NCBI GenBank assembly: GCA_018267825.1
Contig: JAFDXR010000015.1
Span: 1-64,000 of the forward strand
Direction: 5' to 3'
Length of the DNA stretch: 64,000 nucleotides
Source of the DNA: Bacteroidota bacterium
Lineage (GTDB): Bacteria; Bacteroidota; Bacteroidia; B-17B0; Aurantibacillaceae
The notes beneath the pieces are model-generated. The model was not told the origin of the DNA and did not search any database. It saw only the letters and a program-made list of their open reading frames with translations. Shown in pieces: positions 1 through 64,000 of the stretch. Position 1 is the first letter of the stretch; every line of letters begins with the position of its first letter. Both the position numbers and the translations under genes were made by a program.

Positions 1-65
1 GCACCAAAAACTAAAATGCTAAGCGCCAAAAACTAAACATTAAGAACTAAACACTCAAAACTATC

Positions 66-1040
66 ATGGTATTAGTTTATACAGAAATCAATAAAGGCAA
101 AGTAAAAAAAGCATCGCTCGAGGCGGTAAACTATGGCGCTAAGATCGCTGAACTTACCGGTGGCAGCGTTACAGCCATTGCCTTCAATGCCGAAGCTTCA
201 CAACTCGAAGAGATTGGAAAAGCCGGCGCTAAGAAAATCCTGTCGGTGAAAAACGACGCCCTGTCAGGGCTCGACAATATGCTCGTTGCAGCTGCTGTTG
301 AACAGGCGGCCAAAGCCGAAGGATCCAAAATCATTATTTTCTCGTTTGATGTGGTAGGTAAAGCCGTGGCGCCACGCTTGTCGGCCAAACTGCGCGCAGG
401 CCTTGTAGCCGGTGCGGTAGATTACCCAACGGTAAACGGCAATGCCCTGGAGGTAAAGAAAAATGTATTCTCCGGAAAGGCTACAGCGGTTTATACCATC
501 AACAGCGATATAAAAATTATTTCCCTGCTGCCAAACTCATTCCCGGTAAAACTGGGTGACAATGCAGCTACTGTAGCCGACTTCGCAGTCAGCTTGCCAG
601 CCTCCAAGATCGTTTTCAAAGAAAAGAAATCGACCGATGTGGGTGGCATGATTCCGCTGCCTGAGGCCGAACTAGTAGTGAGTGCCGGTCGTGGTCTCAA
701 AGGTCCTGAGAACTGGGGTATGGTAGAGGAACTGGCCAAACTGCTGGGAGCCACTACAGCCTGTTCGCGTCCTGTGGCCGATATGCACTGGCGTCCACAT
801 CATGAGCACGTGGGCCAAACCGGTATTGCGATTCGTCCGAACCTGTACATTGCTATTGGAATCTCCGGCGCCATCCAGCACCTGGCTGGTGTGAACGGCA
901 GTAAAACCATTGTGGTGATCAACAACGATAAGGAAGCTCCTTTCTTCAAATCGGCAGACTACGGCGTGGTGGGCGATGCATTCACCATCGTACCAAAACT
1001 CATTGAAGCGGTGAAGAAATTAAAAGCAAATCAAAACTGA
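66..1040 (+). CDS. etfA: Electron transfer flavoprotein alpha subunit
   Basis: The alpha subunit of the soluble FAD heterodimer accepts electrons from acyl-CoA dehydrogenases and passes them to ETF-quinone oxidoreductase. At 324 residues it has normal family length. The N-terminal alpha/beta domain covers about residues 1-195. The FAD-binding C-terminal domain shows SAGRG (206-210), GQTG (250-253), GISGAIQH (265-272) and NNDKEAPFF (286-294), which are the family's FAD contacts. Its partner gene etfB is expected just upstream, outside the window. The 65 bases before the ATG repeat the word AACTAAA three times (9-15, 31-37, 45-51) and contain no recognisable Shine-Dalgarno site. Assignment is firm. 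Confidence 0.96.
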
Positions 1041-1076
1041 TTTTTATTTTTTTCGTAAATTAGAACTTCATTAATT

Positions 1077-1673
1077 ATGGCCATGAAAAAAGTGAGACTG
1101 GAAATTGTAGGCTTATCGTACAGCCAGACACAAAGCGGAGCTTATGCGCTGGTGTTGGGCGAAAGTGCCGGCTCACGCCGATTGCCTATTATTATTGGTG
1201 GTTTCGAAGCCCAGGCAATTGCTATTGAGCTCGAAAAAATGACACCAACCCGTCCACTCACACACGACCTCTTCAAATCCTTTTCGGAAACATTTAATAT
1301 CGATGTGACTGAAGTTCTGATTTACAATCTTGTAGAGGGTATTTTTTACGCCAAGTTAATTTGCACCGATGGTACTCGCGATGTCGAAATTGATGCCCGC
1401 ACCAGCGATGCTATAGCCCTGGCAGTGCGTTTCAACTGTCCTATATTTACATACGAGTTTATTCTCAAAAGCGCTGGTATTGTTCTCGACGACGAAAGCC
1501 TGCCGGCTTCCCAAAGCTCTGTTAACCTCGAAGAAATTGCCAACCCGGAAGGAGAATACAAAGGCAAATCAACCGAAGAGCTTAAGAACATGCTGCAAAC
1601 AGCGCTCGATGATGAGCAGTACGAATTGGCATCGAAGATCCGCGACGAAATCAACCAACGCAAAAAATCCTGA
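1077..1673 (+). CDS. Bifunctional nuclease family protein (DUF151) with UVR motif
   Basis: This 198-residue protein has an N-terminal bifunctional-nuclease (BFN/DUF151) domain at about residues 8-135. Conserved stretches are LPIIIGGFEAQAIA (36-49), PTRPLTHDL (57-65) and DARTSDAIALAVR (106-118). The C-terminus (about 164-196) is a UvrB/UvrC-type helical hairpin with the typical ELxxxLxxAxxxExYExAxxxRDxI pattern. Plant and Thermotoga relatives have been linked to DNase/RNase activity; the bacterial role is unclear. It lies 36 bp after etfA and is probably co-transcribed. A second ATG two codons in (1083) is an alternative start. The gene pair etfA-BFN is seen in other Bacteroidota, from memory. 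Confidence 0.9.
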   Translation: MAMKKVRLEIVGLSYSQTQSGAYALVLGESAGSRRLPIIIGGFEAQAIAIELEKMTPTRPLTHDLFKSFSETFNIDVTEVLIYNLVEGIFYAKLICTDGTRDVEIDARTSDAIALAVRFNCPIFTYEFILKSAGIVLDDESLPASQSSVNLEEIANPEGEYKGKSTEELKNMLQTALDDEQYELASKIRDEINQRKKS

Positions 1674-1760
1674 TTCTTATCAGACCTTTCTTTTTTTCCA
1701 TGTAACTGCCATAGGGCTGTCATGCCTTGTTTGTTATTTTGTATTTCAAAACGAAATAAC

Positions 1761-2384
1761 ATGGCGAAAACAGATCTCACCAAAACCTACAAAAGTTATT
1801 ACACCGCTAAAGCCAGGGCAGAATTGGTAAATGTCGAACCGGCGCACTTTCTTTCTGTTCGTGGCAAAGGAGACCCCTCTTCGGCCGGATATGCCAGCAC
1901 CCTTCAGGTACTTTATGCCGTAGCCTATGCCGTAAAATTTGCCTGCAAAGCCCGTGGTTGCGACTTTACCGTTGCCAAACTGGAAGGCCTGTGGTGGTTT
2001 GACCGCGAACGTTTCGGTAATCCCTCTGCAGACCAGGCACCACGCCTAGTTCCCCGCAGCGAGTGGGAATACCGGATGCTCATCAGGATGCCCGACGGTG
2101 TCACTAAAAAGGACCTGAAAGAGGCTCAGCAACAGGTATTGCTTAAAAAGAAAGCGGAAGGTGCAGAGCGTGTGGAATGGTTTGATATGAAAGAAGGTGC
2201 CTGCGTGCAGATTTTACACGTTGGCCCGTTTGATACGGAGCCGGAGAGCATTCAGAAAATGGTAATGTTTATGGAAGCTGAGGGCCTGAAGCAGAATGGC
2301 TATCACCACGAAATCTATTTGTCAGATTTCCGGAAAACACCACCTGAGAAACTGAAAACGATCCTGAGGGAACCCGTAAAATGA
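1761..2384 (+). CDS. GyrI-like small-molecule-binding domain protein
   Basis: A 207-residue protein of the GyrI-like/SOUL-type fold family (stand-alone small-molecule binding domain related to the effector domain of AraC/MerR regulators). Recognisable features are the N-terminal ARAELVNVEPAHFLSVRGKG strand region, HVGPFDTEPESI and the C-terminal HHEIYLSDFRKTPPEKLKT segment, which is typical of cytosolic GyrI-like proteins. There is no DNA-binding domain, so it is not itself a transcription factor. I chose the ATG at 1761; the frame is open to 1722, but the extra 13 residues (MPCLLFCISKRNN) do not match the family. The natural ligand is unknown. Downstream is a bidirectional terminator. Confidence 0.85.
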   Translation: MAKTDLTKTYKSYYTAKARAELVNVEPAHFLSVRGKGDPSSAGYASTLQVLYAVAYAVKFACKARGCDFTVAKLEGLWWFDRERFGNPSADQAPRLVPRSEWEYRMLIRMPDGVTKKDLKEAQQQVLLKKKAEGAERVEWFDMKEGACVQILHVGPFDTEPESIQKMVMFMEAEGLKQNGYHHEIYLSDFRKTPPEKLKTILREPVK

Positions 2385-2462
2385 AAGGCGAATCTGCGGA
2401 TGGGATCTCTTGCCGGGCCCGGGAATAATGCAGGGAGTCTCTCTGCCGAAAAATAAACACAA

Positions 2463-2490
2463 AAAGCCTTTCCCGTTCAGGAAAGGCTTT
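2463..2490. terminator. Bidirectional intrinsic terminator
   Basis: Perfect 11-bp stem (AAAGCCTTTCC, 2463-2473, with 2480-2490) and a 6-nt loop. A-rich sequence precedes it and the stem ends in TTT, so it can serve both the plus-strand GyrI-like gene and the minus-strand rpmF operon that converge here. Confidence 0.85.
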
Positions 2491-2518
2491 GATAAATATG
2501 ATTTTGAAAGAAAAGGAA

Positions 2519-2710
2519 TTAAGCTTTAGCAGCTTTTTCCATTACAACTTTTCCTTTGTAGTATAATTTTCCTTCATACCAGTGTGCACGGTGGTATAAA
2601 TGAGCTTCACCTGTAGTCGTGTCTTTTCCGATAGTCATCGATGGCGCTTTATATGTAGAGCGACGTGAATCTCTGCGGGAACGGGATAATTTTCGTTTAG
2701 GATTAGGCAT
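2519..2710 (-). CDS. rpmF: 50S ribosomal protein L32
   Basis: A 63-residue basic protein beginning [17 protein letters not shown], followed by the [18 protein letters not shown] core of L32. It has no zinc-binding cysteines, so it is the cysteine-free form of L32. It is the second gene of a two-gene operon, 12 bp after the YceD-like gene; this yceD-rpmF order is conserved widely across bacteria. Transcription ends at the hairpin at 2463-2490. Confidence 0.97.
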
Positions 2711-2722
2711 GGTATTTAATTT

Positions 2723-3241
2723 TTAATTGTTACTAAATTTTATCTTCTTTAACTGCTCCCATTGCGGGTTTGGTTCTTCATCAACGCGGTTTTCTTCAAG
2801 TTTGTTTAAAGTCTCATAATCGCACTCAATGTCTCCTTCAAGGTCTTCGCAGGGTACACGACGGTTTGGCAATGCCAGGGTGATATATTCGTAGAGGTAC
2901 TGCGATATATCTGCTTCGTCGTTTCCTTCTTTCAGAACCAGGATTTCATCGTTGCTTTCGGCCGGATCCCCGTGTTTAATCACCAGGTTTTCATGGGCCT
3001 CGATCGGGTAATCAAACTCCTTGAGGCAACGGTCGCAGCTTACGGCAACGGTACCTTCAATATCAAACTCCATTTGCAGGAGGTTGTTTTGTTTGATCAG
3101 CAAGAGCTTCACAGACACATCGGCCTGCTCGATCTCACTGTCTTTAAACTGCTCAAAGAACGCGCCTTTTACCTCGAATTCGAACTCATGTTCGCCTATG
3201 GATAGACCGCCAAACTGTATGATGTATTGACTTTTAGCCAT
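2723..3241 (-). CDS. YceD-like DUF177 protein, predicted 23S rRNA accumulation factor
   Basis: A 172-residue DUF177/YceD family protein. In Escherichia coli YceD is needed for normal 23S rRNA accumulation. The diagnostic CxxC pair appears as CDRCL (Cys69, Cys72) followed by KEFDYPIE, with two later cysteines (131 and 140) and the typical C-terminal PNPQWEQLKKIK. The middle is acidic, as usual in the family. It starts the yceD-rpmF operon and has a good promoter about 25 bp upstream, leaving a very short 5' leader. Confidence 0.9.
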   Translation of the reverse strand: MAKSQYIIQFGGLSIGEHEFEFEVKGAFFEQFKDSEIEQADVSVKLLLIKQNNLLQMEFDIEGTVAVSCDRCLKEFDYPIEAHENLVIKHGDPAESNDEILVLKEGNDEADISQYLYEYITLALPNRRVPCEDLEGDIECDYETLNKLEENRVDEEPNPQWEQLKKIKFSNN

Positions 3242-3263
3242 AGTACTTCGGTAAAAAGGACTG

Positions 3264-3294
3264 CGAAGATACGAAAAAAATGGTTTTCAACAAA
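3264..3294 (-). promoter_or_regulatory. Bacteroidota-type promoter of the yceD-rpmF operon
   Basis: Read on the minus strand: TTTG (3294-3291), 19 bp, then TATCTTCG (3271-3264). This matches the phylum consensus TTTG-N19-TAnnTTTG with one mismatch. The expected start lies about 15 bases before the ATG at 3241. Confidence 0.7.
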
Positions 3295-3674
3295 TTTTTA
3301 ACCAAAATCTAAGGAGAATATAGACGAACCCAAACAAAATCTTCGCCCATTTCAAAAGCATTCAAAAAACAGGCATAACCGGAATCCAACCTGCAATTGT
3401 CCCGGTTTACCGGGAGCTCTGGGGTGGAACTGGCTTGAAAATACCGGAAAAATAAGGAAAAAAGAGACGATAATAAGAGATTTATCTACTTATTAAATGG
3501 ATTCAGCTAAAAAGCCCCCTGTCGGGGCAACCGCTCATGGCAGTTCAGAGTAGAATAGGTACTTTTACTATAGTAAGGTATTACTACCTATTATACTTGC
3601 GGTTTATACTGGTCCCCCTCGTAACAGGAGCCGCATTATTGTAAGAGAAACAACGACTTAGAAAAACTTCAAGT
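3295..3674. other. Non-coding leader region upstream of the large adhesin gene
   Basis: About 380 bases without a gene. It holds three dyads: TCCCGG-TTTA-CCGGGA (3401-3416), GCCCC-CTGTC-GGGGC (3514-3528, no following T-run) and a nested pair at 3554-3592 (listed separately). TATACTTG at about 3592 resembles a -7 box but has no TTTG at the right spacing, so I do not call a promoter. No known riboswitch fold was recognised. Confidence 0.6.
3554..3592. promoter_or_regulatory. Nested inverted repeat, candidate operator
   Basis: Outer arms AATAGGTA (3554-3561) and TACCTATT (3585-3592) enclose a perfect 12-bp palindrome TTACTATAGTAA (3565-3576). It lies about 83-121 bp before the start of the 1,555-residue secreted protein and abuts a possible -7 region. 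It could be an operator or an RNA structure. The function is inferred only from position and symmetry. Confidence 0.4.
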
Positions 3675-6600
3675 ATGACACGATCATTATCACGACTATT
3701 CTTCATGGGGGTTTTGGTAGCTTGTGTACAGGTGTATTCCTATGCGCAGTCTATAGCCAATTATTCAACAGCAAGATCAACAGGGGCAACCTATTCATCT
3801 ATCAGTACGACGGGCAACGCCTTTAACAGCTGGCGCAACACCACCAGTTTTACACAGGACGATAACCGTTCTGACTTTACCAATATTGGTTTCGATTTCT
3901 GGTACGACGGAACACGTTACACACAATTTTGCGTATCTACCAACGGGTATATCGACTTCTCTTCTTCAACAGCCAATGGCGGACCTGTTGCAAATGCCTT
4001 TGGTTACGACAACACAGCTTTTACCAACTCCGGTGGCGCAACCGCACCGGCCATTACACCATTTTACGATGACTTAACGGCTCAGGGCGGTACAAATGCC
4101 CTTGGTAACAGCATCAAATATACACTCTCAGGAAGCGCCCCAAACCGCGTACTCACGATCGAGTGGATCAATATGGCCGTTTACGGTAACACATCGCCAA
4201 GCCTCAATTTCCAGGTAAAGCTTTATGAAACCACCGGTATAATTGAGATGTATTACGGCACCATGAACACAGGGTCCTTTACGTTTTCTTACAGCATGGG
4301 AATCAATGGCCCTACACTCAGTGCCACCCCTACAGCAGCGCAGCTTAAAATGTTGCAGGCGGTGAACGGAACAACACTTAACAATACGGTTCAGAACAAC
4401 CTTTCGGCAATGCCTGCTGCCAATTCCAAATATGCATTTACACCACCGGTACCAACGGCGGTAAGCGGTACACTTACATTCTCGGGGGTGTCGCAAAGCG
4501 GCATGACACTTAACTTTCCGAACTGGGCTACCAATGAAGTGGGGTATGTGGTTTACAATTCAACCGATGGCATTAACTACTCATTTGTAACACAAACTGC
4601 AGCCAATGCCACATCGGCGGTTATTACAGGGCTTCTGCCGGGCACACTGTATTACTGGAAAGTATATGCCGTAACCGAAGGCTGCCTGAGCTCCCCCCTC
4701 ACTGGCTCGCAGGCCACCACAGCAGGTGGCAGCAAGGTTTCCAATGCAAACGGAAACTGGAGCAATGCCAATATCTGGACTCCGGTGGGAGTGCCGACTT
4801 CAGCCGATAACGTAACCATCACAAACGGCACAACAGTATTGATCGATGTCAATGCGACCTGTAACCGACTTACCATAGGAAGTGGTGCTGCTGCGGCAAC
4901 ATTACGTTATACCGGAGCCACAGCACGTACATTCACTGTAAATAACAGTATGACGGTAAATGCGCTGGGAGTATTTGATATCAATACAACATCCAATGTC
5001 ACGCATACGCTGATTGCAAAAGGGAATATTACCAACAACGGAACCATTAACCTGGCTACCGATGCCAACAGTCTCTGTAATACACAATTTATAAATAACG
5101 GAAATCAGACCCTGAGCGGTACAGGCGCTACCAATAAGTTCAACAATATACAGTTGAATATGGGAACCTCCTCAAGCAATACACTCAACATTACAGCGAC
5201 CACCTTTACCGCGCCTGCAAACTTCCTGACACTGACCAATGGGGTTTTCAAATTATCCACCACAGGAGCCGTGAACCTAACGCCTTTTACAGCAGCATCT
5301 ACCATACCATTAAGTTCTGGTATTGTCGTTAACTCCGCCAATGCAACAGTTAACACCACGGCTGGCATGACACTTTATGGCTTGCTCTCTGTAGTAAACG
5401 GGGCAATGAATATCGGGAATGCTGCCGATCAGGATGTTTTATCAAGTGGCGGAACCATCAGTGTTTCCGGTGGTACACTGACCATCGCCGGGAAATTATA
5501 TTCGCAGGGCATCAACAACTTGTGTTATTTCAACCTGAGTGGTGGAACAACTATTTTACCAAATGTGGGCTCCACCAACACAACCATTGCGCCATTCCAG
5601 ATGACCGGTGCCGGGTCCCAGTTTTCGATGTCGGGTGGCACCCTGCTTATTCCGCGCGAAGGCGGTACAGGGGCTCAGAACCTTGGATTTGTGAATACCG
5701 GTGCTACAATCGGTTCGGTAACCGGCGGAACGCTTCAGATAGGTAGCGCCAGTTCTCCTGCCGGTCAAACGATCGACATCAATACCAATTATTCTATAGG
5801 TAACCTGCTTGTAAACAGTGCCAATGTTCTGGCCGAACTAAATACAAACACACTCAATGTTATTCAGAATATAACCATCAACACGGGCTCACTGACTGCC
5901 AATAACCTTGACATGAGCCTTGGTGGAAACTGGGTCAATAACGGCGGCACATTTATACCGGGCACGGCTTCAGTGACCTGCAATTCAGCCAGTGCACAAT
6001 CCATTACCAAACCCGGTGGAGAAACATTTAACCACCTGGTATTTAATGGAGCCGGCACCAAAACATTCGGAAGCAATATTACCACCAACGGCAATTTTGT
6101 GATCAACTCCGGATCACCGGTTGATATCAGCGCGTCGAACTATACACTTACCGTGAAAGGAAATTTCTCCAACAGCGGCACACTCAATACCCGCAGCGGC
6201 CTGGTGTTTTTGAACGGCACCACCAATCAGGCTATCGGCGGAACAAGCACCACCAATTTCTATAATCTGACGCTCAACAACACAGCAGGAGCCATTCTCA
6301 ATAATGCCGAAAATATTATCGGAACACTGACATTGAACAATGGTACTTTCAATACAAATTCCAAAGCCTTTACACTTATCTCAACCGCAACCGGAACAGG
6401 GCGCATTGCGCAGATTACCGGAACAGGCGATATTACAGGCAATGTTACCGTACAGCGCTATGCTCCGGGCGGAACCACCGGCTGGGCCTTACTTGGCACG
6501 CCCATTACTTCGGCGCTCACCCTGGCCGACTGGGACGACAACATTCCGATCAGTTGCCCTACCTGTCCCGATGGAAGTGCAGGTGGCTTTTTATCGATTT

Positions 6601-8342
6601 ACACCTACGATGAAACCAAACCGGGCTTATACGACGATGCAGCATCCTATATTCCTCTGAGTGGTATTACAGATCCCATCATTCCGGGCAAAGGCTATTG
6701 GGTATACCTTGGCAATGGCCAGTATACCACAACGGCCATCACGCTGGATGTAACCGGTACTGTGCGTAAATTTGCCTATTCCTTACCATTGAGCTATACC
6801 AATAACGGATCAAGCCTCAACGATGGCTGGAACCTGATTTGTAATCCATACCCTTCACCGATCCGCTGGAGCTTACTGAAAGGTGCTACGGCCAATATCG
6901 ACAATGCGGTGTATGCCTATAATGCCGATCTGAATGGCGGCACAGGAGGTTATTCAACATACATTAACGGGATCAGCAGCCCGGCAGTGGGTGCCGGCGG
7001 TATAGGCGATACAATTCCAATCGGGCAGGGTTTTTATGTGCACTCTACCGGTGCTACGGCCCTCAGTGCCCAGGAGTCTAATAAAGTGGGAGGTAACCCA
7101 ACCTTTTTACGCCAGAGCAATGTGGTGCAGTCCGCCACCAATTCAAACCCGATGATCCGCCTGTATGTGGATGGGTTGGGTTTCCACGACGAGACCGTTC
7201 TTTACACAGAAGCAGGTGCCAGCAATAATTTTGATTTCGGATACGATGCCTACAAACTCCGCGGGCAGGATCCTTATGCTACCAGTATCGCGCTTAGTTA
7301 TGATACTACCGATTTCCAGGTAAACGGTGTGGCGCCAATTACCGGCAACTTCTCCATGTATCTGAAAACGATTACCGGTTATGCAGGGGCTTATACCATC
7401 AGTGCAGCCAATGTAGCATCATTCCCGTCGGGAGCCTGCATTAATCTGTACGACCGATTCACGGGTGTTACCACCGACTTACGTACTTCTACCTATGCCT
7501 ATAACCTGGCCGATACAACGACTGTGGCCCGCTTCATTCTCAACATCAGTCTGCAACCATTGCAGGTAAATACAACAGCGCAGATGCCATCCTGTACGGT
7601 TGCTGCTTCGGGGCAGATCACGGCAGCGGGCGTAAGCAGCGGACCGTGGAATTTCACGTGGAGAGATCCTTCAGGAAACACGATCCGTACACAAACCAAC
7701 AGAACAACAGCCGATACACTGCGCAATATTGCTGTGGGGGGCACCTACGAAGTAGATGTGAATACGGTTGGTATGTGCGATTTTAACACAAGCACTGTTA
7801 CCATCACACCACCGAACCTGCCTGTAGCCCAGTTTAGCTGTGCAGACACAACCTATTTATCAACCGGTGCCATGGTCGCATTCAGCAATAATTCGAGCGG
7901 CTCGGTATCCGATGCCTGGAATTTCGGTGATGGCATGGGTACATCCACGGCTAATTCGCCAACCTATTATTACAACAATTCGGGCACATACGTAGTAAGC
8001 CTTGTGGAAACCAGCTCCAGTGGCTGTACCGACACGGCCACGAAAACCGTGGTGGTGATCAATAATATTGTAACAGGTATCACCGGTCTGGGCAACGACC
8101 CGTCGCTTAGCCTGAGAACGTTGGACAACAACCAATACATGTTGGTACAGAACTTTACACAAAGCACAACCGAACAGGTGAAATTAATGGATATCAATGG
8201 CCGCCTTGTGATGGATTTTGGCACAGTGAGTGGAACCAATGTGAGTCTGCCACTGGATCTGAGCAGCCTGAAACCAGGCATCTACATGCTCAACCTGATC
8301 AGCGGCACCGACAAGAAAGTGTTGAAGCTGCCAGTGAAGTAA
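3675..8342 (+). CDS. Large secreted protein with FN3, PKD and T9SS sorting domain
   Basis: A 1,555-residue cell-surface or secreted protein. It has a signal peptide (about 1-24, ending YSYAQ). Next comes an N-terminal beta-rich segment with an NIGFDFWYDGTRYTQFCVSTNGYI block, a fibronectin type III domain (about 255-348), and a long Asn/Thr/Gly-rich region of short strand repeats (about 355-930) that begins GNWSNANIWTPVGVP. A region with W/G-rich turns (about 930-1340) precedes a PKD domain with WNFGDGMGTSTANSPTYYY (about 1380-1462). The end (about 1473-1555, VKLMDINGRLV...LKPGIYMLNL...KVLKLPVK) is a type A T9SS sorting domain, so export and surface attachment by T9SS are expected. The ligand is unknown. 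It ends at a terminator (8362). Confidence 0.88.
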   Translation: MTRSLSRLFFMGVLVACVQVYSYAQSIANYSTARSTGATYSSISTTGNAFNSWRNTTSFTQDDNRSDFTNIGFDFWYDGTRYTQFCVSTNGYIDFSSSTANGGPVANAFGYDNTAFTNSGGATAPAITPFYDDLTAQGGTNALGNSIKYTLSGSAPNRVLTIEWINMAVYGNTSPSLNFQVKLYETTGIIEMYYGTMNTGSFTFSYSMGINGPTLSATPTAAQLKMLQAVNGTTLNNTVQNNLSAMPAANSKYAFTPPVPTAVSGTLTFSGVSQSGMTLNFPNWATNEVGYVVYNSTDGINYSFVTQTAANATSAVITGLLPGTLYYWKVYAVTEGCLSSPLTGSQATTAGGSKVSNANGNWSNANIWTPVGVPTSADNVTITNGTTVLIDVNATCNRLTIGSGAAAATLRYTGATARTFTVNNSMTVNALGVFDINTTSNVTHTLIAKGNITNNGTINLATDANSLCNTQFINNGNQTLSGTGATNKFNNIQLNMGTSSSNTLNITATTFTAPANFLTLTNGVFKLSTTGAVNLTPFTAASTIPLSSGIVVNSANATVNTTAGMTLYGLLSVVNGAMNIGNAADQDVLSSGGTISVSGGTLTIAGKLYSQGINNLCYFNLSGGTTILPNVGSTNTTIAPFQMTGAGSQFSMSGGTLLIPREGGTGAQNLGFVNTGATIGSVTGGTLQIGSASSPAGQTIDINTNYSIGNLLVNSANVLAELNTNTLNVIQNITINTGSLTANNLDMSLGGNWVNNGGTFIPGTASVTCNSASAQSITKPGGETFNHLVFNGAGTKTFGSNITTNGNFVINSGSPVDISASNYTLTVKGNFSNSGTLNTRSGLVFLNGTTNQAIGGTSTTNFYNLTLNNTAGAILNNAENIIGTLTLNNGTFNTNSKAFTLISTATGTGRIAQITGTGDITGNVTVQRYAPGGTTGWALLGTPITSALTLADWDDNIPISCPTCPDGSAGGFLSIYTYDETKPGLYDDAASYIPLSGITDPIIPGKGYWVYLGNGQYTTTAITLDVTGTVRKFAYSLPLSYTNNGSSLNDGWNLICNPYPSPIRWSLLKGATANIDNAVYAYNADLNGGTGGYSTYINGISSPAVGAGGIGDTIPIGQGFYVHSTGATALSAQESNKVGGNPTFLRQSNVVQSATNSNPMIRLYVDGLGFHDETVLYTEAGASNNFDFGYDAYKLRGQDPYATSIALSYDTTDFQVNGVAPITGNFSMYLKTITGYAGAYTISAANVASFPSGACINLYDRFTGVTTDLRTSTYAYNLADTTTVARFILNISLQPLQVNTTAQMPSCTVAASGQITAAGVSSGPWNFTWRDPSGNTIRTQTNRTTADTLRNIAVGGTYEVDVNTVGMCDFNTSTVTITPPNLPVAQFSCADTTYLSTGAMVAFSNNSSGSVSDAWNFGDGMGTSTANSPTYYYNNSGTYVVSLVETSSSGCTDTATKTVVVINNIVTGITGLGNDPSLSLRTLDNNQYMLVQNFTQSTTEQVKLMDINGRLVMDFGTVSGTNVSLPLDLSSLKPGIYMLNLISGTDKKVLKLPVK

Positions 8343-8361
8343 AATATGACATCTTATTAGG

Positions 8362-8386
8362 AAGGGGCCTCTGAGCCCCTTTTTTA
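8362..8386 (+). terminator. Intrinsic terminator of the adhesin gene
   Basis: Stem AAGGGGC (8362-8368) with GCCCCTT (8375-8381), loop CTCTGA, followed by a run of T. It lies 20 bp after the stop codon. Confidence 0.85.
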
Positions 8387-8430
8387 TGCGCTATTCTGCT
8401 GATGCCGTGTTAAAGTCAGTGGTATAAGCT

Positions 8431-9042
8431 GTTGGTGATAACACCAACGGAGGCGCGAATCAGGGAATGAAATTCATGATCGCCCATGCAGGTGTTATCA
8501 CCTGCATGAATATTTATAGTTGTGGCTGACCATGCCAATAAAACCCGGAGCAATGAGATCTACGCGTTGGTGATAACACCAACGAAGGCAGAACAATAAA
8601 ATGTATTTTGGTAATACAAACGGAACCCTATCGCCCATGCAGGTGTTATCACCTGCATGAATATTTACATAGTTGGGCTGACAATGCCAATAAAACCCGG
8701 GGTAATGAGATCTACCCGTTGGTGATAACACCAACGAAGGCAGAACACCAACGGAGGCGCGAATCAGGGAATGAAATTTATGATCGCCCACGCAGGTGTT
8801 ATCACCTGCGTGGATATTTACATAGTTGTGACTGACAATGCCAATAAAACCCGGAGCAATGAGATCTACTCGTTGGCGATAACACCAACGAAGGCAGAAC
8901 AATAAAATGTATTTTGGTAATACAAACGGAACCCTATCGCCCATGCAGGTGTTATCACCTGCATGAATATTTACATAGTTGGGCTGACAATGCCAATAAA
9001 ACCTGGAGCAATGAGACCTACCCGTTGGCGATAACACCAACG
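8431..9042. repeat. Array of nine hairpins in four 152-bp monomers (two alternating types)
   Basis: Nine dyads share a 12-bp core, GGTG-TTAT-CACC or its reverse complement. Four are type GCAGGTG-TTAT-CACCTGC (8485-8508, 8636-8659, 8788-8813, 8942-8965). Five are type GTTGGTG-ATAA-CACCAAC (8431-8448, 8565-8584, 8717-8736, 8871-8890, 9023-9042). They alternate within monomers of about 152 bp: A1 8443-8594, B1 8595-8746, A2 8747-8900 and B2 8901-9050. A and B differ only in the left flank, so the array is a tandem duplication of an A-B dimer (period about 305 bp). It lies between two converging genes. No transposase is attached. Confidence 0.9.
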
Positions 9043-9051
9043 AAGGCAGAA

Positions 9052-10881
9052 TCAGTTCCACTCAAACTGCATTTTGCTGAGTTTCTGATAAAGGCCATTA
9101 TCATTGGTGATGAGCTCCTGGTGTGTGCCGATTTCCTGAACGGTACCTTTCTGCAATACCACTATTTTATCGGCGTTGCGGATGGTTGATAAGCGGTGAG
9201 CAATAACAATGGAGGTACGTCCTACCATGAGCTTATCTAGCGCTTCCTGAACCAGGCGCTCGCTTTCACTGTCGAGACTGCTGGTAGCCTCATCGAGAAT
9301 GAGTATGGATGGGTTTTTTATTACAGCACGGGCGATGGCTACCCGTTGACGCTGACCACCGGATAGTTGAATGCCCCGGTCGCCAACAAGGGTTTCAAAC
9401 TTATCAGGGAAACTCATAATGAAATCATAGGCATTAGCCTGTTTAGCAGCATCAATAATTTCATCCATAGAGGCGTTTGGCTTTCCGTATGCAATATTTT
9501 CCTTAATTGTGCCCCCAAAAAGTAAAACATCCTGTGGTACAATCGCCATTTGATCACGAAGTTCGGTTAATTCATAATCAGTAGATTTTTTACCATCAAT
9601 AAGATATTCGCCGCTATTTGGCTCATAGAATCGCAGGGTAAGTGCCGCCAGGGTTGATTTTCCGCTGCCACTGCTGCCAACAAGCGCGACCGTTTCGCCG
9701 GCTTTTGCAGAAAAAGAAATATCATGAAGTACTTCATAATCGGGTCTGGACGGGTATGTAAAGGAGATATGACTGAATACTATATCGCCCTTAACACGTT
9801 TTTTGTCTTTGTTAGACCCGTATTCAAGATTTATTATTTCAGGATCGGAATTAATGATTTCAAAAACACGATCTGTAGCCCCAAGAGCCCTTTGTATAGA
9901 GGCAATTTGCTCGGGGAGTCCTCCTAAAGAACCGGCCACAAACAAAGACAACATCATAAACTGTCCAAACTGCGCAGGCGTAATCTTATTGTCGAGTTTC
10001 AATAATATCATCTGGTAAAGGATAAAAAATATCGACCCAAAAATAACGGTCATAATAAACGCGAAAAAAGTCCCCTTGAGAATTCCAAACTTAATCCCGT
10101 TTTTTCTTATGTTCTCAATGTTATTTACATAGCGATCTATTTCAAATTTTTCATTTGTAAAAGATTTCACACTATTTATGCCGGTTAATGCTTCAACAAC
10201 AATAACATTCGACTGAGCAACAAGATCCTGAACCATTTTTGCAAACTTGCGGATTCTCCGCGCATAGAATATGGCAACAAATGTAATAGGTGGAATAATA
10301 AATATAAACCATTTGGCAATCTCCCAGGAGGTATAATTGATGATTAAAATGATACCGCCTATGGCCACGATAGACTGCCTTGTAAACTCGGCAATATTAA
10401 CAGTAAAGGCTTCTGCTATAACATTAATATCAGTAGCAACCCTGCTACTCAATTCTGCTACCTGGTTCTTTGAGAAAAAACTCATTGGCATCTGAACAAG
10501 TTTCTGAAAAGTGTCTTTACGAACGCCTTTTAGAATGCTTTCTGTAACCTGTGCAAAAGTGAAAACCCTGCCAAATGATACTAACGCCTGAAAAATCAAT
10601 AAACCCATAAGGGTGAGTCCTATGGTTGTAACATCTTGTTTCAATATATCCTTTGACGTTGTTGTATCTCCGAATATACCAAACATCTTTCCGGAAGCAA
10701 GTGGGAAATAAAGACCAACACCTCCGCTCATCGTCAGAAAAACCAATCCAAGTACAAACTTCCATTTATTATTTCCGAGATATTGAAATAACTGGAAAGA
10801 TTTTTTAAGGTTTTCGACGTTTAATTTTGCCTTTGGAATTTCGTCCTTCTCCTTGTGTTTAATGCGGGCGCCTTTAGCCAT
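9052..10881 (-). CDS. ABC exporter, fused permease and ATPase (MsbA/MDR type)
   Basis: A 609-residue half-transporter that works as a homodimer in the inner membrane and exports lipids or drugs using ATP. The transmembrane domain (about 40-345) is followed by the nucleotide-binding domain (about 365-605) with Walker A VGSSGSGKST (411-420), Q-loop VPQD (458-461), signature LSGGQ (516-520), Walker B ILILDEA (536-542) and the H-loop AHR (561-563). All catalytic residues are present, so it should be active. The substrate cannot be told from sequence; MsbA-like lipid A export is possible. The stop codon is only 10 bp beyond the hairpin array. The N-terminal half is visibly richer in A+T than its neighbours. 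Confidence 0.92.
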   Translation of the reverse strand: MAKGARIKHKEKDEIPKAKLNVENLKKSFQLFQYLGNNKWKFVLGLVFLTMSGGVGLYFPLASGKMFGIFGDTTTSKDILKQDVTTIGLTLMGLLIFQALVSFGRVFTFAQVTESILKGVRKDTFQKLVQMPMSFFSKNQVAELSSRVATDINVIAEAFTVNIAEFTRQSIVAIGGIILIINYTSWEIAKWFIFIIPPITFVAIFYARRIRKFAKMVQDLVAQSNVIVVEALTGINSVKSFTNEKFEIDRYVNNIENIRKNGIKFGILKGTFFAFIMTVIFGSIFFILYQMILLKLDNKITPAQFGQFMMLSLFVAGSLGGLPEQIASIQRALGATDRVFEIINSDPEIINLEYGSNKDKKRVKGDIVFSHISFTYPSRPDYEVLHDISFSAKAGETVALVGSSGSGKSTLAALTLRFYEPNSGEYLIDGKKSTDYELTELRDQMAIVPQDVLLFGGTIKENIAYGKPNASMDEIIDAAKQANAYDFIMSFPDKFETLVGDRGIQLSGGQRQRVAIARAVIKNPSILILDEATSSLDSESERLVQEALDKLMVGRTSIVIAHRLSTIRNADKIVVLQKGTVQEIGTHQELITNDNGLYQKLSKMQFEWN

Positions 10882-10900
10882 AGTTCTGAAAAATATGGCA

Positions 10901-10908
10901 CAAAAGTA
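10901..10908 (-). promoter_or_regulatory. Possible -7 box of the ABC exporter
   Basis: On the minus strand this reads TACTTTTG, a match to TAnnTTTG, 20 bp before the start codon. No TTTG is found 19 bp further upstream, so support is partial. Confidence 0.35.
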
Positions 10909-11146
10909 CGCTTTTAAGTGGCTGGAAGGGCTTAAATTTTAGGAATTTAACAGGGCATGGGGTCTGTTTAAAGTTAAATAGAAAAACACGTATTTACGTC
11001 GATTAAAGTTAAATAACAAAAGCGTTATTTAGCGTGAAATGTTAAAAACAGCTTGAGTCCCGTGGTTTTTAACAATTAAAAAACGGGCAAAATGCCCGGA
11101 AAATATGAGAAAATACGTTTACGGACCTAGGATATCAACAATTTAA
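10909..11146. other. AT-rich divergent intergenic region with a direct repeat
   Basis: There is no gene between the ABC exporter and rpmH. The word TTAAAGTTAAATA occurs twice (10968-10980 and 11003-11015), 35 bp apart. Both copies lie upstream of the ABC gene and could be regulator sites. Otherwise nothing recognisable. Confidence 0.4.
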
Positions 11147-11177
11147 TTTGGAGCTTTCAAAAAAGTGCCTATCTTTG
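11147..11177 (+). promoter_or_regulatory. Promoter of rpmH
   Basis: TTTG (11147-11150), exactly 19 bp, TATCTTTG (11170-11177): a perfect match to the Bacteroidota primary-sigma consensus. The start codon of rpmH is 43 bp downstream. Confidence 0.85.
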
Positions 11178-11220
11178 CAGTCCATTTTTGAAAAAGCATT
11201 AACATTTAAATTACAATATC

Positions 11221-11376
11221 ATGAAACGTACGTTCCAACCATCGCAACGCAAAAGAAGAAACAAGCATGGCTTCCGCCAACGTATGGCTAGTGCAAACGG
11301 CCGCCGCGTATTAGCTGCACGTCGTGCCCGTGGCCGCAAAAAACTGACCGTATCCAGCGAGAAAACACATAAATAA
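11221..11376 (+). CDS. rpmH: 50S ribosomal protein L34
   Basis: A 51-residue highly basic protein starting [20 protein letters not shown] and containing the [22 protein letters not shown] core, which is diagnostic of L34. It has its own perfect promoter and its own terminator and is therefore monocistronic. The dnaA/rnpA/oriC context that accompanies rpmH in many other phyla is not present. Confidence 0.98.
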
Positions 11377-11397
11377 TCCGGATTTAACGGATTAATG

Positions 11398-11429
11398 AGC
11401 CAACTTTCGGTAGAAAGTTGGCTTTTTTA
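11398..11429 (+). terminator. Intrinsic terminator of rpmH
   Basis: Perfect 11-bp stem AGCCAACTTTC (11398-11408) with GAAAGTTGGCT (11413-11423), loop GGTA, then a T-run. The next reading frame extends back into this structure, which helps reject its upstream start codons. Confidence 0.93.
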
Positions 11430-11463
11430 TTATATTTTTACTAGTACTATTATGTTTGCTATG

Positions 11464-14400
11464 ATGAAGATTTTTCGTTTAGGGATATGTATGTTGCTGA
11501 CAATGCCCCTGTTAAGTCAGACAAACTCCACCATACAGGAACAAAGTAATTTTTACAAACAATTTCATTTCACATCCGACCAACACTGGGATAGCCTGAA
11601 CCAGGCACTGAACGGCCAGCCCGCAACCACCACACAGGCCCAGCGCACCAATACAACCTCCTGCAGCCTCGTCAAAAAGGTTTATGGCTGGCATCCCTAC
11701 TGGAATGGCTCCGTTTACAATAACTACGACTGGAGCATGCTCAGCGATTTCTGCTATTTCGATTACGAGGTTACTCCCTCTACCGGCCAGAACAGCAATG
11801 CCTCTTTTGCCTGGAGCACCAGTGCTGCCGTAACAGCTGCCCTGAGCCACAGTGTGAACGTACAGTTCTGTGCCTCCCTTTTTTCCAGTCATTCCACTTT
11901 CTGGGCCAGTTCTACGGCTCAGCAAACTTTTATAACCAATGCCATCAACCTCCTGAACTCGCGTGGCGGCAATGGGGTCAACATCGACTTTGAAGGGATG
12001 GGAAGCAGCGATAAAACACCTTTCAAAAATTTCATGGTGAACCTGTGCAACCAGGTACACGCCGCCAACCCCAACTATAAAGTAAGCATCGCCCTGTATG
12101 CAGTCGACTGGAGTACGTCTTTCGACATTCCGGGCCTTAATCCTTATGTCGACAACTTCATCATCATGGGTTACGACTATTATTATTCGGGCTCAGCCCA
12201 GGCCGGCCCGGAGGCTCCGCTCTATAATTTCCAGACAGGCTATAACTACACCCTTTCCAAATCCATTACCTATTATCTCAAACAGGGTGTAACGCCGTCT
12301 AAACTTTTACTGGGACTTCCATGGTATGGCCGGGAATGGGAAACTGTAGCCGGTACAGCACCCTCGAACACCACCGGTGGTTTTACATCGTCGCGAACCT
12401 ATGCTTACGTAAAGAACAACCCGACAACCTATTCTGCAGCCAATAAAAACTGGGAAGGCAATAGCTTTAACCCGTATTACAGCTACCAGAGCTCCGGCAA
12501 CTGGCGCCAATGCTGGATTGACGATGTATATAGCCTGGGCCGCAAGTTCGATATGGTAAACCAGCGTGGGCTGGGAGGCATAGGCATCTGGGCTTTGGGC
12601 TACGACGATGGTTACAGCGATTTCTGGAACCTGATCCGCGACAAATTCAGCAACTGTGCGACGGTAGCCTGTACCGACAGTATTTATGATATGGGCGGAC
12701 CTACACGCAACTATTACGACAACGAAAGTTATGTATACACCATTGCCCCTACAGGCGCCAGCAAAGTGCGTCTCACATTCAGCAGTATGGATCTGGAAAG
12801 CGGTTACGACAGCCTGTACCTGTATGACGGTTCGGGTACTGCCGCACCAGTACTTGGTGCTTACAGCGGAACTGTAAACCCCGGCATTGTAAACTCTACC
12901 GGACCGGCCATCACCGTGAAATTCAAATCGGATGGGGCCACCAACAAAACAGGATATAAGGCCATCTGGAATTGCATCCAGGACAATACAAGTCCAACCA
13001 CACAGGTATCGGCACCACCAGGCTGGCAGACACAGAATTTTACGGTAAGCTATACCGATGCTGATAATACGGGCGGTGTGGGCATTGAAAAGAGTTTTTA
13101 CCAGGTAAGCGATTACAATGGGGCCGAATGGCGCGCCAATGGAACCCGTGGATTTTTCAACGATGATTTTAATACGGCATCTGTTAATGCCGACTGGGCA
13201 AGCCCCGCCGCTTCCGGAACCTGGAGTATCAGCAGCAATGCCTTGTTGCAGAGCGATGAGTCCAATGCCAACACAAACCTGTATGCTGTGGTAACACAAA
13301 GCCTTTCGAATCGCTACCTCTATAGTTTCAAAGCCACCATTAGCGGAGCTGGAACCAACCGCCGTGGTGGGATTCATATTTTTTGTGATGCCCCTACGCA
13401 AAGCAACCGTGGCAACAATTACCTGATCTGGATGCGCCCTGACCAGGGAACGATCGAGCTTTATAAAAACACAAGTAATGTACTCAGCGTTGTGAAAACA
13501 GTTACGTTTACCATCAATGCCAATGTAAGCTACGATTATAAAATCACGATGGACCGCATCAGCGGTGAAATGAAACTCTGGATCAACAATGCCTTTGTAA
13601 CGTCATGGACCGATACAAGCCCTTTTGCAAGCGGCTCCGCTGTTTCGTTCCGTAGTGGCAACTGTAAACTGACTATCGATGATTTTAAAGTGTTTCGTTC
13701 ACGCGCAGCTTCCACATTAGTAAGTGTGGGCAGCAGTACGGCCGATGTGCGTTATGAAAACACTTCGCCTTCACAACCCTCTGCCAACATCAGCTCTATG
13801 ACAAAAGATAATGCTGATAACCTGTCGAGCATAAACAGCCAGTTGGTCAATGTAGACTGGACCAAACCGGGGGCTCCGCCCCTGGTGAAGGATGGGGTAG
13901 CTGCCGACCTGGATACAACCTATGTTGGGACACAGCTCGTTGGTAATTATACGGCTGCCAAAGACACCAACTCGGGGGTGGCCGTATATTATTATGCCAT
14001 TGGCACAACGCCAGGCAGCCAGAACATTGCCGCCTGGACAGCTAACGGTTCTGCGCTTGCCGCTACCCAAACGGGCCTGAGCCTGGTAAACGGTCAGAAA
14101 TATTATTTCATGGTGAAGGCCCGCAATGGTGCAGGCCTGGTGGGCGACAGCACTGTGAGCGATGGCATTCTGTACCTGTCATCCATTCCTACGGGCATCG
14201 AAAATCTGTTTAATGATAGCCGGGTAAGCTTATATCCGAATCCGGTGACAGAGCAATTGACGATAGCGATAATCAGTGACAAAGCATATGCGATGAACTA
14301 CAGCGTTATGGATGCCGCCGGCAAATGTGTCATGCAGGAACAAAGTACACATATTGATAACGGCGTGAATACATTGCAAATCTCGTTAGCAGACCATCCG

Positions 14401-14475
14401 CTGGCAAAAGGCGTGTATTTCCTTCAGATGCAGGTCGAAGGTAAACAGATCATAAAGAAATTCATTGTCAATTAA
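11464..14475 (+). CDS. GH18 chitinase-like secreted protein with CUB-like and T9SS domains
   Basis: A 1,003-residue secreted glycoside hydrolase family 18 protein. The signal peptide covers about residues 1-18 (ending LLSQ). The GH18 barrel (about 70-395) has the catalytic strand GVNIDFEG with the general acid Glu177 and Asp175, the MGYDYYY strand, and IGIWALGYDDGYSDFW near the end. In the family motif DxxDxDxE the first two Asp are Asn here; the essential last Asp and Glu are kept. A CUB-like beta domain follows (about 402-505). Later come a lectin-like jelly-roll region (about 560-750), a fibronectin-type segment and a T9SS sorting domain (about 915-1003, SLYPNPVTEQL). The start at 11464 (or 11461) is chosen because the open frame further upstream lies in the rpmH terminator. 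Chitin or peptidoglycan-like glycans are likely substrates. Confidence 0.87.
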   Translation: MKIFRLGICMLLTMPLLSQTNSTIQEQSNFYKQFHFTSDQHWDSLNQALNGQPATTTQAQRTNTTSCSLVKKVYGWHPYWNGSVYNNYDWSMLSDFCYFDYEVTPSTGQNSNASFAWSTSAAVTAALSHSVNVQFCASLFSSHSTFWASSTAQQTFITNAINLLNSRGGNGVNIDFEGMGSSDKTPFKNFMVNLCNQVHAANPNYKVSIALYAVDWSTSFDIPGLNPYVDNFIIMGYDYYYSGSAQAGPEAPLYNFQTGYNYTLSKSITYYLKQGVTPSKLLLGLPWYGREWETVAGTAPSNTTGGFTSSRTYAYVKNNPTTYSAANKNWEGNSFNPYYSYQSSGNWRQCWIDDVYSLGRKFDMVNQRGLGGIGIWALGYDDGYSDFWNLIRDKFSNCATVACTDSIYDMGGPTRNYYDNESYVYTIAPTGASKVRLTFSSMDLESGYDSLYLYDGSGTAAPVLGAYSGTVNPGIVNSTGPAITVKFKSDGATNKTGYKAIWNCIQDNTSPTTQVSAPPGWQTQNFTVSYTDADNTGGVGIEKSFYQVSDYNGAEWRANGTRGFFNDDFNTASVNADWASPAASGTWSISSNALLQSDESNANTNLYAVVTQSLSNRYLYSFKATISGAGTNRRGGIHIFCDAPTQSNRGNNYLIWMRPDQGTIELYKNTSNVLSVVKTVTFTINANVSYDYKITMDRISGEMKLWINNAFVTSWTDTSPFASGSAVSFRSGNCKLTIDDFKVFRSRAASTLVSVGSSTADVRYENTSPSQPSANISSMTKDNADNLSSINSQLVNVDWTKPGAPPLVKDGVAADLDTTYVGTQLVGNYTAAKDTNSGVAVYYYAIGTTPGSQNIAAWTANGSALAATQTGLSLVNGQKYYFMVKARNGAGLVGDSTVSDGILYLSSIPTGIENLFNDSRVSLYPNPVTEQLTIAIISDKAYAMNYSVMDAAGKCVMQEQSTHIDNGVNTLQISLADHPLAKGVYFLQMQVEGKQIIKKFIVN

Positions 14476-14487
14476 GCGCGTATTCCG

Positions 14488-15438
14488 GTGTTTATTAAGT
14501 ACCCTTCTTTTCTTTCGTCCAATTTATTTTCTGCATGCGGCATTTTCCTGAGCCTTGTGTTTTGCTGTTGCTTTAATTCCTATGGTCAACATACCGGTCG
14601 TGTGGAAATTTATATTTTTGACGATTACAGGAATGATATAGGTATTTGTCAATATCATTTTTCGAAAAATGATTCACTGATACGTTCCGGCGAACTTGAG
14701 GCCGGGGATGACGTGTTATTTGATTCCCTGGAATCGGGGGTTTATACACTGAAGCTGCGAAATGGTAACGATATTGATGCGACATTCGGACATGTTGTTG
14801 TAGCGCAGGATTCTTTGACAAGCGTTATGTTTTCTTTAGATCGATATATGGAGGCTCGCAAAGATCGGGGTTATACAGATCACAAACAGGAATTTGGATT
14901 TGGTTTTTTGTATGGCAACAATGGGGTTATGGAGCCAGCTCGCCCTGAAAAAAATCAGCAGTTTATGACGAAAGTTGGCGATAATTTTTATTTTACAGAC
15001 TTTGCCCGACATGTCGCTTTTGGCCCATATATTGGACTTTCAATAGCATATTCACCATTCAAAAAAGACACGATAAAAACACTTGGGCAAACAATCAAAA
15101 GATCATATTACTTTAATGCAAGTGCCGATTTTGGGCTTCAGTGTCGTTTTGCAGCGTTCAATAATCCCAAGCGCAGATCAGACGGCTTTAAAATAGATGG
15201 GGGAATTGTTTATAGTTTACCCCTTTTGTACAGGTTAAATCAGGAAGTTGGGACGAATCAGATTATCCAAACGAAACACATTCATCGCTACAATGAATTC
15301 TATGTTCTGGCACGGGTTGCTTATAGGGCTTTCGCTTTGCAGGCCTGTTATAACCTGACAACATTTTTGAAAACCCATTATGCAGAAGTGCCGAAATACA
15401 GATTAGGACTTGTATTTTTGATTCGCTCAAATGAATAG
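14488..15438 (+). CDS. Secreted or outer-membrane protein of unknown function
   Basis: I do not recognise this 316-residue protein. A GTG start at 14488 gives a hydrophobic leader ending NSYGQ (about residue 33); there is no ATG before residue 112. The second half alternates polar and aromatic residues (FGPYIGLSIAYSPF, YFNASADFGLQCRF, YVLARVAYRAFALQACYNL), which suggests outer-membrane beta strands. It starts 12 bp after the GH18 gene and overlaps the glycosyltransferase gene by 8 bp, so it is part of an operon. A barrel-forming accessory protein is one guess; the evidence is weak. Confidence 0.7.
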   Translation: MFIKYPSFLSSNLFSACGIFLSLVFCCCFNSYGQHTGRVEIYIFDDYRNDIGICQYHFSKNDSLIRSGELEAGDDVLFDSLESGVYTLKLRNGNDIDATFGHVVVAQDSLTSVMFSLDRYMEARKDRGYTDHKQEFGFGFLYGNNGVMEPARPEKNQQFMTKVGDNFYFTDFARHVAFGPYIGLSIAYSPFKKDTIKTLGQTIKRSYYFNASADFGLQCRFAAFNNPKRRSDGFKIDGGIVYSLPLLYRLNQEVGTNQIIQTKHIHRYNEFYVLARVAYRAFALQACYNLTTFLKTHYAEVPKYRLGLVFLIRSNE

Positions 15439-16522
15439 TGTGCCTAAAATTCTCTTTATATCCGATCACCGTCTCAACCGTTCGCCCAGCCAGCGCTACC
15501 GTTATGAGCAATACCTGTCTTTTTTCAGGGAGCAGGGCTATGATCTGAGTTTCTCGGAGCTGATCAATGCGAAAGATGACGCTGTGTTTTATGGCAAAGG
15601 TCGTTTGCTGCAAAAGGTGTGGGTGATGGTCAAGAGCATCGGGATCCGTTTTCGCGATTTGAGACGGGCCGGGCATTTCGACATTATTTTTATACAACGT
15701 GAAGCTTTGTTCATCGGGTCTTCTTTTTTCGAAAAACGATTTTTCAGGAGCGGGGCCAGGGTCATCTTCGATTTCGACGATAGTATCTGGCTGCTCGATA
15801 CCTCGCCCGAAAACAAAAAATGGGAGTGGCTTAAAAACCCGGGGAAGACAGCAGTGAATATTGCCAATGCCCACGCCGTTATTGCCGGCAATGCTTACCT
15901 GGCTGATTATGCGCGACAGTTCAATAAGGCGGTGTACATAATTCCCACCACAATCGACACGGATTTTCACAAACCCATGCCCGAACTGCGTGGCCAGGGC
16001 CCTGTTGTGATAGGCTGGAGCGGAAGCCTGAGTACCATCAAGCATTTTGAATATGCACTGCCCTTTCTGAAAAAACTAAAGCAGAAATACGGCGATGCCA
16101 TTGCCATTAAGGTGATCGGCGACGGCCATTATAAAAACGAAGAACTCCATACGATCTCACAAAACTGGAATGCAACCGATGAGGTTCGTGATCTGAATAC
16201 TTTCGATATTGGCATTATGCCGCTCCCACACGATGAGTGGGCCAAAGGAAAATGCGGGCTCAAAGGCCTGTCCTATATGGCTTGCGGTGTACCGGCCGTG
16301 ATGTCGCCCGTGGGTGTGAACACAGAGATCATACAGCATGGGCAAAACGGTTTCTTAGCGGATAATACGGATGAATGGGTAGCGGTGCTATCCGAGCTGA
16401 TCGAGAATAAAGCCCTGCGCGAAAGAACGGGGCAGGCCGGTCGCGAAACGATTCTGGCACAGTATTCGGTAGAAGCCAATAAACAAAAATACCTGCAGGT
16501 ATTACAGCAAGCAACATGCTAG
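15431..16522 (+). CDS. Glycosyltransferase, GT-B fold (group 1 family)
   Basis: A 363-residue GT-B glycosyltransferase, cytoplasmic, transferring a sugar from an activated donor. The N-terminal Rossmann domain begins KILFISDHRLNRSPSQRYRY and contains FDIIFIQREALFIG and VIFDFDDSIW. The C-terminal domain shows IGWSGSLSTIKHFEYALPFL, the middle DIGIMPLPHDEWAKGKCGLK and the donor-site loop MACGVPAVMSPVGVNTEII, as in GT4-type enzymes. Its start overlaps the preceding stop by 8 bp and its end overlaps the next gene by 7 bp, which implies translational coupling. Acceptor and sugar are unknown; surface polysaccharide or protein glycosylation are plausible. Confidence 0.87.
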   Translation: MNSVPKILFISDHRLNRSPSQRYRYEQYLSFFREQGYDLSFSELINAKDDAVFYGKGRLLQKVWVMVKSIGIRFRDLRRAGHFDIIFIQREALFIGSSFFEKRFFRSGARVIFDFDDSIWLLDTSPENKKWEWLKNPGKTAVNIANAHAVIAGNAYLADYARQFNKAVYIIPTTIDTDFHKPMPELRGQGPVVIGWSGSLSTIKHFEYALPFLKKLKQKYGDAIAIKVIGDGHYKNEELHTISQNWNATDEVRDLNTFDIGIMPLPHDEWAKGKCGLKGLSYMACGVPAVMSPVGVNTEIIQHGQNGFLADNTDEWVAVLSELIENKALRERTGQAGRETILAQYSVEANKQKYLQVLQQATC

Positions 16523-17859
16523 GCATCAGTATCGTTATCATATTGTGTTTTTTAATTGCATCTGCATGGCTTCACTACCTGCGGAAGATTGATCTCTTTG
16601 AAAAAGAGCGGATGTTCTATGTGGTTGTAACCTTTATCCTTGGTGCTGTTTTTCCCTTTGTTATTTACCCGCTTCACCGCTATGTGTTCGATCCTCTGCA
16701 CATTGTGGAAAACGGGCATTACCTTCACGATTTTTTGTTTTACACCTTTGGTGTTGGTGCCATCGAGGAAACGATCAAGTTTATTCCGGCCGTTATTGCA
16801 CTCGTGTTTATGAAACGGGCTATCAACGAACCCATTGATTTCATTAAGTATACGCTGGTATCGTCGCTTGGCTTTGCCTTTGTCGAGAATATAGAATACA
16901 GCTTGTCATACGGCATCAATGTGCTTATAAGCCGCTCTATCCTGGCGGTTCCGGCACACATGTTTTTTTCGGCACTGTTTGTTTATGGTATTGTACTTTA
17001 CAAATACCAGCGCGCGCGTTTCAGGGCATGGGTCATTCCGTTGTTTATCCTGGCTTCGTTTGTGGCGCATGGATTCTATGATTTCAGCCTTAACATTGAA
17101 AACGGTGTTTTCGGGATTCTGCTCACAGTACTTTATTTCTTTATCCTGATGTCGCTGTTTGTCACTATCCTGAATAACTGCCTCAATAATTCCCCTTTCT
17201 TCAATCCCAAACTTGTAATTGATACGGATAGCCTGCGCAATCAGGTCGCCCTGTTTTACCTGGTTCTCATTGTCGGAGTTGTTGCCGCTAAAACCTATTT
17301 CACATCGGAGTCAGCGGCAGCGCGCTTATTCCTTAGTTTCCTGACAACGCGTTTGTTTATTCTTACTATTCTGGTAGCCCGCCTGTGCCGGTTTAAACTC
17401 ATCCATCAACGCTGGAACCGTTTGCGGCTGGAGTTTCCGTTTACGATCCGCCCGGTATTGGGGCCAAACCGGGGCAGGCTTTTTCCTTACATGATTGTTA
17501 TTCGTGGCGAGGGCTTTAACGAGGTATATATCAATGCGTTTTTTCATGAGCATTTCACACTGGCCCCCCTGGGGAAGAGCCGAGGCTTTCTGGAAAAGCC
17601 AACCCCGGCATTTATCGAAAGCAAATTTCACCTGAAAGACGATGAAACTTTTTTTGTGGTGAAGCTCACCGTTAATGAACATCAGCAACAGTATGCACAC
17701 TACCTGCTCAAAGCCAAAACTACCGGCATTACCCGTAACACCCGTGATGAGCCGATTGCCGCTTTGCTGGCCATGGATAGCATATCGACGGTAGCCGATA
17801 AACGGGCTAACTCTGCGAAATTCAGGTTTTTAGAGTGGGTTGTTCTGGAGAAAAAATGA
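16516..17859 (+). CDS. PrsW-family intramembrane metalloprotease
   Basis: A 447-residue membrane protein with about eight hydrophobic segments in the first 300 residues. It carries the PrsW signature: GAIEETIKF with the Glu pair 84-85, GFAFVENIEY with Glu124 and Asn125, AVPAHMF with His148 and FVAHGFYDF with His185. In Bacillus subtilis PrsW cleaves an anti-sigma factor in the membrane. The last 130 residues form a soluble, basic extension rich in beta-type segments that is longer than in the classical enzyme. The 7-bp overlap with the glycosyltransferase gene indicates co-expression. No anti-sigma factor gene is visible nearby, so the substrate is unknown. Confidence 0.85.
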   Translation: MLGISIVIILCFLIASAWLHYLRKIDLFEKERMFYVVVTFILGAVFPFVIYPLHRYVFDPLHIVENGHYLHDFLFYTFGVGAIEETIKFIPAVIALVFMKRAINEPIDFIKYTLVSSLGFAFVENIEYSLSYGINVLISRSILAVPAHMFFSALFVYGIVLYKYQRARFRAWVIPLFILASFVAHGFYDFSLNIENGVFGILLTVLYFFILMSLFVTILNNCLNNSPFFNPKLVIDTDSLRNQVALFYLVLIVGVVAAKTYFTSESAAARLFLSFLTTRLFILTILVARLCRFKLIHQRWNRLRLEFPFTIRPVLGPNRGRLFPYMIVIRGEGFNEVYINAFFHEHFTLAPLGKSRGFLEKPTPAFIESKFHLKDDETFFVVKLTVNEHQQQYAHYLLKAKTTGITRNTRDEPIAALLAMDSISTVADKRANSAKFRFLEWVVLEKK

Positions 17860-17978
17860 ATTTCAAATCCGCCATTAAATAGTTACATTCGTAGCTCATT
17901 CTCCAGCCGGCATATTTCCCAAAACGCCTTCGCTTGGCAGACGGCCGGAGATAAAACGATATAAACTAAATACGCTAT

Positions 17979-19061
17979 ATGAAGACCACTGCTCTTACAC
18001 AAAAACACATTTCTCTCGGCGCTAAAATGGTAGAATTTGCCGGCTACAACATGCCTGTATCTTACAGCGGATTAAACGATGAACACATGACCGTTCGCAA
18101 CAGCGTTGGTGTGTTTGATGTAAGCCACATGGGCGAATTTATTTTAAAAGGAGAGCATGCCCTTGATCTCATTCAGAAAGTAACCAGTAACGACGCTTCG
18201 GTACTTACCGATGGAAAAGCCCAGTATTCCTGCCTTCCGAATGACAAAGGCGGTATCGTGGACGACCTGATCGTGTACCGTATTGATGCCAAAACCTATA
18301 TGCTTGTCGTAAATGCTTCGAACATTGATAAAGACTGGAACTGGATCAAACAACACGATACCTGGGGCGTCGAAATGCATAATATTTCAGAGAAAACATC
18401 CCTGCTTGCTATTCAGGGCCCGAAGGCGATGGATACACTCCAGAAGCTCACCGACATTAAACTGGCCGATATTCCATATTACGCTTTTGCCAAAGGAAAA
18501 TTCAATGGCGTTGATAACGTGGTGATCTCCAATACAGGATATACCGGTGCAGGAGGGTTCGAAATTTATTTCGAAAATGAATACGCAGAGAAAATGTGGG
18601 ATAATATTTTTGAAGCCGGAAAAGAATTTGGCATTAAACCGATTGGTCTTGGTGCACGCGATACACTGCGCCTGGAAATGGGCTTTTGCCTCTATGGCAA
18701 CGACATCGACGATACCACATCGCCTATTGAAGCAGGACTTGGCTGGATCACGAAATTTACCAAAGACTTTACAAACCGAGCAGCCATCGAAGCGCAGAAA
18801 CAAAATGGTGTGAGCCGCAAGCTGGTTGGTTTCGAAATGATTGACCGTGGTATTCCACGCCACGATTATCAGCTGGCTGATGCCCAGGGAAATATTATCG
18901 GTAAAGTAAGCTCAGGCACACAATCACCATCTCTTAACAAGGCGATTGGTATGGGATACGTAAAGACTGAATTTGCCAAAGCCGACACCGAAATTTTTGT
19001 TGTGATCCGCGATAAAGCGATCAAGGCAAAAGTGACAAAGATCCCGTTTTTGAAAAAATAA
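17979..19061 (+). CDS. gcvT: Aminomethyltransferase, glycine cleavage T protein
   Basis: The 360-residue tetrahydrofolate-dependent T protein takes the aminomethyl group from the H protein and releases ammonia and methylene-THF. Family blocks are clear: [15 protein letters not shown] and [12 protein letters not shown] near the N-terminus, [15 protein letters not shown] in the middle, then [16 protein letters not shown] and SPIEAGLGW. Length is typical. The other cleavage genes (gcvH, gcvP) are not adjacent, as in many Bacteroidota where they are scattered. Confidence 0.97.
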
Positions 19062-19071
19062 AAAAAAGGGG

Positions 19072-19101
19072 CTTTCTTTTCTGTAAATTTAAAGAAAGGA
19101 G
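19072..19101 (+). promoter_or_regulatory. Stem-loop overlapping an unusually strong Shine-Dalgarno site of comB
   Basis: AAAGGAG (19095-19101) lies 6 bases before the comB ATG, an uncommonly good ribosome site for this phylum. Its AAAG half is part of a stem CTTTCTTT (19072-19079) with AAAGAAAG (19091-19098), loop of 11. The structure could partly hide the site. Function is inferred. Confidence 0.4.
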
Positions 19102-19107
19102 TTTCGC

Positions 19108-19815
19108 ATGAATATAGAAGTTTGCTATACACCACAGGCGTATCATCTTTTTCATAAAGACGAAGCCATTGTTGTGGTTATTGATGTGTTCAGGGCCACC
19201 TCGGCCATGGTGACGGCCTTTTATAACGGCGTCAGTAAAATGATTCCCGTAGCCACTGTGGAAGAGGCCCGCGAATACCAGAAAAACGGCTATATGGCGG
19301 CCGCCGAACGAAACGGCGAAATGATCGAAGGCTTTGAACTTGGTAATAGCCCGTTTGGCTACATGAATAACAAGGTAAAAGGCAAAATCATTGCTATATC
19401 CACCACCAATGGCACACAGGCTATTGAGGCTTCCCGTAAGGCATCAAAAATAGTGATCGGCAGTTTTCTGAACCAGGATGTACTCTGCGAATTCCTGGAA
19501 GCACAGAAAAAAGATGTGATCCTGGTTTGTGCCGGCTGGAAAAATAAATTCAACCTCGAAGATACCCTGTTTGCAGGTGCTGTCACAGAATACCTTACAT
19601 CACGTTCGGGATTCAGCACAAGCTGCGACTCCGCAATTGCCTCCCAGCATCTGTATAATCTCGCGAAACACGATCTCTATGCATTTCTCTCCAACTCATC
19701 GCACCGCAACCGCCTTGCCAAACTCGATCTGGAGCGCGACATCAGGTACTGCCTTACTGCCAATCAATGTCCGGTTATTCCGGTCATGGAAGGGAAGTAC
19801 CTGGTAAAAATGTGA
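19108..19815 (+). CDS. comB: 2-phosphosulfolactate phosphatase
   Basis: A 235-residue ComB-family enzyme that hydrolyses 2-phosphosulfolactate to sulfolactate, a Mg-dependent step of coenzyme M biosynthesis in archaea. Conserved blocks are DVFRATS (26-32), GFELGNSP (75-82), STTNGT (98-103) and CAGW (131-134) followed by LEDTLFAGA (140-148). Bacteroidota do not make coenzyme M by the archaeal route as far as is known, so the product may feed sulfolactate or sulfonate metabolism, or the enzyme may have a shifted substrate. No other sulfonate genes are next to it. It follows gcvT by 46 bp. Confidence 0.9.
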   Translation: MNIEVCYTPQAYHLFHKDEAIVVVIDVFRATSAMVTAFYNGVSKMIPVATVEEAREYQKNGYMAAAERNGEMIEGFELGNSPFGYMNNKVKGKIIAISTTNGTQAIEASRKASKIVIGSFLNQDVLCEFLEAQKKDVILVCAGWKNKFNLEDTLFAGAVTEYLTSRSGFSTSCDSAIASQHLYNLAKHDLYAFLSNSSHRNRLAKLDLERDIRYCLTANQCPVIPVMEGKYLVKM

Positions 19816-19921
19816 TCTGTATTTCTAACTATTCCCATCCGTAAAAACACCTGTTTTGTGTGACAGACACACGAAAACTGTTTTATATTTTTATCTTTAA
19901 GAAAGAATAAAAATTCAGAAC

Positions 19922-21586
19922 ATGAGGGTTTTACAGATAACACCACAGGCTTTATTTACCAATGCGAAGCAGGCAAACTTTTTATTGTTGGGAAGCGAAG
20001 AGGCTGAAGCCCCCGCGTTCAGGCCACTCGTCAATGCAAAAATAAATCACGAAGTCAGCGATCATCTGCCAGGTATATGGGGCACGCTCGGAATGGCCTC
20101 CGGGGAGAAAATTTTATGGCAGGGTAACCTGATGTTTTCGCGTGCCGGCAATGATAACTCGCTTGGAAAAACCCTCGATGAAATCAAATCTCTATATGGC
20201 ATCCACAATAGCCTTAATGGTATCGATTCTGTTGTGATGGAGCGTTTCATCAATTTTGATGAGATTGAATTCCCGGCATTCCCCGAAACGTTTAACATGG
20301 ACGAGATGCCGCAACTACGATTAACCCTTTTTATAAAACCTGAAGAGGGAGCCCTTGTTTTTTTCCAGCATTACAAAACCACCTTCGATAAAGAAAAAGA
20401 TTCGGACATCGAATATATTCTGCCGGAACCTGTCACCGGCGATCCTGCACTGGCCGACCGCCTGACCTATATATTCCCGATACTTCCGCGCCAGAAAATT
20501 ATAGCTACCGATACACCGGGCATATATACACTCGACACGAAAGACCTCGGAAAAAGTTTTGTGGTAAAAGTACTTACATTCAAGCGCAGCCCTGCCGGAC
20601 AGAATGCAGAAAAGGTAATGGGCGAAGTGATCAATATCGTGAATAACGGGCAGGACGGGCATAAACTGCTCAAGTACATTTATGCACAGAATAAATTTTA
20701 TGAGGTCAATAACAGCGATGTGATTATTGATCCTTCCGCAAAAACACTACTGCTCATACACGGTACATTTTCGACCACCGACAAGTCCTACAATGGCTTA
20801 TTGCATGCCGAGTACGACAACAACACAAAATCCTGGTTGCAAAAAACCATGGAGCAGTACGGTTATCTGCAGATCCTGGCCTTCGATCATGAAACGGTAA
20901 CCTACGATGCGGCGGGCAACATCAGCAAACTCATGGCTATCCTGGGGCAGACCACATTTAAAGATAATGCTCATATTGATGTGATTACCACAAGCCGCGG
21001 CGGGTTGGTCGGAAAATACCTGACCTGCTGTTTTACCGGCAATACCATTCCGGTGCGACGTATGGTAAACATTGCCTGTGCCAATGGTGTCGGTTATTTC
21101 GATACCGGCCGGCATATAGCTACATTTTTAAGTATCTATAAGACTATTGCATTAAGCACAGGTAATTTGCTCACGGGCATTATCACGGGCCTTGCACAGT
21201 TTTCGGCAGAGTATTTTTTAAATCAGCCGGGTTGCCAGCAAATGACCATTGGCAATCCACGGCTCGATAATATCATTACCAAAACACCGACCACCGTGAA
21301 TGCGCAGCTCCGGATTCAGCCCATTGTAGGCGATTGGGATGCTTCGCTGGTCGATAATGAGAATCTGTTTAAACGCCTGGCAGAGCGCGGGCTCGACCTG
21401 ATCATCCGGCAAATTCTCGGCCAGCAAAACGACTGGGTAGTTGGTACCGATAAACAACGGATTGCTCCGCCGGGTTATTCCAATGCGCCCATCCAGGTAC
21501 GGTCTATGCATGTTAAGTACTTAAATTCGGATTACTGTCCCGACCATGTACACCAGACTATCTGGGCCTTTTTGTCGGCCCCCTGA
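19922..21586 (+). CDS. Alpha/beta-hydrolase-like protein with atypical nucleophile elbow
   Basis: A 554-residue cytosolic protein without a signal peptide. The N-terminal 270 residues are an unrecognised domain. The C-terminal part is an alpha/beta hydrolase: the oxyanion strand LLIHGTF (His280), then the elbow VITTSRGGLVGKYL, where Ser358 sits in T-T-S-R-G-G rather than the usual G-x-S-x-G, and a late His in CPDHVHQTIW as a possible catalytic base. The SRGG elbow is known in some lipase-like hydrolase families. Substrate unknown. The gene stands alone, with a hairpin that overlaps its stop codon. Confidence 0.7.
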   Translation: MRVLQITPQALFTNAKQANFLLLGSEEAEAPAFRPLVNAKINHEVSDHLPGIWGTLGMASGEKILWQGNLMFSRAGNDNSLGKTLDEIKSLYGIHNSLNGIDSVVMERFINFDEIEFPAFPETFNMDEMPQLRLTLFIKPEEGALVFFQHYKTTFDKEKDSDIEYILPEPVTGDPALADRLTYIFPILPRQKIIATDTPGIYTLDTKDLGKSFVVKVLTFKRSPAGQNAEKVMGEVINIVNNGQDGHKLLKYIYAQNKFYEVNNSDVIIDPSAKTLLLIHGTFSTTDKSYNGLLHAEYDNNTKSWLQKTMEQYGYLQILAFDHETVTYDAAGNISKLMAILGQTTFKDNAHIDVITTSRGGLVGKYLTCCFTGNTIPVRRMVNIACANGVGYFDTGRHIATFLSIYKTIALSTGNLLTGIITGLAQFSAEYFLNQPGCQQMTIGNPRLDNIITKTPTTVNAQLRIQPIVGDWDASLVDNENLFKRLAERGLDLIIRQILGQQNDWVVGTDKQRIAPPGYSNAPIQVRSMHVKYLNSDYCPDHVHQTIWAFLSAP

Positions 21587-21607
21587 GTAATCCCGCGCTT
21601 TACTCAG
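21583..21607 (+). other. Perfect dyad overlapping the hydrolase stop codon
   Basis: CTGAGTAA (21583-21590) pairs with TTACTCAG (21600-21607) around a 9-base loop and includes the TGA stop. No T-run follows, so it is a weak terminator candidate. A second stem GCTGTTT/AAACAGC (21632-21655) lies just before the next gene. Confidence 0.4.
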
Positions 21608-21668
21608 TAAGTTCAAGGTTTTGTGAGAGTGGCTGTTTATTTTTAGCAAAACAGCTATATAAACTCTG

Positions 21669-22658
21669 ATGAAAACCTATTACCATTTTGTCCGTATTGT
21701 TTTGCTGACGGCTACGTTGTCGATCCTCCTGCCTGAACGATCTGTTTACTCCTGGGGGTTCTACGGCCATAAACGTATAAACCGCATGGCCGTGTTTACA
21801 TTGCCGCCGGAAATGATCGGATTCTACAAACAACACATTGAGTTTATTACCAATCATGCGGTGGATCCCGATAGCCGTCGCAACATGGTGGAAGGTGAGG
21901 CCGCCCGCCATTACATCGATATTGATCATTACGGTCCGCATGCCTTCGACAGTGTGCCGGTGTTTTGGAAACAGGCAGTTCTGAAATATACAGAAGATAC
22001 TCTGCGGGCTTATGGCATTATACCCTGGCAGATCGAGAAACATTACTACAAACTGCTGGAAGCATTCAAGGAAGAAAACCTTGATCTGATTTTGCATTAC
22101 AGTGCCGATCTCGGACATTATGTAGCTGATGCACATGTACCATTACATACCACCGAAAATTACAACGGCCAGCTCACCAATCAAAAAGGGATTCATGGAT
22201 TCTGGGAGAGCCGGATTCCAGAGCTGAAAGCAGAGGGTTACGATTATTTTGTGGGTCGTGCCAGCTATATAGAGTCGCCTATAAAAGCGGCCTGGCGCGT
22301 GGTAAAAGACAGTCACTCAGCAGTTGACAGCGTGTTGGGTTTTGAAGCTGCATTGAATCAACAGGTAAGTCCCGATCAGAAATACAGTTACGAAACAAGA
22401 GGGAGCACAATGGTAAGGGTGTATTCCGAAACGTACACCACACGTTTCGATCACATGATCGAAGGGCAGGTAGAACGTCGCATGCGGGCTGCTATTCACA
22501 TGGTGGGGAGTATCTGGTATACAGCCTGGGTCAATGCCGGCCAGCCCGATCTGGCTAAGCTGGGACAGAAACAGGTCAGTGATTCGCTGAACAGGGAACC
22601 GGTAAATACAGGGAGTACTCCTTCACAGAATACGGTCGGGAAAGGACATGAAGACTGA
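21669..22658 (+). CDS. Secreted zinc-dependent phospholipase C / S1-P1 nuclease-fold protein
   Basis: A 329-residue protein with a signal peptide that should be cut before Trp (RSVYS/WGFYGHKRIN), so the N-terminal Trp can be the first zinc ligand, as in phospholipase C and P1 nuclease. Further ligand blocks are ARHYIDIDHYG, the helix LHYSADLGHYVADAHVPLH and the TTENYNGQ and GIHGFWES turns. This matches the trinuclear-zinc fold. Phospholipid or nucleic acid could be the substrate; the longer spacing suggests the phospholipase-C-like branch found in Bacteroidota. The C-terminal 40 residues are low in structure. A second, shorter member of the superfamily is at 31530. Confidence 0.8.
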   Translation: MKTYYHFVRIVLLTATLSILLPERSVYSWGFYGHKRINRMAVFTLPPEMIGFYKQHIEFITNHAVDPDSRRNMVEGEAARHYIDIDHYGPHAFDSVPVFWKQAVLKYTEDTLRAYGIIPWQIEKHYYKLLEAFKEENLDLILHYSADLGHYVADAHVPLHTTENYNGQLTNQKGIHGFWESRIPELKAEGYDYFVGRASYIESPIKAAWRVVKDSHSAVDSVLGFEAALNQQVSPDQKYSYETRGSTMVRVYSETYTTRFDHMIEGQVERRMRAAIHMVGSIWYTAWVNAGQPDLAKLGQKQVSDSLNREPVNTGSTPSQNTVGKGHED

Positions 22659-22693
22659 TTGGTTTTGTGGAAAAAACTTATCGAGTGGTATAA

Positions 22694-23200
22694 TTATTTT
22701 TCTTTCCGGATAATGTATTTGCGTTTTCGCTCCGAATGGGAAGTTTTATCGAATCCCCGCTGTTCAATGGTCATGGCCGTATCACCATGAATTTCGTATT
22801 TCATGATGGAAGGGAAGCTCCGGAAAGGGTTTTCAAATATATAGACGTTCTTGTCGTTATTGGTCAATGTAAACTCCGTTTCTTTATTATCATTCTGACC
22901 CTTTACCATATAAGACATCAGGGTTTTGTCCTTTTCTTTCCGGAGCCGCATATTCATACTGAACAGGGTATCGCAATCTTCATTCGACAGGTAGTAGCCG
23001 TTGCCAATGTAATCGCCGTTTTCCAGCTGGTGCCATACTTCGGTGTATATGGCTTCATCATCATAAAAAAGGTATTTACCGGTAGGCCATACAAAATGTG
23101 TGGTCTCTTCTTTGGATAGCGTTTCCGAATTGCCGGAATCGGGAGCGGAGCAGGCGATCAGCACAAGACAGCATACAATATGTACAAACGGGTGTTTCAT
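22694..23200 (-). CDS. Lipoprotein of unknown function
   Basis: A 168-residue predicted lipoprotein. The start at 23200 gives MKHPFVHIVCCLVLIACSAP, a lipoprotein signal with Cys as the modified residue; the open frame extends 16 codons further upstream but that would put the leader inside the protein. The mature part contains TGKYLFYDDEAIYTEVWHQLENGDYIGNGYYLSN, a pattern seen in small Bacteroidota periplasmic domains (DUF6265-like), but this is a tentative link. It is convergent with the phospholipase-like gene, 35 bp apart. Confidence 0.72.
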   Translation of the reverse strand: MKHPFVHIVCCLVLIACSAPDSGNSETLSKEETTHFVWPTGKYLFYDDEAIYTEVWHQLENGDYIGNGYYLSNEDCDTLFSMNMRLRKEKDKTLMSYMVKGQNDNKETEFTLTNNDKNVYIFENPFRSFPSIMKYEIHGDTAMTIEQRGFDKTSHSERKRKYIIRKEK

Positions 23201-23366
23201 TGGGTACAGGGGGGCAAGCCGGTGGAACGTGGGTCGTGAAATTAGCATAAAACAAAAAACAAGCAGGAGTTAAATTTTGTTCACTGTTGTACTCTTATTT
23301 GTATGTACACACATATAATGCCAGAAACGGGATTTCACTTTTGCAGAAAACCGTGATGGCTACATG

Positions 23367-24014
23367 CTAATCTTCGTAATAGTATATTTTGATTTGTGCG
23401 GTATCTTTCAGAAAGTCGATTTTGGCAACAGTGATCCTGTTTAATTTAAGGCCGGTGCGCGACTCAATATCAGCAATCAGTTCAGCCCGTTTTTCGGGCT
23501 TTATAAGTTCAATATTCTCATAGGTGATTGTTTTGGCAATTTCCTTTTTCATGAGCAAATTACTTTCGAGGAGGTAGGTCAGGAAAAGCACAAAGGCATT
23601 GATGCCGGCAATGAAAATAAATTCGTAGTAATAGGCAATGTCTTCAAGCTTTGTGACGGCTGTAATAAGCCCAATGGCAATAACGAGGAACAAATAGGTC
23701 ATGTCTTTGATGCTGAGATCTTCTGTTCGGTAGCGCAGCATGCCAAATACTGCAAAGAGCCCGAATGCGGCACCCATACTCAGTTTCACACGGTTCAGGA
23801 AAAAACACATCAGGAAGATGATGATATTAAACACTACATAGGTAAAAAACAATTCGCGGTGTTTGTTGATGGGATAGTAAATGAAGCGGATCAGAACAAA
23901 AACAGTGAGGAGGTCAATCAATAGTCTGACCCCGAATTTAGTGGCAAGTTCCTGGATGGCTATACTTGCATCAGGTGTAGCCAGGTCCTCACCGGCGATC
24001 TGTAATAACATCAT
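23367..24014 (-). CDS. DUF4956 membrane protein
   Basis: A 215-residue protein with four hydrophobic helices (about 30-50, 57-75, 80-95 and 105-155) and a soluble C-terminal domain (about 160-215) ending in an IKIYYYED strand. The helix connector KLSMGAAFGLFAVFGMLRYRTEDLSIKDM is characteristic of DUF4956. In many bacteria this family is next to VTC polyphosphate polymerase genes, as here: its first 26 bases overlap the end of the VTC gene. A partner or channel role in polyphosphate handling is an inference from this linkage. Confidence 0.85.
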   Translation of the reverse strand: MMLLQIAGEDLATPDASIAIQELATKFGVRLLIDLLTVFVLIRFIYYPINKHRELFFTYVVFNIIIFLMCFFLNRVKLSMGAAFGLFAVFGMLRYRTEDLSIKDMTYLFLVIAIGLITAVTKLEDIAYYYEFIFIAGINAFVLFLTYLLESNLLMKKEIAKTITYENIELIKPEKRAELIADIESRTGLKLNRITVAKIDFLKDTAQIKIYYYED

Positions 24015-24759
24015 AATCGATTATTTTTTGAATGGATAATAGTTTTTCCTTGAAACCGTTTTTTTTCGCATGATCGCAGGTATACGCCACGGCCATGCAG
24101 TATTTGCTGATTGATCCTTCCTGGATCCGCAGATGTTTCATAGCATCTATGAATTTGGATTCGCCGGCCTTCTCCTGTTTTACTTCGGCAATCACGAGCT
24201 GATGAAGTTGTTTGGAGTTATCATTGCGCACGAATTCAAGATTAAGGTCAATGGTAAGCCTTTCGGTTGTATGGCGGCTCACGAGTGTGATCCGTGAATA
24301 GTTTACCCACAGCGTAGGCACCAGGTCGGCCGGAGTATAAGGCGTTTTCTTATCGAGAAACTGAGCCGCGTTATGATCCCAGTGGGTGAGTGGGGTAATT
24401 TCCTTGATGCGGTCTTTGATGGTCCGGCCTTTATTGTTTTTGAATTTTACTTCCAGGAAACCAAGCCCCGAATCAACATACGTACGGTGCCTGATCTTAT
24501 AACGGTTGAGTTTTCCGTTGTGATGTTTGGTATACAATTCCAGCGCCGATGTGTCGTAGTACAGGGTTTTATAATTGGCGATGCGTCGTTCTTTTATTTC
24601 AAGCGAGCGGTAATCCGTATGGATAAGTTGAAGCACTTCGGCCAGTTGTGAAATATGGAAGGTATACTTGGTATCTGTACGATCCATCAGTTTTACACTG
24701 TCCATCTGAGCCAGTGTAATCGGTTCGAAAGTACGCAGTATGTCCTCAATGGATGGCAA
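23989..24759 (-). CDS. VTC-domain polyphosphate polymerase-like protein
   Basis: A 256-residue protein of the VTC (triphosphate tunnel) fold that in yeast makes polyphosphate from ATP. Basic and acidic tunnel strands are visible: RTDTKYTFH, YKTLYYDT, NRYKIRHRTYV, GFLEVKFKNNKGRTIKDRI, WVNYSRITLV, LTIDLNLEF and IAEVKQEK. The N-terminal EPITLAQMDSVKLMDRTDTKY block is typical of bacterial members. It lacks an SPX domain and membrane helices; the coupled DUF4956 gene supplies the membrane part. Polyphosphate polymerase activity is likely but not proven for the bacterial group. Confidence 0.88.
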   Translation of the reverse strand: MPSIEDILRTFEPITLAQMDSVKLMDRTDTKYTFHISQLAEVLQLIHTDYRSLEIKERRIANYKTLYYDTSALELYTKHHNGKLNRYKIRHRTYVDSGLGFLEVKFKNNKGRTIKDRIKEITPLTHWDHNAAQFLDKKTPYTPADLVPTLWVNYSRITLVSRHTTERLTIDLNLEFVRNDNSKQLHQLVIAEVKQEKAGESKFIDAMKHLRIQEGSISKYCMAVAYTCDHAKKNGFKEKLLSIQKIIDYDVITDRR

Positions 24760-24847
24760 GCTATGACGGTAATTTTATTTTGAAGGTAACAATTTAATTA
24801 CAGAAAAATAACAGTTTGACAACAATGTTTAAGCTTTGAGGTGTTTG

Positions 24848-25795
24848 TCAGGAAATCAGCGGCGTAATAGCTATTGTAAGGCTGATAAACTGTTCTACCG
24901 ACAGCTGTTCGGGCCTTTTATCCAGCAGGTCGTGTTCCAGAGTGTGGCTTCCGACCAACGGTTTGAGTGAGTTGCGGAGTGTTTTACGCCGTTGATTGAA
25001 CGCTGTTTTAACCACCCGTATAAACAGGGCCTCATCGCAGGGGAGAGATGGTGTGGCATTACGTTTCAGGCGGATCACAGCCGATTTTACCTTCGGTGGC
25101 GGAGAAAACACATTTTCGTGAACCGTAAACAGGTACTCGATATCGTAATAGGCCTGCATCAGCACACTCAGGATGCCATAGGTTTTACTTCCGGGTTTTT
25201 CCGCAATACGTTCGGCCACTTCCTTCTGGAACATGCCAACCACGCAATCAATATCCTGCCGGTTTTCGAGCACCCTGAACATGATCTGTGTGGAAATATT
25301 GTAAGGGAAATTCCCTATCACATTGAACTTGCCGGGCACCAGTGTTTTGAAATCGAGCGCCAGGAAATCGGCCAGCAGGAACTGGGACTCATGCGCAGGA
25401 AATGTTTTTTTCAGGTAAGGAACAGATTCCTGATCAATATCCAGGGCATAGAAATTTTTATCAAGTACCGGAAGCAGATATTTGGTAAGCACGCCGGTAC
25501 CCGGACCTATTTCGAGAACGGTTGTTCTGGCATCGGTTTCGAGCAGGGAGTCTACTATTTTTCGGGCAATGCTTTCGTCGGTAAGGAAATGCTGCCCCAG
25601 GTGTTTTTTGGCACGTACAGGCGATGAGGCTTTTTCAGGAGCTTTGGTGACATCCTGTTTCGAAGCCCATGGCCTGGCATGCTTATCGTGAGTCAGATAA
25701 TCTTTACTGGCCTCTTTTTGCTGCAACGCTTCAATTTCGGATGCAGAGAGGTATTTCTTTTTAATGCTGTAGGTATTCTTCGATTTATTCTTCAT
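24848..25795 (-). CDS. rsmA: 16S rRNA adenine dimethyltransferase
   Basis: The 315-residue KsgA/RsmA enzyme dimethylates two adenines near the 3' end of 16S rRNA during small-subunit maturation. The methyltransferase core starts at KKHLGQHFL (63-71). It has the SAM-binding [11 protein letters not shown] (94-104) and the catalytic motif GNFPYNIS (161-168, a variant of NLPY). The first 60 residues (Lys/Ser/Glu/Ala-rich, no predicted fold) are an extra N-terminal extension compared with usual members of about 260-270 residues. The ATG at 25795 is clear but an internal start near residue 59 cannot be excluded. Confidence 0.95.
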
Positions 25796-25852
25796 GGATG
25801 GGCCTTTGCAGGCGCAGTAAAGGTAGTTAAAATGCGCCAGTGGGCGATATCT

Positions 25853-26350
25853 TTAATGCAGGCTCAGGTCAATTAATTGAAGCCGCGTATTTTCACCGGG
25901 GTAGAGATAACGCTTACTGAACAGTTTAATAATAAGTCCGGCAGCAACCATACCCGCACCCACTTCTATAAAAGGCTTATCAACAATGGTGGGGCGATTG
26001 TTCCCGATATTATTCGCGGCATCAATAGCCACAATAAAAATACCTCCCTGGATGCCGGTTCTGTAAAGCTTACGAACAAGCCAGTTGGAACGGTCGATCA
26101 CTATTTTTTTTATTTCAGACAGTTTAACCACATCGCCGCTTCCGACATAAATCACACTATCCTGGCCACCTACAAATATATCGTGGCGTAATTTGTTACT
26201 GTCGCGGAGCTTATATACAATAGGATCATTGGGATAGATGTGAAGCCGCTTGAAATGTCCGATACGATACAGGTCTATGGCCAATGAGGTTTGGGCACGG
26301 GCAGCAAACAGCGATGAAATAAAGAAACATATAAAAATAAATCCCTTCAT
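25853..26350 (-). CDS. Secreted or periplasmic protein of unknown function
   Basis: A 165-residue protein with a signal peptide ending FAARAQ. Not recognised. The middle has alternating strands (DSVIYVGSGDVVKLSEIKKIVIDRS); the C-terminal half has a small-residue hydrophobic stretch FIEVGAGMVAAGLIIKLF that may be a membrane anchor. It lies between rsmA (57 bp) and the DUF4286 gene (29 bp) and is probably in the same operon. Confidence 0.7.
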   Translation of the reverse strand: MKGFIFICFFISSLFAARAQTSLAIDLYRIGHFKRLHIYPNDPIVYKLRDSNKLRHDIFVGGQDSVIYVGSGDVVKLSEIKKIVIDRSNWLVRKLYRTGIQGGIFIVAIDAANNIGNNRPTIVDKPFIEVGAGMVAAGLIIKLFSKRYLYPGENTRLQLIDLSLH

Positions 26351-26379
26351 GGTTTTGATTTTGGGACTTTAGCATGCTG

Positions 26380-26679
26380 TTACATAATTTCCAGCACAGT
26401 CCGGAAAGCCACATAGCGGTCTTTGTAACGCTCGCTGTGATCGGCCTGCAGGGCAGGGGCAAACTCCTTCTGGTAGCGCTCAATATCGGCCATGTCGCGA
26501 AAGGTGTATTGTGTGGAATACGTTTCGCCTTCGTCGTTTACATTCATCACCCGGCAGATTTTATATTCCACAAAGCACCCGGTTTTCATCACATCCGGAA
26601 TATGAACGGTTTTCATCCATTGCAGCCAGTCTTTGTGAACAGCCTTATCGACACTAACGGTAACATTATAGATGTACAT
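26380..26679 (-). CDS. DUF4286 family protein
   Basis: A 99-residue small alpha/beta protein, MYIYNVTVSVDKAVHKDWLQWMKTVHIP at the N-terminus and YSTQYTF with Y-x-x-RYVAFRTVLE near the end, the DUF4286 pattern. This dimeric ferredoxin-like fold family is common in Bacteroidota, often near rsmA. Function unknown. It is 18 bp from the MuiA-like gene. Confidence 0.85.
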   Translation of the reverse strand: MYIYNVTVSVDKAVHKDWLQWMKTVHIPDVMKTGCFVEYKICRVMNVNDEGETYSTQYTFRDMADIERYQKEFAPALQADHSERYKDRYVAFRTVLEIM

Positions 26680-26697
26680 GTGTTTTATGTTTAAGGG

Positions 26698-28413
26698 TTA
26701 GAACTTCGCGCGCGCTTTGCTTTTGTGTTTGAAAAGATCCACGCTTTTGTTTTTAGGATATTTCACCGAATATGTGAGAATGATTTTTTTTGTTTCATCC
26801 GGAGCCAATGACAGTTTCCAGCTCAGCTGACCGTTCAGCTCATTGCGCTCGGCTTTCGACAGTTCAATGGCTTCAACCACAATCTCGCTGTTTTGCGATA
26901 CCGGCAACTGGTCTTCGAGTTCTATCTGAATGGGTGCTTTGCGGTTGTTTTTGATCACCATCTCGTAGGAGTAGGTTACTTTGCGGTTGCTGCCAATGGA
27001 GCGCTCGCTGTTAAAGTCTTTGAGCTTGGTGCGTGTCACCACAATTTTTTTGTCGCGGCCAAACGACAGACTCAGGGTGTCGTCTACACTACGCGTATTG
27101 ATATACGACTGCCCCACATAAGTGCCGCCAAAATAAACGTTGGCGGGGCCTTCCACCAGGTCGAGATCTTCCCAGCCGGTAATACGGGCCAGCATGAATG
27201 CATCTTTCTCGATTTTAGGCACGCTGTAATACTGGAACGATGCATTGAGGTTGTAGGTGGTTACATCTACAATATAAGGTCTGGCGTCCGAAGGTACAGA
27301 ATAGGTTTGCTTGATATCGAATTCGGCGCTGAGTTCCGAAATCTGCACTTCTTCATACTGTATGGCAGCCTGGGTCGGTTTTTTAGGGCTGTTTTTCTTA
27401 CCGTTTACCACTTCCACGTCATAAAGCGTTTGCGATTGTGCTATACTTACCGGGGCATTGCTCTGCATCTGATCGCCCTGTTGTTTGTAAAACCCATCGG
27501 TGTTTGCGTTGTTATAGGAAAGAGTATTCTGATAGCCGTTATACAGCGCCGGAGAATTAAAATTAAGATACCAGGCCTGCAACTCCGGTTTGGATGCGCT
27601 CTGCATGGGGTCGGCGGTCGATAATTTTATTTTCACATCGTTCCAGTCTACCCCGCTGGTGTTGTATACTTTGGCGCGGTATTTCAGCTCAATGGGCTTG
27701 TTGACGTCTTCGGTGGTGAGGTCGTAACTGGGCGACCACCCGCTTTCTTTCACCACATATTTGAGATCGAATGTCGTGGTGGTTTTTGCAGCACAGGTTA
27801 CAAGCACCGATACTTCTGCTGTTGGCAGATCTCCTTCTCCGGCCTGCTCGGCCAGCTGATCCTGCAAGCGCATCAGAATCTCGTTGTTCTTGTCAATCTT
27901 TTTCTGCAGTTTGAATGTTTCTGCATGAATGTCTTTGAGGCGTGCTCTGTAAAAATCAGCCGCCAGTTTTAACTCCGCCACACTCACGCCTTTTTCCTGT
28001 CCCCCGATGGCTTCATTTTTCCCGAGCATTTGTTTCTCCTGGTTAAAGGCGTCCAGATCCTGTTGTGCCTGTGTATTGGCATCGGTGAGTGTTTCTACCG
28101 AATCGTTCAGCTGCCTGGTGCGCAGGGTTTCCTTACGCGTGTTCAGGAAATTGATTTTGTCGGAAACAGACAGGATGGTAACATCACTGCCCGTATTGAT
28201 CTGAATGCTTTTTGAAATCAGTTTGGGCGACAGGCCTGTAAATGTTACGGTGGTGCGCCCGGGGTTGAGCGCTACCTGCTTGCTCTGGCTCACTTCTGCT
28301 CCATCGAGGTAAAGTATGACGGAGCTCACAGGTGTTTTCACCTTAATCTCATCGTTTTGCTGGGCGCTTGTTATAAAAGGAAACAGTGTTAAGCAGATAA
28401 AAAATGATTTCAT
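26698..28413 (-). CDS. Mucoidy inhibitor MuiA family protein (DUF4139/DUF4140)
   Basis: A 571-residue secreted protein, signal peptide about 1-18 (ending ITSA/QQ). The N-terminal DUF4140 domain (about 20-125) includes VILYLDGAEVSQSKQVAL. A coiled-coil segment (about 95-190) with TLTDANTQAQQDLDAFNQEKQ follows, then the DUF4139 beta domain (about 195-560) with WSPSYDLTT, VKIKLSTADP, YSVPSDARPYIVDV and FGRDKKIVVTR. MuiA was named from Aeromonas mucoidy; its biochemical role is unknown and the family is an intriguing cell-surface protein. It lies 12 bp after the TPR gene in the same operon. Confidence 0.88.
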   Translation of the reverse strand: MKSFFICLTLFPFITSAQQNDEIKVKTPVSSVILYLDGAEVSQSKQVALNPGRTTVTFTGLSPKLISKSIQINTGSDVTILSVSDKINFLNTRKETLRTRQLNDSVETLTDANTQAQQDLDAFNQEKQMLGKNEAIGGQEKGVSVAELKLAADFYRARLKDIHAETFKLQKKIDKNNEILMRLQDQLAEQAGEGDLPTAEVSVLVTCAAKTTTTFDLKYVVKESGWSPSYDLTTEDVNKPIELKYRAKVYNTSGVDWNDVKIKLSTADPMQSASKPELQAWYLNFNSPALYNGYQNTLSYNNANTDGFYKQQGDQMQSNAPVSIAQSQTLYDVEVVNGKKNSPKKPTQAAIQYEEVQISELSAEFDIKQTYSVPSDARPYIVDVTTYNLNASFQYYSVPKIEKDAFMLARITGWEDLDLVEGPANVYFGGTYVGQSYINTRSVDDTLSLSFGRDKKIVVTRTKLKDFNSERSIGSNRKVTYSYEMVIKNNRKAPIQIELEDQLPVSQNSEIVVEAIELSKAERNELNGQLSWKLSLAPDETKKIILTYSVKYPKNKSVDLFKHKSKARAKF

Positions 28414-28425
28414 GCATCAAGAATT

Positions 28426-30252
28426 TTAGTTAATAATATCGCCACGCAAGGCCCTGAAGCGTTTCCGGGCTTCGGCTACATAAATACTGCCCGGGTATTT
28501 TGTCAATAGTTCCTCGTACAGCGCTTTTGCCTTTTCGTTATCATGAAGGTTCCGTTCATAGATTTCAGCCTGCTTGAACAAGGCATCATCACCGTAAATC
28601 TCGTCAGGGAAAAACTCCGTAATGTTTTGCAGCATTTTTACAGCCTCCTCATAGCGCCCGAGTTTTTGATAAATATCAGCTTTTCGGTAATAAATATCGT
28701 CGCCGAGCGTGTGTGTGGCAAACATCAGGTTGATGCTGTCGAGCCTTGCCAATGCCCTGGTATATTGGTGTTGAAGGATCAGTAGGTCGGCCGATGAAAA
28801 CATCCGGAGTGGGGCATCGTTTGTATCTACGCCGATGGCATCTGAAATAACCAGGGAAAGATCAAGCGCATCGTTTGCAATAACTTTGGTAGTAGCCCCC
28901 TTGAGAATATCGGCCTGGGTCTTAGCCCAATTAAAATCGCCGGCATAATAACTCAACCTGGCGTTCCTGAATTTGGCCTCCTGCCCAATGGGTTCATACT
29001 TAAAATCTTTTTCGACCTGAGAGTATAACAGCGAGGCGTCCCAAATATTACCTGCCAAAAGCATAATATCGCCCAAATCGAGTTTTATGTCGGCCAGTGT
29101 TTTAGCATCGAAGCCATAATGATCAATCGTGTTCTGCAGCAGATCAATGGCATCTCCGGGACTGTTCTGGTAATAGGCTTTGAGCAGGGCCTCTTTTTTA
29201 ATAAGCGGCAGGGTCATGTTCGACACGCCGTATTGTTTGATAGCTGCATCGATAGCAGTTTGTAAGGTATTTACATCCTGCTGGGCGGGACTGGCCTGTG
29301 AGGTCAGTTTCAGGTATTGTGTGTTGATGTTTTCGATGAGTGCCACATCGTAATAGGGTTGATCTTTTCCTTTGCTCATCACATACTGGTAGCAGGTTTC
29401 GGCCGTGCTGTAATCTTCGTTGCTGATGCAGAGTTTGGCCAGGTCCATAATCCGTGAACCATCTTCTTTACGGCGTTTGTCGAGGGCTTTGCATTGTACA
29501 AAAGCACCTTCGAAATCTTTCTGCTGGGTTTGAATAAAAATAAGAAACTCCGAGAGCACCGTTTTGTCAGGATGCTGCTGGATGCGTTTCTGTAACTCCT
29601 GTTTCAGCAAGGGGTTGTTGAATCCGCCGGTTTTGTCATCATAGCCCAACGAATTCTGCAAATTGCCCTGTGCCGTATAGAGCTCACTTTCCCTGAATTC
29701 TATTGCATCCAGGTATTCATTGATCATGGCTTTGAGATCGCCTTTCTTTTTATAAACATCTGCAATCTCGTAATAAAACGGATAACTATCGGCATAGGCT
29801 TTACGCCCTTTCTTATAGACTTCAATAGCGTGATCGTAAAGCTGCTCGTCTTCAAAGGCATGTGCCAGCGGGAAAATATAATTTTGCTCCGGAATAAGTT
29901 CCTTGATAGCCTTCTGGTATTGTTCTTCTTCTTTTTTCGGATCGTTCTGCAACTTATAAATTTTACCGAGCCATACATACAGGTGTGTGGCAGTTGGGTT
30001 TCGTTTGATCTGTTTTTTGATCACCTTCTCTGCTTTGCTGTATTCCTTCAGCTCCACCAGGCATTTGTAGTAAGAGGTAAACCAGGCATCCGGATTTTTG
30101 TCGTAGAGCTTGTCGAGATACACCAGGGCTTTATCATACTCCTTCTGGTCAAAATACTGCACAGCCAGCTGCTCATCGGGGCTGGTGCGCGGCTGGGCTT
30201 TAACCAGCACAGGCAGCAATATTGTAAGCCATATAATGAGTTTCAGCTTCAT
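28426..30252 (-). CDS. Secreted tetratricopeptide repeat protein
   Basis: A 608-residue protein with a signal peptide (ending VLVKAQ) and many TPR helical pairs. The clearest are at about 24-130 (AVQYFDQKEYDKALVYLDKL, ATHLYVWLGKIYKLQND, HAIEVYKKGRKAYADS) and at about 500-600 (YQKLGRYEEAVKMLQNI, DALFKQAEIYERNLHD). The family is typical of periplasmic scaffolds for protein complexes. The middle contains a long run of less regular TPR-like helices. Its start overlaps the stop of the upstream lipoprotein gene by 4 bp (ATGA type), so expression is coupled. Confidence 0.85.
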   Translation of the reverse strand: MKLKLIIWLTILLPVLVKAQPRTSPDEQLAVQYFDQKEYDKALVYLDKLYDKNPDAWFTSYYKCLVELKEYSKAEKVIKKQIKRNPTATHLYVWLGKIYKLQNDPKKEEEQYQKAIKELIPEQNYIFPLAHAFEDEQLYDHAIEVYKKGRKAYADSYPFYYEIADVYKKKGDLKAMINEYLDAIEFRESELYTAQGNLQNSLGYDDKTGGFNNPLLKQELQKRIQQHPDKTVLSEFLIFIQTQQKDFEGAFVQCKALDKRRKEDGSRIMDLAKLCISNEDYSTAETCYQYVMSKGKDQPYYDVALIENINTQYLKLTSQASPAQQDVNTLQTAIDAAIKQYGVSNMTLPLIKKEALLKAYYQNSPGDAIDLLQNTIDHYGFDAKTLADIKLDLGDIMLLAGNIWDASLLYSQVEKDFKYEPIGQEAKFRNARLSYYAGDFNWAKTQADILKGATTKVIANDALDLSLVISDAIGVDTNDAPLRMFSSADLLILQHQYTRALARLDSINLMFATHTLGDDIYYRKADIYQKLGRYEEAVKMLQNITEFFPDEIYGDDALFKQAEIYERNLHDNEKAKALYEELLTKYPGSIYVAEARKRFRALRGDIIN

Positions 30253-30824
30253 AATTCAGCAGGTGTCACAGGAGGCAGCGCTCCCTGGTTATAACGTCGC
30301 GCCATGTTCTCCACCACAGGCAGGGTGCGGTTAAATGTTTCGAGTTGTATATGGATTTGTTCGGTGCTTTGTTTGAGCTGGCTTATTATTTTTTCGGCCG
30401 CTATTTTCTCATCGTTTATAAAGCCGATGGCTTTTTCAGATTCGACAGCACCGCTCGTCAGATCATGCGAAAGATTTTTGAGCTGTTGTACCGAGGTCCT
30501 GGCATCGGAGATGAGCAGGGCACGTGTAGAGAAGAAATGCCGGAGTGGTGTACCGGTAGCATAAAATTCGCGCAGGGTCTGGGCTTCATTGGCAGGGATG
30601 GTGTCATTGACATGGCTCATCATAAAGGCCGCATACGAAGCCTGTTTGTTGAGAACCTGCCGGCATGAGGCACTGTCTGTTTTTATATAACCATCGAGTG
30701 CCTGTTCCACAACCACTTTCAGGCTGTCGAGCTGCTTTACGGAGGCATCATAAACATGCGAGCGACCACAGGCCAGCAGCAGCATGGAGCCCCCCAGAGC
30801 AAGTATAACCAGGCGTAATTTCAT
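30249..30824 (-). CDS. Lipoprotein of unknown function
   Basis: A 191-residue protein whose N-terminus MKLRLVILALGGSMLLLACG is a lipoprotein signal with Cys at residue 19. The rest is nearly all helical and polar (SLKVVVEQALDGYIKTD, QQLKNLSHDL, AAEKIISQLKQSTEQIHIQL) and may form a helical bundle or coiled coil. Not recognised. First gene of the run that leads through the TPR and MuiA-like genes toward rsmA. Confidence 0.72.
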   Translation of the reverse strand: MKLRLVILALGGSMLLLACGRSHVYDASVKQLDSLKVVVEQALDGYIKTDSASCRQVLNKQASYAAFMMSHVNDTIPANEAQTLREFYATGTPLRHFFSTRALLISDARTSVQQLKNLSHDLTSGAVESEKAIGFINDEKIAAEKIISQLKQSTEQIHIQLETFNRTLPVVENMARRYNQGALPPVTPAEL

Positions 30825-30909
30825 GAGTAGCTAAAGTAGTTAATAATAGCCTAAAAACCGCAGCAGAAGGCCCCGATTTTAAGATAGTTTATGAAAAGTC
30901 AAAAGGGAC

Positions 30910-31425
30910 TCAGGCTTTCATTTTTTTGAATGCAGCCAGGTATATTTTTTTGATACTGTTTTTCTCTTCCCGCTCACAAATTGTTTCCGCAGCTTCTTTC
31001 AGATCCTTATGCCCGGGCAGATTCAGTTTCAGAATTTCGCCCAGTGCAAAGGCCGCACTCCAGCGCACCACCGTGCCACTGTGTTCCGAGTTCACGAGCA
31101 GATTTTTTATAGCAGTATCCAGTTTACGCGGATGCAGGCGGGCCGTGTTCCCGATGACTTTGGCCGATTCCCATTTAATACGCGGCGCTTTTTCTGTAAG
31201 ACAGGCGCTTACAAAGTCAAAGGTTTTTATATCCACCAGTTCCGGCTTGCTTTGTGAGGCAAATTCCAAAGCCTCTATACAGGTTGCTTTACCCGGATCC
31301 TTCAGCGTTTTTGCCAGCTCCATGAGCTCACTGGCAGTGATTGTCCCATCGAGCAACATCCTGCTGATCGTTTCGGTTTTCTCTTTGGGTTTGATGTGTT
31401 TGTCGTTCAGAAGCTCCTGTATCAT
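30910..31425 (-). CDS. HEAT-repeat-like helical protein
   Basis: A 171-residue, all-helical protein. Segments such as CIEALEFASQSKPELVD, FVSACLTEKAPRIKWESAKVIGNTARL and NSEHSGTVVRWSAAFALGEILKLNL repeat at about 35-40 residues with the Arg/Trp/Ala pattern of HEAT repeats. No catalytic motif. I start at 31425 (MIQELLNDKHIKPKEKTE); the frame opens 15 codons earlier but those residues do not look like part of the domain. Likely a protein-binding scaffold. Confidence 0.72.
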   Translation of the reverse strand: MIQELLNDKHIKPKEKTETISRMLLDGTITASELMELAKTLKDPGKATCIEALEFASQSKPELVDIKTFDFVSACLTEKAPRIKWESAKVIGNTARLHPRKLDTAIKNLLVNSEHSGTVVRWSAAFALGEILKLNLPGHKDLKEAAETICEREEKNSIKKIYLAAFKKMKA

Positions 31426-31529
31426 GCCTCCAATATACAGAAAAGACGGCACTTTCAGAAAGGATAACATAAAAGAAAACCATGACTGCGCGGAAAGCTG
31501 TATTTTTACTTTGCAAAAACACGCGCATC

Positions 31530-32294
31530 ATGAAACGCATTCGCCTGATAAGCCTGGCTTTATTCATTGTCTCTACCAAAAACCTATGGGCCTGGGGACC
31601 CGAGGGACATAAAATGGTGGCTGAAATCGCCCGTGAACACTTAAGTGCAGCTACCCGCGACTCGGTCGAAAAATACCTGGGCATCGTTAATTTTGAAGAG
31701 GCTTCTGTGTGGATGGATGAGGTAAAAAGCAAACCCGAATATGATTACATGAAGCCCTGGCATTATGTGAATGTGGAGCGCGATAAAACTTATGTGAAAA
31801 ATGCCGATGGAAACATTGTGAATGTACTTCTGAAAGTGATCGAGCAATTGAAAAACCGCCGGAAGCAGAGCATTACGGAAACAGGTGTTCAGCTTAAAAT
31901 GTTGTTTCACCTGGTAGGCGACATCCATCAGCCATTGCATGTGGGGTACGGCGAAGACCGCGGAGGAAACGACATCAGGCTGAAATTTCTGAAACGGCAA
32001 AGTAACCTGCACCGTGTGTGGGATGAAGATATTATTACAGAGAAAAACATTCGGCTTAAAGATTGCCTGGCGCTCGAAGCCACACTCACAGAAGCTGAAA
32101 AAAAAGCCGGGCAGCAAACAAGCCCGCTGGCCTGGATGGCGCAGAGCAGAGCACTTTTACCGGAAGTATATGCATTTCAGGATAACGCCATTACACAGGC
32201 ATATATCGACAAAAATGCAATGGTGGTTGAAAAACAAATATTACTCGCAGGCCTGAACCTGGCCGCTGTACTCGAGGAGATTTTCAAGAAGTAA
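31530..32294 (+). CDS. Secreted S1/P1 nuclease family protein
   Basis: A 254-residue zinc nuclease-fold enzyme. The signal peptide is cleaved before Trp (NLWA/WGPEGHKMVAEIA), which gives the N-terminal Trp-zinc ligand. Other ligand blocks are PWHYVNVE, the central LKMLFHLVGDIHQPLH with the following GYGEDRGGNDIRL, and NLHRVWDEDI. All three zinc sites are represented, so it should degrade single-stranded RNA or DNA extracellularly or in the periplasm, supplying nucleotides or phosphate. The frame opens earlier at 31482, but 31530 puts the ATG directly before the signal peptide. The convergent neighbour ends 8 bp away. Confidence 0.9.
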   Translation: MKRIRLISLALFIVSTKNLWAWGPEGHKMVAEIAREHLSAATRDSVEKYLGIVNFEEASVWMDEVKSKPEYDYMKPWHYVNVERDKTYVKNADGNIVNVLLKVIEQLKNRRKQSITETGVQLKMLFHLVGDIHQPLHVGYGEDRGGNDIRLKFLKRQSNLHRVWDEDIITEKNIRLKDCLALEATLTEAEKKAGQQTSPLAWMAQSRALLPEVYAFQDNAITQAYIDKNAMVVEKQILLAGLNLAAVLEEIFKK

Positions 32295-32302
32295 TATCCT
32301 GA

Positions 32303-32908
32303 TTATTTTTCTACAGGCACCGACATGCTTTTTACAACAATGTCTGTATCTGTGAGTTCGCTGTAGTGCACAATAGCGTAACCCGCATGGCTGCTGTCTT
32401 TTTCAATAACCGGCAGATTCTGATCCCATTGAATACAATGCGTGTTGATAGGCTTTACGGCCAGTTTCCATTTGTTCAGGCGGAAGGTGTATACAAAGTA
32501 ACTGCGCCAGCAACTGGTCCACCAGTCGGGTAACAGCCCCAGTTCATCGGCGCCGTCGTTGTTGAGGTCGCCCAGGTTTACAGGATTGCCGCCAATGCAC
32601 GATTCCACTTTTACCGGGGCAATACTTGTGTTGGAGCATTTCATATAACAGCTGCTTGTATCGCCTATATCCTCGTCATGGGTATTCGTGGTTTCGAGCC
32701 AGATAAATTCCTGTTGTTTATCCCCGTTGAAATCGCCGGTAATGGCGCCATCGGGAATACGCATAACGGGTCTGTTCGGATCCACATCTTCGGCGGCAGG
32801 AGCCTGCGCTGCAGATGATGCAGCGGTACTTTCCTGACGGCACGACTGCCCAAGCATGAGCAGGCCACCCAGACCCGCAACAAGAAACATAGTTTTGAAG
32901 TGTAACAT
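32303..32908 (-). CDS. FG-GAP-like lipoprotein of unknown function
   Basis: A 201-residue protein with a lipoprotein signal (LLMLGQSC, Cys23). After an Ala/Ser-rich linker it has two calcium-loop-like motifs, GDFNGDKQQEF and GDLNNDGADELG, which are typical of FG-GAP/VCBS-type repeats. The rest has Trp/Cys-containing strands (WWTSCWRSYFVYTF). No enzymatic motif. The paired repeats suggest a small surface or periplasmic binding domain. Confidence in the class is moderate. Confidence 0.68.
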   Translation of the reverse strand: MLHFKTMFLVAGLGGLLMLGQSCRQESTAASSAAQAPAAEDVDPNRPVMRIPDGAITGDFNGDKQQEFIWLETTNTHDEDIGDTSSCYMKCSNTSIAPVKVESCIGGNPVNLGDLNNDGADELGLLPDWWTSCWRSYFVYTFRLNKWKLAVKPINTHCIQWDQNLPVIEKDSSHAGYAIVHYSELTDTDIVVKSMSVPVEK

Positions 32909-32957
32909 GGAATACTAAAATACAAAATGTCAGGCTCAGAAGCCACAACAAGAACTT

Positions 32958-34799
32958 CTATTTTTGTTGATCCTGCCCGGTGAGGCTTTTTGCCTTGTCG
33001 AGATCAGCGGCCGCTTTTTCCGCATCATTCATCTGTTTGTAAATAGCAGCACGGCAGCGATACGATCCGGCATCTGCTGCATCAATAGCCAGTGCCTGGT
33101 TTATATCGGCCAGCGCCCGTTTGCTTTCACCGAGGTTATAGTAAGCCCATGCCCGGCCCCTGTATATGTAATCGTAAGTGCCTGAACTGTGTCGTAGGGC
33201 TTGCCCGTAGTCATGCACGGCGGCTTTGTATTTCAGGAGTTTGCTTTTTACTTCGCCTCTCAGGTAATAGGTATAATAAAAGTCACGCGACAGATGAACC
33301 GATTTATTCAACTCTTTCAGGGCTTCATCATAATTTTCCAAAGCAAAAAATGTGAGCCCACGGCCATAATGCATATACTCGTGATCCGGATCGCTGCCTG
33401 TTTTGCTGAAGTCGGCCAGTGCGCCCCTGTAATCGCCGCTGTAATATTTAGCGAAAGCTCTCCGGTTGTAAACCGAATCCGTGCCGGGTTTCAGAACCAG
33501 TGCCCTGCTGAAATCACGGATAGCCTCGTTGTAAGATCCAAGCCTGTAATTGGCAAGTCCCCTGAAATAGACAGGATTGTAAGCTATGCTGTCTTTTTCT
33601 GTTACACGCGTCAGATAGTTCAGTGCATCGTTATTCCGGCCATGGTGCAGAGCCACGACACCTTTCAGATAGAAAGCGCCACGATGCAGGGAGTCCAGCT
33701 GATGCACCCTGATGGCATCCGCCAATGCCTCTTCATCTTTGTGGGTATCGAGCTTCGCGAGGCCGCGCAGGTACAGCGCCTGTACATCTGACGGGTTTTT
33801 ACGAATGGCTTTGTCGTAATACCGGAAGGCCTGGTTGTATTTTTCGAGCATGTACTTCACGCCGGCCTTCTTCTTGTATGCAACAGCATTATTGGTATCA
33901 GCCACCGCGGCCAGTTTATAATCGCGCATAGCACCGTAGTAATAATGCAGCCCGAATTTTTCATCGCCACGGCGTACATACGCATCACTCAGGGTTTCAT
34001 GAGCCTGTGGTACAGGTTTATGCGGTTTGTTTCGCAAAAACCATAATTCAAAATTGAGCCCGATGCGCGCCGATACCTGCGAATGGGATTTATCCTCGCG
34101 AATGGTCATGCCATTGTCTGTATAAGCTTTATGCGCATAAATTTCCTTGTAATAGATCCCGACATTCACATCGATTCCCATCTGGTCTTTGACGCGTATG
34201 ATACTGCCAAGAAGGATTCCACCGGAGTAATGCGTTTCATTCTGCGAAAGAATATGGGTTTTATATCCGTTCTCAAATGTGTAGAACAGGTAACCGTAAC
34301 GGGCAAATGCACCCGTATAGAAAGTGAGGCCATGGTTCTGCCGTAATCCCTGTAAACCAAAGTAATAGCGGTAGTTCAGGAAAAGCGCCCGGTCTGTACT
34401 GCCGGAAGCCGGCGTTACAATGGTTTCTTTTTTCAGTGTGTCATATTCTTCACCCGGACTGCCTCCCGAAAGAAGGTAGGCGTCTATTCCCAGCGAATGG
34501 TGTTTGCCCAGGCCGTACTCAACACCCAGAAGCGCATTAATTCCGCCGCCGTTACCGAGCACGTATGGCATGGCTTTGCCTTTAACCGCCCAGTTTCTGT
34601 AAGCTGATGCAGGGTCAAAAGGGGTTGTATAGGCTTTCGTTTTTTTGAGCCCGGGTTTTATAATGTCGTATAAATACCTGGTGGTATCTGCATCGGTTCC
34701 GGAACCGTTGGTTTGTGGAAAAATAACCTGCGCATGTACCATCCCGTAAAGGAACATAAAGCCGAAAACCAGATATAGTGTTGAAGAGTGCCTGGTCAT
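32958..34799 (-). CDS. TPR protein with N-terminal outer-membrane barrel-like domain
   Basis: A 613-residue protein with signal peptide MTRHSSTLYLVFGFMFLYGM..HAQ. The N-terminal part (about 60-265) is rich in aromatic strand patterns (LFLNYRYYFGLQG, GLTFYTGAFARYGYLFYTFENG) like a small outer-membrane barrel. From about 275 to 605 it holds eight to nine TPR units with the usual A-x-Y-x-G motifs (DVQALYLRGLAKLDTHKDEEA, YNPVYFRGLANYRLGSYNEA). The arrangement barrel plus TPR is unusual compared with stand-alone TPR proteins. Its first 4 bp overlap the stop of the T9SS gene, so the two are co-translated. Confidence 0.75.
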   Translation of the reverse strand: MTRHSSTLYLVFGFMFLYGMVHAQVIFPQTNGSGTDADTTRYLYDIIKPGLKKTKAYTTPFDPASAYRNWAVKGKAMPYVLGNGGGINALLGVEYGLGKHHSLGIDAYLLSGGSPGEEYDTLKKETIVTPASGSTDRALFLNYRYYFGLQGLRQNHGLTFYTGAFARYGYLFYTFENGYKTHILSQNETHYSGGILLGSIIRVKDQMGIDVNVGIYYKEIYAHKAYTDNGMTIREDKSHSQVSARIGLNFELWFLRNKPHKPVPQAHETLSDAYVRRGDEKFGLHYYYGAMRDYKLAAVADTNNAVAYKKKAGVKYMLEKYNQAFRYYDKAIRKNPSDVQALYLRGLAKLDTHKDEEALADAIRVHQLDSLHRGAFYLKGVVALHHGRNNDALNYLTRVTEKDSIAYNPVYFRGLANYRLGSYNEAIRDFSRALVLKPGTDSVYNRRAFAKYYSGDYRGALADFSKTGSDPDHEYMHYGRGLTFFALENYDEALKELNKSVHLSRDFYYTYYLRGEVKSKLLKYKAAVHDYGQALRHSSGTYDYIYRGRAWAYYNLGESKRALADINQALAIDAADAGSYRCRAAIYKQMNDAEKAAADLDKAKSLTGQDQQK

Positions 34800-36139
34800 A
34801 AATCAGAAAACACAACTTTGAAAATCCTGGAGGCTTTGCCCGGCACGTCCAGTCGTATAAAATAAATACCGGCAGGCAATTGATTTCGCTGCATATCGAA
34901 GGTGTTTACCGAAGGGAAATATTGACTTATTTCTTCGCCAAGAGCCGACAACAGACTCACACGGACACCTGTATGGCCGGTTCCCTTTAAATTCACATGC
35001 AGTATGTCTTTCACCGGGTTTGGGAAAAGCGAAAAGGCATCCTGCTCTGCATCAGCAATGCCGGTTGTTGTAACATGGGGTAAAAACCAGGGATCACAGT
35101 CGAACCTGTCGGTACTTGTTGCACCTGCACCATTGGCATCATACACCACCACAAACGACAGATCGCCGTTTTGAGTCAGTGTGGCTTCGCCGATCCCGGC
35201 CGAATTACCGGAGCCAACTACGAGTTGCCGCGTGCCCCAACTGTTCCAGTTATTGGGTGTGGTTTGCGGAGCCCTGTAAATGGAATATTTTCCGGCGGCA
35301 TCGGTACCGGTAAAGTAGAGCCACCATTGATTGAGGTTGTCTTTATACAAATGAGGCTGATGTTCATTGAGTGCTGTATTCACCGACGATACAGGCTGAG
35401 GTGCGCCCCAGGTAGATCCGTCGTCGTTACTCACCGAATACCAGATATCGAGACCTCCGGAGGCTACAGCAAAATTGGGCGAATCAAAAAACAATACCAG
35501 CTGCATGGACGAAAGCCTCTCCACATGCGGATTATCTTCGATAGAGTCGGTTGTAATGGGAGCAGGGAATATGGTTCCCGACGCCAGTGCCGGATTAAGA
35601 CTGCAGTTGCGGATGTAGTACAGATCTGTTTTGTAGGGGGGGCGCTGATTGTCGGTATATACAAATATATCGGCCGTACTGCTGCTGCTCATCACATATT
35701 GCGGGGCACCCTGCCCAAACACAGGTCCGCTCAGGTTGGAGAGGCTCCAGGTAGGAAAAGCCATCAATGTATTGCTGCGCGATGAAATTAAGATATCCGG
35801 ATTCAGCCACTCGCTGCAGCCAATAGGATTCGTGACAAGATCAATACCAAAAGTAGGCCCGCGACTGTATGCCGAGAAACTGCAGTTATTGCCGGAGTTC
35901 AATGTCCACGAAAGCCCGTCTATCGGAATGTATATACAATAGAGGTGTAATCCATCGCGTGAAATAAACATGCCATCTTCCCAGCCGCCTGTGCTGAGCG
36001 ACTGTTGTACAGGTGTTCCGAATTCAGTTGGTATTGCTACTTGCACAGTTGTAGTACTTTTCACCTGAGTCCAGTTTGGCTGGGCGCGTATACTCAGGCC
36101 CGCCAGGAGCCATACAAAAAGCAGAAAGCGAAAAATCAT
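34796..36139 (-). CDS. Secreted protein with T9SS sorting domain
   Basis: A 447-residue exported protein. Signal peptide about 1-19 (LAGLSIRAQ). The middle (about 35-350) has repeated bladed patterns with SxDxGSTW-like loops (SNDDGSTWGAPQPVS, YKDNLNQWWLYFTGTD) as in beta-propeller/BNR-repeat proteins, and no recognisable sialidase active site. The last 85 residues (FSLFPNPVKDILHVN ... AGIYFIRLDVPGKASRIFKVVFSDL) are a type A T9SS sorting domain. It is followed by the TPR-barrel gene with a 4-bp overlap. Ligand unknown. Confidence 0.85.
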   Translation of the reverse strand: MIFRFLLFVWLLAGLSIRAQPNWTQVKSTTTVQVAIPTEFGTPVQQSLSTGGWEDGMFISRDGLHLYCIYIPIDGLSWTLNSGNNCSFSAYSRGPTFGIDLVTNPIGCSEWLNPDILISSRSNTLMAFPTWSLSNLSGPVFGQGAPQYVMSSSSTADIFVYTDNQRPPYKTDLYYIRNCSLNPALASGTIFPAPITTDSIEDNPHVERLSSMQLVLFFDSPNFAVASGGLDIWYSVSNDDGSTWGAPQPVSSVNTALNEHQPHLYKDNLNQWWLYFTGTDAAGKYSIYRAPQTTPNNWNSWGTRQLVVGSGNSAGIGEATLTQNGDLSFVVVYDANGAGATSTDRFDCDPWFLPHVTTTGIADAEQDAFSLFPNPVKDILHVNLKGTGHTGVRVSLLSALGEEISQYFPSVNTFDMQRNQLPAGIYFIRLDVPGKASRIFKVVFSDL

Positions 36140-36156
36140 ATCGCTAAATGTAATAA

Positions 36157-36184
36157 AAAACCCCGAACAGGTGTCCGGGGTTTT
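36157..36184 (-). terminator. Intrinsic terminator after serS
   Basis: AAAACCCCG (36157-36165) pairs with CGGGGTTTT (36176-36184) around a 10-base loop. It lies between the serS stop codon (36202) and the start of the next minus gene (36139), so it should end serS transcription. The 17 bp left over leave little space for a separate promoter. Confidence 0.8.
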
Positions 36185-36201
36185 GAATAGCGGGAGCGCT
36201 T

Positions 36202-37476
36202 TTAGTTAATGTATTCAAAGCCGGCATAAGGAACAAGTGCTTTCGGAAGCTTGATGCCTTCCGGTGTTTGATTGTTTTCGAGCAGGCCGGCTACGATACG
36301 GGGCAATGCCAGGGCACTGCCGTTTAAGCTGTGAGCCAGTTGTGTTTTACCATCAGCGCCTTTGAAACGGCATTTCAAGCGGTTGGTTTGAAAGCTCTCA
36401 AAGTTAGACACAGAGCTTACTTCGAGCCAGCGTTGCTGCGCACCGCTCCACACTTCCATGTCGTAAGTCAGGGCTGATGCAAAGCTCATGTCGCCGCCGC
36501 ATAATTTGAGTGTGCGGAATGGAAGCTCGAGCTCCTTAAGCAGGCCGGCTACGTATTCGCGCATGTCTTCGAGTGTTTCGTATGATTTATCAGGGTGAGC
36601 GATCTGCACGATTTCTACCTTGTCGAATTGGTGCAGGCGGTTGAGGCCACGCACGTCTTTACCATAGCTACCGGCTTCGCGGCGGAAGCAAGGCGTATAA
36701 CCGCAATTTTTGATCGGGAGATCGCTTTCCTTTACAATCACGTCGCGGTAAATATTTGTTACAGGTACTTCGGCCGTAGGGATGAGGTACAGGTTATCGA
36801 TTCCAACATGATACATCTGCCCTTCTTTATCAGGCAGCTGTCCTGTACCGTAGCCGCTGTCTTCGTTTACAAGGATAGGGGGTTGTACTTCCAGGTAACC
36901 GGCAGCCGTAGCGCGATCCAGGAAAAAATTAATGAGGGCACGTTGCAGACGGGCTCCTTTTCCTTTGTATACGGGGAATCCGGCACCGGTGAGTTTTACC
37001 CCAAGTTCAAAATCAATGAGGTCGTACTTGGCGGCTAATTCCCAGTGTGGCAATGCGTCGGCCGTTAGATTTGGTTTTGAACCGTGTTCAAATACCACTT
37101 CGTTATCTTCCGGTGTGCGTCCGGCCGGAACCTTGGTACTTGGCAGGTTTGGAACCTGTACGAGCAGCTTATGAATTTCGGTTTCGGTGCTTTTCAGGGC
37201 TTCGTCGAGTTCTTTTTCTTTTTGTTTCAGTTCAGCGGTTTTGGTTTTTTGCTGTTCGGCCTCTTCCTTTTTTCCGCTTTTCATCAGTTCACCTATTTGT
37301 TTGGCAATGGTGTTGGCTTCTGCTTTAACGGCATCGGCATCTTTTTGGGTATTGCGGCGTTTGGCGTCGAGTTCCAGCACACTGCTGATGATACTTTCGG
37401 CATCTTTAAAATGCTTTACGGCCAGGCGTTTCACAACATCTTCCTTGTTTTCGCGGATATAGTTCAGTTGTAACAT
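36202..37476 (-). CDS. serS: Seryl-tRNA synthetase
   Basis: The 424-residue class II aminoacyl-tRNA synthetase charges tRNA-Ser and tRNA-Sec. The N-terminal coiled-coil arm (about 1-110, with KAEANTIAKQIGELMKSG and QKTKTAELKQKEKELDEALK) holds the tRNA. The catalytic domain shows motif 2 NCGYTPCFRREAGSYGKD and motif 3 SLNGSALALPRIVAGLLENNQ. Length and order are normal. A -7 type box precedes the gene. The coding regions for rpmA and rplU lie upstream on the same strand but are ended by a terminator at about 37580. Confidence 0.97.
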   Translation of the reverse strand: MLQLNYIRENKEDVVKRLAVKHFKDAESIISSVLELDAKRRNTQKDADAVKAEANTIAKQIGELMKSGKKEEAEQQKTKTAELKQKEKELDEALKSTETEIHKLLVQVPNLPSTKVPAGRTPEDNEVVFEHGSKPNLTADALPHWELAAKYDLIDFELGVKLTGAGFPVYKGKGARLQRALINFFLDRATAAGYLEVQPPILVNEDSGYGTGQLPDKEGQMYHVGIDNLYLIPTAEVPVTNIYRDVIVKESDLPIKNCGYTPCFRREAGSYGKDVRGLNRLHQFDKVEIVQIAHPDKSYETLEDMREYVAGLLKELELPFRTLKLCGGDMSFASALTYDMEVWSGAQQRWLEVSSVSNFESFQTNRLKCRFKGADGKTQLAHSLNGSALALPRIVAGLLENNQTPEGIKLPKALVPYAGFEYIN

Positions 37477-37493
37477 AAATTAAAAATAGTGTT

Positions 37494-37501
37494 CAAATGT
37501 A
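37494..37501 (-). promoter_or_regulatory. Possible -7 box of serS
   Basis: Minus strand reads TACATTTG, fitting TAnnTTTG, 18 bp before the serS start. The -33 TTTG is absent at 19 bp. Confidence 0.4.
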
Positions 37502-37563
37502 TGATTAAAATTTAAATTTCCGGGGCCTTATTCAGCGGATTCATAGCGCATGACTTAGGGCCA

Positions 37564-37599
37564 TAAAAAAAGCCTGTAACGGGTTCACCGAAACAAGCT
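37564..37599 (-). terminator. Intrinsic terminator after rpmA
   Basis: On the minus strand, AGCTTGT pairs with ACAGGCT (37599-37593 and 37577-37571; one G-T pair), followed by a run of seven T (plus-strand A's 37564-37570). Confidence 0.7.
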
Positions 37600-37629
37600 C
37601 TTTATTACTAATAATACTATACTGTCCGG

Positions 37630-37890
37630 TTATGCTTGTGCAGGAACAACCGAAACGTACGATCTGTCGTCTCTTTTCTTTTTGAAAACAACTGTACCGT
37701 CAACCAGTGCAAATAAGGTGTGGTCTTTGCCCATACCTACGTTTTCACCCGGGTTGTGTTTGGTGCCGCGTTGACGAACGATGATATTACCTGCGATAGC
37801 AGCCTGTCCGCCATAGATCTTAACGCCTAAACGTTTGCTGTGTGATTCGCGGCCGTTCTTTACTTTACCTTCGCCTTTCTTATGTGCCAT
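37630..37890 (-). CDS. rpmA: 50S ribosomal protein L27
   Basis: An 86-residue protein starting [24 protein letters not shown] with [36 protein letters not shown], the invariant L27 blocks. L27 sits near the peptidyl-transferase centre. It follows rplU by 71 bp, the usual rplU-rpmA operon. No N-terminal cleavage extension of the Firmicutes type is present. Confidence 0.98.
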
Positions 37891-37917
37891 TTTTTCTTCG
37901 TTTTAAGTTTTAAGTTA

Positions 37918-37946
37918 TTAGTTTTTAATTAGACACTAAAAACTAA
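37918..37946. other. 10-bp stem-loop between rplU and rpmA
   Basis: TTAGTTTTTA (37918-37927) pairs with TAAAAACTAA (37937-37946) around a 9-base loop. It is AT-only apart from one G-C pair, without a GC-rich core, so it is more likely a processing or translation signal than a terminator. The word AAAAACTAAACATT here (37938-37951) recurs at 28-41 before etfA. Confidence 0.45.
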
Positions 37947-37961
37947 ACATTTAAAATTAGA

Positions 37962-38462
37962 TTAATCTTCTTTTTTCTTAGCAGCAGCTTTTTTAGCAGG
38001 TGCTTTTTTCGCAGCAGCTTTCTTGGCTGGCGCTTTTTTCGCAGCAGCTTTAGGAGTAGCTTCTACTTCCGCAACTTCTTTTTTGCTGGCTTTTGCGGGA
38101 GCCACTTTTTCTTTTTTGGTAACGGCGATTTCATCTTTCAATGTTTCACCTTTACCTAAAATGCCCTGAACCAGGATTTGTGTAAAAGACTGGCGGTGGT
38201 TGTTCCACTTCTGGTATCCTTTACGACGTTTTTTCTTGAACACGAAAACCTTGTCTCCTTTTAAGTGTTCTACTACGGTGGCAGCAACTTTGGCGCCATC
38301 TACGGTAGGGTTTCCAACAGAGATTTTTCCGCCGTTATCAATCAATAACACACGGTCAAACTCTACTTTAGAACCCTCATTAGCATCTAGGCGGTGAACG
38401 TAAACTTTATTGCCACGTTCCACTTTAAACTGTTGCCCTGCTATCTCTACAATTGCGTACAT
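37962..38462 (-). CDS. rplU: 50S ribosomal protein L21 with Ala/Lys-rich tail
   Basis: L21 is a 23S rRNA-binding protein of about 100 residues; here the core (1-103) with MYAIVEIAGQQFKVERGNKV and KKRRKGYQKWNNHRQSF is complete. A further 60 residues form a low-complexity tail of Ala, Lys and Pro (KKAPAKKAA and KKAAAKK repeats) with a Glu-containing start. Longer L21 tails occur in Bacteroidota. The tail resembles histone H1-like or other basic disordered tails and could touch rRNA. It is first in the rplU-rpmA operon with a promoter 40 bp upstream. Confidence 0.97.
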   Translation of the reverse strand: MYAIVEIAGQQFKVERGNKVYVHRLDANEGSKVEFDRVLLIDNGGKISVGNPTVDGAKVAATVVEHLKGDKVFVFKKKRRKGYQKWNNHRQSFTQILVQGILGKGETLKDEIAVTKKEKVAPAKASKKEVAEVEATPKAAAKKAPAKKAAAKKAPAKKAAAKKKED

Positions 38463-38501
38463 TGGGTTTTGTTTTTAATTTGTTAATAAAAAATTGGAGG
38501 G

Positions 38502-38531
38502 CAAAGATAGGCTATTTTTCGGTTTTCCAAA
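38502..38531 (-). promoter_or_regulatory. Promoter of the rplU-rpmA operon
   Basis: Minus strand: TTTG (38531-38528), 18 bp, TATCTTTG (38509-38502). The -7 box is a perfect match and the spacing is one base short of the usual 19. Confidence 0.75.
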
Positions 38532-38544
38532 AAATATTTCCCAA

Positions 38545-39423
38545 TTATTTGCGGTTTATAAGCCAGATTCCCAAAATAATAACGCCGATGGCCACAAACT
38601 GAAGGGAATGAACGGTTTCGCCGTCGTATAAACCCCAGCCAATGGCCACTACCGGAATCAGGTAGGTGCAGCTTGCCGCAAAAACCACCCCGGCCTGTTT
38701 GATCAGGGTATTGTAAATAACCACCGAAATGGCCGATCCTACGATGCCCAGGATACTCACAAAGCCAAAAGATGCCCAGCCATGAGGTTGCCGGGTCAGG
38801 TGTGTGGTGAAGTCGGTACTGCTGAACAGATACACGGCGGCCACCGGCCCGGTCAGCATAAACGACCACACGGTAGCCGCCATGGAATCGGTATCCGACA
38901 GGAAGGCCTTAATGCCATTAACACTGAGGGCATAAAAAAGGGTAGCCAGCACCACCAGCAGGCTATACAGGATATTGGACGAATCTTCGGAATCGTCGCC
39001 AAACAAAATCAGGCATACAGCCCCGATGAAGCCAATGGCCACACCTATAAACTTATTTCGCGAAAAATGCTGACCGAACAGGAGGCGGCCCAGAATGATG
39101 GTAAACAAAGGTGTTAACGCGTTGAGCATGCCGGTGAGGCTGCTGCTGATGCGGGTTTCGGCCTTGGTAAACAAAAAAGCCGGCAACAGGCTCCCGAAAA
39201 CACCCATGAGCACAAGGCCCTTCCAGGTTTTCTGAAACGAGATGCCACGGTATTTATATACAAACGGAAGTAATACAAGGGAAGCCATGCTGATGCGGAT
39301 AGCCGCCACCTCATCGCTCGTAAAAGCTTTCAGGCCTTCTTTCATGAGTATAAAAGAGCTACCCCAAACCAGTGATAGCACAATCAGAATAACCCACGAT
39401 AAAAAGCTGATGGAACGTTGCAT
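38545..39423 (-). CDS. EamA/DMT family transporter
   Basis: A 292-residue inner-membrane protein with ten predicted helices arranged as two EamA repeats (about 10-145 and 150-290). The first repeat has WGSSFILMKEGLKAF and ending ALTPLFTIILGRLLFGQHFS; the second has SVVIYNTLIKQAGVVFAASCTYLIPVVAIGWG and a terminal VIILGIWLINRK. These drug/metabolite transporters export amino acids or other small molecules; the substrate cannot be read from sequence. It stands alone, divergent from the OmpA gene. Confidence 0.9.
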   Translation of the reverse strand: MQRSISFLSWVILIVLSLVWGSSFILMKEGLKAFTSDEVAAIRISMASLVLLPFVYKYRGISFQKTWKGLVLMGVFGSLLPAFLFTKAETRISSSLTGMLNALTPLFTIILGRLLFGQHFSRNKFIGVAIGFIGAVCLILFGDDSEDSSNILYSLLVVLATLFYALSVNGIKAFLSDTDSMAATVWSFMLTGPVAAVYLFSSTDFTTHLTRQPHGWASFGFVSILGIVGSAISVVIYNTLIKQAGVVFAASCTYLIPVVAIGWGLYDGETVHSLQFVAIGVIILGIWLINRK

Positions 39424-39433
39424 GTAAAGCCTA

Positions 39434-39441
39434 CAAAAGTA
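39434..39441 (-). promoter_or_regulatory. Possible -7 box of the EamA gene
   Basis: Minus strand reads TACTTTTG, matching TAnnTTTG, 11 bp before the ATG at 39423. No TTTG lies at 19 bp. Confidence 0.35.
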
Positions 39442-39564
39442 ATCATATTAATTTGATGAAAAAGCAGGATTGATGCGAGAAATAGTAAAATATTACTACT
39501 ACCAATTACTCATTTACTGGCATGTATGTTGTTTGCCTTGGCGCGAAACAAAACACTTTGCTAT

Positions 39565-40995
39565 ATGAAGCACATCTTAAAATCATTAACAGCAGTAACG
39601 TGCCTGGTAGCCTCGCAGGGGCTTGCACAACAAACAACCGAAATTAAAATCACGCCGGCAGCACCACCCACCTATTATCACCAGGTAGCACTGGCTCCGG
39701 GTTTTTCAAATGCCAATGGAGCAACCGTCGATCTTTTTGCCAAAGGCGGAAAAGACATTGTATCGGTACCCGGTAACTATGTTGGCTCTCAGGATGCCGA
39801 CAAAGGGGATAGTTATCTGGGGATTATCACCTATTATGAAGAAGGATCGTTGAGCCTCTCAAAAGCTGTGGAATCAGGCCTTACCGAATTTAACAGCGAA
39901 GATGCCGTGAACTATGGCGAATATATACAGATCGCTCTTCCGGGAGCATTGGGTGCCGGCAAAGAATATAACATCACGTTTAAGGTAAGCCTGGCCGATC
40001 ATTCAGGATTCAGCAGCTCCGGCTGGGGCGTTTATTTCTCAGGCGAGGCCATGAACGAAAAAAGCAACAAAAGGCTCTCTGTTTCGCCACAGGTGCAGTT
40101 TCCGGGAATGGTAACCAATAAAACAGCCTGGACCGAATTAAAAGCCAAATACAAAGCTACAGGTACGGAAAAATACGCCATTCTGGGCTGTTTCAATACA
40201 GGGTTTAAAACGCAGAAGACTGACGGAGGCAAAGGTTTTGCGGCGTCCAAAGCATATTACTATGTATCTTCTGTGATGCTCGTAGAAGAAGCTCCGGACA
40301 GGGATCGTGACGGTGTAGCAGATAAAGATGATAAATGCCCGGATGTCATGGGCCTCGCAGCCCTGAATGGCTGTCCGGACAGGGATGGCGACGGAATAGC
40401 CGATGCAGATGACAAATGCCCTTCTGTGAAAGGTTCTGTGAAACTTGCTGGTTGTCCGGATGCGGATAATGATGGTGTGGCAGATGCCGATGATAAATGC
40501 CCGAATATGGCCGGTCCCGTAGAGTTTGCGGGTTGTCCTGATACCGACAAAGACGGCATTCCGGATAATAAAGACGAATGTCCGTCGCAGGCGGGTGTTG
40601 CCTCTAACTATGGTTGCCCAGAAATAAAAATGGACGTTAGGACCAAGGAGTTATTCCAGAAAGCCATGTCGGGCATCCAGTTTGAATCGGGCAAGGATGT
40701 TATCAAGAAATCTTCCTTCGGTATTCTTGATAATGTAGCATCTGTTCTGAAATCAAATCCAACCTGGATCGCAGAAGTACAGGGTCACACAGACAATGTT
40801 GGGAATGCAGCTGAAAACAAGGAATTATCCAGGAAAAGAGCACACGCCGTAACGAAATACCTGAAAAGCAAAGGCGTTGAGAACAAGCTGACTGCCGAAG
40901 GTTTTGGTATGGAAAGACCAATTGCCGAAAATAAAACGGCAGCCGGTCGCGCCAAAAACCGCCGGGTGGAGTTCAGAATCACCTACGAGCAATAA
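39565..40995 (+). CDS. OmpA-family outer-membrane protein with thrombospondin type 3 repeats
   Basis: A 476-residue surface protein. The signal peptide ends at GLAQ. The N-terminal 215 residues form an unrecognised beta domain with AVNYGEYIQIALPGALGAGKEYNITF, a carbohydrate-binding-like pattern. Residues 243-350 contain four calcium-binding TSP3 repeats of the D-x-D-x-D-G-x-x-D type, each ending NGC/AGC-type. The C-terminal OmpA domain (about 360-476) has VQGHTDNVGNAAENKELSRKRA and GFGMERPIAEN with NRRVEFRI, which binds peptidoglycan. I start at 39565 (MKHILKSLTAVTCLVAS); the frame extends to 39526 but only adds a charged leader. A terminator follows. Confidence 0.92.
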   Translation: MKHILKSLTAVTCLVASQGLAQQTTEIKITPAAPPTYYHQVALAPGFSNANGATVDLFAKGGKDIVSVPGNYVGSQDADKGDSYLGIITYYEEGSLSLSKAVESGLTEFNSEDAVNYGEYIQIALPGALGAGKEYNITFKVSLADHSGFSSSGWGVYFSGEAMNEKSNKRLSVSPQVQFPGMVTNKTAWTELKAKYKATGTEKYAILGCFNTGFKTQKTDGGKGFAASKAYYYVSSVMLVEEAPDRDRDGVADKDDKCPDVMGLAALNGCPDRDGDGIADADDKCPSVKGSVKLAGCPDADNDGVADADDKCPNMAGPVEFAGCPDTDKDGIPDNKDECPSQAGVASNYGCPEIKMDVRTKELFQKAMSGIQFESGKDVIKKSSFGILDNVASVLKSNPTWIAEVQGHTDNVGNAAENKELSRKRAHAVTKYLKSKGVENKLTAEGFGMERPIAENKTAAGRAKNRRVEFRITYEQ

Positions 40996-41018
40996 TTTTT
41001 TTGAATCAAAAAAACAGG

Positions 41019-41043
41019 GCCCGTGTTTCGTACACGGGCTTTT
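41019..41043 (+). terminator. Intrinsic terminator of the OmpA gene
   Basis: GCCCGTGT (41019-41026) pairs with ACACGGGC (41032-41039), loop TTCGT, followed by TTTT. Downstream to 41192 no further gene or structure is recognised. Confidence 0.9.
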
Positions 41044-41192
41044 GTATTGAAACTGGGCTCATAAAGCGTCCATTCCCGGGTTTGGGACTGCATTTACTTG
41101 CGGAAAACTGCAAAATATCAGCAGGCTAAAAACCTGATAAAAAGGAAGAAAGAAAAAATTTCAAATAAAATCCAAAAAAAGTTTTATTTTTT

Positions 41193-41223
41193 TTTGCAAC
41201 AACCAGTTTTCTTGCTAAATTTG
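41193..41223 (+). promoter_or_regulatory. Promoter of the tRNA-tuf operon
   Basis: TTTG (41193-41196), exactly 19 bp, TAAATTTG (41216-41223): a perfect match to the phylum consensus. The first tRNA begins 51 bp after the -7 box, allowing a short leader. Confidence 0.85.
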
Positions 41224-41274
41224 CAGTCCCCAAAAAAATAAGGGGTTTTCGTTCTTTCAAAACATAAAAAATAA

Positions 41275-41347
41275 GCCGAAGTAGCTCAGCTGGTAGAGCA
41301 GCTGATTTGTAATCAGCTGGTCGGGGGTTCGAGTCCCTTCTTCGGCT
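41275..41347 (+). tRNA. tRNA-Thr (anticodon TGT)
   Basis: A 73-base cloverleaf with acceptor GCCGAAG/CTTCGGC, anticodon stem CTGAT/ATCAG and loop TTTGTAA with anticodon TGT, and T-loop TTCGAGT. CCA is not encoded. First gene of the tRNA-tuf operon; the E. coli tufB operon starts with the same isoacceptor. Confidence 0.97.
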
Positions 41348-41366
41348 CTTTTTTTTTAAATGTGTA

Positions 41367-41448
41367 GGGGCAATACCAGAGTGGCCAAATGGGGCAGACT
41401 GTAAATCTGCTGACTTCGTCTTCGGTGGTTCGAATCCATCTTGCCCCA
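41367..41448 (+). tRNA. tRNA-Tyr (anticodon GTA)
   Basis: An 82-base class II tRNA with acceptor GGGGCAA/TTGCCCC, anticodon stem-loop AGACTGTAAATCT (anticodon GTA), a long variable arm TGACTTCGTCTTCGG and discriminator A. It is 19 bp downstream of tRNA-Thr. Confidence 0.97.
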
Positions 41449-41494
41449 CTAAAAACTCAGATGCTAAGGCAGATGTGATTTTGCAGGCTTTAGG

Positions 41495-41515
41495 ATCCTT
41501 TAGAGAATAAAGGAT
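41495..41515. other. Stem-loop in the Tyr-Gly spacer
   Basis: ATCCTTTA (41495-41502) and TAAAGGAT (41508-41515) form a perfect 8-bp stem with loop GAGAA, 8 bp before tRNA-Gly. It may help tRNA processing. Confidence 0.5.
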
Positions 41516-41522
41516 AACAAAA

Positions 41523-41595
41523 GCGGAAGTAGCTCAATTGGTAGAGCTCCAGCCTTCCAAGCTGGAGGTTGCGGGTTCGAGACCCGTCTTCCGCT
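41523..41595 (+). tRNA. tRNA-Gly (anticodon TCC)
   Basis: A 73-base cloverleaf with acceptor GCGGAAG/CTTCCGC, anticodon loop CTTCCAA (TCC) and T-arm GCGGGTTCGAGACCCGT. Its 3' end (41580-41598) is duplicated exactly at 41652-41670. Confidence 0.97.
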
Positions 41596-41651
41596 CAAGA
41601 ATTGTGTGATGGAGAAGAGGGGTCGAGAAGTTTATCCCGATTTTGTCGGGA

Positions 41652-41670
41652 AGACCCGTCTTCCGCTCAA
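41652..41670 (+). repeat. Exact duplicate of the tRNA-Gly 3' end
   Basis: Bases 41652-41670 repeat 41580-41598 exactly (19 bases), 72 bp downstream. The following bases stay loosely similar (both contain a GTGTG/TGTGTAG stretch), which supports a tandem duplication that later decayed. Confidence 0.85.
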
Positions 41671-41760
41671 AAAATGTGTAGTTGGCAGCAGGGAAGGAAC
41701 ATAACCGTTACAGCGGACAAAAGACAATGATGGCTTGCGGAAGGCGGCCTAAAACTTTTG

Positions 41761-41784
41761 AAAGTCCCCAAAATGAGGGACTTT
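41761..41784 (+). terminator. Strong hairpin with a TTTT tail in the tRNA spacer
   Basis: AAAGTCCC (41761-41768) pairs with GGGACTTT (41777-41784), loop of 8, then TTC. It looks like an intrinsic terminator or attenuator lying inside the operon, between tRNA-Gly and tRNA-Thr(GGT). Confidence 0.55.
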
Positions 41785-41857
41785 TCGTGTATCGAAAAAT
41801 GAAGTTCCGAAAAAACGTTCTTTTTATGTCCTTAAATTGTAAAGTTGGGCAAATTAA

Positions 41858-41972
41858 GCTGTTGTAGCTCAGTCCCGGTTTTTGCAAATCTGCTGATTTG
41901 CCTGAAAAACCGAGGATCCTCGAAAAATCATTAGAATCGAAGATTTTGGATTTTTCGGGATAGTAGAGCACC
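41858..41972 (+). pseudogene. Truncated tRNA-Thr copy interrupted by a hairpin insert
   Basis: Bases 41858-41873 repeat the first 16 bases of the intact tRNA-Thr (41986-42001), through the D-stem. About 87 bases of insert follow, and then TAGTAGAGCAC (41961-41971) resembles the continuing GGTAGAGCAC of the real gene. The anticodon and T arms are missing. The insert holds two stems (41876-41890 with 41895-41912, and 41921-41929 with 41949-41957) joined by the palindrome CGAGGATCCTCG (41911-41922). Confidence 0.75.
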
Positions 41973-41985
41973 AGCGCAAATACAA

Positions 41986-42057
<72 letters not shown>

Positions 42058-42146
42058 CAAAGGTTTTTCTGTTTTAGATAAACCATAAACAAGATAGTTT
42101 AGAAACTATATATAAAACAAATAAAAACAAATAAATAACAAAAGCT

Positions 42147-43334
42147 ATGGCTAAAGAAAAATTCGACCGTTCCAAACCTCACGTAAACATTGGAACAATT
42201 GGTCACGTTGACCACGGTAAAACTACCTTAACTGCTGCTATCACTACAGTATTAGCTGAAAAAGGATTAGCAGAGTTAAGAGATTTCTCATCAATTGATA
42301 ATGCTCCTGAAGAAAAAGAACGTGGTATCACGATCAATACTTCTCACGTTGAATATGCAACTGCTAACCGTCACTACGCTCACGTTGACTGTCCAGGTCA
42401 CGCTGACTACGTTAAGAACATGGTTACCGGTGCTGCTCAGATGGACGGTGCTATCTTAGTAGTAGCTGCTACAGATGGTCCAATGCCTCAAACACGTGAG
42501 CATATCCTTTTAGCCCGCCAGGTAGGTGTGCCTAAAATCGTTGTGTTCATGAACAAAGTTGACATGGTTGAAGATGCTGAGTTATTAGACTTAGTTGAAA
42601 TGGAAATCCGCGAATTATTATCATTCTATAAATTCGATGGCGACAACACACCAATTATCCGTGGTTCAGCTTTAGGTGGATTAAATAAAGATCCAAAATG
42701 GGTTGACAAAATTATGGAGTTAATGGATGCAGTTGATACTTACATTCCACTTCCTCCACGCGATAAAGATAAACCTTTCCTGATGCCGGTTGAAGACGTG
42801 TTCACGATCACTGGTCGTGGTACTGTTGCTACAGGCCGTATCGAAACAGGTGTTATCAATACAGGTGATACAGTTGATATCTTAGGTATGCAGGAAGAAA
42901 AATTATCTTCGACTGTAACCGGGGTAGAGATGTTCCGTAAAATCCTGGATTATGGTGAAGCTGGAGATAACGTAGGTTTATTATTACGTGGTGTTGATAA
43001 AAAAGACATCCGTCGTGGTATGGTTATCGCAAAACCAGGTTCTATCAAACCTCACAAAAAATTCAAAGCTGAGGTGTATATCCTGAAAAAAGAAGAAGGT
43101 GGCCGTCACACGCCATTCCACAATAAATACCGTCCTCAGTTCTACTTACGTACAACTGACGTAACTGGTGAGATTTCATTAGATGCAGGCCGCGAAATGG
43201 TTATGCCTGGTGATAACGTAACTATTACAGTTGAGTTGATCGCTCCGGTAGCTATGGATAAAGGTCTTCGTTTCGCGATCCGCGAAGGTGGCCGTACCGT
43301 AGGTGCAGGTCAGGTAACTGAAATCTTAGACTAA
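42147..43334 (+). CDS. tuf: Elongation factor Tu
   Basis: The 395-residue GTPase carries aminoacyl-tRNA to the ribosome. G1 is GHVDHGKT (19-26), with DCPGHADYV (G3) and NKVD (G4); domains 2 and 3 follow ([38 protein letters not shown]). Normal length. Codon use differs from most neighbours: leucine is nearly always TTA and Arg mostly CGT, a sign of selection for high expression. It is in the second position of the tRNA-tuf-tRNA operon, with a terminator-like hairpin (43363) downstream. Confidence 0.99.
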
Positions 43335-43362
43335 GCAATTAGTTGAGAATTTAAACTGGTAG

Positions 43363-43391
43363 AATGGCTAGCCGGAAGGCTTGGCCATTTT
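43363..43391 (+). terminator. Terminator-like hairpin after tuf
   Basis: AATGGC (43363-43368) pairs with GCCATT (43384-43389), and inside GCC (43371-43373) with GGC (43378-43380). A short T-run follows. It may reduce read-through from tuf into tRNA-Trp and the secE-nusG cluster. Confidence 0.6.
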
Positions 43392-43413
43392 GCCGTTTAT
43401 AATCAAGGGTTTT

Positions 43414-43484
43414 ACGGGCATAGTTCAATGGTAGAATAGCGGTCTCCAAAACCGTTGATGGGAGTTCGAATCTCTCTGCCCGTG
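43414..43484 (+). tRNA. tRNA-Trp (anticodon CCA)
   Basis: A 71-base cloverleaf with acceptor ACGGGCA/TGCCCGT, anticodon stem CGGT/ACCG with loop around CTCCAAA (CCA), T-arm GGGAGTTCGAATCTCTC and discriminator G. The tuf, tRNA-Trp, secE, nusG order is common in bacteria. Confidence 0.95.
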
Positions 43485-43558
43485 CAAACAAGTGGTAGCT
43501 GTTTAGTTATAAAGAAGATCCTTTACTGGACATCGAGCACTAAAAATTAGGAAAAGGT

Positions 43559-43753
43559 ATGAGCAAAATCGGAACTTACGTACAGGAAACCACCAATGAA
43601 CTGGTGAATAAGGTAACCTGGCCAACCTGGCAGGAGCTGCAAGGCAGCGCCATTGTGGTGATGGTAGCTTCTACAATCATTGGGTTGATTGTGTGGGGCA
43701 TGGATATGGGATTTAGTTGGATTATGGAAAAAGCTTACCAAATGGTGAGTTAA
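43559..43753 (+). CDS. secE: Protein translocase subunit SecE
   Basis: A 64-residue protein: a short amphipathic start with YVQETTNELVNKVTWPTWQEL and one long transmembrane helix GSAIVVMVASTIIGLIVWGMDMGF. This is the minimal bacterial SecE; it is part of the SecYEG channel. It starts 74 bp after tRNA-Trp and ends 16 bp before nusG. Confidence 0.93.
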   Translation: MSKIGTYVQETTNELVNKVTWPTWQELQGSAIVVMVASTIIGLIVWGMDMGFSWIMEKAYQMVS

Positions 43754-43769
43754 TTAATTTTTTTCAAAA

Positions 43770-44336
43770 ATGGCGGAAACAACAAAAGAATCTTCGATTG
43801 CCAAGAAATGGTACGTCGTACGTGCTGTGAGCGGGCAGGAGAAGAAAGTAAAACAATATATTGAAGTAGAGATCAATCGTTTGAAACTGAACGATTATGT
43901 ATCACAGGTACTGATCCCTACCGAAAAAATCATCCAGATCCGGAATGGTAAGAAAGTGGCTAAAGAACGCTCATTTTACCCGGGATACGTTTTAATTGAA
44001 GCGGCCCTGGTTGGTGAGATTCCTCACACGATCAAAAACATTACCGGCGTTATCGGCTTTTTGGGCGAAACCAAAGGTGGCGACCCGGTTCCGATGCGGT
44101 TATCAGAAGTGAACCGTATTTTAGGTAAAGTGGATGAACTCACCGAAGCAGAAGGAACCGTAGCCAGCAATTACGTGGTAGGTGAATCTGTGAAAGTTAT
44201 CAATGGTCCTTTCAATGGCTTCAATGGTATTATTGAAGAGATCAATGATGAGAAAAAGAAAATTAAAGTAACCGTTAAGATTTTTGGTCGCAAAACCCCT
44301 GTCGAATTGAACTTCGGTGAGGTTGAGCGCGAATAA
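43770..44336 (+). CDS. nusG: Transcription termination/antitermination factor NusG
   Basis: The 188-residue factor binds RNA polymerase, suppresses pausing and helps Rho and the ribosome. The NGN domain has KKWYVVRAVSGQEKKVKQYIE and FYPGYVLIE; the KOW domain at the end has VGESVKVINGPFNGFNGIIEEIN with VKIFGRKTPVELNFGEVE. Normal length and in the classical place before rplK. Confidence 0.97.
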   Translation: MAETTKESSIAKKWYVVRAVSGQEKKVKQYIEVEINRLKLNDYVSQVLIPTEKIIQIRNGKKVAKERSFYPGYVLIEAALVGEIPHTIKNITGVIGFLGETKGGDPVPMRLSEVNRILGKVDELTEAEGTVASNYVVGESVKVINGPFNGFNGIIEEINDEKKKIKVTVKIFGRKTPVELNFGEVERE

Positions 44337-44453
44337 AAGCATTGCAGGGTAGTTTGTTTTTTATTGAGAGCGATTCGCTGCTTCCAAACTCAGTAAGAAA
44401 ATTTAAAGTGAGAAAACGATCCCTGTGATATAAATACATAAAAACAATAAAAA

Positions 44454-44897
44454 ATGGCAAAAGAGTTATCAGCAATCGTTAAGCTACAGATCAAAGGTGG
44501 AGCTGCTAACCCGTCGCCTCCGATCGGTCCTGCACTGGGTGCCAAAGGGGTGAACATTATGGAGTTCTGTAAAGCGTTCAACGCGCGTACGCAGGAACAA
44601 CAAGGTAAAGTATTACCTGTTATCATCAATGTTTACTCTGACAAGTCGTTCGATTTCGTAATCAAACGTCCGCCTGCAGCAGTACAGATCATGGAGATTG
44701 CGAAAATCAAAGCCGGTTCTGGCGAAAGCAACCGTAAAAAAGTGGGATCCATTTCATGGGATCAGATCCGTACCATCGCACAGGATAAAATTGTAGACAT
44801 GAACTGCTTTACAATTGAATCAGCAATGCGCATGGTTGCAGGAACTGCCCGCAGTATGGGTGTTACCGTAACTGGCGAAGCTCCAGCTAAAAATTAA
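44454..44897 (+). CDS. rplK: 50S ribosomal protein L11
   Basis: A 147-residue protein with [29 protein letters not shown], the canonical L11 N-terminal domain that meets the GTPase centre, and the C-terminal [12 protein letters not shown]-binding part. Normal length; first of the rplKAJL cluster. Confidence 0.98.
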
Positions 44898-44929
44898 TTC
44901 ATTATTCATTAACAAAAACAAGCTTTAAA

Positions 44930-45622
44930 ATGGCAACGTTGACTAAAAAAAGAAAAACAGCTGATGCGAAGTTCGATGCAACGAAATCGTATTCAGTTGA
45001 CGAAGCTTCGAAGATCGTGAAAGAAATCACGACAACGAAGTTCGACGCTTCTGTGGATCTCGCGATCCGTTTAGGAGTTGATCCTCGTAAAGCTAACCAA
45101 ATGGTGAGGGGCACCGTTACCCTGCCGCACGGTACTGGTAAAACAGTACGCGTACTGGCAATCGTAACGCCTGATAAAGAAGCTGAAGCGAAAGCTGCAG
45201 GTGCTGACTACGTAGGGTTAGACGAGTATATCGAAAAGATCAAAGGTGGATGGACAGACGTAGACGTAATCATCACTATGCCTTCAGTAATGGGTAAAGT
45301 AGGTGCATTAGGTCGTGTGTTAGGTCCTCGTGGTTTAATGCCTAACCCTAAAACAGGTACAGTAACTATGGAAGTAGGAAAAGCTGTAACTGAATCAAAA
45401 GGTGGTAAAATCGACTTCAAAGTGGATAAAGCCGGTATCATTCACACATCAGTAGGTAAAGCGTCTTTCAGCGCTGATAAACTGGCTGAGAATGCGAATG
45501 AGGTTTTACAAACCATCGTGAAGTTAAAACCATCCAGCGCAAAAGGTACATACGTGAAATCCGTTTTCATGAGCAGTACCATGAGTGCAGGCATCCAAGT
45601 AGACACCAAATCATTTAACTAA
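44930..45622 (+). CDS. rplA: 50S ribosomal protein L1
   Basis: A 230-residue protein with [75 protein letters not shown] and [20 protein letters not shown], all standard L1 blocks. L1 forms the mobile stalk at the ribosomal E site and in many bacteria represses its own operon. It starts 32 bp after rplK and ends 16 bp before rplJ. Confidence 0.98.
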
Positions 45623-45638
45623 TTAGAAACCTGTTAGT

Positions 45639-46142
45639 ATGAACAAACAAGAAAAAACCCAGGAAATAGAAAGATTAGTTGGCATTTTAAATGCTAATAC
45701 TAAGATCTATTTAGCGGATTGTTCTTCTTTAACAGTAGAAAAGGTTAACCAGTTCCGTCGTTCTTGCTTTGAGAAAAAAGTAAGCATGACTGTTGTTAAA
45801 AACACGTTATTAAAGAAAGCTTTGGAACGTGCCAATGACAGCAAAATGGCGGAAATGATCCCGGCTTTAAAAGGCGAAACAGCGCTCATGCTTACAGATA
45901 CATCCAATGTACCTGCCAAGCTGATCAAAGATTTCCGTAAAAAAGGCGATAAACCTGCTCTGAAAGCTGCTTACGTAGAAGAGATGATCTTCATCGGCGA
46001 CGATAAACTCGAAGCACTGGCTTCTCTGAAGTCCAAAAACGAGCTCATCGCAGACGTTGTCATGTTACTGCAATCACCGATCAAACGTGTGGTTGGCGGC
46101 TTAGAAAACAAAGCAAAAGGCTCCGAAGAAGCCGCTGCTTAA
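45639..46142 (+). CDS. rplJ: 50S ribosomal protein L10
   Basis: A 167-residue protein with VEKVNQFRRSCFEKKVSMTVVKNTLLKKAL in the N-terminal rRNA-binding domain and a helical end that carries L7/L12 dimers. The gap to rplA is only 16 bp, so the L10 leader hairpin found in E. coli cannot lie in the gap; any feedback site must be in the rplA 3' end. The C-terminus (KAKGSEEAAA) is acidic and Ala-rich. Confidence 0.97.
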   Translation: MNKQEKTQEIERLVGILNANTKIYLADCSSLTVEKVNQFRRSCFEKKVSMTVVKNTLLKKALERANDSKMAEMIPALKGETALMLTDTSNVPAKLIKDFRKKGDKPALKAAYVEEMIFIGDDKLEALASLKSKNELIADVVMLLQSPIKRVVGGLENKAKGSEEAAA

Positions 46143-46205
46143 TTCCTGTTCCAAATTGAAGACAATTAAAAAACAAATTAATTAACCTTATTAAAACTAA
46201 TAAAA

Positions 46206-46577
46206 ATGGCAGACGTAAAAGCAATCGCTGAAACATTAGTAAACTTAACAGTGAAGGAAGTTCAAGAACTTTCTCAAATTTTAAAAGACGAATACGGAAT
46301 CGAACCAGCTGCTGCAGCAGTAGTTGTTGCAGGTAACGGTGGCGGCGGAGAAGCTGCTGCTGCTAAAACGGCATTTGACGTTGTATTATTAGACGCAGGT
46401 GCGGCTAAATTAGGTGTTGTAAAAGTTGTAAAAGACTTAACTGGTCTGGGCTTAAAAGAAGCTAAAGACTTAGTTGACGGCGCACCAAAACCAGTAAAAG
46501 AAGGCATCGCTAAAGAAGAAGCTGAATCTATCAAGAAAGCTTTAGAAGAAGCGGGAGCTAAAGTTGAAGTTAAGTAA
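46206..46577 (+). CDS. rplL: 50S ribosomal protein L7/L12
   Basis: A 123-residue protein with the N-terminal dimerisation helices ([21 protein letters not shown]), an Ala/Gly hinge ([22 protein letters not shown]) and the C-terminal domain [33 protein letters not shown], which binds translation GTPases. Codon choice is TTA- and GTT-biased as in tuf. It is followed by a terminator-like attenuator before rpoB. Confidence 0.98.
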
Positions 46578-46592
46578 TTAGCTTACCATAAT

Positions 46593-46630
46593 AAGGGGAA
46601 TAGGCATCCATGTGGTGCCTTCCCCTTTTT
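46593..46630 (+). promoter_or_regulatory. Attenuator-type hairpin between rplL and rpoB
   Basis: AAGGGGAA (46593-46600) pairs with TTCCCCTT (46620-46627), with the inner GGCA/TGCC and CCA/TGG pairs and a T bulge, then a T-run to 46630. A full intrinsic terminator in the middle of the operon should let only part of transcription reach rpoBC, as the rplL-rpoB attenuator does in E. coli. Confidence 0.85.
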
Positions 46631-46679
46631 GTCGCTTTAGTCGTACTCTTTTTACTAACTCAATTAAAACCTTATTACC

Positions 46680-49600
46680 TTGGCTACATCTTCAAAAAAA
46701 CAACAGAGAATCAACTTCTCTTCCAACAAATTCCCGATCGATTATCCAGACTTTCTGGATATCCAGATCAAATCGTTCAAAGATTTCTTTCAATTAGAAA
46801 CGACCCCTGAAAACCGCAAGAACGAGGGATTATTTAAAGTGTTTTCTGAAAATTTTCCAATCTCCGATGCACGAAACAATTTCGTGATTGAGTTTTTGGA
46901 CTATTTCGTTGATCCGCCACGCTACGCCCTCGATGAGTGTATCGAACGCGGATTAACCTATAGCGTACCGTTAAAAGCCAAACTGAAGCTTTACTGTACC
47001 GACCCTGAACATGAAGATTTTGAAACCATTGTGCAGGACGTTTACCTGGGTACTATTCCGTACATGACACCAAAAGGATCTTTCGTGATCAATGGTGCCG
47101 AACGTGTGATTGTATCTCAGTTACACCGTTCACCAGGCGTTTTCTTCGGACAAAGCCGTCATGCCAATGGAACCAAATTATACAGTGCCCGCGTAATTCC
47201 TTTCAAAGGATCATGGATCGAGTTTGCAACCGACATCAACAACGTGATGTATGCTTATATCGACCGTAAGAAAAAATTACCGGTTACTACCCTGTTACGC
47301 GCTATCGGTTTCGAAAGCGACAAGCAGATTCTCGAAATTTTCGGCTTAGCCGATGAAGTAAAAGTATCGAAAGCAGGCCTGAAACGCGAAGTAGGACGCC
47401 GTCTTGCAGCCCGTGTTCTCAAAACCTGGTTAGAAGATTTCGTTGACGAGGACACCGGAGAGGTAGTTTCTATCGAGCGTAACGAAGTGATCTTAGACCG
47501 CGAAACCATCCTGGAAGATGCACACATCGACCTGATTGCCGACGCCGGTGTAAAATCAATCATCCTGCACAAAAACGACATCAATACTGCCGATTTCGCT
47601 ATTATTTACAACACCCTGCAAAAAGACTCAACCAACTCTGAAAAAGAAGCCATTGAGTACATCTACCGCTTGCTGCGTAACGCCGAGCCACCAGATGAAG
47701 AAACTGCACGTGGTGTGATCGATAAACTCTTCTTCTCCGACAAACGTTATGATTTAGGAGAAGTAGGACGTTTCCGTATCAACAAAAAATTAGGTATCGA
47801 TATTCCGATGAATATCCGTGTACTGACCAAAGAGGACATCATTCTGATCATGAAATACCTGATCGAGCTGATTAACTCTAAAACCGATGTGGATGATATT
47901 GACCACTTATCGAACCGCCGTGTGCGTACCGTAGGTGAGCAGTTATTCTCACAGTTTGGTGTAGGTCTGGCACGTATGGCCCGTACCATCCGCGAACGTA
48001 TGAACGTGCGCGATAATGAAGTATTTACGCCAACCGACTTAATCAACGCCAAAACATTATCATCCGTGATCAACTCGTTCTTCGGAACCAACCAGTTATC
48101 ACAGTTCATGGATCAAACCAATCCATTATCCGAGATTACTCACAAACGTCGTTTGTCGGCACTCGGGCCCGGAGGTTTATCCCGCGAGCGTGCAGGTTTC
48201 GAGGTGCGTGACGTTCACTACACACACTACGGTCGTCTTTGTACTATTGAAACACCGGAAGGTCCGAATATCGGTCTGATTTCTTCACTGTGCGTTTACG
48301 CCAAAGTGAACAAATTAGGCTTCATTGAAACACCTTACCGCAATGTTGAAAATGGTAAACTGGCAGTGAATAAACCGGTGGTTTATTTAACGGCTGAAGA
48401 AGAAGATCAGAAAAACATTGCACAAACGAATGCTGAACTTGACGAAAAAGGAAACTTCATCGGCAAGAAAATCACAGCACGTTACGAAGGCGACTTCCCG
48501 ATCCTGGAAGCAAACCAGGTTCACCTCATGGACGTGGCGCCTAACCAGATTGCATCGATTGCCGCATCACTCATTCCGTTCCTCGAACACGATGATGCCA
48601 ACCGTGCGCTCATGGGATCGAACATGCAACGTCAGGCTGTTCCGTTATTACGCCCTCAGGCACCAATCGTTGGTACCGGTATCGAAGCCCGTGTGGCCGA
48701 AGACAGCCGTGTACTGATCAATGCCGAAGGCGAAGGTATTGTTGAATACGTAGATGCACGCGAAATCGTGATCCGTTACAACAGAACCAATGATGAGAAA
48801 CTGGTAAGCTTCGAAGGTGATGTAAAAACATACAAACTCACGAAATTCCAGAAAACCAACCAGAGCACCTGTATCAACCTGAAACCGATCGTTCGTAAAG
48901 GCGATAAAGTGTCGAAAGGCCAGGTACTTTGCGAAGGATACGCTACTCAAAACGGTGAGCTGGCCCTGGGCCGCAATCTGAAAGTAGCGTTCATGCCTTG
49001 GAAAGGTTACAACTTTGAGGATGCCATCGTGATCTCTGAAAAAATTGTTCGCGACGATATCTTCACATCATTACACATTGACGAATACTCGCTCGAAGTA
49101 CGCGATACAAAACGTGGTCTGGAAGAGTTAACACCGGATATTCCGAACGTAGCCGAAGAAGCTACCAAAGATCTGGATGAAAAAGGTATTATCCGTGTGG
49201 GAGCCGATGTCAAAGAAGGAGATATCCTCATTGGTAAAATCACACCGAAAGGTGAAACCGATCCTTCGCCGGAAGAAAAACTCTTACGTGCGATCTTCGG
49301 TGATAAAGCCGGTGATGTGAAAGATGCATCATTACGCGTATCGCCTTCGATCAAAGGTGTGGTAATCGACAAAAAATTATTCTCTCGCGCCATTAAAGAT
49401 AAAAAAGCGAAAGCAGAAGAAAAACCACTGGTTGAGAAACTGGATGCAGAACACAACAAACAGGTTGTGGTTCTCAAATACCAATTGGTTGAGAAACTGT
49501 TTGAACTGGTGAATGGCCGCACATCTCAGGGTGTACACAACATTCTTGGGGAAGAGGTAATTACCAAAGGAACAAAATTCACTCAGAAATTACTGGAGAA

Positions 49601-50492
49601 ATTAGACTTCAATGAAGTGAATCCTTCCAACTGGACAACCGATAAAGATAAAAACGAACAGATCGAACGTTTGTTACATAACTACATGATCAAATTCAAT
49701 GATTATTTAGGACAATACAAACGTGAGAAATTCCAGATCACAGTAGGTGATGAACTACCAACCGGAATTGTACAACTGGCCAAAGTATACATTGCTCAGA
49801 AACGTAAGTTGAGAGTAGGTGATAAAATGGCGGGTCGTCACGGTAACAAAGGTATCGTAGCGCGTATTGTGAAAGAAGAAGATATGCCGTTCCTCGAAGA
49901 CGGAACACCGGTAGATATCGTACTGAACCCACTGGGCGTACCGTCGCGTATGAACCTTGGTCAGATTTACGAAACTGTACTGGCATGGGCAGGTCAGAAA
50001 CTTGGATTGAAATTCTCAACACCGATTTTCGATGGTGCAAGCATGGAACAGATTGATGAGTATACCCAGAAAGCAGGTATTCCGCAGTTTGGCCGTACTT
50101 ACCTCTACGATGGCGGAACCGGCGAACGTTTTGACCAACCGGCTACAGTAGGTATTATCTACATGCTGAAACTCGGTCACATGGTTGATGATAAAATGCA
50201 CGCACGTTCTATCGGTCCATATTCATTAATTACGCAACAGCCTTTAGGTGGTAAAGCACAGTTCGGTGGTCAGCGTTTTGGTGAGATGGAGGTATGGGCA
50301 CTCGAAGCATACGGTGCAGCCAATGTGTTACAGGAATTATTAACTGTTAAGTCGGATGATGTAATGGGTCGTGCGAAAGCTTACGAAGCCATTGTAAAAG
50401 GCGAAAACATTCCAACACCGGGTATTCCTGAGTCGTTCAACGTGTTACTGCACGAGTTACGCGGCTTAGCCCTGGATGTAACCATGGATTAA
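46680..50492 (+). CDS. rpoB: RNA polymerase beta subunit
   Basis: The 1,270-residue catalytic beta subunit. Recognisable parts: [21 protein letters not shown] at the start, the rifampicin-pocket segment [72 protein letters not shown] and the C-terminal [24 protein letters not shown]. The Gln, His and Ser positions of the rifampicin pocket are the sensitive type. The start codon appears to be TTG at 46680, because no ATG lies in frame before the conserved N-terminus; this could lower translation. A hairpin spacer separates it from rpoC. Confidence 0.97.
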
Positions 50493-50500
50493 TAACTTAT

Positions 50501-50546
50501 CCCTTTCCTTGTCATTCCGAGCTTGTCGAGGAATCCGGGGAAAGGG
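50501..50546 (+). other. Long hairpin between rpoB and rpoC
   Basis: Outer arms CCCTTTCC (50501-50508) and GGAAAGGG (50539-50546) enclose ATTCC (50514-50518) and GGAAT (50530-50534). The inner words match a dispersed GTCATTCCGAGC-type repeat common in many bacterial genomes, from memory. No T-run follows, so RNA processing or a transposed repeat are the more likely meanings. Confidence 0.65.
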
Positions 50547-50600
50547 TTTATAAAGTTTGCATCACCAGTTCAAGAATTATAAAACATTAAACCAAATACA

Positions 50601-53600
50601 ATGGCTTTAAGAAAAGATAATAAGTTAAAAAGTAATTTCTCAAAGATCACCATCAGTTTAGCTTCACCCGAAGTTATCCTGCAACGCTCAAGCGGTGAGG
50701 TATTGAAACCGGAAACGATCAACTACCGTACCTATAAGCCTGAGCGCGATGGTCTGTTCTGCGAGCGTATTTTCGGTCCGGTTAAAGATTACGAATGCCA
50801 CTGCGGTAAATACAAACGTATCCGTTACAAAGGCATCATCTGCGACCGTTGTGGTGTTGAGGTTACTGAGAAAAAAGTACGTCGTGAGCGTATGGGCCAC
50901 ATCAACCTGGTGGTACCTGTAGCACACATCTGGTATTTCCGCTCGTTACCAAACAAAATCGGTTACCTGCTGGGCTTACCAACCAAAAAATTAGACATGA
51001 TCATTTACTACGAGCGTTACGTAGTAATCAACGCCGGTGCTGCCGGTGCCAATGGTATTTCTTACCTCGACTTCCTTACAGAAGAAGAGTACCTCAATGT
51101 AGTGGATGGTCTGCCAAAAGAAAACGCTTTATTAGACGATAACGATCCGAATAAATTCATCGCGAAAATGGGTGCTGAAGCTCTTCAGGATTTATTATCG
51201 CGCCTGAACCTCGATGAATTATCGTATGAATTACGTCACAAAGCCAATACCGAAACATCTCAGCAACGTAAGAACGAAGCGCTGAAACGTTTACAGGTAA
51301 TTGAAGCGTTCCGTAATGCCAATGGACACATCGAAAACAAACCAGAATGGATGATCATTAAAACCGTTCCGGTTATTCCACCAGAACTGCGTCCGTTAGT
51401 TCCACTGGATGGTGGTCGTTTCGCAACCTCCGATTTAAATGACCTTTACCGTCGTGTGATTATCCGTAACAACCGTTTAAAACGTTTAATCGAGATCAAA
51501 GCGCCGGATGTGATCTTACGTAACGAAAAACGTATGTTACAGGAATCGGTAGATTCATTATTTGACAACTCGCGTAAATCGAATGCTGTGAAAACAGAAT
51601 CGAACCGCGCCCTCAAATCATTATCCGATTCATTAAAAGGTAAACAAGGACGTTTCCGTCAGAACTTACTCGGTAAACGTGTTGACTACTCGGCCCGTTC
51701 GGTAATCGTCGTTGGTCCTGAATTGAAATTACATGAGTGCGGTCTGCCGAAAGAAATGGCAGCTGAACTTTTCAAACCATTTATTATCCGTAAAATGATC
51801 GAGCGCGGTATTGTAAAAACCGTTAAATCAGCGAAGAAAATCGTTGACAAAAAAGAGCCGATCGTTTGGGATATTTTAGAAAACGTATTAAAAGGGCATC
51901 CGGTAATGTTAAACCGTGCCCCGACACTCCACAGATTAGGTATTCAGGCATTCCAGCCGAAACTGATCGAAGGTAAAGCGATCCAGCTGCACCCACTGGT
52001 GTGTACTGCGTTCAACGCCGACTTCGACGGTGACCAGATGGCGGTTCACGTTCCGTTAGGACATGCCGCAATCCTGGAAACACAGATCCTGATGTTAGCG
52101 TCGCACAACATCCTCAACCCGTCTAACGGTGCTCCGGTTGCCGTACCATCTCAGGACATGGTTCTTGGTTTATATTACTTAACCAAACCAAAACGTAACC
52201 TGCCGAATGATGCTGTAAAAGGTGAAGGGAAAATTTTCTACAGTGCCGAAGAAGTTGTTATCGCGCTGAACGAAAAACGTGTGGACCTTCATGCCATGAT
52301 CAAAATCAAGGTCAACAATGCACTGGAAGGCGATAAACTGGTTACCAAAGTGATCGAAACAACTGTTGGTCGTGTGATCTTCAATCAGGTAGTACCTTTT
52401 GAAGTAGGCTACATCAACGAGTTACTCACTAAAAAATCATTACGCGATATCATTGGTATGATCCTGAAAAAAACAGGTATGGCTGCTACAGCTAAATTCC
52501 TCGATGATATCAAACAATTAGGATTCATGACTGCATTCCGTGGTGGTCTGTCGTTCAACCTGGGCGATATTCAAACTCCGGCTGAGAAAGTGAAAATCAT
52601 TAACGATGCACAGGCTCAGGTAGATGAGGTGATGGGTAACTATAACATGGGGTTCATTACCAACAACGAACGTTACAACCAGATCATCGATATCTGGACG
52701 CATGCCAACTCGCGCGTAACAAAACAGGTGTTGGATAAACTGAGCACTGATAAACAAGGTTTCAACGCCGTGTATATGATGCTCGATTCAGGAGCCCGTG
52801 GTTCTAAAGAACAGATTAAACAGCTGAGCGGTATGCGTGGTCTGATGGCAAAACCTCAGAAAGCCGGTGCTACCGGTTCTGAGATCATCGAGAACCCCGT
52901 ATTATCAAACTTCCGTGAAGGTCTGTCCATCCTCGAGTACTTTATTTCAACCCACGGTGCCCGTAAGGGTCTGGCGGATACGGCCCTCAAAACAGCGGAT
53001 GCCGGTTACTTAACCCGCCGTCTGGTTGACGTAGCTCAGGATGTTATCATTAACGAAAGCGATTGCGGCACATTACGTGGTCTTACCACAACGGCATTGA
53101 AAAATAATGACGACGTGGTTGAAAGCTTACGTGACCGTATCCTTGGCCGTACGGCACTGAATGATGTGTATCATCCGACAAGCGGCGAACTTATTGTAGC
53201 CGGTGGCGAAGTGATCACAGAAGATATCGCTGATTTAATTGAAGCATCACCAATCGAAACTGTAGAAATTCGTTCGGTATTAACCTGCGAGTCAAAACAA
53301 GGTGTGTGTGCAAAATGTTATGGCCGTAACCTTGCCAACGGACGACTGGTTCAACTGGGTGAAGCTGTAGGTGTAATCGCTGCGCAGTCTATCGGTGAGC
53401 CGGGTACACAGTTAACACTCCGTACATTCCACGTGGGTGGTACGGCATCGAACGTGGCTGCAGCATCGAGCCTGATCGCCAAATACGATGGTGTTGCTGA
53501 AATCGACGAATTACGTACTGTAGAGCGTGTGAACTCGGATGGTGTAAAAGCCAACGTTGTGATCGGCCGTTCAACAGAGGTTCGTATCGTGGATGTAAAC

Positions 53601-54896
53601 ACCGGTATCACATTAACAACCGGTAACATTCCATACGGTTCTCAATTGTATATCAAACCGGGTGCGAAAGTGAAAAAAGGTGATGTGATCTGTGATTGGG
53701 ATCCATACAACGCGGTGATCGTGTCTGAATTTGGTGGTACTGTAGAGTACGAACACATCAAAGAAAACGTGACTTACCGTGAGGAGTCTGATGAGCAGAC
53801 AGGTTTCCGCGAAAAAGTGATTATTGAATCTAAGGATAAAACCCTCAACCCACTGATCCGTATCGTGGACAAAAAAGGAGAAAGCCTTAAATCTTATAAC
53901 ATTCCTGTAAATGCACACATCGTGATCAACGAAGGTGCGAAAATCGAACCAGGTCAGATTTTAGTGAAGATCCCTCGCGTATCTGGTAAAACAGGGGATA
54001 TTACAGGTGGTTTACCTCGTGTAACTGAGTTGTTCGAAGCGCGTAACCCAAGCAACCCTGCGGTTGTATCGGAAATCGATGGTATCGTAACATTCGGTAA
54101 GATTAAACGTGGTAACCGTGAAGTGATTGTGGAAGCCAAAACCGGTGAGCAACACCGTTACCTGGTGCCACTGTCTAAACACATCCTCGTACAGGAGAAC
54201 GACTTCATCCGTGCAGGTGAACCTTTATCAGACGGTGCTACATCGCCTGGCGACATCCTTGCTATCAAAGGCCCTACAGCTGTGCAGGAATATCTCGTGA
54301 ATGAGATCCAGGAGGTTTACCGTTTACAGGGTCAGAAACTGAACGACAAACACTTTGAAGTAATCGTTCGTCAGATGATGCGTAAAGTGGAAATCGAAGA
54401 TCCGGGAGATACTATCTTCCTTGAACAACAGCTGATCAACAAGATCGACTTCATGGAAGAAAACGATAACGTATATGGCAAAAAAGTAGTGGTTGATCCG
54501 GGTGATTCAGAAACCCTGAAACGCGGTCAGATCATTACCTCGCGTAAACTACGCGACGAGAACTCGGTATTACGCCGTAAGGATAAGAAACTGGTGGAAG
54601 CCCGCGATGCGGTGCCTGCAACGGCAACCCCTATCCTGCAAGGTATTACACGTGCGTCGTTACAGACTAACAGCTGGATTTCAGCGGCATCGTTCCAGGA
54701 AACAACCAAAGTACTGAACGAAGCAGCGGTGAACGGTAAGATTGATACGCTGCAGGGTCTGAAAGAAAACGTGATCGTTGGTCACCTGATCCCGGCCGGT
54801 ACTGGTCTGCGTCAATACGAGAAATTAGTCGTAGGCAGCAAAGAAGAGTACGAGCGCCTGATGGCTTCGAAAGAAGAGATCGAAGAGGAAGCGTAA
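50601..54896 (+). CDS. rpoC: RNA polymerase beta-prime subunit
   Basis: The 1,431-residue subunit with the active-site metal motif [12 protein letters not shown]. The N-terminal zinc module is [23 protein letters not shown], and a second zinc motif [17 protein letters not shown] lies near residue 900. [20 protein letters not shown], the bridge-helix region and the trigger-loop segment [25 protein letters not shown] are in order. Normal length, no internal split. It ends with the strong terminator at 54937. Confidence 0.99.
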
Positions 54897-54936
54897 AAAC
54901 CGAAAAGGTATTTTCCGTAACCTTATATTAACATAC

Positions 54937-54969
54937 AAAGCGCCCAATGAAAATCATTGGGCGCTTTTT
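54937..54969 (+). terminator. Strong terminator after rpoC
   Basis: A perfect 14-bp stem AAAGCGCCCAATGA (54937-54950) with TCATTGGGCGCTTT (54954-54967), loop AAA, and a T-run. It closes the tuf-rpoC operon. Confidence 0.96.
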
Positions 54970-55047
54970 GTTTTGGAGGCGGTATAAAAACGTCTGGTGG
55001 TTGTTATGTAGTGCTAAAAGCGTAACTTAGAATCAACGGAAAAATGC

Positions 55048-55065
55048 AATCCCGATAATGGGATT
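55048..55065. other. Small dyad before the giant gene
   Basis: AATCCC (55048-55053) and GGGATT (55060-55065) form a 6-bp stem with a 6-base loop, 32 bp before the ATG. Its role is unclear. Confidence 0.35.
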
Positions 55066-55097
55066 AAATTTTTGAATATACCTAAATACAAAAAGTG

Positions 55098-58000
55098 ATG
55101 AGAACTATAGTAAGCATAGTCTTTCTGTTTGTGATTACCTTGAATCTGAAAGCTCAGGTGGGAACAAATTTTGACTTTTCGGCGGGGAATATAACGGGCT
55201 GGACACTTGAAGAAGGAACCAATACAAACTCCGGAGCGATGTCTACGGCTTCAGGATACAGTGCTTCAACTGAATATTTTGTAATGACAGCAGGGGCTAC
55301 CGAACTGAATGGATTTCCCATAACAATGAGTTCTCCACTTGGAGGCAATTATGTGAGGGTTGGCAAAACAAGCGCAGGAGCGACTGTTTGTAAACTCTCC
55401 CGGTCATTTACGGTATCAGCGTCTTCACCTGCTATTTCTGTGGCATATGCTTTAGTGTTGTATGATGGAGCGCATAATTGCGACGAACAACCCTATTTTT
55501 ATTTTGCACTCAAAGATGGTTATGGAAATCTAATTCCAGGAAGCACTCATTACTCTTCGCCATATAATTCCAGTTGTCCACTTTCAGATCCTCTCCTAAC
55601 TGCCAATTACAGGGATTGGAGCACACTCTCGTTTGATCTGTCGGGATACATTGGCTCAGTAGTCACAGTTGAGCTGTATGCCGCTGGATGTGTGCCTTCT
55701 GGTCACGCAGGATATTGTTATTTTGATGCCCAGGCTTGTTCGAATAGTTTTAGTCCCAATTCGTTACTGGCAAATGGTATCAGCTATCCATTACTTTCTT
55801 CTCAAAATAGTCTGGCAATATGTGGGAGCAACACTCTCAATATTATAGCGCCACCTGGTGCAGGATCTTATTCCTGGTCTGGTTCGGGAGTTAATGGGGC
55901 TACTACACAATCTGTATCTATAACACAAGCCGGGGTCTATCATTTATATTTTGATAAAGCTTCGGCATGCTCCAATACAACGGCAGTAACATTTAGTGTA
56001 GGAGCAATGCCTTCTGTTTCCGTTACGAATAGTTATTCTGTATGTTCTGGAACAAATGTAGTGCTACATGCTTCCGGAGCATTAAACTACTCCTGGTACC
56101 CATTACCGGCAGCATTTTCATCCACGGCTTCCAGTTCGGCAACCTTTACCCCAACAACGTCAACCACGTTTACTGTTACGGGTACAGCTTCCAACGGATG
56201 TTGGGATACCGCATCGGTATATATCGGTGTTTCTCCTTCTCCGTCATTAGGAGTTTCAGGGAGTACGGTAATTTGTTCAGGAGCATCTGCAACTCTTGTT
56301 GCCACTGGTGCAGATACATATACCTGGGTCACATCAGGGACTCAGACAAACTCGATCGTTGTGAGCCCTACAGTGACAACAACTTATGCCTTAAATGGGG
56401 CCATAACTTCCAGTGGCTGTACACAAATGAAATATATAACACTTGGCGTTCAGAACCCAAGTGTATCGATTAGTCCGGCCAACGTAAATGTATGTACGGG
56501 GTCAAGTGTTACTGTTAATGCCACTGGTGCAGATACTTATACATGGAGTAATGGTGCAAATGGAAACAGTATTCAAATAAATCCCGTAACAACCACTAAT
56601 TATACAGTAAATGCAACGAATGCTTGTGGAGTTTTATCCAATACTTTTGTAGCTCATTCTATACAAACCCCTACAGTTTCAGTCACAGGTCCTGCTTTTG
56701 TCTGTGGCTCAAGTTTATTGACTTATAATGCCACTGGCGCATCAACATATCAATGGAGTACGAGTGGAGCAAGTGGTGTCTCCAGTGGGTCTGGCCCGTC
56801 ATATTCCATTAATACGCCTACTGCAACAACCCAGTTTACAGTGAACTGCACCGGGACTTCAAATGGTTGTTCCTCAAATAAACAATATACGGTAGCAGTT
56901 AGTCCTACCCCGACGATAAGCATAAGCGGAGCTTTAGTTATATGTCCAGGAGCTACAACAACATTGACAGCCGGAGGGGCAGATACCTATACATGGAGCA
57001 CGGGAGCAACAACGTCATCAGTGGTCCTTTCTCCAACAGTCAGTACAACGTACACGGTAACAGGAAAAAACTTGATTGGAGGCTGCTCGCAAACAAAAAC
57101 AATAACAGTAGCAACTTCAGGGGCGATTACAATGACGACTACTCCGGCGTTATTAAAAATTTGTCGGGGAGATAGCATCTTGTTTGCTATTAATGGGGCA
57201 CAGACTGTAAGCTGGAGTAATGGCGCGACTAGTTATACAACTTATGCAAAGCCAATTGTTACGAAAACCTTTTCAGTCAATGCATCAAGCTCCTGCAATT
57301 CATTTACAAGTGCACCGACTGTTACAGTTTCGATGAAAGGTGTTTACAAAATAGGTGGCAGCTCACCCGACTTTACCGGTTTGAGGTCAGCAATCAATGC
57401 TTTGGCTGGTGGCGTTTGTGGTCCCGTAATTTTTGATATAAGACCTGGAACATACGTGGACACCTTATCAATCCCCTTAATACCAGGCACTTCAGCGATC
57501 AATACTATAACGTTTAGGTCAGAAAATGGAGATAGTTCATCGGTTATACTCAGTGATTTTGCAACAGCGTCTTCAGCGGTGTATCATTATGTCTTAGGAA
57601 CAAAAAAACCAAATTTTTTAATTTTCAGTAAATTAACATTTAAACAAAATGTCACCTCTTACTCCGGCTCTTCAGCAAATGGTCCGTACTTGTTTTATTT
57701 TGATGAAACAGCTACTTCGGGAAATGCCTATGTTAGTGTTCAAAATTGCCGTTTTATTGAAAATAACCTGACTGTAAGTGGTATTATTCTAAACGGTCTA
57801 CAGAATACTCAGACCGGGAATATTAGCAATTGTTTATTTCAGAATGGAAAGACAGGGATCAATGTAACAAATTGCATGCAATATAATATAACCGGGAACA
57901 AGTGCCTTTCGCAAACATATACCGGCATTACGGCTTTTGGGTTTACAGGCAGTATCGCAAACAATTTTATTCGGAGTTCTTCTTCGACACAAGTATATGG

Positions 58001-61000
58001 ACTTAATTGTATGGGCACGTATACTTTAAGTGCAAATCAAATTAATGTCAGTCATGGTGGAGGAATTTATGCAGGTTACAGTAAAGCAGATATCAGAAAT
58101 AACTTTGTTTTTCTGAATGGAGCAACTTCGGGATCCGCAGTCAATTTAGAATATACTAACGCCGGAACGCGAATAGTCTTTAATACAATTCGAATTGCGG
58201 CATCAACGAATGTTGTAAATGCCAGTGATGCCTTTTTCTTCTCTAATGGTTCAACGTCCTTAAATAACAATATTGTTCAAAATCGGGGGCAGGGATATAT
58301 CTATAAAGTGAGTCTTACTTCTACAATTACAGCAACAAACAATCGGTTTGAAACGGTTGCGCCTAACTTTGGCTACAGAAATTCAAGCAATTATGCGACG
58401 TTTAGTGCATGGAAAGCAGCGTTTTCAACTGAAGGAAACTCACAGAGTGCCCACACCTTTTTTATAAATGATACAACATATAAAGTTTCAGGCGATTTTA
58501 TGCTGAATGGTTCGGCTATCCCTGTTTCGGGTATTACGAATGATATAGAGGGCCAGCCGAGGAATTCAACTTTTCCGGATATTGGAGCGTATGAGTTCAA
58601 CCTACAGGCAAATGACGCGTCTGTTAGTTCGTTTCTTAGTCTTACCGATAGCGTTTTTTGTCAGGGTTTGTTACCGGTTTCTGTGCGCTTAAAAAATTAT
58701 GGGACTGATACGTTGAAGTCAGCAAAAATTAATTGGTCCTTGAATGGAGTTAATCAACCTCAATATAATTGGAGTGGGAGTATAAAGTCCGGAGACTCAA
58801 CTTCTGTTGCTATTGGATCTGTTATACTTAGCGGTGGCAGAAAAAACAAATTTGTTGTGAGTTCATCCATGCCCAATAACAATCCGGATCAAAGCACTAA
58901 TAACGATACATTGACATTGATTCCGGTAAAAACGAGACTTTCAGGTACTTATACTATTGGAGGCAGTTCCCCTGACTATCTCTATATAAAGTCAGCGATG
59001 GATAGCCTTCAGCGGTATGGCGTTTGTGGGCCGGTTATTTATAATATTAGAAATGGTGTGTATAATAGCCGTGTTACACTTGCGGGAATTGCCGGATCTT
59101 CGGCCGGTAATACAGTAACTCTCCAAAGTGAAAGCCAGGATAGCTCTCTTGTTGTGATAGCAGATACCGGAGGTTATTTTGGGTTTTCAAATACCAGGAA
59201 CTTAGTATTTAATCGGTTGACATTCATTCAACGTTCTAATTTAAATTATCCGACGATATCTGCCAGTGGTAGCACATCTAATTTGTTAATAAAGAATTGT
59301 GTATTTGATATGTCTCTGGGGAATATGGGAATTTCCGGAAACATAAGGATCAGTCCAAGTGATACAACATGCCGGCATTTCGTAGTGATCAACTGTGCGT
59401 TTAAAAACAAGACAAATATCGAGTTTGGTAGTGGTGCAACTGCAAATGTTCCCCGTGGAGCTATTGTTTTAAACAGCAAGTTTGAAAATAACGGGTATAT
59501 AAAAGTAAACGGAATGGACTCCGTTATTCTTTCCGGCAACAGTTTGATCAATACATCTAGTTATCCTTCTGTGCAAATCTCGAATACATTCCGGCAGATG
59601 AACATTTTCAATAACCTGATGTATAGGGCCGACGTATCTCTAACTAATCTGGGCGCAAATGCTTTCGCTAAGAATTTTTATAATAACATTTTGGATTCAT
59701 CTGTGTTACAGATTATTAATACGCCTAAAGTAAATGTTTACCATAATTTGCTTTCATACAGAAGCGACTCTTCCAGTTTACAAGCACCAATATATTTTAA
59801 TGGCACGGTTGGACAGCAGAAGGTTCGAAATAATATTATTATAAATAGAGGTGGTGGCCCGGCGGTTCGAATTGCAGACATGGGTTTTTCAGGAACTGTG
59901 CCACTTGTTTTCGATCATAATGATATTGTTGGTAAAAGTAGTTTTACAGCATATTTGGTATACAGCAACGTAAATGTTGGTTTGGTGGCCTGGCAACAAT
60001 CATATAATCAGGATCCGGCGTCTGTAACATTTATGCCATCTTTTGCAGGAGCACATGATTTTCACATCAGTAATGACCACCAATTGGACAATTTGGGGGA
60101 AGCAAATAGTATAGCAATAAATGATAGAGATAATGTCCTGAGAAATACTATTACACCGGATATTGGCCCATATGAATTTAATGGAGTGCAAACAGCAAAT
60201 GATGCCCAGGCAGTAAGCCTTTTTAGTGTTGGATATTATTGCTCGGGAAGCTCTAATTCAATGTATTTGAAGATTAAAAATAACAGCTCTTCACAATTGA
60301 ATTCACTTATGGTAAATTGGCGAGTTAATGGCGTTTCTCAAACAACATACACGTGGACTGGTGCCGTCGCATCCGGATCAACAGCTACATTAAGTATTGG
60401 CAGTTTTATTGCAACTGGCGCCCAAAATCTCACTATAGAGGCAAATGTCTCCATGCCAAATGGAGTTCCGGATACTTTTGCGGGGAATGATACTGTTGCC
60501 CTGTCCGGGATTTATCCGAAACTGAATGGTATATATACCGTAGGGGGTACTGGTTGCGATTTTTCATCTATTGATGCTGTTATTGCGGCATTAAATTATA
60601 GAGGTATTTGTGGTCAGGTAACATTTCGGTTAAAATCAGGAATATTCACGACCAGCAATTCAACTATCGATCTTGGATCTATTAATGGAAATACAGTGGT
60701 GAACGGCATCACCTTTGAGTCATTCACAGGTAATAACTCAGGCACTTATATTGCAGATTCTTATATTAATATTTCTTCTGCAAGTAATATAACATTCCGG
60801 AACCTTACTTTTCTCAGGAGTCCGGTAACCCTGGGTTCTGCCATTAACAAATTAAGGTTTGAGGGAAATGTATTTGACATGGACTATTTATCATCATCAA
60901 GTACACCAATACTGACATCTAATAATTACAACTATGACGTATCATTTGTAAATAATACATTTAAAAAAGCCTGGAGAGCATTAAATTATACTCAAACCAC

Positions 61001-64000
61001 AGGGGCTACTTATCCAAAGAAACTTTACATTTATGGAAATACCTTTATTGAGCAGGGTACATGTGCTGTATATGTTCCTGCTATCGATTCATTAATTATA
61101 GATTCTAACTATGTAAATAAGACCAGCGTATCGGGCTCTAATACAAACGCTTTCCGGCTTAATTACCCCGCAGCATATTTTAAGATTTCGCGGAATAAAA
61201 TAGTTTCTACATATGAAACGATCATCCAGGTTATCGGAAAAGGCGGCAATCATATCACTAAATCAAGTATTGATAATAATGTGATTATAGGCGGTACCGG
61301 GGCAGTATTGGCAGGAATCTCTAACAGTTGTGATAGCGTGCTTGTTGCTTATAACTCTTTGCAGGTTAATGGGAATTATCCAGGAATAAGTATAAATGCC
61401 AATTACAACAAGGTATATAACAATATAGTTTCCGCACAAACTGGTAAGTGCTTGGCTATTCCCGGAAACACTACTACTACAAGTGATTACAACGTTTTTA
61501 AAACTACAGGTACCGTACTTGTTTCTGTAGGATCTTCTACATATAATACTATGGCTAGTTATACCTTGGCGACTGGTAAGGACATGCATTCCATAAATGT
61601 TGATCCACAGTACATTTCCATTACGTCTGACCTTCATTATCAGAATCATTCGCTTGATGGAAAAGCCACGCCTTTACCAGACATTAGTTATGATCAACAG
61701 AATGTTTTGCGTGATTTGATAACACCTAATCCTGGCGCTTATGAAACTCCCCCGACTATAACATATAATACAACAAACAAATATCTCGTTCTGAAACGCA
61801 TTGTAACGAATACGTTAACCGTTGGCGTTAATAACACAATTGTTGCAAGTATTTCGTACTCAGTTCCACCAGGTGTGGATACAACCTATTATAAATATAG
61901 AGGAACAATAGACTCATTGAGACTTCACTATAAGATCAATGGCTTGCCTGAAATTATTGAGACGTGGAATGGCGCACTTCATTTGGGAGATTCGCTTATA
62001 TATTCATTCACGACACCTTACTATGTTCCAAATGGAAAATTATATAGCGTGTTAATCTGGTACGAAAATCTTAATCCAAATCAGCAGGAGATAAACCTTG
62101 TAGATGATAGTCTTCGAAAGCAAATAGCTATACCTATGTCGGGCGATTACACTATTGGTGGAAGCCTGCCTGATTTTATCAGTTATACAGATTCATGGAA
62201 TTCCATGTACGCCTGTGGAGCGACAAGCGGGTTAAGATTTTTGTTCCGGCCAGGAAATTATGGCACGTTTCATTATCAAGGATTCAACACAGTGCATGTC
62301 ATCCCTGGACTGATAGAATATAGGTCTGAAAGTGGCCATGCCAGTGATGTAAGCATTGACCTGGTTTGGCTGAGTTCTTTGGATAGTATGAAGTTTTCGA
62401 ATCTTACAATCCATCCTGTAACCGGAGGATCTGTTTCTTATGGCCCATTTGATGGGGTGCAGATTGGTTGTGTTCAAAGAACCATTTTCGATTCGTGTTA
62501 TTTTCAAGGTGGAGCTACATTGGCGCAACAAAATGGATTACACTTTTTTTATGAATATTCAGGTGTTTCAGCCACAATTACAAATTGTACATTCAGGAAC
62601 ATGAAATTTCCTGTCTATCTTTCCTCTGTAGACTCGTATTGTTCAACTTCAGATACTAAGGGATTTGTGTTCGAAAACAATCAGGTTGATTCTTGTGATT
62701 ATGGATTGATTGCCGCGGCTTATGATTATTTGAAATGGGTAAGTATCCGAAACAACTATATACACGCTAATATTTCCGGAATTAAGATAGGGCCAATCAA
62801 TTCAGGAGGAGTTACATACAGTGGAAATTTTGATATAAGCGGAAATCTTATTAATTCCTCAACAGCACTAGACATTACGGATCGCGTTAGTAGCATGAGG
62901 ATGTCAAATAACATGATTATTTCTCAGAACGTAAATCACTTAGAGAATGTTGGGCGATTAAAGCTTTATAATAACTCTTTCGAGAAGAAGGTCAGGATTC
63001 TTGTGCTTGATTCTGTGGAGTTATTGAATAATTCGTTTTATTCTCCTTCTAATAGCGAAGCACTCTATTTTTCCTTTTCAGGGAGCAGTTACATGCGTTC
63101 TGATTACAACAACATTTACGCGCCGTTAAGTATCAATAAAGCCATATACACACACCTGGACCCGTCGAATCCATCAAATAACCTTGTTGTTTACCCGTTC
63201 ACGAATGTAAACTCGATAAAGCTACAAACAGGAACAGATAGTAATTCAGTGGAATTCGCCCCGTACTATGTATCATCAAATGATCTTCACTCCCAGTCGG
63301 TCAACCTCCAAGATATGGCATTGCCGATACCGGGGATTACGACCGATATAGATGGTGAGTCGAGAACAGCCGGAATACCGGATATTGGCGCTGATGAGAT
63401 CCAACAGTTGCCTAAAAATGTTTGGCCCGGAGACGCAAATTATGATGGGATTGCAAATAATCTTGATATTTTAGAGCTAGGATTGCACTTTAGTATAGCA
63501 GGACCACTCCGCGGAACAATAAGTAATAGTTGGGGGCCATTTGCTTGTCACAATTGGTCAGATACATTGTCCAATGGAAATAATGTTAAGCACAGTGATT
63601 GTAATGGAGATGGAGCGATCGATGCGAATGATACAGCAGGAGTGTTTTTGAACTATGGATTGGTCCACGCATTGAAACCATTGCAAGCCAGTACAAGCGA
63701 CACAGTATTGACAATTATCCCCGATCAGTCTTTTGTAAATTATGGCAATTGGGGGACCGCATCTGTATATATGGGAAGTAGCTTTAATCCCGTAAATAAT
63801 GTAAATGGCGTGGCATATACTGTTACTTTCGATCATACATTGATCGATCCAAATAACATCTATCTTGAATATCCGGTCTCTTTCCTGAACACTGCTAATC
63901 AGAATCTTCATTTCAGAAAGTTAGATTTTAGTAATGATGCCCTTTATACAGCGACAACGCACACGATGAGTAACAATGTGAACGGCAATGGAAAAATAGC
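55098..64000 (+). CDS. Giant modular secreted surface protein (partial, runs off the window)
   Basis: One frame of at least 2,967 codons, checked for in-frame stops at several points along its length and open to the edge. The signal peptide ends LKAQ (about residue 20). Residues about 240-745 hold seven Ig-like repeats of about 60-75 residues (C-x-G-x-x-x-x-L-x-A-x-G-A-x-x-Y-x-W-S). Four modules of about 535 residues start at about 748, 1283, 1811 and 2349 with a Y-x-IGGSSPDF-like block. Each continues as right-handed beta-helix-like strands to a DIGAYE-type motif; after modules 1-3 this is followed by an Ig/CARDB-like domain. From about 2776 comes a dockerin-like calcium repeat pair (PGDANYDGIANN...; DCNGDGAIDANDT), then a cohesin-like beta domain. 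A T9SS sorting end is expected beyond the window. Adhesion or glycan binding is inferred. Base composition is visibly richer in A+T than the preceding genes. Confidence 0.85.
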   Translation, partial: MRTIVSIVFLFVITLNLKAQVGTNFDFSAGNITGWTLEEGTNTNSGAMSTASGYSASTEYFVMTAGATELNGFPITMSSPLGGNYVRVGKTSAGATVCKLSRSFTVSASSPAISVAYALVLYDGAHNCDEQPYFYFALKDGYGNLIPGSTHYSSPYNSSCPLSDPLLTANYRDWSTLSFDLSGYIGSVVTVELYAAGCVPSGHAGYCYFDAQACSNSFSPNSLLANGISYPLLSSQNSLAICGSNTLNIIAPPGAGSYSWSGSGVNGATTQSVSITQAGVYHLYFDKASACSNTTAVTFSVGAMPSVSVTNSYSVCSGTNVVLHASGALNYSWYPLPAAFSSTASSSATFTPTTSTTFTVTGTASNGCWDTASVYIGVSPSPSLGVSGSTVICSGASATLVATGADTYTWVTSGTQTNSIVVSPTVTTTYALNGAITSSGCTQMKYITLGVQNPSVSISPANVNVCTGSSVTVNATGADTYTWSNGANGNSIQINPVTTTNYTVNATNACGVLSNTFVAHSIQTPTVSVTGPAFVCGSSLLTYNATGASTYQWSTSGASGVSSGSGPSYSINTPTATTQFTVNCTGTSNGCSSNKQYTVAVSPTPTISISGALVICPGATTTLTAGGADTYTWSTGATTSSVVLSPTVSTTYTVTGKNLIGGCSQTKTITVATSGAITMTTTPALLKICRGDSILFAINGAQTVSWSNGATSYTTYAKPIVTKTFSVNASSSCNSFTSAPTVTVSMKGVYKIGGSSPDFTGLRSAINALAGGVCGPVIFDIRPGTYVDTLSIPLIPGTSAINTITFRSENGDSSSVILSDFATASSAVYHYVLGTKKPNFLIFSKLTFKQNVTSYSGSSANGPYLFYFDETATSGNAYVSVQNCRFIENNLTVSGIILNGLQNTQTGNISNCLFQNGKTGINVTNCMQYNITGNKCLSQTYTGITAFGFTGSIANNFIRSSSSTQVYGLNCMGTYTLSANQINVSHGGGIYAGYSKADIRNNFVFLNGATSGSAVNLEYTNAGTRIVFNTIRIAASTNVVNASDAFFFSNGSTSLNNNIVQNRGQGYIYKVSLTSTITATNNRFETVAPNFGYRNSSNYATFSAWKAAFSTEGNSQSAHTFFINDTTYKVSGDFMLNGSAIPVSGITNDIEGQPRNSTFPDIGAYEFNLQANDASVSSFLSLTDSVFCQGLLPVSVRLKNYGTDTLKSAKINWSLNGVNQPQYNWSGSIKSGDSTSVAIGSVILSGGRKNKFVVSSSMPNNNPDQSTNNDTLTLIPVKTRLSGTYTIGGSSPDYLYIKSAMDSLQRYGVCGPVIYNIRNGVYNSRVTLAGIAGSSAGNTVTLQSESQDSSLVVIADTGGYFGFSNTRNLVFNRLTFIQRSNLNYPTISASGSTSNLLIKNCVFDMSLGNMGISGNIRISPSDTTCRHFVVINCAFKNKTNIEFGSGATANVPRGAIVLNSKFENNGYIKVNGMDSVILSGNSLINTSSYPSVQISNTFRQMNIFNNLMYRADVSLTNLGANAFAKNFYNNILDSSVLQIINTPKVNVYHNLLSYRSDSSSLQAPIYFNGTVGQQKVRNNIIINRGGGPAVRIADMGFSGTVPLVFDHNDIVGKSSFTAYLVYSNVNVGLVAWQQSYNQDPASVTFMPSFAGAHDFHISNDHQLDNLGEANSIAINDRDNVLRNTITPDIGPYEFNGVQTANDAQAVSLFSVGYYCSGSSNSMYLKIKNNSSSQLNSLMVNWRVNGVSQTTYTWTGAVASGSTATLSIGSFIATGAQNLTIEANVSMPNGVPDTFAGNDTVALSGIYPKLNGIYTVGGTGCDFSSIDAVIAALNYRGICGQVTFRLKSGIFTTSNSTIDLGSINGNTVVNGITFESFTGNNSGTYIADSYINISSASNITFRNLTFLRSPVTLGSAINKLRFEGNVFDMDYLSSSSTPILTSNNYNYDVSFVNNTFKKAWRALNYTQTTGATYPKKLYIYGNTFIEQGTCAVYVPAIDSLIIDSNYVNKTSVSGSNTNAFRLNYPAAYFKISRNKIVSTYETIIQVIGKGGNHITKSSIDNNVIIGGTGAVLAGISNSCDSVLVAYNSLQVNGNYPGISINANYNKVYNNIVSAQTGKCLAIPGNTTTTSDYNVFKTTGTVLVSVGSSTYNTMASYTLATGKDMHSINVDPQYISITSDLHYQNHSLDGKATPLPDISYDQQNVLRDLITPNPGAYETPPTITYNTTNKYLVLKRIVTNTLTVGVNNTIVASISYSVPPGVDTTYYKYRGTIDSLRLHYKINGLPEIIETWNGALHLGDSLIYSFTTPYYVPNGKLYSVLIWYENLNPNQQEINLVDDSLRKQIAIPMSGDYTIGGSLPDFISYTDSWNSMYACGATSGLRFLFRPGNYGTFHYQGFNTVHVIPGLIEYRSESGHASDVSIDLVWLSSLDSMKFSNLTIHPVTGGSVSYGPFDGVQIGCVQRTIFDSCYFQGGATLAQQNGLHFFYEYSGVSATITNCTFRNMKFPVYLSSVDSYCSTSDTKGFVFENNQVDSCDYGLIAAAYDYLKWVSIRNNYIHANISGIKIGPINSGGVTYSGNFDISGNLINSSTALDITDRVSSMRMSNNMIISQNVNHLENVGRLKLYNNSFEKKVRILVLDSVELLNNSFYSPSNSEALYFSFSGSSYMRSDYNNIYAPLSINKAIYTHLDPSNPSNNLVVYPFTNVNSIKLQTGTDSNSVEFAPYYVSSNDLHSQSVNLQDMALPIPGITTDIDGESRTAGIPDIGADEIQQLPKNVWPGDANYDGIANNLDILELGLHFSIAGPLRGTISNSWGPFACHNWSDTLSNGNNVKHSDCNGDGAIDANDTAGVFLNYGLVHALKPLQASTSDTVLTIIPDQSFVNYGNWGTASVYMGSSFNPVNNVNGVAYTVTFDHTLIDPNNIYLEYPVSFLNTANQNLHFRKLDFSNDALYTATTHTMSNNVNGNGKI

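Follow-up and report, generated by a model that had tools for sequence, protein, structure and literature searches.

Systems that pair a REP-associated tyrosine transposase (RAYT) with REP sequences are regarded as an early instance of transposase domestication in prokaryotes. In E. coli, unlike REP subtypes are known to alternate within BIMEs, as Y does with Z2 (PMC6006769), and alternating REP orientations have also been described in BIMEs (PMC2817692). Subclass 2.6 of Quentin et al. (2018), which corresponds to group 5 of Bertels, is tabulated there with the motifs NH[LIV]H, W, YIH[QN]NP and SS, and in the main text its REPs are termed 'atypical', without GT[AG]G (PMC6006769). So far, this Bacteroidetes branch of RAYTs has been described only with such 'atypical' hairpins.

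We analysed a stretch of 64,000 nucleotides from a Bacteroidota genome (assembly GCA_018267825.1, contig JAFDXR010000015.1, positions 1 to 64,000), hereafter the window, in which an array of hairpins lies between two converging genes, as had been noted in the original prediction from the sequence. The features of this region are as follows.

3675..8342, + strand: upstream convergent gene, encoding a 1555-aa secreted protein with a PKD domain and a T9SS sorting tail
8440..9051, no strand: tandem array, BIME-like, with a 306-bp higher-order period
8431..8454, - strand: B-form hairpin 1, GTTGGTG-TTAT-CACCAAC on the - strand, GCC tag at 8452-8454
8482..8508, + strand: A-form hairpin 1, CATGCAGGTG-TTAT-CACCTGCATG, GCC tag at 8482-8484
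8565..8589, - strand: B-form hairpin 2, GCC tag at 8587-8589
8633..8659, + strand: A-form hairpin 2, with GCC tag
8717..8741, - strand: B-form hairpin 3, with GCC tag
8786..8813, + strand: A-form hairpin 3, CACGCAGGTG...CACCTGCGTG, with GCC tag
8871..8895, - strand: B-form hairpin 4, with GCC tag; its core reads GGCGATAACACC, which leaves a G.T wobble on the tag-bearing strand
8939..8965, + strand: A-form hairpin 4, with GCC tag
9023..9047, - strand: B-form hairpin 5, with GCC tag; its core also reads GGCGATAACACC
9052..10881, - strand: downstream convergent gene, encoding a 609-aa ABC transporter, with a stop codon that directly abuts the array

The nine dyads (8431-9042) follow the order B-A-B-A-B-A-B-A-B on strands - + - + - + - + -. 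In the TTAT-loop orientation, the four A forms (+ strand) have the outer stem GCA/TGC and the five B forms (- strand) have GTT/AAC, so that the proposed alternation of two outer-stem forms in fixed order proved to be strict and inverted. The claim of nine dyads sharing one core held for the number of dyads and only partly for the core: the exact 12-mer is present in seven, while at 8875 and 9027 the B copies have GGCGATAACACC, with GGCG replacing GGTG, a change that leaves a G.T wobble possible on the tag-bearing strand. In A-form hairpin 3, both sides of an outer pair have changed, turning T-A into C-G and CATGCA/TGCATG into CACGCA/TGCGTG, so that the stem is kept. The array region as single-stranded DNA folds 12.9 standard deviations below dinucleotide shuffles (z -12.9). 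The proposed 152-bp monomer is indeed a tandem repeat, but it is half of a better-scoring 306-bp dimer (2.0 copies with 95% matches, versus 3.8 copies with 83% at a period of ~152 bp), because the linker from A to B never changes, whereas that from B to A is of two kinds in alternation. The linkers were found at the array locus only, and the hairpins recur elsewhere in the genome. We rejected a CRISPR array, since the linkers repeat within the array and the hairpins also occur singly across the genome. The suggestion that two alternating forms are unlike a plain REP was not sustained, as inverted unlike pairs of this kind are normal in BIMEs as these are described in PMC6006769 and PMC2817692. 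Elsewhere in the window, positions 37974-38051 hold a tandem 15/30-bp repeat (TTTTTTAGCAGCAGC).

Across the 4.8 Mb of the source genome (G000), the 12-mer core has 61 exact copies and a reversed-pattern control has none, which excludes a unique array with no dispersed copies. About 50 copies of the palindromic repeat lie outside the array, and the general hairpin reads GCC, six nucleotides, GGTG-TTAT-CACC and six complementary nucleotides, and of 63 hairpins, 50 have GCC correctly placed. Dispersed single hairpins, of form A as well as form B, are present as the original prediction proposed to check, but the 152-bp monomer is not dispersed: its full-length matches are confined to the array, only hairpins with their tags match outside it, and the monomer was for this reason rejected as the mobile unit. 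Forty of 56 stemmed copies are intergenic, seven are at contig edges and nine fall within ORFs of 90 aa or longer, five of these belonging to the array's own doubtful ORF. Thus, as is typical of REPs and BIMEs, the element is a short palindrome with many dispersed and mostly intergenic copies. Rfam searches around the array and near five other hairpin clusters returned tRNAs only, and a literature search for the 12-mer core returned unrelated papers only. Two further loci (L045 and L050, on G000:C19 and C22) hold clusters of seven same-orientation B hairpins among single accessory-looking genes. Their shared orientation led us to consider an integron-cassette reading, which, judged by hairpin sequence and order, we set aside as improbable because the hairpins are without attC core sites in the R''/R' arrangement (RYYYAAC...GTTRRRY) and other clusters are inverted.

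One RAYT gene was detected in the source genome (G000:C27:378429-378962, 178 aa), by the NCBIfam model NF047646 (REP_Tyr_transpos, E 1.5e-19). Despite scores below the cut-offs of NCBIfam (71.9 of 80 bits) and Pfam Y1_Tnp (17.3 of 23), its reading frame, motifs and predicted fold are intact. A search of the genome with PF01797 (Y1_Tnp) yielded no transposase, so this profile by itself would give a false 'no RAYT'. The gene is flanked by the same element as the window array, with an A hairpin 85 bp away on its 5' side and, on its 3' side, B hairpins at distances of 22 and 169 bp, all tags outward. This A(+)/B(-) frame is common to the gene and the array, and the array's best match outside itself is the A hairpin upstream of the RAYT gene, to which A-form hairpin 1 (8482..8508) is identical at 27 of 27 bases. 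A cognate RAYT gene flanked by its own element is a further property of REP/BIME systems, and the original idea of an interspersed palindromic family with a distant transposase agrees with both the dispersed hairpins and this gene, the product of which presumably mobilises them. A second copy of the last 38 RAYT codons is present between the two downstream B hairpins (L053:3850-4140, G000:C27). This 3' duplication is a 147-bp unit that ends at a B hairpin, which suggests that it was amplified locally in the way that the window array was.

The RAYT carries the motifs NHIH, W, YIHNNP (with Y133) and SS at 155-156, and has a long HuH-Y spacing, from H59 to Y133. A RAYT alignment (A1) shows no variation at the NHIH histidines, the W, T81, the first serine and, within YIHNNP, the Y, H, N and P, while the residue after W is E in the source genome and varies among E, Q and K in relatives. 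In the PDB, the sequence matches a single entry, 4ER8 (E 5.3e-7), in which E. coli TnpA_REP is bound to a REP hairpin, and this structure is also the top Foldseek match of the AlphaFold model (pLDDT 93.6; E 2.4e-7, 17% identity), followed by IS200/IS605 transposases; the predicted structure therefore has the HUH-Y1 fold. The HuH, W, YIH[QN]NP and serine motifs are those of subclass 2.6, with WE for WQ, as is the origin in Bacteroidetes. Motifs, HuH-Y spacing and taxon agree with Quentin subclass 2.6, or Bertels group 5, to which this RAYT probably belongs.

Further likenesses to subclass 2.6 are that the hairpins on either side of the gene lack GT[AG]G and that copies are present elsewhere in the genome. 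The main text of PMC6006769 gives no consensus for these structures and calls them weak, whereas the present hairpins have 10-bp, mostly perfect stems with a GCC tag and a GTG-TYNY-CAC top. They have GCC in place of the 5' unpaired GTAG or CGTC of classical REPs and, because the REPs of subclass 2.6 are reported without GT[AG]G (PMC6006769, main text), the GCC tag makes the array a REP variant, of a kind that is present across Bacteroidota. With the BIMEs and REPINs of E. coli, the present system shares inverted pairs of unlike REPs, tandem BIME clusters, a REP-framed RAYT gene and the HUH-Y1 fold. However, E. coli TnpA_REP belongs to subclass 2.2 and has Y, Z1 and Z2 REPs, with a GTAG tag and a long bulged stem, while the RAYT described here is of a different subclass and its hairpins have a GCC tag, a short perfect stem and a tetraloop. 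The IS200/IS605 elements (IS608, ISDra2) are similar in their subterminal hairpins of single-stranded DNA, 5' guide and HUH-Y1 transposase, and 14 copies in the source genome have a T-rich TTAY before the tag. The ends of IS200/IS605 elements are not inverted repeats, in contrast to the inverted framing hairpins with outward tags seen here; moreover, the transposase here is single-copy and no TnpB was seen beside its gene.

At RAYT loci of the family and of the class Bacteroidia, we looked for GTG-N3..5-CAC hairpins up to 500 bp away. The RAYT tree splits at 100/100, with hairpins at 27 of 37 loci in one clade and at 0 of 31 in its sister clade, from which we consider chance hits negligible. 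The hairpins have coevolved with this one RAYT clade. Eight of the ten in-clade loci without the strict motif have variants (longer or altered loops, or stem changes). From 58 hairpins at 23 loci we derived the consensus (G/C)CC-N3-G-N3-GTG-T[TC]N[TC]-CAC-N3-C-N3; CC is at -9/-8 in 40 of these 58 RAYT-flanking hairpins, and the T-first strand is outward in 56 of 71 flanking hairpins. Stem positions covary (96.9% of cells paired; 102 double changes versus 26.6 shuffled), with a bias at the five pairs next to GTG/CAC, where the scan demanded pairing; the two outermost pairs, unselected by the scan, have 20 and 18 double changes. In an even class-wide sample, uncorrected for kinship, this RAYT is present in six of seven genomes with at least two tagged cores and in 26 of 388 others.

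The hairpin of the source genome also occurs in genomes of Xanthocytophaga, Mucilaginibacter, Ferruginibacter and Chitinophagaceae, where it frequently forms inverted doublets with a distance of 33-48 bp. We examined 13 inverted pairs in three other genomes (G325, G004 and G108), one of them from a different taxonomic family, and every pair is heterotypic; G108 has a second alternating array on contig C39. Both inverted pairs (REPINs) and alternating clusters (BIMEs) are therefore represented, by the window array, the G004 doublets, the G108:C39 array and the G325 pairs. Contigs C1, C4, C18, C20, C22 and C24 of G004 terminate in a doublet with 39-bp spacing, which means that assemblies break at the repeat and that its copies are undercounted.

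The boundary of the element can be read from a longer repeat in the source genome, which begins with the B hairpin and has 14 copies, ~200 bp long in most (L042:2941, L046:3074, L047:3147, L050:4263-8860, L054, L055 and L059). Pairwise identity is near chance upstream (0.27-0.29), 0.88 in TTAY, 1.0 in GCC and at least 0.96 beyond, and the hairpins themselves are nearly identical (0.98-1.0). This abrupt loss of similarity 5' of the tag points to the tag as the left end of the unit that moved, and a tag at the end of the unit is a prediction of the RAYT/REP and IS200/IS605 models, as presented in PMC8266576 and PMC6006769. No empty site was found among the genomes covered, none of which is congeneric. 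Downstream, the longer repeat runs on with further hairpins such as GCCCCTCCGGGGC.

Our preferred explanation, to which we give a probability of roughly 0.87, is a group-5 RAYT/REP system with the array as its BIME, made up of inverted REP doublets that were amplified locally; cutting and movement are its presumptive parts. When single-stranded DNA is exposed, the tag-bearing strand of each element would fold into a 10-bp hairpin, in which the RAYT may read the GTG/CAC stem top, the invariant G-C pair four positions lower, the loop with its leading T and, on the 5' side, the (G)CC tag; the catalytic tyrosine of the RAYT (Y133) would cut beside the tag. The mobile unit would be delimited by two unlike hairpins, A+ and B-, with tags outward, and the window array might be a gene-free form of the A+/B- frame that holds the RAYT gene. 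Genome-wide spread could have taken place via single-strand transposition or templated copying, and the local 306-bp expansion via duplication between tags. Binding, cutting and movement by the RAYT, and the role of A and B as two ends, are what we infer from these patterns. Points against this reading are that the RAYT scores below both profile cut-offs, that ordinary recombination could have spread the array units with no part played by the RAYT, and that the hairpins lack the GTAG/CGTC tag seen in classical REPs. A stricter version, to which we give only tentative credence, is that A and B are both obligatory, one as the left end and the other as the right end of a single-strand unit served by one group-5 RAYT with GCC as guide; if so, REPINs of the GCC-hairpin family would behave as minimal two-ended transposons.

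The hairpins might instead be kept mainly as host RNA elements, either terminators or stabilisers of mRNA 3' ends, with an incidental or historical link to the RAYT. The position of the array immediately after the ABC-transporter stop codon fits this view, as do the intergenic copies in the source genome, 17 of which are between convergent and four between divergent genes. One hairpin is terminator-like, although shuffles yield such hairpins too (2 found, mean 1.1), and there is no consistent T-run. Compared with the gene whose 3' end is nearest, the hairpins lie on the same strand in 15 cases and on the opposite strand in 12, a terminator needs neither a 5' GCC tag nor a sharp upstream boundary, and the hairpins track one RAYT clade and are absent from its sister, all of which makes a primary role in RNA improbable. 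We give still less weight to a double-stranded operator for a DNA-binding protein, such as a nucleoid protein or regulator, that was spread by selection. A conserved, near-palindromic 12-bp core in many copies would suit such a site, but it would not need the compensating pair changes of the outer stem; the loop and tag are asymmetric, and the long flanks are common to copies on one tag side only, so that we consider an operator very improbable.

The array could also be a neutral local tandem duplication, in which the hairpins are passive relics of the RAYT and no longer mobile in this genome. Because this proposal concerns present activity rather than identity, it is compatible with the BIME explanation. 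Linkers confined to the array locus, the 95% repeat of the 306-bp unit, the similar duplication of the RAYT 3' end and the single-copy RAYT all speak for it, while the intact RAYT reading frame and motifs, and the near identity of the hairpins in the 14 long copies, speak against it, and overall we find a loss of mobility conceivable but doubtful.

Relative to the main text of PMC6006769, the explicit hairpin consensus, the GCC tag and the consistently unlike pairing are apparently new. The consensus allows such repeats to be annotated across Bacteroidota and, together with the matched RAYT clades (>20 loci), provides pairs of substrate and protein for studying how HUH enzymes read GCC versus GTAG. 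A tagged hairpin of the Bacteroidota type is also present in a contig labelled as a Streptomyces griseus MAG (L113), which is probably mis-binned, and a match in Anaerolineaceae (L101) was taken as chance, since 257 Gb should contain ~0.5 exact 20-mers by coincidence. Several RAYT loci of the sister clade (L146, L152, L154, L156 and L158) have an inverted flanking hairpin of their own, TCCGCAGGATT-NNN-AATCCTGCGGA, which is apparently another REP family.
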